From IMG/VR virus record IMGVR_UViG_3300025087_000188, positions 1 to 39,218 of that record: a stretch of DNA of 39,218 bases; one strand, written 5' to 3'. The notes beneath the pieces are model-generated. The model was not told where the DNA came from, searched no databases, and was given only the letters and a program-made list of their open reading frames with translations. Below, piece after piece: positions 1-39,218 of the stretch. A program made the position numbers and the translations under genes. Every line of letters begins with the position of its first letter. Position 1 is the first letter of the stretch. Source of the stretch: a virus.

Positions 1-62
1 AGTCGCTGCGCCAGTACGCTATGGGCCTTGGTCTCACTACGGCAGAGACAGGAGAGGCATGA
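1..62 (+). CDS. 3' end of an upstream gene (truncated by the window)
   Basis: An open frame enters from the left edge (codons from position 3) and stops with TGA at 60-62, inside the ATGATG that starts the next gene. Only 19 residues are visible, ending in ETGEA. This stop-start overlap is the pattern used throughout the window, so the frame is probably real coding sequence. The gene before a portal protein is often the large terminase subunit, but nothing in these residues identifies it. Confidence 0.5.
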   Translation, partial: SLRQYAMGLGLTTAETGEA

Positions 63-715
63 TGGCCGATAAGATCTGGTCCTACTTCAGCGAGCAGACC
101 AAGGATCGTCTCCGGGTGGTGGCGGACGGGCGCCATGTGGCGATGGCCGAGGCGGCTGCGCTGCTGGTCATGGAGGCGCTGGAACCGAGGCCGGAGGGCG
201 GCTCGACGACGGCCGGGGCGCCGTCGCCACCGAGCCTCGACGACGCCGCCAGCCTGTTCCTGCGTCATCTCCCGCAGGACCAGGCCGACCTGATCCGCGA
301 GCTGTGTCTGGACAACGGGGCGCGGCCCTGGCAGTACCTGATGTCCTACATCCACCTAGCGCACGAGCGCGGCGAGACCGCCGTGATGGCCAGCGAGACC
401 GTGCTGGACGAGATCGCGGCGCCGCCGGCCGCCTCGCCGGGCCAGGTCGCCGCCGGAGCGACCGGGACATGCCTCTACTGCGGGGGCGCGTTCCAGGCCG
501 TCCGCCGCGGGCAGAAGTATTGCCCCGATCCCGAGGACGGCCCCGGCTGCGGGCGCAAGGCGTTCCTGGAGGACCTCCACCAGCGCCGACCCCAGACACC
601 GTTCCGGGGGCGCCAGCCCCAGGCCGCGCCCACGCCGTCGCCGCCGCCCGCGCCGACGTTGCTCGACACCGTGGCGCTCCGCCAGGCGATGCTGGCCGGA
701 ACCCCGGAGGGCTAA
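59..715 (+). CDS. Zinc-ribbon protein upstream of portal, unknown function
   Basis: A protein of about 218 aa (217 if the second ATG at 62 is used, which sits at a better distance from GGAGAG at 51-56). The N-terminal two thirds look helical. Around residues 139-167 a zinc ribbon is visible, with CLYCGG followed by a second cysteine pair in KYCPDPEDGPGCGRK. The C-terminus is proline/alanine-rich and probably disordered. It overlaps the preceding stop and ends 6 bases before the portal start, so it is likely co-translated with packaging and portal genes. A role in packaging or DNA binding is possible but is only inferred from position and the zinc ribbon. I do not recognise the family. Confidence 0.8.
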   Translation: MMADKIWSYFSEQTKDRLRVVADGRHVAMAEAAALLVMEALEPRPEGGSTTAGAPSPPSLDDAASLFLRHLPQDQADLIRELCLDNGARPWQYLMSYIHLAHERGETAVMASETVLDEIAAPPAASPGQVAAGATGTCLYCGGAFQAVRRGQKYCPDPEDGPGCGRKAFLEDLHQRRPQTPFRGRQPQAAPTPSPPPAPTLLDTVALRQAMLAGTPEG

Positions 716-721
716 CCGACG

Positions 722-2440
722 GTGGCGCGCCTGCTCACGGAGCGCGTGGACGCTCTCGGCCAGACCCGGCGAAACTCGGCCGAGGAGCGCAAGCTCATCG
801 ACGAGCTGGACGCGCTCTACGACGAGGGCAAGAAGGCGCGCGACCGCTGGGTCAAGGACGTCGACCTCGAACGCGATCTCAGACTCTACCGGGGCGAGGG
901 GGGGCCGGCCGACCGCGACCCGTACTTCGAGGCCAACTTCATCCAGGCGTTCATCGACCGCATGGTCGCGCAGCTGACCGACAACCGCCCGATCATCCGG
1001 GTGGAGAACAAGAAGCTCGGGCTCAAGAAGGTCGCCCAGGTGGCGCAGCCGGTCATCTCGGCCGTCTGGGAAGACGAGAAGATGCAGCGGCAGACCTTCA
1101 AGATGTGCCACACCGCCGCGATCAACGCCTCGGCCGGCCTCTACACCGGCTACGACATGGTGACGGACAGCTTCGTCATGGAGGTGCTCGGCATCAAGCA
1201 GGTGGTCTTCGACCCGATGGTCAAGGAGGCGGCGCTCGTCGGGTCGGGGGACTACCTCTTCATCGACCGGGTGCGGGCGCTGGACGACCTGCGGGCGCGC
1301 TTCCTGGCGCGCGGCGCCGAGGTCAAGGCCGACGCCGTGCTGTCCGAGACCCGCGAGCAGGCCAAGGCCCGGACGATCCTGTCGCCCCTGAACGACCTAC
1401 TGGGGCGCCGGAGCGGCCAGAGCGAGGCGCTGCCGCGCGCCATGGTGCGGGAATGCCTCATCAACGACCGCCGGCGGAACGGCGACGGCACGCTGCTCTT
1501 CCCCGGCGGGCGCATGATCCTCAAGACCCGGGACCTGATCCTCTGGGACGGGCCGAACCCGTACTGGGACGGCGTGCCGCCGATCGACTGGTACGACTGG
1601 ATCGTCGATCCGGAGCACCCCTACGGGTCCTCCGAGCCTCGCCGGCTCATGCGCTTGCAGTTGTCCTTCAACCAGATCATGGACGGCCTGGTGGAGAACC
1701 AGCTCCTGAGCAACTTCCTGTCGGTGATCGGGGACCACGACGCCCTGGAACCGAAGGTCTGGGAGAAGCTTCAGAAGATCGCCGGGTCGATCATCATGCG
1801 GAAGCGCAACCGGAACGCCGCGTTGACGATCCAGCCGCCGCCCGTGTTCGGCACCGACAAGATCAACCTCTCGCGGGCGATCTTCACCTTCGCGCAGCTC
1901 CTCACGGGCGTGACGGACGTGACCCTCGGCGAGACGCCGGGGTCCTTGCAGTCGGGCCAGGCGATCGAGGGCTTGCAGGAGGGCGCCAACCTCATGACGC
2001 GCTCGCGGGCGTCACGGCTGGAGGACTTCTTCGTTCGCGTCGGCAACAAGCTCCTGAGCCGCGTGTTCCAGTTCTTCCCCTCCGACCGCGTGGTGCATCT
2101 CGTGGGCCCCAGCGGCGACGCGATCGAGTACGCGATCAAGCGGCAGGAGTTCTTCGTGGACGACGACGGCCGACCGATCGAGCCCGAGAAGCGTCGGGAG
2201 GCGCTGCGCTACGTGCGCTTCCTGGTGTCGCCGGGCTCCTCGGCGCCGGGCAGCCGGCTCAAGCGCGCGCAGCTCATGATGGACCTCTACAAAGCCGCGC
2301 TGGCGCCGGGCGTGGACGTGCTGCGCGCGGCGGACTTCCCGAACCCCGAGGAGATGCTCAAGCGCGCCCGCGAAGAGCGCGCGACGGTGCCGCCCGAGGT
2401 GTCCCAGGCGCTGGCGAAGTCGGCCGGGGAGAAGCGGTGA
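722..2440 (+). CDS. Portal protein (head-to-tail connector)
   Basis: A 572-aa protein with GTG start. Portal proteins form the dodecameric ring at one capsid vertex through which DNA is packaged and ejected. Evidence: the usual size of podovirus portals, an N-terminal helical region followed by NFIQAFIDRMVAQLTDNRP, a central WYDWIVDPEHPYG segment followed by a long helix (LMRLQLSFNQIMDGLVENQL), and a late SLQSGQAIEGLQEGANL stretch (about residues 405-425) leading into long C-terminal helices. A 'SGxAIxxLQ' element before the crown helices is common in phage portals. It lies directly before scaffold and capsid genes, the expected order. The exact portal family cannot be fixed by eye. A search against P22- and T7-type portals would decide it. 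Confidence 0.82.
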   Translation: MARLLTERVDALGQTRRNSAEERKLIDELDALYDEGKKARDRWVKDVDLERDLRLYRGEGGPADRDPYFEANFIQAFIDRMVAQLTDNRPIIRVENKKLGLKKVAQVAQPVISAVWEDEKMQRQTFKMCHTAAINASAGLYTGYDMVTDSFVMEVLGIKQVVFDPMVKEAALVGSGDYLFIDRVRALDDLRARFLARGAEVKADAVLSETREQAKARTILSPLNDLLGRRSGQSEALPRAMVRECLINDRRRNGDGTLLFPGGRMILKTRDLILWDGPNPYWDGVPPIDWYDWIVDPEHPYGSSEPRRLMRLQLSFNQIMDGLVENQLLSNFLSVIGDHDALEPKVWEKLQKIAGSIIMRKRNRNAALTIQPPPVFGTDKINLSRAIFTFAQLLTGVTDVTLGETPGSLQSGQAIEGLQEGANLMTRSRASRLEDFFVRVGNKLLSRVFQFFPSDRVVHLVGPSGDAIEYAIKRQEFFVDDDGRPIEPEKRREALRYVRFLVSPGSSAPGSRLKRAQLMMDLYKAALAPGVDVLRAADFPNPEEMLKRAREERATVPPEVSQALAKSAGEKR

Positions 2441-2507
2441 TCCTCAAAAAACTTCTTGCATCGGCGTGTCAGGATGCCCATGCTACGGAGCAGATGAGGA
2501 GCCGCTG

Positions 2508-3032
2508 ATGCCGCTCGGGATCGGTGGACCGCCAGACCAGGGCGGAGGCGAGGACGCCTTCGCCACCGGCCTGCTCGCCGGCGCCGGGCTCCGCGAGATC
2601 TCCCAAGTTCTGGGGCTCTCCCGCAAGCGGCAGGGAAGTTCCGGCGCGCAACCCTCGGCCTCGACCATGCTCCAGGGCCAGATGGGCGACCTCGACCGCG
2701 TGATGCTCTTGGCGCGCATCCAGTCGCTGATGGGTGGCCCAGGCGGTGGCCCGATGGGGCCGGGGCTTCCCGGCGCCGCGCCGCCGATGCCGGGAGCCAT
2801 GCTCGGGGCGATGCCGGGGGCACTGCCGCCCGGCGCGGGTCCCCTGCCGTTCCCGTCACCGCTGGCCCGCCCGCCGATGCCGCCGATGGTGCCGCCGGGT
2901 CCCCTGCCGATGCCGGGCGGGCTGCCGATGCCGACGCCGGCGATGCCCGGGCCTCAGGGCGGGGCCATGGGCGGGGGGCTCCCGATCATCCTGCTCAAAC
3001 AGATGCTCTCCGGAGCGGCGGGGCCGGTATGA
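2508..3032 (+). CDS. Gly/Pro/Met-rich low-complexity virion-module protein
   Basis: A 174-aa product from ATG 2508, preceded by GAGGAG at 2496-2501. An in-frame GTG at 2466 would add 14 residues but has no clear ribosome site. The first 70 residues look foldable (EISQVLGLSRKRQG, then a helix MGDLDRVMLLARIQSLMG). The rest is almost wholly G, P, M, A and L, with repeats such as LPMPGGLPMP, and so is probably disordered. It sits between portal and scaffold and may be a minor head protein. No family recognised. The stop overlaps the next start (ATGA). Confidence 0.7.
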   Translation: MPLGIGGPPDQGGGEDAFATGLLAGAGLREISQVLGLSRKRQGSSGAQPSASTMLQGQMGDLDRVMLLARIQSLMGGPGGGPMGPGLPGAAPPMPGAMLGAMPGALPPGAGPLPFPSPLARPPMPPMVPPGPLPMPGGLPMPTPAMPGPQGGAMGGGLPIILLKQMLSGAAGPV

Positions 3033-3184
3033 CAGCCTGGCACATAGGGCCGATCCAGCCGCTCTTCTTCGCATGGTCCTTCCCGGTCTACGACCGCCCG
3101 TTCCAGATCAGCGGCGTGGTGGTGCCGGCGTTCCACTGGACGCTGGTGACCTCCCGCGGGATCTTCCTGGGCGGGGTCAACTGA
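3029..3184 (+). CDS. Small aromatic-rich hypothetical protein (51 aa)
   Basis: ATG at 3029 overlaps the preceding TGA, and its own TGA overlaps the next ATG (TGATG). The product is 51 aa, rich in W, F, V and P (HIGPIQPLFFAWSFPVYDRPF and later VVVPAFHWTLVTS). There is no clear transmembrane helix. The double stop-start coupling and lack of spare bases support real translation. Function unknown. Confidence 0.55.
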   Translation: MTAWHIGPIQPLFFAWSFPVYDRPFQISGVVVPAFHWTLVTSRGIFLGGVN

Positions 3185-3366
3185 TGCCGCTCCGCGGCGC
3201 TCGCTACCGCGTGAAGCAGACCTCCAAAGGGCCGGTCAGACTCGCGTTCCGCGGCAAGGGGACCGTGGTCGAGGCCAAGAACATGAAGACGGGGGCGATG
3301 CACTCGGAAGGCGACTTCCGGCGCGACGCCCGCCGCTCGCACCGGCGCTCGATGCGCCGCCGATGA
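3184..3366 (+). CDS. Small very basic protein (60 aa)
   Basis: ATG 3184 overlaps the preceding stop. The 60-aa product is strongly basic: MPLRGARYRVKQTSKGPVRL at the N-terminus and an Arg/His-rich C-terminus (RRDARRSHRRSMRRR). The centre (VEAKNMKTGAMHSEGDF) is more ordinary. Its charge suggests nucleic-acid contact, perhaps in the head interior, but this is inferred from composition only. Confidence 0.6.
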   Translation: MPLRGARYRVKQTSKGPVRLAFRGKGTVVEAKNMKTGAMHSEGDFRRDARRSHRRSMRRR

Positions 3367-3376
3367 AAGGAGTGCG

Positions 3377-3496
3377 ATGAAGCCCAAGAGCAACGCGCCC
3401 ACGCAGAAATACGAGTCCGGCAGCGCGATCAAGTCGCCGCTCAAGGACGTCGCCAAGAGCGGCAACGTCACCACGAAGCGGGCGGGCGGCACGTAG
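3377..3496 (+). CDS. Tiny Lys/Ser-rich protein (39 aa)
   Basis: ATG 3377 follows GAAAGGAG at 3365-3372, a good ribosome site. It encodes 39 aa (MKPKSNAPTQKYESGSAIKS, then a basic tail ending in RAGGT). Polar, likely disordered, with no family recognised. Its strong ribosome site and fit between two coding frames support it despite its size. Confidence 0.55.
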   Translation: MKPKSNAPTQKYESGSAIKSPLKDVAKSGNVTTKRAGGT

Positions 3497-3498
3497 CG

Positions 3499-3729
3499 AT
3501 GCTGCCCCTCGTCGAGGGCCTCTCCCAGACCGCGCGGGACGCCGAGCCGCTGCACCAGCGGCTGGCGGGCTTCCTCGCGCAGCGCCGCGGCGCGTCCACC
3601 GAGGACGTGGCCCAGGCGCTCGAGCGGCTGGAGTCGGCCTTCGGCAAAGAAGCGGACGAGCAGGTCAAGGGTCGGATCGCGGCGGCAATCGCCGTGCTCC
3701 GGGGCGACAAGAAGGACGAGGACAAGTGA
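3499..3729 (+). CDS. Small helical hypothetical protein (76 aa)
   Basis: ATG 3499 lies 2 bases after the previous stop. The 76-aa product is predicted almost entirely helical (LHQRLAGFLAQRRGASTEDV, ALERLESAFGKEADEQ) with a charged KKDEDK end. It is the last gene before a 245-base non-coding gap and so probably ends the portal transcription segment. Function unknown. Confidence 0.65.
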   Translation: MLPLVEGLSQTARDAEPLHQRLAGFLAQRRGASTEDVAQALERLESAFGKEADEQVKGRIAAAIAVLRGDKKDEDK

Positions 3730-3974
3730 CGCGGCGCGGTCTGGATCGTCAGGCAACCGGCGCCGCCGATGCAGCGCACATGGTGACCACCGCAGGTCCT
3801 GGGGAAGCCATGTAGGACGATGAGTGCGGCCCACCGGGCGGGGTAGCTCCCCGCTCGGCGGCTGAGGCTGGACGAGACGCCCTGATTCCTTGCGCAAGGG
3901 GGGATCAGGGCGTTTCTCGTTTCGGGCCGCAGATCATCGCCCACGGGTCCCAGGGGAGCCAAGGGGAGAACGAG
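3730..3974 (+). ncRNA. Hairpin-rich non-coding gap before the scaffold gene (candidate structured RNA)
   Basis: This is the longest gap in the head module, where neighbours are otherwise fused or overlapping. No frame of useful length is open. Several inverted repeats can be read: ACATGG (3778-3783) with CCATGT (3809-3814), the hairpin GGGG-TAG-CTCCCC around 3840-3852, and a long compound hairpin at 3877-3913. The density of pairing suggests a functional leader, attenuator or small RNA. No known riboswitch consensus was recognised. The scaffold ribosome site AAGGGGAG lies just before its ATG. Confidence 0.4.
3877..3923 (+). terminator. Intrinsic-terminator-like hairpin upstream of scaffold
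   Basis: ACGCCCTGAT (3877-3886) is perfectly complementary to ATCAGGGCGT (3904-3913). Inside the loop, CCTTGCGCAAGG (3888-3899) is itself a perfect palindrome, and the stem is followed by the T-rich TTCTCGTTT. This fits a rho-independent terminator or attenuator. Because scaffold and capsid lie immediately downstream, either it is partial, setting portal against capsid dosage, or a promoter lies within the preceding 150 bases. Confidence 0.6.
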
Positions 3975-4826
3975 ATGGCGAAGTTCAAGACGCACGAGGA
4001 AGCCGAGGCGGCGCATGCGGCGCTTGAGCAGAAGCTCGGCGAGCAGGGCAAGGAACTCGGGGAGCTGCGGAAGCAGTCCGAGGGCCTCCAGGCGCTCCAG
4101 GCGACCGTCAAGCAGTACGAGGCCTACGTGACGCAGGCCAAGCCCGTCCTCGACTGGTACACGACCAACGAGGCGACGATCCGGTCGTGGGCGCAGTCGA
4201 ACGGCCAGCCCGCGCAGGCGGGGGCCCAAGGCGTCCAGCAGCAGGCGCAGCAGGTCGCGCAGCAGCAGCCGGGCTACGAGTGGCTGACCCCGCAGGAGAA
4301 GCAGGCGTTCACGCAGTCGATCGCGCAGCACCTCCAGCAGTCGGTCCTAGTGCCGTGGACGCAGCAGTTCAGCAAGGTGGCGGAGGACTACGCCAAGCGG
4401 ACGCAGGAGTCGCTCGACGCCCGGCAGCGGGCGGCGGCCGACGTGATGTGGCGGACGCTCCAGTTCGTGATGCCGCCCGACAAGATCGAGGCGGCGCGGA
4501 AGTGGCACGAAGAGGCGATGAAGTACGCCGATCCGTCGAAGATCGACCCGATGCAGATGGCGCAGGAGCGGCTGGACCTGGTGGGGCAGAACGAGACGCT
4601 CAAGCAGAAGCTCAAGGAGATCGAGACGCAGCAGGAGGAGGCGGCGAAGCGGGCGACGCCGTCGCTGGGGCCGAGCGGCTCCACCCTCGTGCCGTCGGAC
4701 GCGAAGCCCGAGGATCAGCAGGCGCCGCAGAGCCGCGACGAGCGGTTCCGCGCCGTCATGGACGACGTCAAAGCGCAGCACGGGCCCGAAGGTGTCTCCA
4801 CGATGTTCCCGGCGTTGGGCCGGTAA
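3975..4826 (+). CDS. Scaffold protein (capsid assembly)
   Basis: A 283-aa protein with no stable-looking globular core. Residues 1-60 form a Lys/Glu coiled coil (HEEAEAAHAALEQKLGEQGK). A Gln/Ala-rich linker follows (about 75-95), then more helices and a second coiled coil near 200-225 (LKQKLKEIETQQEEAAKRA). The C-terminus is charged. Scaffolds are helical, acidic/basic-patterned proteins that direct procapsid assembly and are then lost. Position directly before the major capsid gene is the main evidence. A ribosome site AAGGGGAG precedes the ATG. No protease is fused or adjacent, so scaffold exit without cleavage is inferred. Confidence 0.75.
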   Translation: MAKFKTHEEAEAAHAALEQKLGEQGKELGELRKQSEGLQALQATVKQYEAYVTQAKPVLDWYTTNEATIRSWAQSNGQPAQAGAQGVQQQAQQVAQQQPGYEWLTPQEKQAFTQSIAQHLQQSVLVPWTQQFSKVAEDYAKRTQESLDARQRAAADVMWRTLQFVMPPDKIEAARKWHEEAMKYADPSKIDPMQMAQERLDLVGQNETLKQKLKEIETQQEEAAKRATPSLGPSGSTLVPSDAKPEDQQAPQSRDERFRAVMDDVKAQHGPEGVSTMFPALGR

Positions 4827-4870
4827 TGTCGAGAGTGCCTGCGTCCGTGGCTGCCGACGAGGAGGAGTAG
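4826..4870 (+). CDS. Possible 14-codon mini-ORF before the capsid gene
   Basis: ATG 4826 overlaps the scaffold TAA and reads 14 codons to TAG at 4868-4870, ending in DEEE. The Glu codons are the GAGGAGGAG that serves as ribosome site for the capsid gene. It may exist only to bring ribosomes to the capsid start rather than to make a peptide. Confidence 0.25.
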   Translation: MSRVPASVAADEEE

Positions 4871-4873
4871 CCC

Positions 4874-5821
4874 GTGGCCACACCGACAAGGACGCAGACA
4901 TTAAACACCTTCGTCTCCAGCACGGCGGAGAACCGCCGGAAGGGCCTGATCGACAACTTCTTCGGGTCGGCCCCGCTGTGGGTCTACATGAAGAAGCAGA
5001 AGTCCGTGCCGGTGCGGGGCGGCGAGATCATCAAGGTCCCGCACATCCACTCCGGCTTCGAGGCCAGCTCCTACGGCCGGGGCGACACGTTCAACACCGA
5101 GGTCAAGGAGTTCGCGACGACCATGGCGTTCAACTGGAAGTTCGCCTACGCCCCCGTGAACCTGAACGTGATCGACGTGGACCTGAACGACTCGCCCGAG
5201 CAGACCTTCGACCTCGTGGACGCGGCGATGGAGAACGGCGAGCTGTCGCTCATCAACGACCTGGGCGTCCAGATGTTCGGCGACGGCACGGGCAACGCCA
5301 GCAAGGACCTGGACGGGCTGGCGATCGGCGTCAGCCGCACGGGCACCTACGGGGGCATCGTGCGGGGCACGGACGCCGAGGGCGCCTCGGTGCGGGCCGC
5401 CGTGGAGGACACCACGGGCGGCGCGGTGTCGCTCGCCACGATGAACAGCAACTTCGGCTCGTGCGTGGTCGGTCGGGAGAAGCCGAACCTGATCGCGACC
5501 ACGCAGACGCTCTGGAACCGGATCTGGGAGAAGTCCCAGCCGTCGGAGCGCAACGCCCCGGAGGATCTGCGGGACATCGGCTTCGACGTCGTGCGGTTCA
5601 ACGGCGCGAACACGATGGTGGACTCGCACTGCACGGCGGGCTTCCAGTACTACCTCAACACGAAGTTCTGGGAGCTGTTCACCCACCGCAAGTGGGACTT
5701 CCGTTTCCGGGGCTTCATGGAACAGACGAACCAGCAGATCAGCATCGGCCAGTTGATCTACTGGGGCGCGCTGGTCTGCCGCGGGCCGCGCTTCCAGGGC
5801 GTGGCGTCGGGCCTCAGCTAG
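4874..5821 (+). CDS. Major capsid protein
   Basis: A 315-aa protein starting at GTG 4874, with a strong GAGGAGGAG ribosome site 8-10 bases upstream. The sequence looks like a phage coat: an N-terminal arm (TRTQTLNTFVSSTAENRRKG), the LWVYMKKQKSVPVRGGEIIK strand pattern, MFGDGTGNASKDLDGLAIGV followed by TGTYGGIVRG (about residues 134-160), and a C-terminal TNQQISIGQLIYWGALVCRG strand. The 'GDGTGN...LDGL...TGTYGGI' arrangement recurs in HK97-fold coats of metagenomic podoviruses (general knowledge). Size and position after the scaffold agree. No maturation-protease domain is seen. Confidence 0.85.
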   Translation: MATPTRTQTLNTFVSSTAENRRKGLIDNFFGSAPLWVYMKKQKSVPVRGGEIIKVPHIHSGFEASSYGRGDTFNTEVKEFATTMAFNWKFAYAPVNLNVIDVDLNDSPEQTFDLVDAAMENGELSLINDLGVQMFGDGTGNASKDLDGLAIGVSRTGTYGGIVRGTDAEGASVRAAVEDTTGGAVSLATMNSNFGSCVVGREKPNLIATTQTLWNRIWEKSQPSERNAPEDLRDIGFDVVRFNGANTMVDSHCTAGFQYYLNTKFWELFTHRKWDFRFRGFMEQTNQQISIGQLIYWGALVCRGPRFQGVASGLS

Positions 5822-5824
5822 GCC

Positions 5825-6247
5825 ATGACCTCTCGGGAGTGGGCCAGGGCGGCGCTCCGGACGATGGCGCTGCCGGTGCCTGACCGGGACCGGACGCTCC
5901 ACGTCCAACTGCCGCCCGGTGTCCAGACGCCGGACGTTCGCACGCACTGTACCTGCCATGTGGTGGCGCAGTACGTCTGGCGGGCGGCGCACGAGCAACG
6001 CTGCACGCGCGTCGTGATTCATAACGGCCCGGTCCACACGCACGAGTTCGACACGACCGAGCTGTTCAAGCGGGCCACGCTCCAGCGCCTCGGGTTCTGG
6101 CCCAAGGTCCTGAAGATTCGCGGCCGGACGCCGCCGCAGCTGGCGACGGTCGGCCACCGGGCGCTCGGGAACACGCTCGAGGAGCGCCGCCCGATCTTTC
6201 ACGTCCCAGCAGCCGTTTCCGGCTCGCAGGCCGGCGGCGAGGAGTAG
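5825..6247 (+). CDS. Conserved-looking hypothetical protein after capsid (140 aa)
   Basis: ATG 5825 is 3 bases after the capsid stop. The 140-aa product has a Cys/His-containing middle (THCTCHVVAQYVWRAAHEQR, then VVIHNGPVHTHEF) that could bind metal, followed by TTELFKRATLQRLGFWPK. Not membrane-bound. The position suggests a head-completion or accessory role, but the sequence is not recognised. Confidence 0.65.
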   Translation: MTSREWARAALRTMALPVPDRDRTLHVQLPPGVQTPDVRTHCTCHVVAQYVWRAAHEQRCTRVVIHNGPVHTHEFDTTELFKRATLQRLGFWPKVLKIRGRTPPQLATVGHRALGNTLEERRPIFHVPAAVSGSQAGGEE

Positions 6248-6253
6248 ACGACG

Positions 6254-7045
6254 ATGGCGAACAGCACGACCGATCTGGTGTTCCGACTCTCCAGCATCAC
6301 GGGGCTCGGGATGCGCGACATCAACGGCAACGACGCGGAGCCCCAGGGGCGACCCGGGGCGATTTCGATCGTCACGGACGACTTCGGGGTCCGCATTCTG
6401 AAGTACATCAGGAACGTGAACGGCTCGGCGATCACGATGGGCGAGCTGCACAGCTACGCCTCGGACACCCAGAACACCAAGACGACCACGGTGTCGAACA
6501 TCACGTCGGGGACGACGACCTCGGCGGTGACCACGGGCCTGACGGCCAGCCGCCACCAGGGCGGGCTCTGCTACGTGCTGGACAACGCCGACTCGGCCGG
6601 GGACGCCCCGGAGACCGAGATCAGCCCGATCGCCGGCAACACGACGACGGCCATCACGCTGGACGCCGACTACCCGCTGACGGTCGCGCTGGCGGCGAAC
6701 GACGACCTGGAGCTGATCTCGACGTGGCAGATCGAGGACTCGGCCGACGGGGACGAGGCCTGGACAGTGGCGGGCGTGGTCCTGGGCAACCAGGGGCTCA
6801 CGAACCTCTACTACGGCTGGATTCAGGTGGAGGGGCCGGTGCGGGCCGACGTGACGGCGACCACGACGATCGCCGAGGGCGACCCGGTGGTGGCTGGCGC
6901 GAACCTCGTCAACCTCTTCGGCTCGGACGGGCACGAGCTGTGGATCGGCACGGCGCTCGCCGCCGCCACGAACGACATCGTGTCGGACAGCATCCTGGTG
7001 CATCTCCAGCTGTTTTCGACGGAACTCTCCGGAGGCACGCCGTAG
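6254..7045 (+). CDS. Beta-rich virion protein (capsid decoration/accessory candidate)
   Basis: A 263-aa protein with GAGGAG upstream of ATG. It is composed of short beta-type segments rich in T, S, A, G, D and N (KTTTVSNITSGTTTSAVTTG; DADYPLTVALAANDDLELIS) and has only isolated cysteines. The C-terminal half contains AWTVAGVVLGNQGLTNLYYG, IQVEGPVRADV and a final VHLQLF strand. Such composition and position after the coat gene are typical of capsid decoration or minor structural proteins. The specific family is not identified. Confidence 0.65.
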   Translation: MANSTTDLVFRLSSITGLGMRDINGNDAEPQGRPGAISIVTDDFGVRILKYIRNVNGSAITMGELHSYASDTQNTKTTTVSNITSGTTTSAVTTGLTASRHQGGLCYVLDNADSAGDAPETEISPIAGNTTTAITLDADYPLTVALAANDDLELISTWQIEDSADGDEAWTVAGVVLGNQGLTNLYYGWIQVEGPVRADVTATTTIAEGDPVVAGANLVNLFGSDGHELWIGTALAAATNDIVSDSILVHLQLFSTELSGGTP

Positions 7046-7057
7046 CGGGCGGCCCCG

Positions 7058-7330
7058 ATGGCAGCGGTCGCCGAGACGGCTGGGACGAAGGTCGAGTTCG
7101 TGGCGGGCAACCTCCACATCGTCGCCGCCGACGTGACGTCGGTGGACGACGGGGATACGTGGCAGCCCGGACTCGGCCGCATCGTCTTCGCTGCCTTCAC
7201 GAACTCCACGGCGAATCCGTCCGGCTCGCAGGTCAACGTGAGTTGGGCAACGGCCAACAACCGGGCAACGGTGACGTTCGACTGCGAAGCGGCCAGTCAG
7301 AGCGGCACCGTGATCGCCATGGGCTACTAG
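7058..7330 (+). CDS. Small beta-rich virion protein (90 aa)
   Basis: A 90-aa product with alternating hydrophobic pattern (TKVEFVAGNLHIVAADVTSV, GLGRIVFAAFTNSTANPSGS, NNRATVTFDCEAASQSGTVI) that looks like a single beta sandwich. It lies between two larger beta-rich structural genes, so a decoration or stopper-like role is inferred. Ribosome site is weak (GGGCGGCC before ATG). Confidence 0.6.
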   Translation: MAAVAETAGTKVEFVAGNLHIVAADVTSVDDGDTWQPGLGRIVFAAFTNSTANPSGSQVNVSWATANNRATVTFDCEAASQSGTVIAMGY

Positions 7331-7352
7331 CCCGCAGGCGGAGGAACGCATC

Positions 7353-8735
7353 ATGGCCTTGACTGTCAGCCTCACAGGGGATTACTTCCGCCAGGTGGGG
7401 AACATCAACGAGGTGACCGCCACGATCGACTTCGACTCGAGCTATCCCACGGGGGGCGAGAGTCTGACGGCGGCGGATCTCGGGTTGCGGACCTTCCTGA
7501 CCGGCGGGGTCGCGATCGACCCGAAGTCCGGCTACACCTTCGAGTTCGACTACACGAACGCCAAGGTGCTCGTCTACCGCACGGCGACCCTGACGCCGGC
7601 GGGATCCGTGGCGGCGCCGACCTTCACGGGCACGGCCAACGTCGGCACGGCCGGCATCGTCCAGGACGACGACACGGCCGCGACGAACGGGCACGCCCTC
7701 TATGTCGTGCCGGTGCCGCAGGCCACGCCGATCACGCTGGGCACGGAGGGCGGCACGGGCACGGGCACGATCCAGGACGACGACACGGCGGCCACGACGG
7801 GCGTGGCGCTCTACGTCGTGCTCGACGACGAGGAGTTCCTGCCCACCTACGCGCTCGGCCACTTCGAGTTCGTCTCGCCCACCAACGCGCACGGCACCTG
7901 CACGATCTTCAACGGCGGGCCGACGCTGCTGATCGAGGACGACGACGCCGCGGCCACGAACGGCGTGGCGGTGCGCGCGATCGCGGCCGACGGGGGGCTC
8001 GAAGCCACGCTGGCCGGTTCCGGCCGCTCGGTGCTGGTGCCGGTCTCGGACGGGCAGTACATCGTCGTCGCGGACTCCACGACGGGGGCGGCGCCGCCGA
8101 TCTACTTCGACGAGGACGCGGCGAACACCTACGAGCGCCTCATGGCCGTCGTGGTCGACAACCTCGACGAGACCTTCGAGCTGGTTGACATTCAGGCTGG
8201 CCGGGCGTTCCGGCCCTCGCCGGGGGCGGGCACGCGCCTGGCGACCCTCGTGACCGTGGGCCCGGGCGCGACCTACTCCAAGGGCACGGTCGGCTCGGCC
8301 GGCGGCGGCCCCGAGTACACGGTGACGCACGACCAGGCCGCGGCGATCATGCCGGGCGCAGCCCTCCTCTACGTGCAGGCGGCCGGCGCCGGCTTCAACG
8401 CCGCCGTGCCGGGCGGCGAGTCCGTCTTCATCCCGGTCGCCAACGGCGAGTTCATCGCCGTGGCCTACGCCGCCTCCCCGGCGGGCGTCCAGGTCTACTG
8501 GGACCACGACGGGACGAACGACTGGGAGCGGATGCTCGCCGTGGTCGTCGACAACGCCGACGAGACGTACTCCACGGAGGCGGCGACCGGCTGGCGCCGC
8601 GACACGCCGGCCGGGTCGAACTCGGCGCCGGCCTTCACGGGGACGGCCACCACGGCGGCGGCGCTGGCCGAGGTCGGCAACGCCACGGATCTCTCGGCCC
8701 TGACGGGCGTGCGCGTGCGCGCTAGGGGGTGGTGA
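7353..8735 (+). CDS. Large beta-rich virion protein with internal repeats
   Basis: A 460-aa protein. Residues 1-80 include SGYTFEFDYTNAKVLVYRT, a segment common in phage structural proteins. A D-D-D/E-A-A-T repeat follows three times: QDDDTAATNGHALYVV (104-119), QDDDTAATTGVALYVV (141-156) and EDDDAAATNGVAVRAI (195-210). A second, longer duplication gives RLMAVVVDNLDETF and, further on, RMLAVVVDNADETY. The product is probably a multi-domain beta protein on the capsid surface or tail, with acidic loops that could hold calcium (inference). Ribosome site GGAGG lies upstream of ATG. Confidence 0.65.
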   Translation: MALTVSLTGDYFRQVGNINEVTATIDFDSSYPTGGESLTAADLGLRTFLTGGVAIDPKSGYTFEFDYTNAKVLVYRTATLTPAGSVAAPTFTGTANVGTAGIVQDDDTAATNGHALYVVPVPQATPITLGTEGGTGTGTIQDDDTAATTGVALYVVLDDEEFLPTYALGHFEFVSPTNAHGTCTIFNGGPTLLIEDDDAAATNGVAVRAIAADGGLEATLAGSGRSVLVPVSDGQYIVVADSTTGAAPPIYFDEDAANTYERLMAVVVDNLDETFELVDIQAGRAFRPSPGAGTRLATLVTVGPGATYSKGTVGSAGGGPEYTVTHDQAAAIMPGAALLYVQAAGAGFNAAVPGGESVFIPVANGEFIAVAYAASPAGVQVYWDHDGTNDWERMLAVVVDNADETYSTEAATGWRRDTPAGSNSAPAFTGTATTAAALAEVGNATDLSALTGVRVRARGW

Positions 8736-8740
8736 ACTAG

Positions 8741-9175
8741 ATGGCCGACGCCGTCATCCAAGCCAAGCTGATCAGCTCCGGCGTCGTGCCTGGCGGTGGG
8801 GCGTGGGAGGTGTGGCAGGTCTTCAACGGCGAGCTGGTCAACGCCACGGCCACGGTGGACTCCGTGGTCCACACGGCGGGCGCGACCTACGGCTTCGACC
8901 TGACGCAGTTCCGCTACTTCGGCCTCTACGTCCTCGCCGCGAGCGCCACGGGCACGGCGGACCTCACGGTGCAGCTCCTCCAGTCCTACAACGACACGGC
9001 GGCCAACTACGTGGTGCCGGACACGGCGGGCACGGTCGACTCGGCCCTCGCCGAAACCGCCATGGTCTACGCGCTGGCTCCGAGTCCGATGCCACGGGCG
9101 CGTCTCCGCCTCGTCGGCAACGCAGGCAACCCCGTCGACACGCTGGTCTCGGCGTGGCTGTTCATGCAGGCGTAG
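8741..9175 (+). CDS. Beta-rich virion protein (144 aa)
   Basis: The 144-aa product begins 5 bases after the preceding stop. It looks like one beta-sandwich domain (GATYGFDLTQFRYFGLYVLA, TADLTVQLLQSYNDTAANYV, PRARLRLVGNAGNPVDTLVS) ending in a hydrophobic strand WLFMQA. The pattern resembles capsid-decoration or fibre-associated domains. No specific family is claimed. Confidence 0.6.
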   Translation: MADAVIQAKLISSGVVPGGGAWEVWQVFNGELVNATATVDSVVHTAGATYGFDLTQFRYFGLYVLAASATGTADLTVQLLQSYNDTAANYVVPDTAGTVDSALAETAMVYALAPSPMPRARLRLVGNAGNPVDTLVSAWLFMQA

Positions 9176-9180
9176 CGGGG

Positions 9181-9378
9181 ATGGTTACTCGGGACTACCT
9201 CGACGGGCGGCGGCGTGACCTCCAGCGGGATCTCGCGGAGACCGAGCGGCAGGTGGCGATGTTCTCGGCGAAAGTTCTGATGCTCCGGGGTGCCATCGCG
9301 GAGATCGACGAGACGCTCAAGCAGGACGCCGAGCCCGCACCGCCCACATCCGAGGACGCTCCCCCCGAGGTGACCTGA
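9181..9378 (+). CDS. Small coiled-coil protein (65 aa)
   Basis: ATG 9181 reads 65 codons, and the TGA overlaps the next ATG. Residues 1-50 form a continuous amphipathic helix (YLDGRRRDLQRDLAETERQV, AKVLMLRGAIAEIDETLKQD) followed by a Pro/Glu tail. Short coiled-coil proteins at fibre genes can be assembly chaperones or trimerisation partners, but here the role is only positional inference. Confidence 0.6.
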   Translation: MVTRDYLDGRRRDLQRDLAETERQVAMFSAKVLMLRGAIAEIDETLKQDAEPAPPTSEDAPPEVT

Positions 9379-10280
9379 TGGGTGCCTGGAACGCCGGGGC
9401 CTGGTGGGCGGGCCTCGCCTTCGTCCCGAGCACGCTTCGGGTCAACGGCGACGTCCTGCCCCAGGCGGACGACGGCGGGACACTCGGGTCGGCGACCCGC
9501 TCGTGGTCGGACCTCTTCCTCGCCTCCGGGGCGGTCATCAACTTCAACAACGGAGACGTGACCCTCACCCACAGCGCCAACGCCCTGACGCTCGCGGGCG
9601 GGCAGCTGCTCCTCCCCGACGGCACGGAGTCGCTACCGGCTGTGGCACGGTCGTCACAATCTGACACAGGGATCTATTGGGATAATGATTCTCTGTACTT
9701 TACAAGGGACGGTATTGCCACATTTGGCATGTCCCTCAACGAATTGCGACTTGGCTCCGCACGGCAAATAACGTGGTCATCTAACACTAACCCAACGGCT
9801 GCAACGGGAGATGTGTTTCTCTCTCGCCACGCCGCCGGCCACGTCAAAGTCACCACGAACGGGAGCGTGCTCGGGACGCTCTCCACTGACAAGCTCCAGT
9901 CCGGGGTTGCGGCGAATGGTTACTACTCAGTCCTACAGACGATCGCCGAGGCCCATACCCTGGCGCTCGCCGGCACCAGTGACACGGCGGCCATCATCCC
10001 GGCAAACGCGCTGGTGATTGGGGTCTCGTTCCGGGTCACGACCGAGATCACCGGCTGCACGTCGATCGACGCCGGGGTGGCAGGGGCGACGACCCGCTAC
10101 GGCACGGGTGTTGCCCTGGTGGCCGGGACGACGAACGTCTCGGCTGGGGTCACGAACCCGACCGTCTACGGCACAGCCACGGCGATCCGCTTCACGGCGG
10201 TCGGGGGCGGGGCCTCGTTCACGGCCGGGGTGATCCGTGTGGTGGTCCACTACATCAGTCTGACGCCGCCTACTTCGTAG
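9378..10280 (+). CDS. Fibre-like virion protein with mosaic centre
   Basis: A 300-aa protein. An N-terminal anchor (GAWNAGAWWAGLAFVPSTLR) leads into the fibre repeat style DDGGTLGSATRSWSDLF and VTLTHSANALTLAGG, then a lower-GC central segment (about bases 9650-9830), then a C-terminal domain of about 115 residues with GATTRYGTGVAL and TAGVIRVVVHYISLTPPTS. That C-terminal domain is clearly homologous to the end of the gene at 14617-15240. Such beta-rich, Gly/Thr/Ser-rich proteins form fibres or host-contacting tips. Whether it sits on head or tail is not decided by the sequence. Start overlaps the previous stop. Confidence 0.7.
   Translation: MGAWNAGAWWAGLAFVPSTLRVNGDVLPQADDGGTLGSATRSWSDLFLASGAVINFNNGDVTLTHSANALTLAGGQLLLPDGTESLPAVARSSQSDTGIYWDNDSLYFTRDGIATFGMSLNELRLGSARQITWSSNTNPTAATGDVFLSRHAAGHVKVTTNGSVLGTLSTDKLQSGVAANGYYSVLQTIAEAHTLALAGTSDTAAIIPANALVIGVSFRVTTEITGCTSIDAGVAGATTRYGTGVALVAGTTNVSAGVTNPTVYGTATAIRFTAVGGGASFTAGVIRVVVHYISLTPPTS
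9650..9830. other. Low-GC patch inside the fibre gene
   Basis: The bases here are visibly less GC-rich than anything around them (roughly half A+T by eye) and use codons such as ATA, TTA-rich and AAT that neighbours avoid, while staying in frame. This suggests a horizontally acquired cassette within the fibre. Confidence 0.55.
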
Positions 10281-10296
10281 GAGAGAAGACCTCAAG

Positions 10297-10527
10297 ATGG
10301 CGAAACGTACGATCAACATCGCCGATGTCCTGGATGCGGACCTCGCGGCGCGGGTTGCCGAGCAGGGCTACCCGAGCCCGGAGGCGTGGCTATCGGCCAT
10401 CATCGAGCACGCAATCATCGAGGGGATGCGAGCGTTGGACGACACGCTGATCCGCCGAGCCCGCGAGAAGAAGGCCCTCACCAAGGAGGAGCAGACTCGC
10501 GTGAAGACGCTGTTGAATCTCGCATGA
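10297..10527 (+). CDS. Small helical protein (76 aa)
   Basis: ATG 10297 has a GGAGAGAAG ribosome site. The 76-aa product resembles a small helical DNA-binding or coil protein (RTINIADVLDADLAARVAEQ, PEAWLSAIIEHAIIEGMRAL, then KKALTKEEQTRVKTLL). It is the first gene of the tail segment, between a fibre and an adaptor. Family not recognised. The TGA overlaps the next ATG. Confidence 0.6.
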   Translation: MAKRTINIADVLDADLAARVAEQGYPSPEAWLSAIIEHAIIEGMRALDDTLIRRAREKKALTKEEQTRVKTLLNLA

Positions 10528-10832
10528 AAGGAGACGTGATAACGGGACAGGACCGCGTGGCACTGCAAGCTAGGATGACGACCGCCGCGAGAACGCCCGA
10601 GACCGTGACGGCTCAGAGCCTCACCAAGCGCCGTGCCGAGTTGGCTGGAGTGCTGGGAGCCCTTGAGCGGAAGATCCAGCTCGGCCAGCAGCAACTCGCC
10701 GCCGACGTGGAGCAGCACCGGCTGGCGCACGGGGCGCTCCTCGAGATCGAGCGGTTGCTCCGTCTACTGGCGCCGGACGGCCAGGCGTCGACGGCGCCCA
10801 CCGCGGCGGCCGAGGCTGTAGGTGGCGACTAG
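10524..10832 (+). CDS. Coiled-coil protein (102 aa)
   Basis: The chosen start, ATG 10524, overlaps the previous stop. GTG codons at 10536 and 10557 are alternatives, because AAAGGAG lies at 10527-10533, inside the frame. The product is largely helical (LTKRRAELAGVLGALERKIQ, LGQQQLAADVEQHRLAHGAL, LEIERLLRLLAPD) with an Ala/Pro-rich end. It overlaps the next gene by 11 bases. Possible tail assembly helper. Function unknown. Confidence 0.55.
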   Translation: MKGDVITGQDRVALQARMTTAARTPETVTAQSLTKRRAELAGVLGALERKIQLGQQQLAADVEQHRLAHGALLEIERLLRLLAPDGQASTAPTAAAEAVGGD

Positions 10833-11757
10833 GGCGGACGTCCGCAGCGACGTTTCTGGCCTGCTCGGCGCCGACGCCAACCTGTCCTCGGCCGAGATCA
10901 ATACCTTGATCCAGCTACGGTTGGACCACCTCTACGAGACCGTCCGCTGGAGTCGCCGGGTCAAGGAGTTCAGCCTGACGACGGTGGCGCAGACCTCCTC
11001 GACCTCGGCCACCACCGTAACGGTGACGAACGGCTCGGCCACGGTCACCTCGGCGGGGACGCCCTTCACCTCGGCGATGGTGGGCTACCGGATCGCCATC
11101 AGCAGTGGGCAGCCGTACTGGATCGATACCTTCGTGTCGAGCGCCGAGATCACCCTGGGGGACGGCGAGGGCACCGCCGTGACCTACCAGGGGGACGACG
11201 ACACGGCCGCCTCCTGGCGGGTCTTCAAGACGCTCTACAGCCTGCCGGCGGACGCCGACGAGGTGCTGTCGCTCGCCTCGTTGCTCGGTCAGGTGGAGGA
11301 GCTGGACGGCGGCCGGGACGCGCTGGACCGGCTGGACTTCGACCGCTCGACCACGCAGGACCTGCCGACCCGGTGGGTCTATGCCGGCATCGACTCGTCG
11401 GGGTATCGCCGGATCGAGCTGTGGCCTGTGGCGACGACGGCCGACGTGCTGACGGGCCAGTACGCCCGGACCACGCCGACGCTCTCGGACTCCTCGGTGA
11501 TCCCGTTCAACCGGGCGCTGCTGGTCTACGGGGTGGCGGCTGACTGCTTCAACGTGCTGGCCGAGAAGACGGGGGACGAGAATTTCCGCGCCCTGGCCCT
11601 GTTCTACGAGCGCAAGCACAACGAGGTGAAGGCCGACGTGCTGCCGATCGAGTACGAGCGCATGGGGCTGCCGACCTCGCTGGGACGCGTGCCGAGCGGG
11701 CGCGGGCGGCTGCGCAATACAGACTACAGTGTCGATCACCAGATCGAGGAACCCTGA
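10822..11757 (+). CDS. Head-tail adaptor / tail tubular A-like protein
   Basis: A 311-aa protein from GTG 10822. The N-terminal helix bundle (TRADVRSDVSGLLGADANLS, INTLIQLRLDHLYETVRWSR) is the fold seen at the start of podovirus adaptors that dock beneath the portal (P22 gp4, T7 gp11 type, general knowledge). A beta-rich insertion follows (about residues 52-125), then VFKTLYSLPADADEVLSLAS and the helical end with YGVAADCFNVLAEKTGDENF and ALALFYERKHNEVKADV. This combination of helices, a 'Y-LP-D' segment and C-terminal helices is typical. Assignment is by pattern and by the presence of a nozzle-like gene two positions downstream. Confidence 0.65.
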   Translation: MATRADVRSDVSGLLGADANLSSAEINTLIQLRLDHLYETVRWSRRVKEFSLTTVAQTSSTSATTVTVTNGSATVTSAGTPFTSAMVGYRIAISSGQPYWIDTFVSSAEITLGDGEGTAVTYQGDDDTAASWRVFKTLYSLPADADEVLSLASLLGQVEELDGGRDALDRLDFDRSTTQDLPTRWVYAGIDSSGYRRIELWPVATTADVLTGQYARTTPTLSDSSVIPFNRALLVYGVAADCFNVLAEKTGDENFRALALFYERKHNEVKADVLPIEYERMGLPTSLGRVPSGRGRLRNTDYSVDHQIEEP

Positions 11758-11770
11758 GGGGGTGAGCTAG

Positions 11771-13075
11771 GTGAGTCTGCCAAACCAGGTAGATGCCTCG
11801 AGCCCGGCGGGCAGTGATTCGCCCGCAAGTGGTGATGATCAGCTTCGAGCGCTCAAAACCTTTATCGAGGACGTTTGGGGCATCCCCGACGCGACCAATA
11901 TCGCAGCCGCAGGCTTCACCTTCGTGGCCGCTGGTCTGGAGACGCTCATCCTCCAGGACGCCGCCGCGGCCCCGACGGCGGAGGGCGAGATCCAGCGCAA
12001 CGGGACGGCGCTCCTCTACCACGACGGGGTGGCCTCCCGGACGATCCTGACGAGCGCCACGGCGGTCACAGCGGCGCAGGGCGGCACCGGGATCACCTCC
12101 TACGCGGTGGGCGATCTTCTCTACGCCTCCGGGGCGACGACGCTGGCGAAACTGGCGGACGTGGCGGCGGGGGCGTATCTGCGCTCGGGCGGGGTGACGA
12201 CGGCGCCGGTCTGGTCGACGCTCTTGCTGCCCAACAGCGCGACGGCGAACCGGATCGCCTACGCCACCGCGACGAACACCTGGGGCGACTCCGCGAACCT
12301 CACCTTCAACGGGACGACCCTGACGACGACCGGGTTCTCCAACTCCGGCACCTCCGTGCTGACCGGGGCGGTCCTCTCGAATCTGATCTTCACGGACAAC
12401 ACCTACGACATCGGCGCCTCGGGGGCGACGCGGCCTCGGGATCTGTTCCTGGCCAGGAACCTGAACCTCGGCGGCAGCGTCACCTCGCACCTGACCTTCT
12501 CGACGGATGCGACCTACGACATCGGGGCCAGCGGGGCGACCCGGCCGCGGAACCTCTACCTCTCCGGGGCGGCGACCCTCGGGACGGCGCTGAGCGCCGC
12601 GAACGGCGGCAGCGGGCAGTCCTCCTACACCAAGGGCGACCTGCTGGTGGCCTCGGGGGCGACGACGCTCGCCAAGCTCGGGGTGGGGACCGACGGGTTC
12701 GTTCTGACGGCGGACTCCGGGGAAGCCTCCGGAGTGAAGTGGGCCGGGGCGCTCACGCCGGACTTCACGAGCACCGACCAGACGGTGACGTTCGCGGCGT
12801 CGCTGGCGGTGGCGCACGGGCTCGCGAGCGCGCCGTCCTTTATCCAGCTTCGGCTCAAGTGTACGAGCACGGAGGCCAACTATTCAGTCGGCGACGAGAT
12901 CGTGTTCGACACGGCCGCGCAGGCGAGCCATATCGGTGTCTCGGTGCTCGTGGACGCGACGAACGTGACCATCGTCGTCGGCAGCAACGGCGTGTACGTT
13001 GTCAACAAGACGGCCTTCACCACGGCGATCATCACGGCGGCGAAGTGGGTCTGGGTGGTCCGGGCCTGGGTGTAG
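11771..13075 (+). CDS. Tail fibre-like protein
   Basis: A 434-aa protein starting at GTG 11771. Residues 1-40 (PAGSDSPASGDDQLRALKTF, with the helix FIEDVWGIP) look like the fibre anchor segment seen in many phages. The body is fibre repeats: AAQGGTGITSYAVGDLLYAS, its copy AANGGSGQSSYTKGDLLVAS, and two copies of YDIGASGATRPR(D/N)L. The C-terminus (VAHGLASAPSFIQLRLKCTS to KWVWVVRAWV) is a compact beta domain, possibly the receptor-binding tip. It lies between the adaptor and nozzle candidates, as expected for a tail-attached fibre. Confidence 0.75.
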   Translation: MSLPNQVDASSPAGSDSPASGDDQLRALKTFIEDVWGIPDATNIAAAGFTFVAAGLETLILQDAAAAPTAEGEIQRNGTALLYHDGVASRTILTSATAVTAAQGGTGITSYAVGDLLYASGATTLAKLADVAAGAYLRSGGVTTAPVWSTLLLPNSATANRIAYATATNTWGDSANLTFNGTTLTTTGFSNSGTSVLTGAVLSNLIFTDNTYDIGASGATRPRDLFLARNLNLGGSVTSHLTFSTDATYDIGASGATRPRNLYLSGAATLGTALSAANGGSGQSSYTKGDLLVASGATTLAKLGVGTDGFVLTADSGEASGVKWAGALTPDFTSTDQTVTFAASLAVAHGLASAPSFIQLRLKCTSTEANYSVGDEIVFDTAAQASHIGVSVLVDATNVTIVVGSNGVYVVNKTAFTTAIITAAKWVWVVRAWV

Positions 13076-13076
13076 G

Positions 13077-14615
13077 ATGCGCGGCCGAGTCAAGTTCCCG
13101 CTGACGATCAAGCCCGGCGGGGTCCGCGAGGATCTCGGCCCCACCGAGTCGGCCGAGGGCACCCTGCTGTCCTCGTCCAACTGGCTGACGAGGAACGGCG
13201 TGGGGCGGCCCCGCCCCGGCTACGCCATCGTCGCGAGCCAACTGGCTGCCGCCAACCGCGTGACGGGCATCGGCTTCCGGGGTTCGGTCGAGACGGCGGC
13301 GCGCCTGGTCGTCCACACGCTGACCAAGGCGTATGCCTACGACGGGTCGGCCTTCAGCGACAAGACCGGAACGTGGACGACCTCGACGGCGGCCCAGCCG
13401 GTGCGCTTCACGGCGTTCCCCAAGAGCGGGACGACCTACCTCTTGCGGGTCAACGCCGCGAACGCCGTGGACGTGTACGACGGGGGCGCCGGGAACTTCA
13501 CGGATGCCGGGGGCTCGCCCCCGCGGGCGCGCGACATCGCCACGGTCGGCAACCGGGTGGTCTTGTTCAACATCACGGACGGCTCGGGGAACTATCCCTC
13601 CCGGGTCCAGTGGTGCAACTTCAACGACTTCGATGTCTGGACGGCGACGGACATCGCGGAGCTGGGCGATACGCCGGGGGACATCATCGGCGGGCGCGCC
13701 TTCGGGCCGTTGAGCATGGGCGTCTACAAGGACGACTCCGTGTGGCTCGGGATCGCACAGGTCGCCAAGGCGGCCTTCCAGTTCCAGTTCATCCAAGAGG
13801 TGGCGGGCCCGGTCTCCCCCGGCGCGATCGTCGCCTGGCGCGGCGCCCACTACTGGCTCGCGAAGAACGGGGTGCTCTACCGCTTCGACGGCTCGAGCGT
13901 CAAGGAGGTCGGGATCGGGCTGTCGACGACGGCCCTTACGACCCTGCACTACGACCGGCGGATGGAGACGCACGGGTGCGTGCTGCCGCTGCCCCAGCCC
14001 GAGCTCTGGTTCTTCTACCCGGTGGCGGGGTCGGTGGCGATCAACCGGGCGATCTCGATGAACCTCGTCACGGGGGCGATCAATCCCCACACCTTCACGG
14101 ACAGCATCTCGGCGTCCGCCGGCTGGCTGTCGCAGCAGGAACTGACCTGGGACACGCTGACCGGCACCTGGGACACGCTGGTCTACCCGACCTGGGACAG
14201 CATGGGCACCAGCGCGCAGCCCACCGCGATCCTCGGCGACTCGGTCGGCAAGATGTACCAGTTCGGCATCGCAGCGACCGACAACGGCACGGCGATCCCG
14301 TGGAGCTTCGAGCACGGCTGGAAGACTCCGGCCGGGCTCGGCAAGCGTCTGTACCTGGACGGCATCGCCTCGTACTGGCAGAAGGCCACGCAGGCCCTGA
14401 CCGTGACGGTGACCGTGACGGTGACCGACACTCTGGGCGACGCCGACACGACGCAGACGGATACCTTCGACCTCTCGACGGACTCGAACCACCTCAAGAC
14501 CTTCCCGAACACGGTGGGCCAGTGGGTGAAGGTCAAGCACAGCGCCACCTCGCAGGTCGGCGGCATGGAGCACCGCGGCGCCGCGATCCTGGGGTGGGAG
14601 CAGGCGATGGTGTAG
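13077..14615 (+). CDS. Tail nozzle/hub-like protein (tail tubular B / gp10-like)
   Basis: A 512-aa protein from ATG 13077, 1 base after the previous TAG (TAGGATG). Beta-propeller-like repeats are visible: YAYDGSAFSDKTGTWTTST, NAVDVYDGGAGNFTDAGGS, VGNRVVLFNITDGSG, then VQWCNFNDFDVWTATD and WRGAHYWLAKNGVLYRFDGS. Podovirus nozzles (T7 gp12, P22 gp10) combine such propellers with platform domains and close the tail tube, and the size is somewhat smaller than T7 gp12. The segment 'W.N..D...W' with 'G.V...D.S.W.G' is recurrent in this group. A short GTGACC/GTGACG repeat encodes TVTVTVTVT near residue 445. Confidence 0.65.
   Translation: MRGRVKFPLTIKPGGVREDLGPTESAEGTLLSSSNWLTRNGVGRPRPGYAIVASQLAAANRVTGIGFRGSVETAARLVVHTLTKAYAYDGSAFSDKTGTWTTSTAAQPVRFTAFPKSGTTYLLRVNAANAVDVYDGGAGNFTDAGGSPPRARDIATVGNRVVLFNITDGSGNYPSRVQWCNFNDFDVWTATDIAELGDTPGDIIGGRAFGPLSMGVYKDDSVWLGIAQVAKAAFQFQFIQEVAGPVSPGAIVAWRGAHYWLAKNGVLYRFDGSSVKEVGIGLSTTALTTLHYDRRMETHGCVLPLPQPELWFFYPVAGSVAINRAISMNLVTGAINPHTFTDSISASAGWLSQQELTWDTLTGTWDTLVYPTWDSMGTSAQPTAILGDSVGKMYQFGIAATDNGTAIPWSFEHGWKTPAGLGKRLYLDGIASYWQKATQALTVTVTVTVTDTLGDADTTQTDTFDLSTDSNHLKTFPNTVGQWVKVKHSATSQVGGMEHRGAAILGWEQAMV
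14401..14427 (+). repeat. Short in-frame GTGACG/GTGACC repeat
   Basis: Alternating GTGACG and GTGACC units encode a run of Thr-Val pairs, a single regular beta strand, within the nozzle-like gene. A slippage-prone tract, otherwise ordinary. Confidence 0.5.
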
Positions 14616-14616
14616 G

Positions 14617-15240
14617 ATGCCCGGCCTGCCGGACCCCATGCTCCAGACGCCGCTGCCGCGCGAGGTCGAGGCGTGGGCGCAGTCCTTTGCCCCGGCCCTG
14701 ATCCGCCACCTGCGGCAGATGACCTACGTGCTGAACGGGCTCTCGCGGACCGAGACGCTGGCGAGCCGCCCCGCGGCGCCGGACTTCGACCACGCCCTCT
14801 ACACCGCCGACGATACCGGCGAGGCGTTCGTGGGGGTCGGCGGGGCGTGGCAGGCGCTCAACACCCTCCGCCTCGGGGGCGCGAACGGCCAGTTGCTGGC
14901 GAGCCGGCAGTTGACGGAGCTGCACACCCTCGCCGCCGCGGCGACCTCTGACACGACGATCCAGTTCCCGGCGGGCTCGCTCGGACTGGGGGTCGGGATC
15001 AGGGTCACCACCCTCATCACGGGCTGCGCCTCGCTGGACGTGGGCATTACCGGGGCCACGACGCGGTACGGCACGGGGATCGCCCTGGCGGCCGGCACCA
15101 CGGCGAAGCAGGGCTCGGCGGACGCCTACACGGCGGCGACCAGCGTCCGGTTCTCAGCCATCGGGGGGGGCGGCGCCTTCACGGCGGGCGTGGTCCGCAT
15201 CACTCTCTACTACCTCGACATCACGGCGCCGACGTCATGA
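14617..15240 (+). CDS. Fibre-tip-like virion protein, paralogue of the 9378-10280 C-terminus
   Basis: A 207-aa product. The N-terminal 60 residues are helical (PREVEAWAQSFAPALIRHLR, MTYVLNGLSRTETLASRP). A short linker with ALYTADDTGEAFVGVGGAWQ follows, a motif often seen in fibre proteins. The last 110 residues align with the fibre at 9378-10280: ITGATTRYGTGIALAAGTT against VAGATTRYGTGVALVAGTT, and an ending in TAGVVRITLYYLDITAPTS. It is likely a structural tip or head-spike domain. Start follows TAGGATG as in the previous junction. Confidence 0.65.
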   Translation: MPGLPDPMLQTPLPREVEAWAQSFAPALIRHLRQMTYVLNGLSRTETLASRPAAPDFDHALYTADDTGEAFVGVGGAWQALNTLRLGGANGQLLASRQLTELHTLAAAATSDTTIQFPAGSLGLGVGIRVTTLITGCASLDVGITGATTRYGTGIALAAGTTAKQGSADAYTAATSVRFSAIGGGGAFTAGVVRITLYYLDITAPTS

Positions 15241-15268
15241 GAATTCGCGCTAGGCGAAGTGTGCCGAC

Positions 15269-15286
15269 CTGTCATACGCTGGCAGC
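15269..15286 (+). promoter_or_regulatory. Possible -10 element directly before the GNAT-like gene
   Basis: The short gap between the tail and internal-virion modules contains TACGCT (15275-15280), a TANNNT match 6 bases before ATG 15287. There is no ribosome site there. This would fit a leaderless transcript, but no -35 element is seen, so the call is weak. Confidence 0.2.
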
Positions 15287-15775
15287 ATGAATCTGATCCA
15301 GCTCCACCGAGACCACAAGGGGAGCCTCCGGTGGCTCGAGCCGGCCCTCGAGCGCGTCCACCGGATGTCCCGGCGCTTCGATGGGGACGCCGACGCGCTG
15401 GTGAACCAGGTCTGGAAGCTCCTGGCCGAGAAGTCGGCGGCGCTCGGCTTCTGGGTGGGCGTCGAGGACGAGCAGATCGTCGGCCACGTCCTGGCGATCG
15501 TCCAGCCGTTCGACGGCCGGTGGGTCCTCTGGGTGACCCAGGCGCACAGCGACGTGCGGATCACGCGCGCCTTCCATGACCTCGTGCTGGGGACGCTGGA
15601 GGACTTCGCGGAGACCTTCAACTTCTCGTTCGCGGCGCAGGGCATCACGCTCGACCGGATGCTGATGACGACGCCGCGGAGTGAGGTGGCGTGGATGAAG
15701 CACTCGGGCTGGCAGCCCTACCGTTCCATCATGAGCCGCAGCCTTCCGCTGGGGGCAAAGAAGGGAGCGTCCTGA
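15287..15775 (+). CDS. GNAT-like protein in the internal virion cassette
   Basis: A 162-aa protein. The pattern resembles the GNAT acetyltransferase fold: an N-terminal helix pair, AALGFWVGVEDEQIVGHVLA (beta strands with VGH), then VLWVTQAHSDVRITRAFHDL (strand followed by helix), and a C-terminal MKHSGWQPYRSIMSRSL like the 'GF....' closing strand of GNAT proteins. The acetyl-CoA loop R/Q-x-x-G-x-G/A is not obvious, so enzymatic activity is doubtful. GNAT-like proteins are common at this spot in T7-like and metagenomic podoviruses (general knowledge). Stop overlaps the next start. Confidence 0.55.
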   Translation: MNLIQLHRDHKGSLRWLEPALERVHRMSRRFDGDADALVNQVWKLLAEKSAALGFWVGVEDEQIVGHVLAIVQPFDGRWVLWVTQAHSDVRITRAFHDLVLGTLEDFAETFNFSFAAQGITLDRMLMTTPRSEVAWMKHSGWQPYRSIMSRSLPLGAKKGAS

Positions 15776-16575
15776 TGGGTGGCTCGTCCGGCGGCGGCGG
15801 GTCGGGGCAGAGCACCACCACCAGCCAAGCCAGTTATGCTCCAGAATTTCGGCCACTTGCGGAGTCCGCCGTCAAGCAGATCCAGGCGATGCAGGAGCTG
15901 CTCCCGCTCATCTCGTTCACGGGCTACCAGCCGCAGCCGACGGCGGGGTTGGCGCCGATGCAGCGCTTCGCCATCGAGAACCTGGTCCCGGGCACCTTGC
16001 TGCCGACGCCGGGGCTCCAGGCCTCGCAGGATACGACGTTGCCGCTGGGGCTCCTGGGCTACGGGGCGATAGGCGCCGGTGGGCCGACCGGTGCGGCGCA
16101 GTCGGCCTTGAACACCCTGACGGCTCGGCTGGGCCAGCAGGCGGCACCGCTGCCCTCCGTCGCGCCGCTCCAGGAAGCCTTCGGGGCGATGCTCCCGATG
16201 CCGCGCCCGATGGAGACGGTCTTCCCCGGGATGGGGGCGGCGCAGTTGAGCGGCGCCCTGCCGGGGGCGACCAGCACTGCGGTGCCGCTCCTCGGGGCGC
16301 CGGGGGGCCAGCCGACGCTCGACATCACGGGGGGCCCCGTGCCGGCCCTCTGGCAGCCGCCCGAGGTGCCCCCGACGCCGGCCGCGCCTCCGCCGACCCA
16401 GCCGACGGCGACCGGGGAGTGGATCTACGACCCGGCGACGAACACCTGGATGTTCAACCCGGTGGCCGTGGCGGCGGCGGCGCCTCAGGCTGGGCCGCCT
16501 CCTGGCTACATGGAGGTGCCAGGGGCGCCGGGCTCCTACGTTTCGATCGCCGACTTCGGGAGCGCCTCGGCGTGA
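15775..16575 (+). CDS. Internal virion (ejection) protein candidate, Gly/Pro-rich
   Basis: A 266-aa product from ATG 15775. The N-terminus GGSSGGGGSGQSTTTSQASY followed by EFRPLAESAVKQIQAMQELL matches the style of podoviral internal proteins. It continues through a segment with FTGYQPQPTAGLAPMQRFAI and then a long Pro/Gly/Ala region, ending in TGEWIYDPATNTWMFNPVAV. It is adjacent to another Gln-rich protein at 16588, and the two may represent halves of a protein that is single in relatives (inference). Probably ejected with DNA or part of the inner core. Confidence 0.55.
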   Translation: MGGSSGGGGSGQSTTTSQASYAPEFRPLAESAVKQIQAMQELLPLISFTGYQPQPTAGLAPMQRFAIENLVPGTLLPTPGLQASQDTTLPLGLLGYGAIGAGGPTGAAQSALNTLTARLGQQAAPLPSVAPLQEAFGAMLPMPRPMETVFPGMGAAQLSGALPGATSTAVPLLGAPGGQPTLDITGGPVPALWQPPEVPPTPAAPPPTQPTATGEWIYDPATNTWMFNPVAVAAAAPQAGPPPGYMEVPGAPGSYVSIADFGSASA

Positions 16576-16587
16576 GGAGGGGACACA

Positions 16588-17253
16588 GTGCCCGACGCGC
16601 TCGGTAACTCGACACCCCTCGAACTGTACAACCAGCAGTTCAGCCAGGCGCTGACGCCCATGCTCGAGGGCCAGCCGGGGCAGAGCCCGCTGACCCAGGC
16701 GGCCGTCCAGGCCTTCCAACAGAACACGCTGCCGATCATCCAGCAGCAGATGCAGTTGGCGGGCCTGGGGCGCTCGGGGGCGCTCGGCGTGTCGATCGCG
16801 GACGCGATGGCCTCGGCGATGCCGCAGTTCATCCAGCAGGACATCCAGAACCGGCTGGCGGCGGCCGGGATGATCCCGCAGTTTGCGCTGGGGCAGGAGG
16901 GGCTGACCCAGCAGGCGGCCGTGAGCGCCGCGGACATCGCCAACCAGGAGCAGCTCAGGCAGCTCCAGGCGCTGGGCCTTGGGTCCCAGACGCTGCTCGG
17001 CTGGGGGGGACTCCAGAACCAGGCGTCGCAGAATCAGCTCGCGCAGATGCAGCTGGCCTTGCAGGCGGCGGGCGCAGGCGGCGAATTGCAGCAGGGCATC
17101 GCCCAGCAGGCGCTCGACGCGGCGCAGTTGGAGCGGCTCCGGCTCCAGGGGCTCTCGGAGGCGGGGACGACCTCGCTGTTCGGGGGGTTGCCGGCGACGC
17201 TGGGGCAGACCTCGACGACCCAGCAGAAGCAGTCGGGAGGCAGCAGCAAGTGA
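16588..17253 (+). CDS. Gln/Ala/Leu-rich internal virion protein
   Basis: A 221-aa protein, GTG start after GGAGGGG. It is strongly Gln-rich and helical: SPLTQAAVQAFQQNTLPIIQ, QQMQLAGLGRSGALGVSIAD, then QNQLAQMQLALQAAGAGGEL. 'LGRSGALG' after a long Q-rich helix is a recurring element in phage internal/ejection proteins. The C-terminal TTQQKQSGGSSK is disordered. Position among ejection genes supports a role in forming the DNA-ejection conduit. No enzymatic motif. Confidence 0.6.
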   Translation: MPDALGNSTPLELYNQQFSQALTPMLEGQPGQSPLTQAAVQAFQQNTLPIIQQQMQLAGLGRSGALGVSIADAMASAMPQFIQQDIQNRLAAAGMIPQFALGQEGLTQQAAVSAADIANQEQLRQLQALGLGSQTLLGWGGLQNQASQNQLAQMQLALQAAGAGGELQQGIAQQALDAAQLERLRLQGLSEAGTTSLFGGLPATLGQTSTTQQKQSGGSSK

Positions 17254-17263
17254 GGAGGGGCTG

Positions 17264-17896
17264 ATGGGCGGGCAGATCACGGGCTCGAGCACCGCGGACA
17301 CGGCGCTCCTCATGGCTGCGGCGATCGGTGCCACGGCGCTCACGATGGGGGCGGCGGCTCCGGCGATCCCGGCCGCGGCCGGGGCGGCGGGGGCCGCTGG
17401 GGCTGGAGCAGGGGCCGGCGCGGCTGGCGCCGGGGCCGGGGCTGGGCTGATCGGCGGCATGACAGCCTCCGAGGCGGCGCTGGCGGGCGGCGGAGCGGCG
17501 GCGGGGCTCGGCAGCGGGATGAGCATGGGTCTGCCGCTGGCGACCGCCACGGAAGCCGGCGCTCTCGGCCTCGGGTCGGCCTACGGCCCCGGGATGGTGG
17601 GCGCCGGGGCGCCGAGCTTCACGGGCGCCGCGGGCGGCGCCGGGGCGGCGCCGGGCTTTTCCTTCTCAAGCCTGATGCCTTCCGGCCAGACACTGAACCG
17701 TGCGGCGCAGCTCGGGACCCTCGGGAGCGCGGTCGGCCAGATGTCAACGCCGCCGCCCGCCCCGAGGCTCTCCTTCCCGCAGGCCCCCGGGCCGCTCGTG
17801 GCCTCCACGGGCCAGGGCGGCAAGCCGACCAGTGACGCGGCGATGCAGGCGCTGCTGGCGCAGATGCAGCGGCGGCAGCGGCCGAGGTTCGCGTAG
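17264..17896 (+). CDS. Ala/Gly-rich hydrophobic internal virion protein
   Basis: A 210-aa product with GAGGAGGGG before ATG 17264. Residues 10-105 are nearly all A, G, L and M and would suit membrane insertion, while the C-terminal third is Pro/Ser/Arg-rich with a short Gln helix (DAAMQALLAQMQRRQRP). Hydrophobic Ala/Gly proteins in ejection cassettes are thought to open a path across the cell envelope (general knowledge). The composition is low-complexity, so homology by eye is unreliable. Confidence 0.6.
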   Translation: MGGQITGSSTADTALLMAAAIGATALTMGAAAPAIPAAAGAAGAAGAGAGAGAAGAGAGAGLIGGMTASEAALAGGGAAAGLGSGMSMGLPLATATEAGALGLGSAYGPGMVGAGAPSFTGAAGGAGAAPGFSFSSLMPSGQTLNRAAQLGTLGSAVGQMSTPPPAPRLSFPQAPGPLVASTGQGGKPTSDAAMQALLAQMQRRQRPRFA

Positions 17897-17900
17897 GTCG

Positions 17901-19364
17901 ATGGGCGGCGAGGGCCAGCAGGGCGGCGGGTTCGACCAGTTCCTCGGGCTGGCGCTGCCCTTCGCGGCGCTCGGGGCGGGGCTCTACCGGCCGCAGGCTG
18001 GCCAGGCGTTCGTGAACCTCGCCCAGCTCTCGGCGCAGGGCCAGAAGCAACGGGAGGACGAGGTCGCGCAGCGGGCGATGGCCGAGCAGCTCTCGACGCT
18101 CGGCTTCAAGACGGACCCGAGGCTGCCGGCGAGCGTCCAGGTGGCGCTGGCGAACGCCCAGGCGGCGCAGACACGGGAGGCGAGGGTCTCGGCCGAAGAG
18201 GCGCGCACGCGCGCCGAGGAGGAGCGCCAGCGTGGCACGATGGGCCAACTGAGCGCAGTGCGGGCCAGGATCGGCACGGAGTTGCCCACGATCCTACAGG
18301 AGAGCCTCAGCGGGCTGGCGCAACAGATCGGCACCAGCCAGGAGGCGCAGCAGGCGTTCTCCGGGGCGCAGAAGGACATCGCCGAGTCCGCGAGACGGCT
18401 GGCGACGGCGCGGGCGGTCGGGCGACCGTTCGAGACGCGCGAGCGCCTGTCCTTCGAACCCCTGTTGAGCGCGGCCCAGACGCTGGGCTCCGAGCGCGAC
18501 CCGCTGGCCGAGATGGTCGGGAGCGAGCTCGGTGCCGGGCAGCGCCTGCGCGCCCCGTCGCCGCTGGACGTGACGCGCCTGCCCGAAGGCGCGCAGCAGC
18601 TCCAGGAAGACATCTACCGCACGGGGGCGGTGCCTTCGGCTGAGACGGCGGCGATGCAGTACGGGCTGCCGCTCGCCCAGCTTCCTGGCGGGGCTGAGGC
18701 TGTCCGCACGCAGGCCGACGCGGCGCGCAAGGCGGCCGGCGAGTCGCGGGAAGCCGCGAAGCCGCCCTACGCGCCGAACGTCCACTTCGAGCGCGACGCC
18801 CAGGGCAACGTCACCCGCATCGTCACGCGCGTCGACCCGAAGACGGGGCAGACCGTGAGCGAGCCGACGGCGCTCGGTCGGATCGGCGTGCCCCAGGAGC
18901 GCGCGGCATCGCTGAATCAGGCCGAGATCCTCAACAGCTTGGCGATGGTGGCCAAGGGCCAGCCGCAGCACGCCCTGCCGGAGCACCGGGACCTGACGCC
19001 AGCGGATGCCAACGAGGTGTTCGCGGCGATCCGCCAGGCGGATCGGCTCCCGGACCCGTCGCTGGCGGCGACGCTACTCTGGGGCAAGGTCGAGAAGGTG
19101 CGCGAGGAGATCGCGAAGCTCGAGCAGGACGCGCAGACCGCGAATGGCGACCAGGCGCGCCTGAGGATCGAGACGGAGATCACGCGGCGGCGCGTCAAGC
19201 TGCGCGAGTACGAGGGGCAGCTCGACTTCTACATCCAGGCCGGCAGTCGGCCGCAGGGACTCCGGCCAGTGGGCGCTCCGCCCCGGGCCCCGCAGGGGGC
19301 GGTCCAAGTCGGCCCCGACGCCCAGCGGGCGGCGCGGCTGAAGGCGGCCGGGGTCGTTGAGTAG
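17901..19364 (+). CDS. Coiled-coil internal virion protein
   Basis: A 487-aa protein from ATG 17901. A hydrophobic N-terminal segment (FLGLALPFAALGAGLYRPQA) is followed by long helical and coiled-coil regions: LANAQAAQTREARVSAEEAR, TRAEEERQRGTMGQLSAVRA, then KVEKVREEIAKLEQDAQTAN and RRRVKLREYEGQLDFYIQAG near the end. It is soluble outside the N-terminus. It lies immediately before the giant protein with a stop-start overlap (TAGTG). Likely a core or ejection protein. No lytic enzyme motif is evident. Confidence 0.6.
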   Translation: MGGEGQQGGGFDQFLGLALPFAALGAGLYRPQAGQAFVNLAQLSAQGQKQREDEVAQRAMAEQLSTLGFKTDPRLPASVQVALANAQAAQTREARVSAEEARTRAEEERQRGTMGQLSAVRARIGTELPTILQESLSGLAQQIGTSQEAQQAFSGAQKDIAESARRLATARAVGRPFETRERLSFEPLLSAAQTLGSERDPLAEMVGSELGAGQRLRAPSPLDVTRLPEGAQQLQEDIYRTGAVPSAETAAMQYGLPLAQLPGGAEAVRTQADAARKAAGESREAAKPPYAPNVHFERDAQGNVTRIVTRVDPKTGQTVSEPTALGRIGVPQERAASLNQAEILNSLAMVAKGQPQHALPEHRDLTPADANEVFAAIRQADRLPDPSLAATLLWGKVEKVREEIAKLEQDAQTANGDQARLRIETEITRRRVKLREYEGQLDFYIQAGSRPQGLRPVGAPPRAPQGAVQVGPDAQRAARLKAAGVVE

Positions 19365-22300
19365 TGGCCAGCCGTGACGAGGTCTTCGGTCTCGCCCGGG
19401 AGACCCGGGATGCCGTCCTCCAGGGGGACGTTGCCGAAGACCGTCTGACGCCCAAGGGCCGCCTCTTGCTGCGGCTCGGCCAGGGCGACCTCGACGTGGG
19501 CGGGCTCACGCCCCAGGACCACGCCCTGCTCGGCCTTGAGCCGTCTGGCGGTTTCGGCGCCACGCTCTACCAGGGCACGGTGGCACCGATCCTCGCCGCG
19601 GCTCAGGCGGGCGGTGAAAGTCTCCTCCAGGCGCCGGGCCGACTCCTCCAGGCCGGCACGACCCTGCTCGGCGAAGGGCGCACGGTTGGCCCCGTCGAGC
19701 GCCTCGGCCAGGTGGCGGGTGGCGGGCTCGAGGCCATGAGCGCCGTGTTCGATCCTCTGGTGCAGGCCGGTCGGGCGCTCCTCACCGAGCCGACGCGCGG
19801 GAGCGAGCTGTTCGAGCGCAAACCGCCGGGGATGCCGAGCCCGCAACAGGTCCTTGGAGCCCTCGGCGAGGGGCTGGGGCTGTTCGTCGCCCCGCACGCG
19901 CTTCTGGCGGCGCGCCCTGTGCGCGGGATGCCGCTTCGGACGAGAGAGGGTCCGTCGATCCTGCCCCCGGCGCCCCCACCCCCGCCGACCTTGCCCATGC
20001 CGGGTGGTGGGCGCTTGGCCCTGCCGCCAGCGGGCGAGCAGGGCATCATCATCCCCCGTTCGATGGTGAGGCCACCGACCGCGCGCCTCCTCGGCCCCGG
20101 CGTGGAGCCCAAGGCCCTGCCGCCGGCACCAAGAAGCGCCGAAGTGCGGCCGTTCCAGGAGCCGCCCGTGGTGGTCCCCGGCCGAGGCATCTCGGCCGAG
20201 ACCGAGCGGCTGATTCCCCGTCCTGTGCCGGAGCCGCCCAGGCCCGCCCGGAGCCAGCTCGACGTGGCGGCACGCCGGGCCGGGCTGGACCTGACGGCCC
20301 CCTCGGAGCGCCCCACGGCGCTCCTGGACCGCTTCGGGCGCACGATCCGGGTCCCGCGTCGGGTCGCCGCCCCAAGTGCGCCCCAGCCGGCTCCAGGCGC
20401 CCCACAGAGGCTGCCAGAGGGTCCTGCGGCCCCCGCGCTCGAGCCGCCGAAGCCTCCGGTCCAGGGGCCGGCTGAGCCGCTCAGGCCTCCGACGCTGGCC
20501 GACCTGCCGAAGCCGCCGACCGCTGAGCTGCCCAACACGCTGATCGAGGCGCCACCCGCCGCCCGCCTGCGGCGCCCGACGCCCTTCCAGGAGGCGACCA
20601 AGGGCGTTGACGTCGGCACGGTGAATCTGGACGATCCCGACCAGGTGCTGGCGCTGGTCCGCGGTCGCGGGCGGATCAACTTCGGGGACGCGCTAAAGGG
20701 CGAGGCCCAGGGGGTGCCGTTCTTCTTCAAGAACCGGCGGGGCATCGCGTTCGACGAGCTGGTGCAGGAGGTGGCCGACGCCCAGCACCTGCCGCCCAAG
20801 CAGGTCGAGTCGCGCCTGCTCAAGACCATGGAACGGTTCGGGATCCGGCGGGCGCAGAAGAGCGCGGCCGGACGGGCGATCAGCCAGGGCGAGCCGTCTC
20901 CCGCCCCGAAGATGCCGGGGGAGCTGGAGGCCCGCGCCGCCGAGCCCCCGGCGGACGTGGCGGGCTGGTTCCAGGAGGGCGAGTGGCGGGCGATGAGCGA
21001 GGCCGACCGTCTCACCACGCTCAGGACGGCGCGGAGCACCGAGGGGATCAAGGGCGCCGAGGCGGGCGGGTTCGAGCCGACGCTGGAGACTGCGCCGACG
21101 CCAGAGGCGCCGTCGCGGGCGACGGCCTCCCAGAAGGACGTGACCGAGACGCCGCTGTTCGGCCAGGAGCGGGCGGCGCGCGAGGCCGCGCAGGCGCGGG
21201 CCCAGGGCGACATCTTCGCGGGGCCGACGCCAGAGCAGGTCGTGGAGCAGGCCGGCGGGCTCGTGCGCGGACGGAGTACCGTGCAGGGCCAGGAGATGCT
21301 CTGGTTCTCGGAGCGCGGGAGCGACTCGACGACGGTCATGCCCGTGGCGGAGGTGACGCCCAAGGCGGTGGCGCAGCGGTTGGGGGAGATCAAGGCGCGG
21401 TTCGAGCAGCCGCCCGGGCCGCCGCCTGCCGGACCCCAACCGCTCGCTTCTGGTCCAGCGCTCGAGTGGGTCCCCGGTCGTCCTGGACCCGGCGTCCTTG
21501 AGCGTTTCGCCTCGAAGGACGGTCGGTTTGTCGCCGAGCAGGTCTCGCCCGACCAGTGGCGGTTGGTGGACCGCGGCGCGGGTCGGCTCCACGGCTACGT
21601 GGGGGAGACCTTCCACGAGGCCCGGCAGATCGCCGAGCAGCTCTCGCGTGGCGTGGGCGAGCCCCCGCCGGCTCCACGGAACCTCCCACCGATCTCAGGC
21701 GGTTCGGGCGAGGTCCTGCCGCCGCAGCGCCCCGGCGAGCCCCCGAAGGTGCTGCCACAGTTCGCGCGCGAGAGCGTGCGACCCCCGGAGGCGCCGCCGC
21801 AGGTGACGCCAGAACAGGTGCGCGCCGGCATCGACCGCGTGGTCGCCCAGGCGAGGGCTCCGGAGTCTCCGATCGGCGAAGCGTTCGGCGCCGGGCTCCC
21901 GCCCGGGGGCAGGATTCCCCCGACGGCCGAGCTGGAGGCCGGGGCCCCGCTCCCGGCTGACGTGCCGGGCACCCCGATGCCCGAGGTCTCGCGGGCGGCG
22001 CGTTTCTTTGCCCGGGCCGAGATGGAGTCGCAGCTCGCGCGGATCGAGCCGCCCGAGTTCGTGGTGCGCCACGACCCTGTCGCCTCGCGCATCGTGCGGC
22101 GGACCTACCGGCACTACGACGACGGTTTGCTGCTGCGTCGTGAGCTGGAGGAGCGGGCGCGGGCGATCTACCGTGGGCTGAGAGACGAGGAGGTCGTGCA
22201 GGTCAACACCGTGCTGGACACCCCCGACGTCGGCGCGGAGGCGTACAGCACCCTGCTGCCGCCCCGGCTCGCCGAGGTGGCTCGGCGGGCGCGGGCAGAG

Positions 22301-24292
22301 ATTTTCGACGCGGGCGCCGACGGCACCGGGCTCGCCAGGGAGCGCCGGATCACAGGCTACTTCCCGCGCTTCCGCGACACCGTGCGGATGGAGGCGACCC
22401 GGCTCGTGCTGGACCCGCAGGGGCAGCCGTATCTGCCGCGCACGTATCTGGAGAACGTGCCCAGGACCATCGAGGCGTTCTTCTTCAAGCCGCGGACGGC
22501 GAGTGACCCCGCCAGTCACCTCGGCCTGGACGGCGTCCTCGTCTACCAGCGCGCCGTGGCGCGGCATCTGACGCTCAACGGCGGGTTCCACCCGGCGACG
22601 GGCCAGCCGATCGCCGGCTACCTGAACGAGTTGCAGGGGCTCGTGCAGCGCCCGATGCTGGAGTCGCTGAAGCCCTATCTCTCGGAGTTCGTCAACTACT
22701 TCCTCGGGGTGCCGGGCAGCCGCCCCGGGACGCCGCTCCAGCAGCAAGCCTCACGCATCGCGCGCAACGTGCAGTTCTCGCGGCTGATCGGCCTGAACAT
22801 CTCCTCGCCGATCGCCAACCTGACGCAGCAGGTGAACACGCTGGCCCAGGTGCGCCCGCAGTCGTGGGTCCGCGCCTACGCGGACCTGCTGGACCCGGCG
22901 CGCCGCGGACTCGCGCGCCAGTACCTCGGCCTGGAGGAGTTGGCGAAGGCCGACCTCGAGATGGTGCAGAACGTCGTGACGCGCCTGGACCGCATCGAGG
23001 ATTTGACGGCGAAGATCGCCCACGTCTCGGGTGTCATGTTCCGCGCCTCGGAGGGGCCGGCGAACCGCTACCACGCCTTCCTCGCGGGGCTCCGGGACGC
23101 CGAGGTGTATGGCCTCCAGGGGCGGCAGGCCATCGAGTACGCGCGGGACATCGTGGAGCTGACGCAGTTCCCGGGCTCCGGGCCGGCGAAGATCGCCGCG
23201 TTTCGCGGACCTTTCGGCGCGACCTTCGGCCAGTTCAAGCAGTTCCAGATCCGCCAGAGCCTCTACGTCAAGCGGCTCGTCGAGCAGGACATCGCCGAGT
23301 GGACCGCGCGCCTCAGGGGCCAGCGCGTGCCGATCCAGGTCGGGGGGGCCGACCTCCTCGACGCCGCCGGCCAGCCGGTGACGCGCGCCCCGGTGATCTT
23401 CCCGCGCACGGCGAAGTTCCTGATCGGCATGACGGCGGTCGGGGGTCCGGACGCGATCTTCCCCGGCTTCGACGACTACCTACGCGAGCGCGGCGTGGCG
23501 ATCCCCGGCTTGTTCCCGGCGATCGGGGTGGGCATCTCCCAGGTGATGGGCTTCGGCGCGGTGACGCCGGGCGACGTGACGCGCTCGCTCCTCTTCTTCC
23601 TGCCGGGGCCGCTGATCGGGCACATCCAGGACATGCTGTCGGCCTCGACGGGCGTCAACTGGGGGCACGGGCTGACCGAGATGCTGCGCGGGGACCTCGG
23701 CACCGAGCTGACGCTCGACCAGCGCGTGGACCGGGCCCTGCGCGGCTTCGTCCCCGTGGGCGGCATCGCGGCGGCCCGGGGGCGGCAGGCCCTGAAGATG
23801 GCGCTGACGCCGGGCGAGGAGCGCGCGGCCCGGACGCTCCTGGAGGCCCTCGCTCTGGAGCCCGCCACCGGGCGCCTGCTGCGTCGCACCGAACCGGCCG
23901 AGCCCGGGCGCGTGTTCATCGGGATGCCGCCGCAGGTCCGGGAGCGCGTCTCGCGGGAGCGCGAGACCTTCGTCCAGCTCGACGAACGGGCCAAGCGCGC
24001 CGTGCAGATCGCGGCCGATCACCTCGCGGCCGGCGACGCGGCGCGCGCGCAGGCCGCGCTCCGGGACGCCGAGCGCCGCCTCGGGCTGCGCCCGGGCCAG
24101 CTCGCGGTGTCCCACCAGGCGCTGCAGGCGGCGCGCGACCGCCGCCGCTTCACGCCGCTGGAGCGCCAGCGGTTCCAATTGCGTCGCCGCTTCCCGCTGG
24201 AGACGCGGGAGAGCCAGGAGCGCGTGCCGGGCCTCGTGCCCCCGGAGCCGCCCGTGCGCGGGCTGGGGCTGCCACGGTTGAGGCTGCGATGA
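19364..24292 (+). CDS. Giant internal virion protein (1642 aa)
   Basis: GTG start at 19364 overlapping the previous TAG. The N-terminal 180 residues contain helices. Residues 180-400 and 680-870 are Pro/Arg-rich and disordered. A middle part has RRGIAFDELVQEVADAQHLP. The C-terminal half from about residue 880 is folded: YRHYDDGLLLRRELEERARA, ITGYFPRFRDTV, LNISSPIANLTQQVNTLAQV, then PFGATFGQFKQFQIRQSLYV and the hydrophobic FLIGMTAVGGPDAIFPGF. The 'G.FG.FK.F..R' segment is typical of giant podoviral ejection/polyvalent proteins. No transglycosylase or protease motif was recognised. It is by far the largest gene and likely the main ejected channel protein. Confidence 0.7.
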   Translation: MASRDEVFGLARETRDAVLQGDVAEDRLTPKGRLLLRLGQGDLDVGGLTPQDHALLGLEPSGGFGATLYQGTVAPILAAAQAGGESLLQAPGRLLQAGTTLLGEGRTVGPVERLGQVAGGGLEAMSAVFDPLVQAGRALLTEPTRGSELFERKPPGMPSPQQVLGALGEGLGLFVAPHALLAARPVRGMPLRTREGPSILPPAPPPPPTLPMPGGGRLALPPAGEQGIIIPRSMVRPPTARLLGPGVEPKALPPAPRSAEVRPFQEPPVVVPGRGISAETERLIPRPVPEPPRPARSQLDVAARRAGLDLTAPSERPTALLDRFGRTIRVPRRVAAPSAPQPAPGAPQRLPEGPAAPALEPPKPPVQGPAEPLRPPTLADLPKPPTAELPNTLIEAPPAARLRRPTPFQEATKGVDVGTVNLDDPDQVLALVRGRGRINFGDALKGEAQGVPFFFKNRRGIAFDELVQEVADAQHLPPKQVESRLLKTMERFGIRRAQKSAAGRAISQGEPSPAPKMPGELEARAAEPPADVAGWFQEGEWRAMSEADRLTTLRTARSTEGIKGAEAGGFEPTLETAPTPEAPSRATASQKDVTETPLFGQERAAREAAQARAQGDIFAGPTPEQVVEQAGGLVRGRSTVQGQEMLWFSERGSDSTTVMPVAEVTPKAVAQRLGEIKARFEQPPGPPPAGPQPLASGPALEWVPGRPGPGVLERFASKDGRFVAEQVSPDQWRLVDRGAGRLHGYVGETFHEARQIAEQLSRGVGEPPPAPRNLPPISGGSGEVLPPQRPGEPPKVLPQFARESVRPPEAPPQVTPEQVRAGIDRVVAQARAPESPIGEAFGAGLPPGGRIPPTAELEAGAPLPADVPGTPMPEVSRAARFFARAEMESQLARIEPPEFVVRHDPVASRIVRRTYRHYDDGLLLRRELEERARAIYRGLRDEEVVQVNTVLDTPDVGAEAYSTLLPPRLAEVARRARAEIFDAGADGTGLARERRITGYFPRFRDTVRMEATRLVLDPQGQPYLPRTYLENVPRTIEAFFFKPRTASDPASHLGLDGVLVYQRAVARHLTLNGGFHPATGQPIAGYLNELQGLVQRPMLESLKPYLSEFVNYFLGVPGSRPGTPLQQQASRIARNVQFSRLIGLNISSPIANLTQQVNTLAQVRPQSWVRAYADLLDPARRGLARQYLGLEELAKADLEMVQNVVTRLDRIEDLTAKIAHVSGVMFRASEGPANRYHAFLAGLRDAEVYGLQGRQAIEYARDIVELTQFPGSGPAKIAAFRGPFGATFGQFKQFQIRQSLYVKRLVEQDIAEWTARLRGQRVPIQVGGADLLDAAGQPVTRAPVIFPRTAKFLIGMTAVGGPDAIFPGFDDYLRERGVAIPGLFPAIGVGISQVMGFGAVTPGDVTRSLLFFLPGPLIGHIQDMLSASTGVNWGHGLTEMLRGDLGTELTLDQRVDRALRGFVPVGGIAAARGRQALKMALTPGEERAARTLLEALALEPATGRLLRRTEPAEPGRVFIGMPPQVRERVSRERETFVQLDERAKRAVQIAADHLAAGDAARAQAALRDAERRLGLRPGQLAVSHQALQAARDRRRFTPLERQRFQLRRRFPLETRESQERVPGLVPPEPPVRGLGLPRLRLR

Positions 24293-24543
24293 GCAACAGC
24301 GACGACCAGGCGATCGGCGAGATGCGGGCGGAGCTGCGGGCCCTCATGCGGATGTTCGAGCAACACAACGAGGAAGAGATCCGCTGGCGACAGGACTTGA
24401 CCGCGAAGCTGAAGGACTACTCCGGCCGGGTGCGCGTCCTGGAACGCTGGCGTGACGTGCTGGTGGGCATCGGGCTGGCCGTGACCGCCGTCTGGGGCGT
24501 CATCAAGGCGGGGCTCGCGGCGCTCTTCGTGGCCGGCCGATGA
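24289..24543 (+). CDS. Coiled-coil plus C-terminal membrane helix protein (holin-associated, XhlA-like)
   Basis: An 84-aa product from ATG 24289 (overlap with the previous stop). Residues 1-55 form an acidic/basic amphipathic coil (IGEMRAELRALMRMFEQHNE, then DLTAKLKDYSGRVRVLERWR), and one transmembrane helix follows (VLVGIGLAVTAVWGVIKAGL). This architecture matches haemolysin XhlA-like phage proteins that act with holin in lysis (general knowledge). It begins the lysis cassette, ahead of the L,D-transpeptidase-like enzyme. Confidence 0.6.
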   Translation: MSNSDDQAIGEMRAELRALMRMFEQHNEEEIRWRQDLTAKLKDYSGRVRVLERWRDVLVGIGLAVTAVWGVIKAGLAALFVAGR

Positions 24544-24740
24544 CGCTCTGGGTGTTCATCCTGATCCTGCATCTGACGAGCTTCGGCGGGAAGGTGACGA
24601 CGACGGTCGAGGCGCAGACCTACGAGGGCTGCACGCGGCTCCGCAATCTCGTCATCGACAAGCTCGGCGGCGACGTGGCGAACATCAACGGCTCGATCTC
24701 GGCGTGTACGGCCGTGGTGCCGCCGACGAGCGTGCCGTGA
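24540..24740 (+). CDS. Small exported protein with signal sequence (66 aa)
   Basis: The 66-aa product starts with a hydrophobic segment (MTLWVFILILHLTSFGGK). Two cysteines (EGCTRLRNL and SISACTAVV) could form a disulfide outside the cytoplasm. It is coupled on both sides by stop-start overlaps. Might be a spanin-type or periplasmic lysis helper, but no lipobox or coiled coil is present. Function unknown. Confidence 0.55.
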   Translation: MTLWVFILILHLTSFGGKVTTTVEAQTYEGCTRLRNLVIDKLGGDVANINGSISACTAVVPPTSVP

Positions 24741-25207
24741 AGCTCCTCGCCCGGCTGCCGCTCGATCGTGAAGCCGAGGGGGACTTCCAGGTCCTCGGCG
24801 ACGACGGCGTGCTGCTCGGTCCCGTGCGGTGTCGCGGGGAGGCTGACAACGCTGGCGCCTTCCAGCACGGCAACGTCCAGGAGGACCCGACGAAGTCGCA
24901 CGGAGACCACCCATTCGGGACCTACCGCTGCAAGACGCTGGTGCGCGACCCGCATCCAGTGAGGTCCTACGGCCCCTTCTTTCTGTCGCTGGCGCCAGTG
25001 AGCGGCGAGGCGCTGGTGGCGTGGCAGCACGGGCGCCGGGGGCTGGGCATCCACGGAGGGGACCTCGGCGCGGGCTCGACGCTCCGAGCGACCTACGGGT
25101 GCCTGCGCCTGGACAACGAGACGATGGAGGCGCTGGCCCGGCTCGTGGCCCCGATCCTCGCCGAGGGCCTGGATCTCTTCTACGAATGTCGGCCCTGGAC
25201 GCCATGA
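24737..25207 (+). CDS. L,D-transpeptidase (YkuD)-like peptidoglycan enzyme
   Basis: A 156-aa protein from GTG 24737, overlapping the previous TGA; an upstream in-frame start at 24704 is less likely. Motifs: HPFGTYRCKTLV (about 58-69), GIHGG with His106, and a catalytic-type ATYGCLRLDN with Cys122 and Arg124. In YkuD enzymes the signature is S/T-H-G-C-x-R with a catalytic Cys, and here the His before Gly is Tyr (Y120). No signal peptide is seen, so export would need the holin. It lies in the lysis cassette, so it probably attacks peptide stems of peptidoglycan as the endolysin, or modifies them (inference). No second cell-wall hydrolase is visible. Confidence 0.72.
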   Translation: MKLLARLPLDREAEGDFQVLGDDGVLLGPVRCRGEADNAGAFQHGNVQEDPTKSHGDHPFGTYRCKTLVRDPHPVRSYGPFFLSLAPVSGEALVAWQHGRRGLGIHGGDLGAGSTLRATYGCLRLDNETMEALARLVAPILAEGLDLFYECRPWTP

Positions 25208-25398
25208 GACGCCCCGTGCCGCCACTCCACAAAGGTGTGGAGCCACTCCACATGCCGCTCTGGGGCTGGATCGTCCTCGCCGTGTTGACGGCGCTCCTGG
25301 TGCTGCCCTGGGCGATCTACGGCTACGTGACGTACTGGGACTGGATCGTCGGCCACGGCGCGGCGGCGGCGTTCTGGCTCCCCGTCTCCACGCGCTGA
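25204..25398 (+). CDS. Small single-helix membrane protein (64 aa)
   Basis: ATG 25204 overlaps the previous stop. A polar N-terminus with two HKGVEPLH/HMPLW histidines precedes one long hydrophobic stretch (WGWIVLAVLTALLVLPWAIY). The C-terminus is Ala/Trp-rich. It sits between the enzyme and the three-helix holin candidate, so a lysis helper or antiholin role is possible. No family recognised. Confidence 0.55.
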   Translation: MRRPVPPLHKGVEPLHMPLWGWIVLAVLTALLVLPWAIYGYVTYWDWIVGHGAAAAFWLPVSTR

Positions 25399-25408
25399 AG
25401 GAGAGACC

Positions 25409-25741
25409 ATGCAGACCATCGGCCTCGACGCCGCCACGATCACCTACTTCCTGGCCGGTCTCATCGGCAGCCTGGCCCGCGTGTTGGTCGGCACGACGCA
25501 GGGCAACTGGAGCCGCCGCACGATCGCTGACGTGGCGATGGGCGCGATCGGCGGCATGGTCCTGCCCTACGTTGGGCTCGGCTTCGGGACGGCGCTCGGC
25601 GTGGATCAGGCGGCGCTCGCCACGGTGCCCGTCATCATCAAGGCGGGTGTCGTCGCGCTCGCGATGTACGCGGGCTCGCACATGTTCGCCGCGGTCCTGC
25701 ATCGGCGGGAGCTGAAGGCGGATAAGGAAAATGGACCATGA
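25409..25741 (+). CDS. Holin candidate with three membrane helices
   Basis: A 110-aa protein with GAAGGAGAG before ATG. Hydrophobic segments: ITYFLAGLIGSLARVLVG, then VAMGAIGGMVLPYVGLGFGT, then VPVIIKAGVVALAMYAGSHM, followed by a charged C-terminus (RRELKADKENGP). Three membrane helices with a charged tail and about 110 aa match class I holins. It is located in the lysis cassette and is the best holin candidate here. Confidence 0.6.
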   Translation: MQTIGLDAATITYFLAGLIGSLARVLVGTTQGNWSRRTIADVAMGAIGGMVLPYVGLGFGTALGVDQAALATVPVIIKAGVVALAMYAGSHMFAAVLHRRELKADKENGP

Positions 25742-25995
25742 AAGACATCAAGACCGGGGCTCTCGTCGTCGCGCTCGTGCTCCTGATCGCTGGCTGCACG
25801 TCGGCCCTCGCCGGCATGACGCCGGAGCAGCTCGCGGCGCTCGCCAAGGACCGGAACGCCAGCGTCACCTGCTTCAGCGGGGTCTACGCCGGCGCCAAGG
25901 TCAACATCCTCTTCGTCAACGCCGACAAGGGCGTGCCGGCCGGCATCGCGATCGACGACGGCTGCAAGGCGCAATTCGCGACGAACCCGCGGTGA
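25738..25995 (+). CDS. Small lipoprotein of the lysis cassette
   Basis: An 85-aa product overlapping the previous stop. The N-terminus is a lipoprotein signal, with a hydrophobic stretch followed by the lipobox L-I-A-G-C (Cys20). The mature part contains MTPEQLAALAKDRNASVTC and DDGCKAQFATNP with two more cysteines. Outer-membrane lipoproteins in lysis cassettes are often o-spanins, but those are Pro-rich and this one is not, so spanin function is doubtful. It implies a diderm host or lipoprotein anchoring. Confidence 0.6.
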   Translation: MKDIKTGALVVALVLLIAGCTSALAGMTPEQLAALAKDRNASVTCFSGVYAGAKVNILFVNADKGVPAGIAIDDGCKAQFATNPR

Positions 25996-26096
25996 GCGCG
26001 TTCCTGATGAGAATGTGCTCACAGTGCGGTATGAACAAACCGTTAGAGTGGTTTGTAAAAGACGCTCGATGCACATACGGGCGGACGCACCGATGA
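25992..26096 (+). CDS. Truncated zinc-knuckle protein (34 aa)
   Basis: GTG 25992 overlaps the preceding stop. It encodes CSQCGMNKPLEWFVKDARCT followed by YGRTHR and stop. This is the N-terminal half of the common phage zinc ribbon 'CxxC-x-KPL-x-F-x-KD...CKxC' (seen in HNH/endonuclease VII-type genes), cut just before the second cysteine pair. The bases are noticeably richer in A/T than the neighbours. Most likely a remnant, though a short product may still be made. Confidence 0.45.
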   Translation: MSAFLMRMCSQCGMNKPLEWFVKDARCTYGRTHR

Positions 26097-26103
26097 TGGC
26101 CGC

Positions 26104-26583
26104 ATGAGCGAGTTTCTGGATCTCTTCGTTGCGGCGCAGATCGGATGGAAGAACGGTCGGCCGCTCTGGGAGACGCGCGCGCCGCTGCGCTACCGCAGCG
26201 ATCTACTACAGACAACGATTATCGTGCCCTCGGAGTTCATCACCGATGTGGCGTCGGTCCCGCGCCTGCCGCTAGTGTGGCTGATCGCAGGTGGTCGGGG
26301 CACTCGGAGTGCCGTAGTGCATGATGCGGCATATCAGTTCGGCTTCTGGTGGATCATCAATCAGGACTCCGGGCGCTGGGTCCGGTACGAGGTCAACAAG
26401 TCCCTGACCGACGAGGTCTTCCATGAGTCGTTGCTGGCCGATCCCATCAGCGGCGCCGGCCGCGTCCGGGCCTGGGAGATGTACCAGGCCGTGCGCTGGG
26501 GTGGGCGCGGCGTGTGGGCGGACCCGACACGAGCGACCGTGTTGAACCCGATCTGGTCTGCCGGAGGCTGGGAAGCCCCGTAA
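26104..26583 (+). CDS. DUF1353 family protein
   Basis: A 159-aa protein. Diagnostic DUF1353 features: IIVPSEFITDVASVPRLPLV (about 39-58), the segment AVVHDAAYQFG with conserved His-Asp, and a late helix LTDEVFHESLLADPISGAGR. DUF1353 proteins are common in phages, often near lysis or tail genes. The conserved D, H and D residues suggest metal or catalysis, but the role is unknown. Ribosome site upstream is weak. Confidence 0.75.
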   Translation: MSEFLDLFVAAQIGWKNGRPLWETRAPLRYRSDLLQTTIIVPSEFITDVASVPRLPLVWLIAGGRGTRSAVVHDAAYQFGFWWIINQDSGRWVRYEVNKSLTDEVFHESLLADPISGAGRVRAWEMYQAVRWGGRGVWADPTRATVLNPIWSAGGWEAP

Positions 26584-26629
26584 CTTTCCTGTGGCGACAT
26601 ACCGCCACTTCGTGCTACACTCCGCCGTG
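26584..26629 (+). promoter_or_regulatory. Possible promoter at the start of the early module
   Basis: GCGACA (26594-26599) and TACACT (26616-26621) are spaced by 16 bases, a poor but acceptable sigma70-type pair. GTGGCG (26591-26596) and CGCCAC (26603-26608) form a 6-bp inverted repeat overlapping the -35 region, which might be an operator or the end of the lysis transcript. The following gene lacks a ribosome site close to ATG 26630. Confidence 0.35.
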
Positions 26630-26761
26630 ATGAAAGAGGTCCGGATCACCACCGTGCAGTGCCCCGGATGTTCCGCGGTCTACGCGCCGCGGAAGCCCCC
26701 GCGGCGGTGCCCACGGTGCGGCAAGCGGTTCACGCTCTCGGCTCAACGTCGCGCGTCGTAG
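26630..26761 (+). CDS. Tiny zinc-ribbon protein (43 aa)
   Basis: ATG 26630 to TAG 26759-26761. Two CxxC knuckles are clear: QCPGCSAVYAPRKPPRRCPR followed by CGKRF, i.e. CPGC and CPRC about 15 residues apart. The rest is basic. Such mini zinc ribbons bind nucleic acid or partner proteins. Short, but the cysteine pattern and position directly after a plausible promoter support it. Confidence 0.65.
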   Translation: MKEVRITTVQCPGCSAVYAPRKPPRRCPRCGKRFTLSAQRRAS

Positions 26762-26791
26762 CCTCCCCCGCGGAGGCCGCTGGAGGTGGAG

Positions 26792-27031
26792 ATGGAGACG
26801 GTCAAATTCCACGTCAACCTGCACCGCTGTTCCGTGCATGCCCAGGCAACCCAGGGCACGATCTGGCTGCTCGTCAACCTCGGCGACGAGCCGCGCGACT
26901 CCGGGTTCACGGTGTTCCTTGGGGACGACAACGTGCGGACGCTCGCCGACGAGCTGACGCGGATCGCGGCGGCGCTTCCCGCACCCGAGCCCCCGCCGGC
27001 CGCCGACACCCCCGACGACATCCCGTTCTGA
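26792..27031 (+). CDS. Small protein with SSB-like acidic C-terminal tail
   Basis: The start chosen is ATG 26792, because CTGGAGG lies just upstream (an in-frame GTG at 26786 is alternative). The 79-aa product has a compact N-terminal part (VKFHVNLHRCSVHAQATQGT, then IWLLVNLGDEPRDSGFTVFL), a helix VRTLADELTRIAAALP, a Pro-rich linker and ends in TPDDIPF. DDIPF is the tip by which bacterial SSB recruits replication and repair proteins. An OB fold is not obvious. It stands next to the recombination genes, so a role in ssDNA metabolism is inferred. Confidence 0.6.
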   Translation: METVKFHVNLHRCSVHAQATQGTIWLLVNLGDEPRDSGFTVFLGDDNVRTLADELTRIAAALPAPEPPPAADTPDDIPF

Positions 27032-27042
27032 GGGAGGCGACG

Positions 27043-27228
27043 ATGACCCCCGAGCAGCTCGAGCGGCTGGTGCGCCGGCAGGCCGAGGCGCTGGACCGGA
27101 CGATCGAGGCCTTCCGGGTCTTCGCCACGCAGACCACGGAGACGATGCAGCATCTCACGCACGCGGTGGCGGGGCTGGAGACGGCGATGCGGCTGCTGGT
27201 CCGGAGCCGACGAGAGGAGGAGGAGTGA
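27043..27228 (+). CDS. Small helical protein (61 aa)
   Basis: ATG 27043 follows GAGGGAGG. The 61-aa product is an almost continuous amphipathic helix (PEQLERLVRRQAEALDRTIE; ETMQHLTHAVAGLETAMRLL) ending in REEEE, whose GAGGAGGAG codons are also the ribosome site of the next gene. Likely a coiled-coil partner of the recombination genes. Unknown function. Confidence 0.6.
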   Translation: MTPEQLERLVRRQAEALDRTIEAFRVFATQTTETMQHLTHAVAGLETAMRLLVRSRREEEE

Positions 27229-28229
27229 TGACCGAGGAATTGGTACGGCAGGACGCGCAGGCGCTCTCGCCCTCGCCCGTGTTCCGGGGCGAGCACATGG
27301 TCCGGGCCCTCGCCGACTACCGGGCGCTCCAGAAGGCGCTCGACGAGGCGATGCCCGACCAGCTGATGACGATCCAGGGCAAGTCCTTCCGCAAGAAAGG
27401 CTACTGGCGGGCGATCAGCGTGGCGTTCGGCCTGACGGTCGAGCCCGTGGAGCACTCCGAACAGCGCACGGTCGTGGGGACGCTCCCCAGCGGCGGCGAC
27501 GACTACATGTACGCCGTGACCTACCGGGCGGTGGCGCCGAACGGCCGGTCGGCGACCGGCGACGGGGCGTGCGCCGCGAGCGAGAAGCAGAAGGGGCGCA
27601 TGGAGGCGAGCGAGCACAACGTGCGGTCGCACGCGGCTACGCGCGCGTTCAACCGGGCGGTGTCGAACCTGGTGGGGTTCGGCGAGGTGTCGGCCGAGGA
27701 GGTGGAGCGCGACGAGCACGCCGCGGCGCCGACGGTGCGCCCGGACGGGATCACGCGGATCGCGGCGGTGGAGGAGAAGTCCGGCACGGGCAAGGGCGGC
27801 AAGACGTGGACGCGCTACCTCATCACGACCGAGGACGGGCGGGGCGGGTCCACGTTCGAGAAGGGGCTCGCCGAGCAGGCCCAGAAGTTCCTCGCCGCGC
27901 AGGCGCCGTGCGTGCCGACCTTCGTCAAGAGCGGCGACTACGTCAACTTCACGGGGCTGGAGTCGGTGACCGCGACGCAGGCCGGGTCGCCGACGAGCGT
28001 GCCGACGAGCGGCGAGGCGCCGCCGTCCGGCACCGGCGAGGGCGTCATCACCGGGCCCCAGGTGAAGCGCGCCTGGGCCATCGCGCGGGGGTCGGGCTGG
28101 GACGAGGCCGGCGTGAAGGCGCTCCTGGCCGCGGCGGGCGTCGAGTCGATGGCGCAGGTCCCGGTGGGCGCCTACGAGACCCTGGTCCAGACCCTCAAGG
28201 CGGGGCCGACGAAGGGGACCGGCGCGTGA
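27228..28229 (+). CDS. Putative ssDNA-annealing/recombination protein
   Basis: A 333-aa protein. The N-terminal part has a helix and MTIQGKSFRKKGYWRAISVA. Residues 96-113 (AVTYRAVAPNGRSATGDG) form strands. The core signature is HNVRSHAATRAFNRAVSNLV followed by GFGEVSAEEVE (130-160), known from archaeal and phage proteins near single-strand annealing genes. A region like an OB fold follows (195-250), then a Ser/Pro linker and a C-terminal helical domain (ITGPQVKRAWAIARGSGWDE, 274-323) of a kind attached to phage recombinases. The gene lies near a PD-(D/E)XK nuclease, the usual exonuclease-annealing pair. Family assignment is by pattern only. Confidence 0.6.
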   Translation: MTEELVRQDAQALSPSPVFRGEHMVRALADYRALQKALDEAMPDQLMTIQGKSFRKKGYWRAISVAFGLTVEPVEHSEQRTVVGTLPSGGDDYMYAVTYRAVAPNGRSATGDGACAASEKQKGRMEASEHNVRSHAATRAFNRAVSNLVGFGEVSAEEVERDEHAAAPTVRPDGITRIAAVEEKSGTGKGGKTWTRYLITTEDGRGGSTFEKGLAEQAQKFLAAQAPCVPTFVKSGDYVNFTGLESVTATQAGSPTSVPTSGEAPPSGTGEGVITGPQVKRAWAIARGSGWDEAGVKALLAAAGVESMAQVPVGAYETLVQTLKAGPTKGTGA

Positions 28230-28405
28230 CCCCGCACAAGGCCGAGGCCCTGAAGGCGATCGCGCACGTCCGGCAGTTGCTGCTTGCCGGGCCGCTCGAC
28301 CCGCTCGGCGTGAAGCTCGCCGTCGCGACGCTGGAGCACGCCAGCGAGCAGGTGGAGGCGATCGAGGAGTTGCGCCGCGCCCGGCGGAAGGCGAAGGAGG
28401 CGTGA
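28226..28405 (+). CDS. Small helical protein (59 aa)
   Basis: GTG 28226 overlaps the previous TGA. It encodes 59 aa, all helix-favouring (EALKAIAHVRQLLLAGPLDP; LAVATLEHASEQVEAIEELR) with a basic end RRARRKAKEA. Operon partner of the annealing-like gene. Function unknown. Confidence 0.55.
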   Translation: MTPHKAEALKAIAHVRQLLLAGPLDPLGVKLAVATLEHASEQVEAIEELRRARRKAKEA

Positions 28406-28599
28406 TGCGGACCTGCAAGCGGATCTGCATCGCAGACTACACGGTGCGTGCCGAGAACGGCGACACGCTGACGCTGCGCCGCGGCGAGGAATACATCACG
28501 TCGCCGGAGCGGGATGGCGTGGTGACGGTGTTCTCCGCGTTCTGGGTGCCCGTGCCCGCCGCGCTGTTTATGGGGGCTCGGGTGTTCACGGAGGTGTGA
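28405..28599 (+). CDS. Small beta-rich hypothetical (64 aa)
   Basis: ATG 28405 (GTG at 28402 is also possible) after GGAGGC. The 64-aa product begins MRTCKRICIADYTVRAENGD and continues with TLTLRRGEEYITSPERDG and a hydrophobic strand VTVFSAFWVPVPAALFMGAR. The layout resembles small SH3-like barrel domains found in phages ('G..Y.......G.V.V...FWV.V....F'). Function unknown. Confidence 0.6.
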   Translation: MRTCKRICIADYTVRAENGDTLTLRRGEEYITSPERDGVVTVFSAFWVPVPAALFMGARVFTEV

Positions 28600-28600
28600 C

Positions 28601-28873
28601 ATGGCCCGCTGCCGATCCTGCGGTGACGAGATCGATTTCGTGACGCTGCGCTCCGGCAAGCGGATGCCTGTCGAGTCCACGACGGCGGAGACCTACTACG
28701 TCCACCTGGGCCAGGGCGGGCACCCGCAGGTCGTGCTGGTGCTGGACTCGGGCGACATCGTGCGGGGGCGGCTCGGCAAGCAGCACGAGAGCGGCGTCCT
28801 GAAGGTGGAGGGGCGCGAGAGCCACTTCGCCTCGTGCCCCGCGGCGGACGAGTTCCGGAGGAACAATTCGTGA
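28601..28873 (+). CDS. Zinc-ribbon phage protein (90 aa)
   Basis: The product starts MARCRSCGDEIDFVTLRSGK and continues to RMPVESTT, followed by VHLGQGGHPQVVLVLDSGDI and a final SHFASCPAADEFRR. CRSC and the late CP/His form a likely zinc site. This 'C.xC...I.....SGK.MPVD' arrangement is common in phage early regions (general knowledge). It overlaps the nuclease gene by 4 bases. Its role is not known. Confidence 0.68.
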   Translation: MARCRSCGDEIDFVTLRSGKRMPVESTTAETYYVHLGQGGHPQVVLVLDSGDIVRGRLGKQHESGVLKVEGRESHFASCPAADEFRRNNS

Positions 28874-29430
28874 GTGATCTGCCGCACGTCACGGCGATTC
28901 TCAGCCGCGTCGGGCTCGGTCCGGACCTCTCCGGCATCGCCGAGTCGGTGTTGGAGGTCGCGCGGGCACGAGGCACGGCCGTCCACGCGGCGATCGAGGC
29001 CCTGACCTACGGGTATCTCGACCGTGAGGCGATGGACGAGACGCTCAACGGATACGTGGCGGCCTACGAGCGTTTCTTGGCTGACACGGGGTACAAGCCG
29101 ATCGTGGCGGAGGTGGAAGTCATCAGCGCCAAGTGGGAATACGTCGGTCACGCCGACGGGGTGGGCTGGATTGGCCAGGACCGGGTGCTGGTGGACTGGA
29201 AGGCGACGGCGGCGCTTGATACTCGGAGTGTTAGCTATCAACTGGCCGCCTATGGTATCGCGTGGCGCGAGATGCATCCAGACCAACCGGTCAAAAAGCT
29301 GCTCGCCATACAGCTCGGACCCAAGGGCGTCTACAGACTACACGAGATCAGCAACTCGCAGGCGGCCGGCCAGGTGTTCTTGGCGGCTCTCATCGTCTAT
29401 CGTGCCCGCCAGAATGGCCGCGTCGCATGA
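28870..29430 (+). CDS. PD-(D/E)XK family nuclease (RecB/exonuclease type)
   Basis: A 186-aa protein from GTG 28870. Active-site pattern: RGTAVHAAIE (34-43) as motif I with His39, a helix, E81-E83, YVGHADGVGW with Asp96, VLVDWKAT with Asp109 and Lys111, and SVSYQLAAYG with Gln124. This is the RecB/Cas4-like order. Compared with canonical sets the acid before K is Asp (D-W-K), as is often seen. It is too short for additional domains. It likely supplies the 5'-3' exonuclease for recombination with the annealing-like protein upstream. Late codons (29215-29345) are slightly more A/T-rich than the neighbours. Confidence 0.75.
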   Translation: MSDLPHVTAILSRVGLGPDLSGIAESVLEVARARGTAVHAAIEALTYGYLDREAMDETLNGYVAAYERFLADTGYKPIVAEVEVISAKWEYVGHADGVGWIGQDRVLVDWKATAALDTRSVSYQLAAYGIAWREMHPDQPVKKLLAIQLGPKGVYRLHEISNSQAAGQVFLAALIVYRARQNGRVA

Positions 29431-29468
29431 CGATGCAGTGCGAGACGTGCGAGAGGAGGGCGCGATGA
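29427..29468 (+). CDS. Possible 13-codon CxxC mini-ORF
   Basis: ATG 29427 overlaps the nuclease stop and reads 13 codons, with a CETC pair, to TGA 29466-29468, which overlaps the start of the next gene. Its GAGAGGAGGG also acts as the ribosome site for that gene. It may only serve coupling. Confidence 0.25.
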   Translation: MTMQCETCERRAR

Positions 29469-29824
29469 AGAGGATGGTGACGCTGTTCATGCTGATCCTG
29501 GGGGTGGGGCTGGCCGGGTGCGCGGCGCTCCTGGAGGGGCAGGATTACCGCGTCGAGCAGCGGCAGGGGGTGACGGTGTACCTCGCGCGCTCCGAGACGG
29601 TGGCGCAGAACCTCTGCGCCCAGCGCGGGGCATCGGCGCCGCTCCTGACCGCGCAGGCGATGCAGCAGGGGCGGCTCTTCGCGCCGACGTCCTGCGCGAG
29701 CCTGCCGCCGCATCCGAGACCGTGGATCGTCGTGGAGGAGGGCGACCAGATCGCGCTGGCGCACGAGCTCGGGCACGCTCTCCGAGGCGAGCGCCACTAC
29801 GGCGACGGCGGACCCGACCGATGA
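29465..29824 (+). CDS. Lipoprotein with HExxH metalloprotease-like motif
   Basis: A 119-aa protein from ATG 29465. A signal sequence with lipobox L-A-G-C (Cys19) anchors it to a membrane. The mature part has two cysteines (51, 77), then EEGDQIALAHELGHALRGER with H100-E101-x-x-H104 and a further His at 111. HExxH plus a third ligand is the zinc-metallopeptidase signature, and the spacing here is not that of metzincins (HExxHxxGxxH), since the third His is at +11 rather than +10. An envelope lipoprotein with a peptidase motif in the early region might act on the host surface, for instance in superinfection exclusion (inference). Confidence 0.62.
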   Translation: MKRMVTLFMLILGVGLAGCAALLEGQDYRVEQRQGVTVYLARSETVAQNLCAQRGASAPLLTAQAMQQGRLFAPTSCASLPPHPRPWIVVEEGDQIALAHELGHALRGERHYGDGGPDR

Positions 29825-29952
29825 CGCCAGGCCACTGGATGCTGTGGGGGTTCGGGCTCGCGGTGTTCGGCCTCCTGACGGTCGTCTGGTCCTGTCTGGT
29901 GGTCAGCGGACGAGAGAGCGAGCGCGAGCGGGCGCGAGAGGCTCAGCGATGA
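29821..29952 (+). CDS. Small single-helix membrane protein (43 aa)
   Basis: ATG 29821 overlaps the lipoprotein stop. One transmembrane helix (MLWGFGLAVFGLLTVVWSCL) and a basic/acidic tail (RESERERAREAQR). It is coupled to the next gene by ATGA and might be an envelope partner of the lipoprotein. Unknown function. Confidence 0.55.
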   Translation: MTPGHWMLWGFGLAVFGLLTVVWSCLVVSGRESERERAREAQR

Positions 29953-30230
29953 CCGACCGCTTCTGGTCCGTCCTGCTGCTCGGGGTGATCCTCGGCGGTC
30001 TGGCCGTGGGCTGGGGGATGCAGTACGTCGTCTACGCGACGTACCGCGCGCAGGCCGAGACGTGGGCCGTGAAGGTGTCGATGCAGGCGGCGGTGGCCGA
30101 CGAGGCGCTGCGGCTGGCGCTGCCGAACAGCGTGGAGCGCGGGCTGGCGTGGGCGCAGGCGGTCAAGAACGTGCGGACGCCGCCCGACCCCTCGGTGCGG
30201 GACGGCGTGCCGACCCCGAAGAAGAAGTGA
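29949..30230 (+). CDS. Membrane-anchored small protein (93 aa)
   Basis: ATG 29949. An N-terminal transmembrane helix (FWSVLLLGVILGGLAVGWGM) is followed by a soluble, helix-rich part and a basic PTPKKK end. It forms a set of three envelope genes with the two upstream. No family recognised. Confidence 0.55.
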   Translation: MTDRFWSVLLLGVILGGLAVGWGMQYVVYATYRAQAETWAVKVSMQAAVADEALRLALPNSVERGLAWAQAVKNVRTPPDPSVRDGVPTPKKK

Positions 30231-30240
30231 GGAGGCCGTG

Positions 30241-31002
30241 ATGGCAGAGACGCAGGACGTGGCGATGGTGTTGCAGCGCGAGGGCCTGACACTCCTGGAG
30301 CGGGCGCGGGCGCTGGTGGTGGTGGACGACACGACCTTCCGGCAGGCGGACGAGCTGGACCGGCTGGGCAAGGACGGCGAGCGACGCATCAAGGAGTTCA
30401 TGGACCCGATCTGCGAGGCGACGAACCGGGCCCACAAGGAGGCGACGTCCCGGCGGGCGAAGCTCCTGGAGATCCCCGGCGAGGTGCGGCGGCTGGCCCG
30501 GGCGGGCATCACGACCTACGAGCAGGAGCAGGCCCGGCTCGCGCAGGAGGCGGCGGCGGCGGCCGAGCGGGAGCGCCAGCGGCTCGAGGCCGAGGCGCGC
30601 GTCCAGGCCGAGCGCGAGCAGGCGCGGCTGCGGAAGGAGGCCGAGGACCGGCGGCTGGAGGAAGCGGCGGCGGCGGAGGCGGCGGGCGACATCGAGACGG
30701 CGACGAAGCTGATCGAGGCCCCCGTGGAGGTGCCGACCGTCGAGGCGGCTCCGGTGTTCATGCCGCCGGCCCCCGTGTTCGCTCCGCCGGAGATCCAGGG
30801 GCGGAGCTTTCGGAGCCAGTGGAAGGCGCAGTGCGTGGACCTCAAGCTCGTGGTGCGCGCCGCCGCGGCGGGCAACCAGACGGCGCTGGCGTGTCTGATG
30901 TGGAACGACGTGGCGGCCAACGGGCTCGCGCGGTCGACCCGAGGCGGCGTCCGGGTGGACGGGATCAGGTTCTTCGAGGAGCGCATCACGACGACGCACT
31001 GA
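30241..31002 (+). CDS. Coiled-coil phage protein of the early region
   Basis: A 253-aa protein. ATG 30241 is chosen because AGGAGG lies about 6 bases upstream (GTG 30238 is alternative). A helical N-terminus (DVAMVLQREGLTLLERARAL) is followed by DELDRLGKDGERRIKEFMDP and a long coiled coil (about 95-165) of the type ARLAQEAAAAAERERQRLEA. The C-terminal domain contains RSQWKAQCVDLKLVVRAAAA and VRVDGIRFFEERITT. Such proteins are frequent beside phage recombination genes and resemble those linked to ssDNA-annealing modules (general knowledge). Precise role unknown. Confidence 0.6.
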   Translation: MAETQDVAMVLQREGLTLLERARALVVVDDTTFRQADELDRLGKDGERRIKEFMDPICEATNRAHKEATSRRAKLLEIPGEVRRLARAGITTYEQEQARLAQEAAAAAERERQRLEAEARVQAEREQARLRKEAEDRRLEEAAAAEAAGDIETATKLIEAPVEVPTVEAAPVFMPPAPVFAPPEIQGRSFRSQWKAQCVDLKLVVRAAAAGNQTALACLMWNDVAANGLARSTRGGVRVDGIRFFEERITTTH

Positions 31003-31015
31003 GGGGGTGGACATC

Positions 31016-31516
31016 ATGCTGACGAATCCGGCGTTCTACATCTGGGTCGGTGACGATGCTCTCTGTCCGATGAAGGGCGAGTTCCCGAGCGACAGCCGGT
31101 GGTCGGGCCTCCTGCACGCAGCCAAGCATCCATGTCACGTCGGTGCCGTAGGCTACACGGGCTCACTGCCGAAGGACCATCCAGAGTACCTCGTGGCTGT
31201 CCGGGACGAAGGGCGGCAGCTGTACCTCAACATTGTGGACGCCCCCGTGCCGATCTTCCGGCACGAGGTCTTCACGGCAGCGCTGGACTTCTTGGATGTC
31301 TGGGCGTTCACCGGGCCAGTATTGGTTCACTGCAACAATGGTCTTTCGCGCGCCCCCTCTCTCGTGCTGGCGTGGCTGGCGAAGCGGGGCCGAAAGGACT
31401 GGGCGGATAGGTCCTTCGCCGAGGCGCGGGCGGCCTTCGAGCGCCTGATGCCGGACTACGCGCCCGGCAAGGGGATCGAGCAGTTCCTGGTCGAAGAGTG
31501 GGGGAGGATCACGTAA
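31016..31516 (+). CDS. Dual-specificity-type protein phosphatase
   Basis: A 166-aa protein starting at ATG 31016, 9 bases from GAGGGGG (GTG 31007 is alternative). The catalytic P-loop is clear: GPVLVHCNNGLSRAPSLVLA with H105-C106-x5-R112, followed by S/A residues as in cysteine-phosphatases. An Asp in LYLNIVDAPVPI (D75) is placed as the general acid. This matches the HCx5R superfamily (DSP/PTP fold). It removes phosphate from Ser/Thr/Tyr or nucleotide/phosphoinositide substrates. The target is unknown. Phage copies may silence host signalling (inference). Its stop TAA overlaps the next ATG. Confidence 0.75.
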   Translation: MLTNPAFYIWVGDDALCPMKGEFPSDSRWSGLLHAAKHPCHVGAVGYTGSLPKDHPEYLVAVRDEGRQLYLNIVDAPVPIFRHEVFTAALDFLDVWAFTGPVLVHCNNGLSRAPSLVLAWLAKRGRKDWADRSFAEARAAFERLMPDYAPGKGIEQFLVEEWGRIT

Positions 31517-31938
31517 TGTTGCTCTGGCTGAACCGCGACGAGAAAGAAGTGATCGAGGGGTTACACGTGCTCCGCGAGATGAAGCGGGACCGCGCGTTCC
31601 CCTCGGAGATCCTGAAGCTCCGGGAGGAGATCGAAGACCTGAAGATCGCGAAGTCGCGTCTGACCGAGGAGCACGCGCGGGAGGACCGCGAACTGCGCCA
31701 CATGATCGGCCTGGAGAAGAAGCGCCAGGAGGTCGAGGTCGAGCAGGCCAAGAAGGGCGCCGTGCTTGCGGTCCAGGAGGAGAATCTGGCGGCCGACCGC
31801 AAGCGGTTCGCCGACGAGATGGCCTTCCAGCGGTCGCGGTTCGAGGAGGAGGTGGGCTATTTGAAGGGGATGATGGCGGACATCCTCGCGCGGCTGCCGA
31901 ACGTGAACGTGGCCCTCGAAGGGAAGATGCGGCGATGA
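31516..31938 (+). CDS. Coiled-coil protein (140 aa)
   Basis: ATG 31516 has GGGGAGG upstream and overlaps the phosphatase stop. The product is a single long charged helix (EEIEDLKIAKSRLTEEHARE; EKKRQEVEVEQAKKGAVLAV; FQRSRFEEEVGYLKGMMADI) with a short N-terminal hydrophobic start. The translational coupling to the phosphatase suggests a partner or scaffold for it. No family recognised. Confidence 0.6.
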   Translation: MLLWLNRDEKEVIEGLHVLREMKRDRAFPSEILKLREEIEDLKIAKSRLTEEHAREDRELRHMIGLEKKRQEVEVEQAKKGAVLAVQEENLAADRKRFADEMAFQRSRFEEEVGYLKGMMADILARLPNVNVALEGKMRR

Positions 31939-32210
31939 GCGACAACGACACGGCGAGCTATTCGCTCAGTCCACTCGCTGGGATGCTCGGCGCTCTGGTG
32001 CCTCCTAGGTCGCTCGGCAACCAGGCATTCCAGCAGGCGAGCTACCAGCAGATGCTCCAGCAGTATCAGGGGTCGTCGAGCAGCGCGAACATCACCTGGG
32101 ACGATCTGGTCCAGCCACAGCAGCGCACGCTGGCGGCGTCGCGCCCCGCCGTCGAGGACGAGAAGGCCTGGCTCCGCCGTCGCGTCCGGGAGGTCCTGTG
32201 GACGCCCTGA
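31935..32210 (+). CDS. Gln/Ser-rich small protein (91 aa)
   Basis: ATG 31935 overlaps the previous stop. It encodes 91 aa. A Gln/Ser-rich centre (NQAFQQASYQQMLQQYQGSS) is followed by a more ordinary C-terminus (VEDEKAWLRRRVREVLW). Likely partly disordered. Overlaps the KH gene by 13 bases. Function unknown. Confidence 0.5.
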   Translation: MSDNDTASYSLSPLAGMLGALVPPRSLGNQAFQQASYQQMLQQYQGSSSSANITWDDLVQPQQRTLAASRPAVEDEKAWLRRRVREVLWTP

Positions 32211-32461
32211 CGCGGCTGCTCGAGGCGGCCCTCGCGGCGCTGCTTCGCGAGGATGAGACGGGCACCGTGCGGCTGACCGCGACGGAGCGGGTGGTGGTGG
32301 CCGAGCTCCGTGTGCCAAACAGCCATGTGGCCGGCGTCGTGATCGGCCGGGACGGGGAGACGGTCGACGCGCTGCGTCACCTGGCCGACCGGGTGGGCCG
32401 GGCCCAGCGGCCCCCGATGCGGGTGGTGATCGAAGTCGTCGTGGTCGGAGGCGAGCGATGA
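32198..32461 (+). CDS. KH-domain RNA-binding protein (KhpA-like)
   Basis: An 87-aa protein from GTG 32198. Residues 35-70 carry the KH pattern: AELRVPNSHVAGVVIG, the GxxG loop as GRDG (50-53), and the helix ETVDALRHLADRVGRA, then a strand MRVVIEVVVVGG. This is the domain order of bacterial KhpA (a single type-II KH domain binding RNA), of similar length. Phage copies are unusual. It may bind phage or host mRNA to affect translation or stability (inference). Confidence 0.7.
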   Translation: MDALTRLLEAALAALLREDETGTVRLTATERVVVAELRVPNSHVAGVVIGRDGETVDALRHLADRVGRAQRPPMRVVIEVVVVGGER

Positions 32462-32745
32462 CGGACGACCAGGGTGCGGCGTTCGCGAGATTCCGCAGTC
32501 TCCTGGGGTCGCTCAGGCTCCGCGTCCTCGCCGACCCGGAGGGATGGCCGATCGTCCCGGGGCGTCACGGCCAACTGGAGTGGCACGACGAGCACACGGT
32601 CGCGGTCTACAGCGCGAAGATCCGGATGCTCGCCAGACTGGCACAGCTTCCCGGCTTGCGTCGTCACCAGATCGGCGACCACGAGTTTCGGCTCCTTCTC
32701 GACGCCTCTGGGATGCACGACAGCGGGGCACTAGGGGGGGGGTAA
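32458..32745 (+). CDS. Small protein ending in a poly-G tract (95 aa)
   Basis: ATG 32458 overlaps the KH stop. The 95-aa product (FARFRSLLGSLRLRVLADPE; HTVAVYSAKIRMLARLAQLP) is basic, with an unknown fold. It ends at TAA 32743-32745 directly after nine Gs (32734-32742). A frameshift of one base at this tract would enter a frame open to TGA 32841-32843, which overlaps ATG 32840 in the standard ATGA manner. The true end is therefore uncertain. Confidence 0.55.
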   Translation: MTDDQGAAFARFRSLLGSLRLRVLADPEGWPIVPGRHGQLEWHDEHTVAVYSAKIRMLARLAQLPGLRRHQIGDHEFRLLLDASGMHDSGALGGG

Positions 32746-32764
32746 TCCGCGTCCTCCGGCTCAG

Positions 32765-32779
32765 AACACGCCGCGTGTT
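32765..32779. repeat. Palindromic motif AACACG-CCG-CGTGTT
   Basis: A 6-bp inverted repeat with a 3-base centre in the 94-base stretch between the poly-G gene and the next ATG. It could be an operator or a small RNA element, or part of the shifted reading frame. Confidence 0.25.
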
Positions 32780-32839
32780 GTCCGACGCACACAAAGTGGC
32801 CCTGGGACGCGGGAGACGCTTCCAGCGGCAGGAGGCGCC

Positions 32840-33472
32840 ATGATCTCCCCCACGACCGCTCCCCTGGACGCCCTGCTTGATCTGGAGAAGCCCCTCTTCA
32901 CGGCCCCGGAACGCCCGCACTGGTCGGCCCAGGCGGCCTATCTCGGCCGGGTGACGGACGAGGCGCTGTACGGGACCGACCCCTTCGGCGGCTACGGGAG
33001 CCCCGAGGCCTACGCCCGAGACCGGCTGGACCTGGCCCGCGGGGAGTTCCGGCTGTTCCTGAAGCTCTGGCGGACGATGCAGTGGGTCGGCGTGGAGGAG
33101 GACCGCTGGACGATGGTGTCCAAGCGCCGGGCGCTCCTGCTGGGCGAGCTGCGCGAGGTCGGCGCCGACCCCGTCGAGTGGTTCGCCCGGATGGTCAACG
33201 CCCCGACGACGGAGGCGTTCGAGCAGGAGGTCGACCGCCACCTGAGCCGCCAGGTCTGGACGACGCGGACCTTCCGCCTGCCGCTCGAGGTCGACGGGCT
33301 GGTGGAGGAGGCTCTCCAGCGGGCCCTGCCCTACGTGCTGAACGACCCGGAAGCAACGGTGGGCGATGCCGGTCACCGGGAGCACGCCTTCCGGTGCCTG
33401 GAGCTGCTCTGCATGAAGTTCCTCCGGGACACGCCGGTCATGACGGCGCCGGATCAGGAAGGAGCAGTGTAG
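32840..33472 (+). CDS. Hypothetical protein (210 aa)
   Basis: ATG 32840 with GGCAGGAGG upstream. A mostly helical 210-aa protein. FGGYGSPEAYARDRLDLARG and FRLFLKLWRTMQWVGVEEDR are notable, followed by RRALLLGELREVGADPVEWF and a helical C-terminus. There is no clear catalytic motif, and Cys residues occur only in RCLELLCMKFL. I do not recognise the family. Next to the GCC-NNC repeat gene. Confidence 0.6.
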   Translation: MISPTTAPLDALLDLEKPLFTAPERPHWSAQAAYLGRVTDEALYGTDPFGGYGSPEAYARDRLDLARGEFRLFLKLWRTMQWVGVEEDRWTMVSKRRALLLGELREVGADPVEWFARMVNAPTTEAFEQEVDRHLSRQVWTTRTFRLPLEVDGLVEEALQRALPYVLNDPEATVGDAGHREHAFRCLELLCMKFLRDTPVMTAPDQEGAV

Positions 33473-33474
33473 AG

Positions 33475-33708
33475 ATGAATCTGTCAAGCGGATGTTTCCC
33501 GGCAGACTTCGCCAACGCCATCGCCATCGCCCCCGCCATCGCCGGCGCCAACGCCGCCGCCTCCGCCGCCGCCATCGCCTCCGCCATCGCTCACGCCAAC
33601 GCCGCCGCCTCCGCCAACGCCATCGCCCCCGCCATCGCCGGCGCCATCGCCGTCGTCTACGCCCACGTCACCGTCAACGTCACGCCAATGAACAGGAGAC
33701 CGCGATGA
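33475..33708 (+). CDS. Ala-X dipeptide repeat protein (77 aa)
   Basis: ATG 33475 reads 77 codons. After LSSGCFPADF the sequence is a strict alternation of Ala with N, I, P, G, S or H (such as ANAIAIAPAIAGANAAAS) for about 50 residues, then VTVNVTPMNRRPR. The DNA is a GCC-NNC hexamer array (33511 to about 33650). Alternating Ala-x could form silk-like beta strands or a spiral. The reverse strand reads a Gly/Asp repeat, but codon and ribosome-site context favour this strand. Translation is plausible, function unknown. Confidence 0.45.
   Translation: MNLSSGCFPADFANAIAIAPAIAGANAAASAAAIASAIAHANAAASANAIAPAIAGAIAVVYAHVTVNVTPMNRRPR
33511..33657. repeat. GCC-NNC hexamer array (copy 1)
   Basis: About 24 imperfect GCC-NNC hexamers. 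It contains blocks of 20 bases (33602-33621) and 21 bases (33581-33601) that recur exactly at 34334-34353 and 34355-34375. Prone to slippage and to assembly error. Confidence 0.7.
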
Positions 33709-34316
33709 TCGCACTGTCCGTCGGCCTGCACTTCGCCAAGGGCTACATCGGCAATCCGTACTGGCCCGCCATGGAGCGGGTGATCACAATCCGCAAGCAG
33801 TCCGGCGTCGATCGCGCGCGGAGCGAAGACAAGCGCGCCAAGACGCTCAAAGCGTGGCTGGAGAGCCACGAGATGACCCTGGCCGACTACCGCGCCCTCG
33901 AAGCGGAGGCGTCCCTGCCGTTCTACACCGCGCCGAGCGGCGAGATCGTGGTGCCGGCCCACCACCTGCACGGCTTCATGGCGGGGGTCGCGGCCGTCGC
34001 GCCGGCCAGCGTGCGTCTCGCGCGCCCGGAGCAGATCCGGACGCTCGTCGAGTGGGGGGACCTCGCGACCGGCAAGACCACGCCGGACGGCGTGTGGGAA
34101 CGCTTCATCCGCCACCCGCTGACGAACCAGCGGCGGCTCCAGTCGTCCGCGTACATCGAGCAGTTCACCGCGCGCGGGACGCTGCGGATCACCAACGACG
34201 ACGTCGAGAAGAAGGCGCGCGACTTCATCGCGTGGGGCGGGCACGAGGTGGGCGTCGGCGCCGCCCGAAAGATGGGCTGGGGCCGGTTCGAGGTCACCGA
34301 GTGGACGCCCGCGTGA
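33705..34316 (+). CDS. RAMP-like protein with glycine-rich loop
   Basis: A 203-aa protein; ATG 33705 with AACAGGAGAC upstream. The N-terminus is helical and basic. Residues 78-90 (SGEIVVPAHHLHG) resemble the 'xIPGSSLKG' element of RAMP (repeat-associated mysterious protein, ferredoxin-like RNA-binding) proteins. The C-terminus (174-197) reads FIAWGGHEVGVGAARKMGWG followed by RFEVTEW, with G-x-G-x4-G-x-G (183-193) like the RAMP glycine loop. These are motif resemblances, not a proven family. No CRISPR array is nearby, and copies of a hexamer repeat lie on both sides. An RNA-binding or nuclease role is conceivable. Confidence 0.55.
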   Translation: MIALSVGLHFAKGYIGNPYWPAMERVITIRKQSGVDRARSEDKRAKTLKAWLESHEMTLADYRALEAEASLPFYTAPSGEIVVPAHHLHGFMAGVAAVAPASVRLARPEQIRTLVEWGDLATGKTTPDGVWERFIRHPLTNQRRLQSSAYIEQFTARGTLRITNDDVEKKARDFIAWGGHEVGVGAARKMGWGRFEVTEWTPA

Positions 34317-34320
34317 GGTT

Positions 34321-34383
34321 GCCACCGCCGCCCCCGCCGCCTCCGCCAACGCCGCCGCCATCGCTCACGCCAACGATCCGCAC
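34321..34383. repeat. GCC-NNC hexamer array (copy 2, shorter)
   Basis: A short repeat of the same hexamer family lies just after the RAMP-like gene. Two blocks match copy 1 exactly (34334-34353 and 34355-34375). It reads AASANAAAIAHAN in one frame and stops soon after, so it is likely a remnant or the far arm of a duplication. Confidence 0.6.
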
Positions 34384-34417
34384 TGAGTCGGCTGCTACGG
34401 CGCCCGACAAATTGTCC

Positions 34418-34447
34418 TTGACCTGCAGCGGGAGGCCGCCGGATAAT
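34418..34447 (+). promoter_or_regulatory. Strong sigma70-like promoter before replication genes
   Basis: TTGACC (34418-34423) and GATAAT (34442-34447) are separated by 18 bases, each matching five of six consensus positions. It lies in the 225-base gap after the repeat and before ATG 34542, giving a leader of about 90 bases. An earlier in-frame start at 34446 would overlap the -10 element and is therefore unlikely. Confidence 0.7.
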
Positions 34448-34541
34448 GTGTGCGGTAGAGCGCGCAGTGCAGAGCGGCTCGGTGGCGTCCGATTCCCCCC
34501 AGGTTGCGGGCGACGCCGAGCCGCTAGAACTTGGGGGAGCA

Positions 34542-34862
34542 ATGCCGCGCATCCGCACGTTGAAGCCCTCACACGCCCGCACATTTCGGTATTTCCGCGT
34601 CGCGCACAGCTTTCTCGCTCTCCCGCTCCCGTGGTACGCGAAGATGGTCTACGTCGCGCTCTGCCATCACGTCGATGCTGGCGAGGACAGTCCCTCGATC
34701 GGGAGCCTCGCCTCCGACGCGGGATGCTCGGTCAGCTTAGTCCACAGGGCCTTCATGAGGCGCGAGGCGGTTGGGGTGCTCCAGATCCGGTCGGGGCGGC
34801 GCCCCGGCGGCACGAATGTCTACACCCTCCACGATCCGCCAGGCCATCGAGGATTCCCATGA
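34542..34862 (+). CDS. Winged-helix replication-region protein (106 aa)
   Basis: ATG 34542 follows GGGGGAGC. It starts MPRIRTLKPSHARTFRYFRV, a PRIRTxKP opening known from phage replication helix-turn-helix proteins. Residues 36-95 form a winged helix: MVYVALCHHVDAGEDSPSIG, the recognition region SLASDAGCSVSLVHRAFMRR and wing GGTNVYTLH. It is clearly paralogous to the N-terminus of the next gene. Probably binds origin or operator DNA, as initiator partner or regulator. Stop overlaps the next ATG. Confidence 0.68.
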   Translation: MPRIRTLKPSHARTFRYFRVAHSFLALPLPWYAKMVYVALCHHVDAGEDSPSIGSLASDAGCSVSLVHRAFMRREAVGVLQIRSGRRPGGTNVYTLHDPPGHRGFP

Positions 34863-35563
34863 GCGTCTACGCGATTGGCCACGCCTTCCAGGTGCACCTG
34901 CCACCACGAGAGAAATTCGTGCTTGTGGCGCTGGCAGATAACGCCGACCACGCCGGGTCGTGCTATCCCTCGCTTGAGACCCTCGCGGGCAAGACGTCGA
35001 TGTCCGTGAGAACCGTCCAGCGCGCACTCAGGGATCTCGAGACCCTAGGCGCACTCGTCGTCGAACGACACGGCGGGCGCGGTCGGTCGAGCCGGTACAC
35101 CATCGTCGGCGTGCCGACAGTACCGACGGTGGTAAGAAAAAACCCTGTCAGCGTGTCACCCATTGCCGCTGGAAAGGGTGACAACGAGTCCATAAAGGGT
35201 GACACGGGTGGCCAACTAACCGTAGTTAACCGTACTACTCCTAGTCTTAGAAAGACTAGGGCCGTTGGTCAGAGCGCCAACGGCGTCGGGGCCCTCATTG
35301 AGGCCTACCAGCAGCAGTTCGAGGCGAAGTACCAGGAGCCCCCGCTCATCAGTCGGCCGAAGGAGCCCGTGCTGCTGGCCAAGCTCGTCAAGCAATTCGG
35401 CGAGGAGAAGGTCCGGGACAGGCTGGCACAGTTCTTCCGGAGCGATGACAAGTTCATCGTCGGATCTGGCCACTCGCTCGCCGCGTTTCACGGGTGCTTC
35501 AACAAGCTCATCGCCCTGGCGCGCGACCGCGAGCCCCAGCCGGGCTACGGGAAGTGGGGCTAG
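34859..35563 (+). CDS. Replication initiator protein with embedded origin
   Basis: A 234-aa protein. Residues 15-83 form a winged helix of HTH_36 type (EKFVLVALADNADHAGSCYP; SLETLAGKTSMSVRTVQRAL; wing GRSSRYTIVG). A polar linker (90-140) is encoded by repeat-rich DNA (see origin). The C-terminal domain (142-225) has IEAYQQQFEAKYQEPPLISR and FGEEKVRDRLAQFFRSDDKF, then HSLAAFHGCFNKLI, like the C-terminal domains of phage replication organisers. Lambda O has the same plan: N-terminal DNA binding, C-terminal helicase loading, with the origin in the linker DNA. No helicase or polymerase gene is seen, so host enzymes may be used. Confidence 0.72.
   Translation: MSVYAIGHAFQVHLPPREKFVLVALADNADHAGSCYPSLETLAGKTSMSVRTVQRALRDLETLGALVVERHGGRGRSSRYTIVGVPTVPTVVRKNPVSVSPIAAGKGDNESIKGDTGGQLTVVNRTTPSLRKTRAVGQSANGVGALIEAYQQQFEAKYQEPPLISRPKEPVLLAKLVKQFGEEKVRDRLAQFFRSDDKFIVGSGHSLAAFHGCFNKLIALARDREPQPGYGKWG
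35142..35260. other. Candidate origin of replication inside the initiator gene
   Basis: Three copies of GGGTGACA-type iteron: GTGTCACCC (inverted, 35153-35161), AAAGGGTGACA (35173-35183) and AAAGGGTGACAC (35194-35205). The two direct copies are 21 bases apart, i.e. two helical turns. They are followed by a direct repeat TAACCGTA at 35217-35224 and 35227-35234 (10 bases apart), an inverted AACTA/TAGTT, and the perfect 9-bp stem CCTAGTCTT/AAGACTAGG (35240-35260). The segment is more A/T-rich than anything near it. Together these are the parts of an iteron origin plus unwinding element. Confidence 0.6.
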
Positions 35564-35565
35564 GC

Positions 35566-35838
35566 ATGAGGCTCGTGGCACGCCCCGAGAACCCCGAGGG
35601 CCTGTTCACCGACTGGCTGGCCGGCTGGAAGCGCCTGTGCCCGCCCCAGGCGTTCCGTGGCCAAAAACTTCGCACGGCGTGGCAGCAGCGGCTTGACCGG
35701 GCGCTGGGATGCGTGGACGAGTCAGGCCGACGTCGGGCGCCCTGGCCCCCATGGCCCGCGCGACTGCTCCCGGCGGCGCGGGCCGACGACGACGCCGTCG
35801 AGCAGGCGCGGCTGCGGCGGGAACTTGGCGTGGTCTGA
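35566..35838 (+). CDS. Hypothetical protein downstream of initiator (90 aa)
   Basis: ATG 35566 lies 2 bases after the initiator stop. It encodes RLVARPENPEGLFTDWLAGW, then RLDRALGCVDESGRRR and an end rich in Arg and Asp. It sits where a helicase loader-like gene would be, but no such motif is seen. No family recognised. Confidence 0.5.
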   Translation: MRLVARPENPEGLFTDWLAGWKRLCPPQAFRGQKLRTAWQQRLDRALGCVDESGRRRAPWPPWPARLLPAARADDDAVEQARLRRELGVV

Positions 35839-35871
35839 TGAGCACTCGAGCGTGGTGAAGGAGATGGACCG

Positions 35872-36528
35872 ATGAAGATCGAGATCACGCACCGCGTTTC
35901 CGGCGCCGTGCTGTTCGGCGTTGAAGCAGAATCCTGGCGTTGCGCCGTCGAGATCGCTGTCAAGCAAGACGCCAACCTCCGGGACGCCGACCTCGGGGGC
36001 GCCGACCTCCGGGGCGCCGACCTCCGGGGCGCCGACCTCGGGGGCGCCGACCTCGGGGACGCCGACCTCCGGGGCGCCACCCTCCGGGGCGCCGACCTCC
36101 GGGGCGCCACCCTCCGGGGCGCCGACCTCGGGGGCGCCAACCTCCGGGGCGCCACCCTCCGGGGCGCCGACCTCGGGGGCGCCGACCTCGGGGGCGCCGA
36201 CCTCCGGGGCGCCGACCTCGGGGGCGCCAACCTCTTGGGTGCCAACCTTTGGGGCGCCAATCTTCGAGACACCGATCTCTGGAGCGCCAACCTCCGTGGC
36301 ACCAGGGTACTCGCTGTCGCATTCCTCGGCCACATCGACGGGTGGGCGACAACGCTCTGGCGCACCGATCAGGGCTACCGCATCCAGGCGGGATGCCATA
36401 TGTTCACGCTCGACGAGGCGACAGCGCACTACGCGGATCGCGCGGACCGCCGCGGGCTCTACTACCTCGCCACGGAGGCGTGGCGGGTGATCGCGCGGTT
36501 GCAGGGATGGGAGCCGGAGTCGTCATGA
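35872..36528 (+). CDS. Pentapeptide-repeat protein (218 aa)
   Basis: ATG 35872 with GAAGGAG upstream. Residues 1-33 form an N-cap ([20 protein letters not shown]). Residues 34-143 are 22 consecutive A(D/N/T)LxG pentapeptides that form a right-handed beta helix. The C-terminal 75 residues ([33 protein letters not shown] and [13 protein letters not shown]) are a separate domain that recurs with such repeats in phages. Pentapeptide proteins can mimic DNA and inhibit gyrase (general knowledge), but that function is not shown here. The unusually uniform repeats suggest recent expansion. Confidence 0.8.
35971..36300. repeat. Tandem 15-bp array coding pentapeptides
   Basis: Twenty-two units of 15 bases, mostly GCCGACCTCCGGGGC or the variant with CTCGGG, in frame with the gene. 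Near-identity between units makes copy number variable and assembly errors likely. All three forward frames and the reverse strand stay open here, which creates spurious reading frames. Confidence 0.8.
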
Positions 36529-36674
36529 CCTCGCCGCAATTCCGCGGCGGGCGGGGCGCGGCGCGGGACCCTCAGTCACCCCGCGTCGCGCTCCGGAACT
36601 CCCTGCTGGCCGCGCTCCTGGCGCTGGCGTGCGTCGCGGCGTATGGGGCGCTGGCGTGGGTGGTGGGCGGATGA
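36525..36674 (+). CDS. Small membrane protein (49 aa)
   Basis: ATG 36525 overlaps the previous stop. A basic, Arg-rich N-terminus precedes one transmembrane helix ([20 protein letters not shown]). TGA overlaps the next ATG. Unknown function. Confidence 0.5.
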
Positions 36675-37003
36675 CCTGTCCGACGTGCGGTGGCACTAAG
36701 GTGCTGCGCGGTCTCGGCAAGCCAATTCACGGCCCCTGCCACTGGATGGAGATTCCATGTTACCGCTGTCACGGCACGGGCGAGGTGGAGAGCGTTCAGG
36801 CGATCTGGATAGAAGAGGGGAAGTATCTTCGAGAGTTCCGAGAGAAACGCGACTGGTCAGTACGCGAGGCGGCGAATTGGCTCCACGTCCTACCGAGCGA
36901 GTGGAGCAAGGCCGAGCACGGCACGGTGGATCCGTCATCAGTCCACGGCGCTCTCCAGCAGCGCGTTCTTAAGGATCTCGCGGGGCAGACGCGCGATGAG
37001 TGA
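36671..37003 (+). CDS. Zinc-finger plus helix-turn-helix regulator (110 aa)
   Basis: A 110-aa protein. Residues 3-36 carry CPTCGG and CYRCHGTG (cysteine pairs C3/C6 and C30/C33), DnaJ-type zinc motifs. Residues 53-84 form an Xre-type helix-turn-helix: LREFREKRDWSVREAANWLH, then VLPSEWSKAEHG. The combination suggests a DNA-binding regulator of the early operon. Overlaps the next gene by 8 bases. Target not visible. Confidence 0.7.
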   Translation: MTCPTCGGTKVLRGLGKPIHGPCHWMEIPCYRCHGTGEVESVQAIWIEEGKYLREFREKRDWSVREAANWLHVLPSEWSKAEHGTVDPSSVHGALQQRVLKDLAGQTRDE

Positions 37004-37307
37004 CTACGAGTACGCCGACGATGCTGAGCGTATTGCCCATCTTCGCGCGAGGCTGCGAGACGCCGAGCGGACCGCTGAGACATTTCGGACGTTGGCCGGG
37101 CGACAAGACAAAGAGCGGAGCCTCTGGTTCCGTCGTGCCGCCGACCTGTCGTCGAGCCTGCGCGCGCTGGTTCACAACTACGAAGTGTTGCTCAGCGAGT
37201 TGGGGCACCACGGCCACGACGCGCAGACGGACCCCGACACGATGTGTCTTGACTGCTACGGGCTCCGCGAAGCCAAAGGGACGCTTGAGTGGGAGGCGCC
37301 GCAATGA
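36996..37307 (+). CDS. Coiled-coil hypothetical protein (103 aa)
   Basis: ATG 36996. The product is helical at the N-terminus (DDAERIAHLRARLRDAERTA), followed by LSSSLRALVHNYEVLLSELG, and a Cys-containing C-terminus (TMCLDCYGLREAKG) that may bind metal. Function unknown. Confidence 0.55.
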   Translation: MSDYEYADDAERIAHLRARLRDAERTAETFRTLAGRQDKERSLWFRRAADLSSSLRALVHNYEVLLSELGHHGHDAQTDPDTMCLDCYGLREAKGTLEWEAPQ

Positions 37308-37498
37308 CCTGCCGCGCCCAGGCCGCGCCGCCCCTGCCCCGCGAGATCCGCGAGTCGCCCTTCGTCGCGGTCCGCGATGACGGGAGCGCCGTCGTGTTCG
37401 TGGGAGCGCTATACGTCACCTGCCAGGACTGCCACCGCGCCGCGTCGCTGGTGATCGTGCGCGGGACGCGGTATCGGTGCGTGGAGTGTGACGGATGA
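37304..37498 (+). CDS. Small zinc-ribbon protein (64 aa)
   Basis: ATG 37304 overlaps the preceding stop. After MTCRAQAAPPLP and FVAVRDDGSAVVFVGALYV come CQDC and, at the C-terminus, CVEC: two CxxC pairs in the last 27 residues. Overlaps the next ATG. Role unknown. Confidence 0.55.
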   Translation: MTCRAQAAPPLPREIRESPFVAVRDDGSAVVFVGALYVTCQDCHRAASLVIVRGTRYRCVECDG

Positions 37499-37689
37499 CC
37501 GACGCGACGATCCGCGCGGAGCTGGCGAGGCTCGCGGAGAAAGACGTCCTGGAGGTGGTCGGCGCGTTGCGGCTCTACGTGGACCCGAGCGCGTGCGATC
37601 CGATGGTCACGCGCGAATGGCGCGAGCATCTGGCCGAGCAGCTGGAGATCGTGCTCAAGCGCGTGCGGGCGATCGGAGGAGCGGAATGA
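37495..37689 (+). CDS. Small helical protein (64 aa)
   Basis: ATG 37495. It encodes TIRAELARLAEKDVLEVVGA, RLYVDPSACDP and a C-terminal helix WREHLAEQLEIVLKRVRAIG. Helical, acidic, unknown family. Coupled to the genes on both sides. Confidence 0.5.
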   Translation: MTDATIRAELARLAEKDVLEVVGALRLYVDPSACDPMVTREWREHLAEQLEIVLKRVRAIGGAE

Positions 37690-37955
37690 GCAAGCAGCGC
37701 GTGCTGAATCTGTTCCACGCGGAAGCCGACGACCGCGACTGCCAAGTGCTCTCGAATCGCGTTGTGCTGACCCTGCACGGCAACCCGAAAGAGTCTGGAT
37801 ACACACAGGTTGTTCACCTCCACATTTCCTGGGAGTCGCTCCCGTGGGTGATGCGGAAGCTCTGGGCCGCATGGTGGCGCCACCGGACCGAGGTGGTGAG
37901 ACGGCTCGACTGGATCGAGGGAGAGCTGAAGGGAAGCGGAGTCGAGCGACCATGA
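37686..37955 (+). CDS. Hypothetical protein (89 aa)
   Basis: ATG 37686. Beta-rich centre (CQVLSNRVVLTLHGNPKESG; TQVVHLHISWESLPWVMRKL) followed by a helix with WWRHRTEVVRRLDWIEGELK. His/Trp-rich. No family recognised. Confidence 0.5.
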   Translation: MSKQRVLNLFHAEADDRDCQVLSNRVVLTLHGNPKESGYTQVVHLHISWESLPWVMRKLWAAWWRHRTEVVRRLDWIEGELKGSGVERP

Positions 37956-37974
37956 TCCGAGCGCAGGAGGAGAC

Positions 37975-38160
37975 ATGATTGTCCGTAGCCCTTGCTTCGA
38001 GTGTGGCGCGTCCCTTCCGGCATCAGGCATCGCGCGTCAGATGCTCGGCATCGTCGACCTGGTGATCTGCGTGAGGTGCGGGGCAGGACAACGAGTCGAT
38101 GACCGACTCTCTGGAGCCACCATGAGTGGCACGGTGGGAGAGACGCCATGCCTGACCTGA
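37975..38160 (+). CDS. Small zinc-ribbon protein (61 aa)
   Basis: ATG 37975 with GCAGGAGGAG upstream. Two CxxC pairs are visible (PCFECGASLPASGIARQMLG and VICVRCGAGQ), the spacing of a short rubredoxin-type ribbon. The C-terminus (MSGTVGETPCLT) overlaps the next gene. Unknown role. Confidence 0.5.
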   Translation: MIVRSPCFECGASLPASGIARQMLGIVDLVICVRCGAGQRVDDRLSGATMSGTVGETPCLT

Positions 38161-38726
38161 CCCAGGACGGGCTGCGGGCGCGGGCGGGAGAGATCGTCGC
38201 AATCGAGCCCGACGGGAAGTGGTGGCGCGTCGTGCTGGTCTGCGGCGCGCAGCGCTCCACAGTGATCCGGCTCAGCGAACGCGCGGCGTGCGAGGCGTAT
38301 GCGGTCTGGATACAGGACACGATCCTTCTACCGACGTTCACCACCCTCGTCGCCGAGGCGCGAAAGGATGGCGCAACCTCGGCTTGTCCCCTCTGCCATT
38401 GCTGCGGGGAGCGGCGTCACGACGGCGCCGAGCCCTGCGTCTCATGCGAGACAGCCGTCGCCGAGGCCATAGAGTCCTGGGAACGCCGTGCGGCTCAGGG
38501 GCGGGCGCAGCGGGAGTTCAAAACACACGATCACCCGGCCGCAAATGGTCGAGTGCCGGTCGCTGACGACACGGAATGGAAATTTACGTTCCCATTGGAA
38601 GACAGCAGCATTCTTTCGGTTCGCGTCGGTCGAACTGGGCGCGCTGCGTTAATTCGCATGCTTCACGAGGAACAAGCCGACGATGAAATAGACGCCGCGA
38701 TCCGCGCACAGGAGGAGACGCCATGA
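38148..38726 (+). CDS. Hypothetical zinc-binding protein (192 aa)
   Basis: ATG 38148 with GGGAGAG upstream. N-terminal domain (EIVAIEPDGKWWRVVLVCGA), then CPLCHCCGERRHDGAEPCVS with another CETA, i.e. a Cys-rich cluster at about 80-105 suited to two zincs, then a helix and a beta-rich C-terminal domain (DTEWKFTFPLEDSSILSVRV). Late codons are less GC-rich than the first part. No family recognised. Confidence 0.55.
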   Translation: MPDLTQDGLRARAGEIVAIEPDGKWWRVVLVCGAQRSTVIRLSERAACEAYAVWIQDTILLPTFTTLVAEARKDGATSACPLCHCCGERRHDGAEPCVSCETAVAEAIESWERRAAQGRAQREFKTHDHPAANGRVPVADDTEWKFTFPLEDSSILSVRVGRTGRAALIRMLHEEQADDEIDAAIRAQEETP

Positions 38727-38962
38727 AGTTTCGCAAGAAGCCGGTCGTAATCGACGCAATCCAATACGACGGGGCCAATCACGAGGCTGTCGGTGAGTTC
38801 GCTGGTAACGCCGTCTCCCTGGAGGACGGCACCCTCTACGTGCGGACACTGGAGAACAGGCGACTGGAGGCCGATGTCGGCGACTGGATCATCCGAGGCG
38901 TGGCGGGAGAGTTCTATCCCTGCAAGCCCGCCATCTTTGCCGAGACATACGAGATGCTATGA
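38723..38962 (+). CDS. PGDYG-type phage protein (79 aa)
   Basis: The product [20 protein letters not shown] continues with [21 protein letters not shown] and the end [20 protein letters not shown]. This '[36 protein letters not shown]' design is a very common phage family (PGDYG domain, general knowledge). Function is undetermined. Overlaps stops on both sides. Confidence 0.78.
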   Translation: [79 protein letters not shown]

Positions 38963-39218
38963 CCGACGCTGAGTTCGTGGAAGCGATGGTCTTCCTCACG
39001 GGCAATACGGCCGCACCTTCAGTGCTCCTCTCCCCCACGGAGTTCGACCGCCTCGTGGCGCTAGCGCAGTGCGGACTCCGGCTTGCGAAGGACGTCAGTG
39101 ACGGGATGGATTGTTTGCCGTCGTGCAATGCTGACGCGCATGACGAGATTTGTCCGTTTGCACATTCAGAAGTCGCGTGGCGGACACTTCGCCAGCAACT
39201 CGCCGATGCGAAGGCGCG
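38959..39218 (+). CDS. Partial gene running off the right edge
   Basis: ATG 38959 overlaps the previous stop and the frame remains open to the end of the window (86 codons). It begins MTDAEFVEAMVFLTGNTAAP and has FDRLVALAQCGLRLAKDVSD, then two cysteines in CLPSCNADAHDEICPF, possibly a metal site. Partial. No family recognised. Confidence 0.6.
   Translation, partial: MTDAEFVEAMVFLTGNTAAPSVLLSPTEFDRLVALAQCGLRLAKDVSDGMDCLPSCNADAHDEICPFAHSEVAWRTLRQQLADAKA

Follow-up and report, generated by a model that had tools for sequence, protein, structure and literature searches.

VIPR systems, described in a 2026 preprint (PMC13142463), associate a phage RAMP protein (Vipr) with guide RNAs made of GGY/NN repeats. 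According to the main text of that preprint, these RNAs contain 9–16 YNNGG units and read DNA through their NN pairs, skipping one base; each vrRNA has a conserved 3′ tail and is expressed and bound by Vipr, and a vap accessory gene belongs to the system. The array consensus is worded there as YNNGG 'or a related consensus' (fig. S17). The same source indicates that RAMP thumbs break crRNA-target pairing at a six-base interval. The guide unit dealt with in its main text has five bases, and its supplement may list a six-base consensus. No other paper on VIPR was found in the literature searched.

The window analysed here is a virus record of 39,218 bases (IMG/VR IMGVR_UViG_3300025087_000188; GC content 70%). 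The initial annotation had placed a RAMP-like gene in it between two arrays of a GCC-NNC hexamer, and our analysis confirmed this arrangement (Table 1). The predicted protein does contain the two elements reported for it, IVVPAHHLHG and GVGAARKMGWG. In array 1, 26 of the 27 unit spacings are exactly 6, and 24 strict GC[CT]-NNC units occupy positions 33511–33654. The identical blocks said to be common to both arrays are real, one of 21 nt (33581 and 34355) and one of 20 nt (33602 and 34334), in swapped order. Trinucleotide shuffling of the window produced no array. Rfam gave no match in the window at E 1 and, in 13 other loci, two tRNAs only, with no hammerhead found.

Table 1. Features of the hexamer array locus and of other parts of the window.
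Feature	Position	Strand	Remarks
vipr-like gene, predicted RAMP fold, 203 aa	33705..34316	+	G-loop GVGAARKMGWGRFEV close to the C-terminus
Upstream CGYCNN hexamer array (array 1), 28 CG[CT]C units	33510..33683	+	ends 21 bp ahead of the gene; proposed vrRNA-like guide-RNA tract
Downstream short hexamer array (array 2), 6 CG[CT]C units with slips	34321..34375	+	starts 5 bases past the stop codon
77-aa (Ala-X)n ORF	33475..33708	+	spans array 1; stop overlaps the start of the vipr-like gene via ATGA; probably incidental
Sigma-70-like promoter TTGACC-18-GATAAT	34418..34447	+	3′ of array 2, towards the next genes; 1 found against 0.2 expected
Imperfect inverted repeat	34473..34525		arms of 19 nt (84%); lies between array 2 and an O-like replication gene (34859..35563)
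Pentapeptide-repeat protein	35872..36528		15-nt tandem array at 35970..36300; another repeat-rich gene, 1.5 kb away from the locus
P22-like portal	722..2440		
PD-(D/E)XK nuclease	28834..29430		
Dual-specificity phosphatase-like protein	31007..31516		

Single-sequence searches with the window protein were nearly silent, with no Pfam or NCBIfam family and a weak Cmr6 match at 0.048. Relatives were found in IMG/VR, two by a first search and then 14 loci by profile. In total, 21 distinct contigs carry the gene (the window, L004–L017, L048, L139, L164, L165, L169 and L180); L138, where the gene is truncated, was left out of all counts. The 17 members of alignment A3 keep PYW, SG..R, NQR and a C-terminal G.G..R..G.GRF. 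The 6-residue VVxxGTG loop present in the other 14 rows of alignment A2 is missing from the window protein. A structure was predicted for the relative L005, which is 51% identical to the window protein (pLDDT 90.5, pTM 0.79; an earlier prediction from 3 rows, with a pLDDT of 47.8, was set aside). Among the 50 Foldseek matches listed for this model, all were CRISPR type III/VII Cas7-type, Cas7-11 or Cmr chains. VIA-align aligned it to Csm3 with a Z of 13.2 (149 residues, 2.9 Å), and the best named match among viral models was a siphovirus 'Cas system-associated RAMP superfamily protein'. The model therefore supports a RAMP fold of the Csm3/Cas7 type for the family, as had been supposed from two motifs.

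With Csm3 chains as best folds, the protein might be a stray Csm3-like subunit of a Class 1 CRISPR system. However, no CRISPR repeat-spacer array was found in the region, and sequence models of Cas RAMPs reached only 0.007–0.05, against 2.7e-6 for the Vipr family. No other cas genes were seen among the part of the window ORFs that was searched. We consider this origin extremely improbable. The resemblance to Class 1 systems lies in the predicted Cas7 fold and in the six-base repeat unit, which equals the interval of thumb breaks in crRNA-target pairing given in PMC13142463; the arrays differ from repeat-spacer arrays in that four of the six bases are fixed.

Profile comparisons point to Vipr instead. 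The Vipr protein of Escherichia phage SUSP1 belongs to phrog_4652 (1.4e-96), a family with no named function that is matched by 11 of 17 members of our family (best value 2.7e-6) and by L180 (2.9e-6), whereas the window protein itself gave no match. Alignment of the family with six Viprs by hhalign yielded a probability of 92.3 and an E-value of 5.5e-7; the match of the family profile to PDB 36pp, 'SUSP1 Vipr protein', is a lead at most (E 1.8). In a blind check, we ran the family profile against 395 genomes from the class of the Actinomycetes metagenome-assembled genome (MAG) that carries L139. It retrieved the source genome and two bacterial genes only (7.9e-5 and 1.2e-4). These new genes, L161 and L162, both fall in phrog_4652 (2.5e-32 and 1.2e-32); L162 has 15 perfect GGYNN units directly 3′ of its stop codon, and L161 a degenerate five-base tract. 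GGYNN arrays lie in sense orientation in SUSP1, LittleE and Trine, and the other three Vipr loci have no run of five perfect units. In trees, one long and fully supported branch splits the proteins with hexamers from those with pentamers (17 versus 8, and 20 versus 8). At the level of the family, sequence profiles thus indicate a RAMP of the Vipr lineage, the window protein alone falling short of phrog_4652.

We then compared the surroundings of the gene in its relatives, using for all loci one array detector that requires at least 8 units. An array lies within 150 bp of the gene in 15 of the 16 loci found through the protein, versus a mean of 16% when gene-sized stretches are placed at random in the same loci. 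L048, first found via an array search, was left out of this count, and two repeats that are not VIPR-like (L017 152 and L139 1276) were left out of both this count and the unit statistics. The sixteenth locus, L013, has a relaxed CGNC tract directly downstream of the gene (8660–9120), with 14 six-spaced pairs versus 1.4 in shuffles (0 of 500 shuffles); after it, the sequence shows a strong hairpin. Arrays reach about 60 units, and those upstream stop 15–97 bp 5′ of the start codon. The last search added four contigs. In L164, L165 and L169, all three close relatives, arrays flank the gene on both sides and their NN differ; the array of L180 is of a relaxed form. When whole records were scanned, 16 of 17 contained five-unit matches, with reversed-pattern controls near zero. 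The matches are one-stranded except in three records: the Actinomycetes MAG (76 to 1), a Chloroflexota MAG, whose count of 4 to 3 was regarded as background, and the phage of L011 (29 to 6).

A neutral hexamer microsatellite spreading between genes could have come to lie beside this gene by chance, all the more as arrays occur at other gene boundaries in L007–L011 and many viral contigs contain GCC-NNC repeats of low diversity. Such chance does not fit the proximity in 15 of 16 loci and in 3 of 3 found prospectively, and slippage yields identical units, whereas here NN is near random and the rest fixed; we hold this explanation to be very unlikely. The initial annotation had offered two readings of the layout. 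Insertion or duplication by repeat recombination is not needed, because the gene is present in every relative while the arrays differ between relatives. A casual, non-systematic look found no locus that has the arrays in this position but lacks the gene. The other reading, a functional unit of repeat and protein, is supported, as the association recurs in relatives. Long hexamer arrays were also seen 4–6 kb from the gene, at L007 1658–2047 and, on the opposite strand, at L011 3312–3455.

The sense unit, derived from 1,220 units, is CGYCNN: C 95%, G 99%, C or T 76% and 18%, C 97%, followed by two positions carrying 0.04 and 0.03 bits. Conservation of the first four positions is partly built into a detector that selects CG[CT]C, but the near randomness of NN is not. 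All sixteen NN pairs are present, and NN is AT-rich in GC-rich phages. Codon positions 1 and 2 of such genomes are not known to have this composition. A scan of viral contigs for GCC-NNC runs listed at least 129 arrays, most of them with few NN types (Ala-Tyr, Ala-Asp and similar). Nine NN types were reached in three of the at least 129 arrays listed, two of which are those of the two gene-carrying contigs; the third is L125.

The rate at which NN changes could be estimated from the near-identical phages L009 and L010. NN positions differ at 39/143 and 36/143 (27% and 25%, 26% overall), and fixed unit positions show 2 to 11 differences of about 144, although some array stretches may have been replaced instead of mutated. 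The flanks differ at 154 of 4,206 bases (3.7%). Across 234 codons, the gene differs at one first, one second and 23 third positions (9.8% for the third). The protein is therefore conserved while the NN pairs race.

These figures bear on the possibility that the arrays encode (Ala-X)n or (Pro-S/T/A/P)n peptides or linkers, translationally coupled to the gene. In four loci (the window and L008–L010), an Ala-X frame runs up to the gene start and closes there with ATGA, and one array lies inside a RecT-family ORF, where it is read as a Pro-rich linker (L010 2463–2648). Unit composition alone, however, makes all forward frames stop-free; elsewhere the frame is a different one, has no start, or is interrupted by stops or 7-nt slips, and the L009 array at 7331–7593 has an in-frame TAA. 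The X residues would moreover differ at the rates of NN, against about 0.4% at codon positions 1 and 2 of the gene. Since frames, starts and stops vary among loci, it is probably not their translation that makes the arrays matter, and coding for peptides seems to us quite improbable. The counterpart of the L010 array in L009 differs at a few NN only.

The RNA of the sense arrays is more open than shuffled sequences (z of +2.5, +3.1 and +1.4) and the antisense RNA is strongly folded (z of −4.1), which fits a sense guide. In L180, five modules of 59–81 nt, with 9–12 hexamers each, lie 3′ of the gene and are followed by a sixth stretch and a hairpin read by eye from the sequence. Their hexamer, in a parse fitted to G.Y, is GNYNNN, with G at 92% and Y at 99%, and each module closes in a common T-rich tail around GACGAYGNTTCTTTTT. 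Sense, open arrays that stop shortly before a start codon could also be sites at which the protein binds its own mRNA and controls its own synthesis or that of a neighbour. We judge this improbable: binding sites need no hypervariable NN that outpaces third codon positions, and the arrays also occur downstream of the gene and, in L180, as tailed modules.

The hexamer arrays are most likely putative guide RNAs of the VIPR kind written in six-letter units, and the locus itself is, in our view, likely to be a compact RNA-guided system of that kind with a six-base code. As in VIPR type II (SUSP1, PDB 36pp), a single phage-borne RAMP, related by profile homology, is adjoined by sense arrays in which fixed bases alternate with hypervariable NN. 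Unlike the GGYNN pentamer of SUSP1, the unit is CGYCNN with a period of 6, so that the arrays do not conform to a GGY/NN pentamer; the hexamer can be written G-N-Y-NN-C, that is, VIPR's GGY with its middle base free and one base added after NN. The longest arrays also exceed the 9–16 units reported in the main text of PMC13142463. No common 3′ tail was found beside CGYCNN arrays, in contrast to VIPR and to L180. No accessory gene common to the loci was found (within 6 kb, 17 loci), neighbour clustering returning only the vipr gene, its overlapping frames and genes common to near relatives; single loci may have accessory genes of their own.

In such a system, the array would be transcribed in the sense direction and Vipr subunits would line up along its RNA, each taking one hexamer and holding the fixed GNY...C bases. 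The NN pairs of about 9–16 successive units could then act jointly in gapped pairing with target DNA of a rival phage or prophage and block transcription of that target. The AT-richness of NN, the array length, the period of 6, the lack of a common tail or accessory gene, the loop missing from the window protein, its failure to reach phrog_4652 and the outcome of the target searches count against VIPR. So does the existence of diverse arrays without the gene: L125 has two of them inside one long ORF (480–545 and 1066–1127), and no vipr-like gene was found in its 35-kb record. These could possibly be stand-alone guides.

The target searches were weak, since targets are perhaps unsampled, guide ends are uncertain, the skip may differ and the search space was small or unsuited. 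In 1.3 Mb of loci, dinucleotide matches with skips of 0–3 showed no clear excess at any skip: skip 1 gave 526 seven-of-ten and 9 eight-of-ten matches, the other skips 415–456 and 7–23, and the single nine-of-ten match occurred at skip 3. Likewise, 11 array runs of the new loci gave no clear excess. Exact 10-unit patterns (two from the window, one from L009/L010) had no match in IMG/VR, a 12-unit pattern of L139 had none in 396 genomes even when up to 2 mismatches were allowed, and one decoded peptide pointed to no target among phage records.

We propose more tentatively, as a possibility on the unlikely side, that the family forms a separate VIPR branch with a six-base guide unit, where a Csm3-like Cas7 would read hexamer RNA with two coding bases under its own skip rule. 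Such a branch could stand midway between the five-base backbone of VIPR and the six-base one of CRISPR. If true, the six-base spacing of Class 1 CRISPR would already exist in a phage system without CRISPR. A six-base version would allow a direct test of how repeat length sets the base-pairing rule, and would bear on whether six-base spacing predates CRISPR. The family also offers compact (about 200 aa) candidates for RNA-guided DNA binding, and suggests the existence, in GC-rich phages, of rapidly changing guide arrays that can readily pass for low-complexity coding repeats.

Two loci showed further peculiarities. The vipr-like frame of L169 (3001–3507), with arrays on both flanks, is broken by a shift, either an assembly error or decay. 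In L139, the arrays at 5642–5946 and 6651–7287 contain 7-nt units, often CGCCCGT, every 1–12 hexamers, which may perhaps mark guide borders.

Follow-up and report, generated by a model that had tools for sequence, protein, structure and literature searches.

In the origin of bacteriophage lambda, ori-lambda, four iterons precede an A/T-rich region that is about 39 bp long (PMC6022878). Each iteron is an 18-bp dyad that is bound by two O proteins (PMC6022878), and the minimal fragment competent for unwinding comprises two iterons and the adjacent A/T-rich region (PMC7466680). In the lambda sequence the iterons lie in the middle of the O gene (at 39034, 39054, 39078, and 39101, spaced about 20-24 nt) and an inverted repeat, GTCAGAG...CTCTGAC, follows them.

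Two further systems invite comparison with the locus described here. Gp27 of Mesorhizobium phage vB_MseS-P1 (locus L006) and its relatives in IMG/VR contigs have a winged helix-turn-helix (wHTH) domain with the same VQR recognition helix and carry GGGTGACA iterons at the same place in the gene. However, the wHTH domains are 29% identical, the number of iterons is greater in these relatives, and both the C-terminal part of the protein and the repeats of the A/T-rich region differ. DnaD is a host primosome protein with a role in replication initiation. By sequence profile its N-terminal domain (PDB 2vn2, 2v79) is the closest solved wHTH structure (E 6e-7), but nested iterons are a feature of the phage genes.

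The viral contig IMGVR_UViG_3300025087_000188 was analysed over its whole length (39,218 bases, without end repeats; hereafter the window) and has a GC content of 70%. In one of its genes, P0001, three iterons lie inside the coding linker of the initiator itself, with an A/T-rich region immediately 3' of them. An initial annotation had proposed that this segment is an origin within an initiator gene. The proposal is upheld by comparison with distant relatives: the linker repeats agree with the family's iteron rule, the A/T peak of the family coincides with the A/T-rich stretch, and TAACCGTA falls within the family repeat. The segment is very probably a phage replication origin of the lambda type nested in its own initiator gene, with a wHTH domain that would bind the iterons and an A/T-rich stretch that would open. 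A nested origin as such is of a kind already known, to which the contig adds one more member. The features are as follows.

34859-35563, plus strand: O-like replication initiator gene (P0001), 234 aa; PF13730, PHROG, and AlphaFold model
P0001 domains (AlphaFold): wHTH, residues 1-82; linker, about 84-140; C-terminal helical domain, about 142-224
35006-35047, plus strand: recognition helix codons, residues 50-63 in the model; SVRTVQRALRDLE is residues 49-61
35021-35023, plus strand: R55 codon, predicted specificity residue; best single predictor of iteron class
35154-35161, minus strand: iteron 1, inverted GGGTGACA; 17.3 bits, third-best in the contig
35176-35183, plus strand: iteron 2, GGGTGACA inside AAAGGGTGACA (35173-35183); 21.6 bits, best in the contig
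35197-35204, plus strand: iteron 3, GGGTGACA inside AAAGGGTGACA (35194-35204); 20.6 bits, second-best in the contig
35205-35250: A/T-rich stretch, presumed unwinding element; low GC, at the position of the family A/T peak
35217-35224, plus strand: unwinding-region repeat 1, TAACCGTA; family AACCNT repeat, coding strand, spacing 10-12
35227-35234, plus strand: unwinding-region repeat 2, TAACCGTA; family AACCNT repeat, 10 nt from the first copy
35240-35260: hairpin CCTAGTCTT-AGA-AAGACTAGG, 3' of the A/T-rich stretch; optional in the family

The initiator gene and its neighbours

P0001 belongs with the replication initiation/O-like HTH_36 proteins of the PHROG collection, matching both wHTH and PHROG profiles significantly. 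In a Pfam profile search its wHTH domain was assigned to HTH_36 (PF13730, E 2e-15, 56.6 bits against a cut-off of 25), and the PHROG families that P0001 matches best are those of replication initiation or O-like proteins (phrog_1032, 270, and 391; E 4.5e-16 to 1.6e-17). The AlphaFold model has a pLDDT of 95-98 over the wHTH and mostly 40-65, which is low confidence, over the linker; the linker is presumably disordered. Profiles and model agree with the earlier assignment of 34859-35563 as a winged-helix initiator gene. A structure search returned generic wHTH matches only.

How close is P0001 to lambda O itself? The lambda O family, Phage_rep_O (PF04492), was not among the Pfam hits of P0001 up to E 1; conversely, lambda O matches PF04492 but not the HMM of the P0001 family. 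The likeness to lambda O that had been claimed holds for the arrangement, with iterons inside the gene and an A/T region 3' of them, but not for the protein, which lies outside PF04492. There are also differences in the DNA, since lambda has four iterons where the contig has three, and the A/T region of lambda shows no AACC repeats.

Directly upstream of the initiator gene is a gene for a second small wHTH protein, P0002 (34446-34862, likely start ATG 34542). P0002 is HTH_36-like and 34% identical to the wHTH of the initiator, and the two genes overlap by ATGA. A similar tandem of two HTH genes is found in Microbacterium phage ValentiniPuff (L015). Upstream of the replication region there are an exonuclease-like gene (30238-31002; phrog_10477, E 3e-15) and a dual-specificity-phosphatase-like gene (31007-31516), while a pentapeptide-repeat protein (35872-36528; PF00805, E 2e-37) is encoded downstream of the initiator. 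Among the nearby genes tested, none was recognised as encoding a helicase or a loader, and the neighbouring ORFs matched no replication family; in relatives such as L008, L014, and L011 a DnaB or P gene adjoins.

Linker repeats as DNA or as peptide

The window contains GGGTGACA only three times, in each case in the P0001 linker. As had been described, two direct copies lie 21 bases apart and one copy is inverted; the pair of TAACCGTA repeats with a 10-base spacing is likewise present, at 35217 and 35227. Each direct copy of GGGTGACA falls within an 11-bp perfect repeat, AAAGGGTGACA. What had been called a perfect 9-bp palindrome does have perfect 9-bp arms (35240-35248 and 35252-35260), but these flank a 3-nt loop and form a hairpin rather than a contiguous palindrome.

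The segment had also been described as A/T-rich in a GC-rich genome, and the 119 bp concerned are 52% GC compared with 70% overall. They are part of a stretch that ranks second in the contig for A/T content; the first, 9672-9790 (44.5% GC), is inside ORF 9378-10280. The linker makes use of rare codons (GC3 0.48 vs 0.84 in the rest of the P0001 gene). Synonymous recodings, in which the same peptide was given phage codon usage, have a GC content of 0.671 +/- 0.017; the 0.517 of the linker is lower by about nine standard deviations. GC skew, which had been suggested as a check together with AT content, was uninformative because the main genes lie on one strand: over the greater part of the contig the cumulative skew rises, and near the P0001 gene it shows no clear switch.

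Are the repeats more than could be expected by chance? When the segment is recoded synonymously, an 8-mer occurring three times in it has a P of 0.02, and when its bases are shuffled, 0.0012; the best 9-mer repeat has a P of 0.058 under synonymous shuffles within the gene. Taken alone, the repeats of the contig are moderately unlikely by chance; they are suggestive, because triple 8-mers are found elsewhere in the contig too. For this reason relatives were compared. A protein search found no close relatives of P0001 among viral contigs, therefore distant relatives were used, drawn from annotated phages, IMG/VR contigs, and bacterial genomes.

These relatives carry about 3-9 iteron copies in the coding linker, not at promoters, and the iteron sequence varies between lineages. 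In 125 of 126 dereplicated wHTH genes, no repeat of the wHTH part is as strong as the best one in the linker. Synonymous shuffling lowers the linker repeat score from 4.21 to 2.22 across 162 dereplicated wHTH genes, and in 137 of the 162 the linker iterons beat all 20 shuffles. Iteron spacing in the family has modes at 16-17 and 21-24 nt and, counted modulo 3 (142/128/125), follows no codon phase. Since the spacings are without codon phase and shuffling removes the repeats, the linker repeats of the family appear to be under selection at the level of DNA rather than peptide.

The alignment of wHTH domains of all classes was too diverse for a scan of the contig, and sub-alignments were used instead. 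An iteron model was made from 31 other genes with VQR-like helices, with the contig left out. Its three best matches in 39 kb are 35176, 35197, and 35154, and the next site scores 10.5 bits; the model set is partly circular, as a large part of it was retrieved by searching DNA for AGGGTGACA. Protein comparison alone led to L006, which has the same motif, and to the VQR genes of set C (see below).

A very improbable alternative is that a repetitive linker peptide (K-G-D) gave rise to the repeats as a by-product, or that they arose by chance in a linker under low constraint. Two of the GGGTGACA copies do encode KGD, the 9-mer statistic of the contig alone does not fall below 0.05, and short in-frame repeats in other phage genes give the same DNA word. 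The DNA search for paired AGGGTGACA returned 61 loci without a wHTH match among the 80 listed, many of them spaced 18, 27, 36, or 45, which would fit in-frame coding repeats. However, the inverted copy in P0001 encodes VSP, the model built without the contig picks exactly these sites, and peptide repetition would explain neither the phase-free spacings lost on synonymous shuffling nor the way iteron class tracks helix residue 55.

Recognition helix and iteron class

The relation between helix and iteron was examined in set C, 83 genes selected by protein only. Where Gln occupies the position of residue 54, Arg at position 55 is paired with GTGAC/GTGTC iterons in 26 genes and never with GTGCA, and for residues other than Arg the pairing is with GTGCA in 40 genes and never with GTGAC/GTGTC; one gene in each residue group is unclassified (Fisher 6e-19, not corrected for relatedness). 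Among genes whose wHTH domains are 50-80% identical outside the helix, iteron class is shared in 1023 of 1023 pairs of the same residue class and in 0 of 487 pairs of different residue class. In a leave-cluster-out comparison the R55 column ranks top among 93 wHTH columns (0.864 vs a baseline of 0.71; next column 0.787), and helix similarity correlates with iteron similarity when similarity elsewhere is removed (partial r 0.29, 0 of 500 permutations). On the best tree the residue-55 rule is followed by about 17 of 21 independent pairs and opposed by 0.5, with only two such pairs on well-supported branches, so that tree support for the count of switches is weak.

A universal one-residue rule is ruled out by the distant genome-encoded members (set B), where Arg occurs with 'other' iterons in 9 of 15 cases; therefore, neighbouring helix residues matter too. 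The VRR helix goes with GGGCGGA-like iterons.

Might the small upstream protein P0002 read the iterons in place of the O-like protein? It has an HTH_36-like domain and its gene overlaps that of the initiator by 4 bases, yet across the family it is the helix of the very gene carrying the iterons that predicts iteron class, and the gene content of the neighbourhood differs among the relatives inspected. A reading role for P0002 is barely credible.

Iterons in L227, L285, L309, and L217 are often dyads of the form AGGGTGACA-N3-TGTCACCCT, suggesting that a dimer may bind each iteron as in lambda. In the GGGTGACA copies of the contig the second dyad halves are weak.

The A/T-rich stretch and the proposed origin

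Across 216 genes of the family, A/T content rises by as much as 0.15 at 10-40 nt past the last iteron. GAACC(A/G)TCA-like repeats lie in the A/T-rich stretch and are nearly confined to the coding strand: AACCDT is found in 296 forward and 9 reverse copies, with 9.6 expected. Their spacing is mostly 11 nt (96), followed by 10 (29) and 12 (26). In 59 genes less than 50% identical to each other there are 54 forward copies of AACCNT, where synonymous shuffling leaves 18.5. An unbiased autocorrelation has elevated values at lags of 10-13 and again near 22-24. The TAACCGTA pair is the contig's version of this family repeat.

AACC repeats occur in the helix classes QR, QY, RN, and KR and are absent from the MN class. 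AACC(A/G)TCA-like repeats about 11 nt apart are common to phages with quite different iterons (L232, L452, L344, L005), and in the MN class, as seen in L085, GAACCAGTCAAT-like repeats take the place of AACC. Both the AACC repeats and the helix-iteron rule look new; no publication stating either was found in the open-access library searched, and one may exist elsewhere. Hairpin arms of at least 8 bp are present in 8 of 61 dereplicated relatives vs 0.8 expected; the hairpin, present in a minority of relatives only, was rejected as a core element.

The arrangement also bears on the proposal that the GGGTGACA sites are operators, from which the wHTH protein represses or autoregulates transcription from within the gene, the origin lying elsewhere. 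Three sites, one of them inverted, would suit an operator, wHTH folds are mostly found in regulators, and a second wHTH gene lies directly upstream. Nevertheless, this explanation is improbable: in relatives the sites are in the coding linker and not at promoters, their number and the two spacing modes are followed by an A/T peak with strand-specific repeats, and the PHROG profiles name the family replication initiation.

If the segment is an origin nested in its initiator gene, how might it work? The wHTH domain would bind the three GGGTGACA iterons through helix 3 (S49-V-R-T-V-Q-R55), and cooperative binding would strain and open the A/T-rich stretch just 3' of them. The AACC repeats on one strand would probably serve to place the initiator, or a partner that loads the helicase, on single-stranded DNA, and the C-terminal domain may recruit the helicase-loading machinery. 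The sequences themselves show the architecture of the locus, selection on the family's linker repeats at the DNA level, and covariation of residue 55 with the iterons; that P0001 binds and melts its segment, which strand is chosen, how the helicase is loaded, and that the segment acts as an origin are what we infer. With three GGGTGACA iterons and two AACC copies the contig has fewer repeats than many relatives; two iterons are enough for unwinding in lambda, therefore three would suffice here in principle.

The family comparisons have led to a wider proposal, whose chances of being right we put at about even: that HTH_36/O-like phage initiators share a nested origin in two parts. The first part would be the iterons, set by the recognition helix with a switch at the R55 position (Arg with GTG(A/T)C, other residues with GTGCA). 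The second would be the less variable, strand-specific AACC repeat, spaced about 11 nt, which either a shared partner or the initiator would read in single-stranded form.

The contig adds a lambda-type nested origin in a phage without a close relative in the collections searched. The relation between residue and origin, seen in hundreds of distant phages, is testable and would allow origins in metagenomic phages to be located from the protein; it would also explain how an initiator and its origin can drift apart in sequence and still remain matched. For a loading signal on single-stranded DNA in these origins, the strand-specific AACC repeats offer a concrete candidate. If the two-part design is true, one gene carries the protein, its matching origin, and the loading signal, and is thus a self-contained replication cassette.
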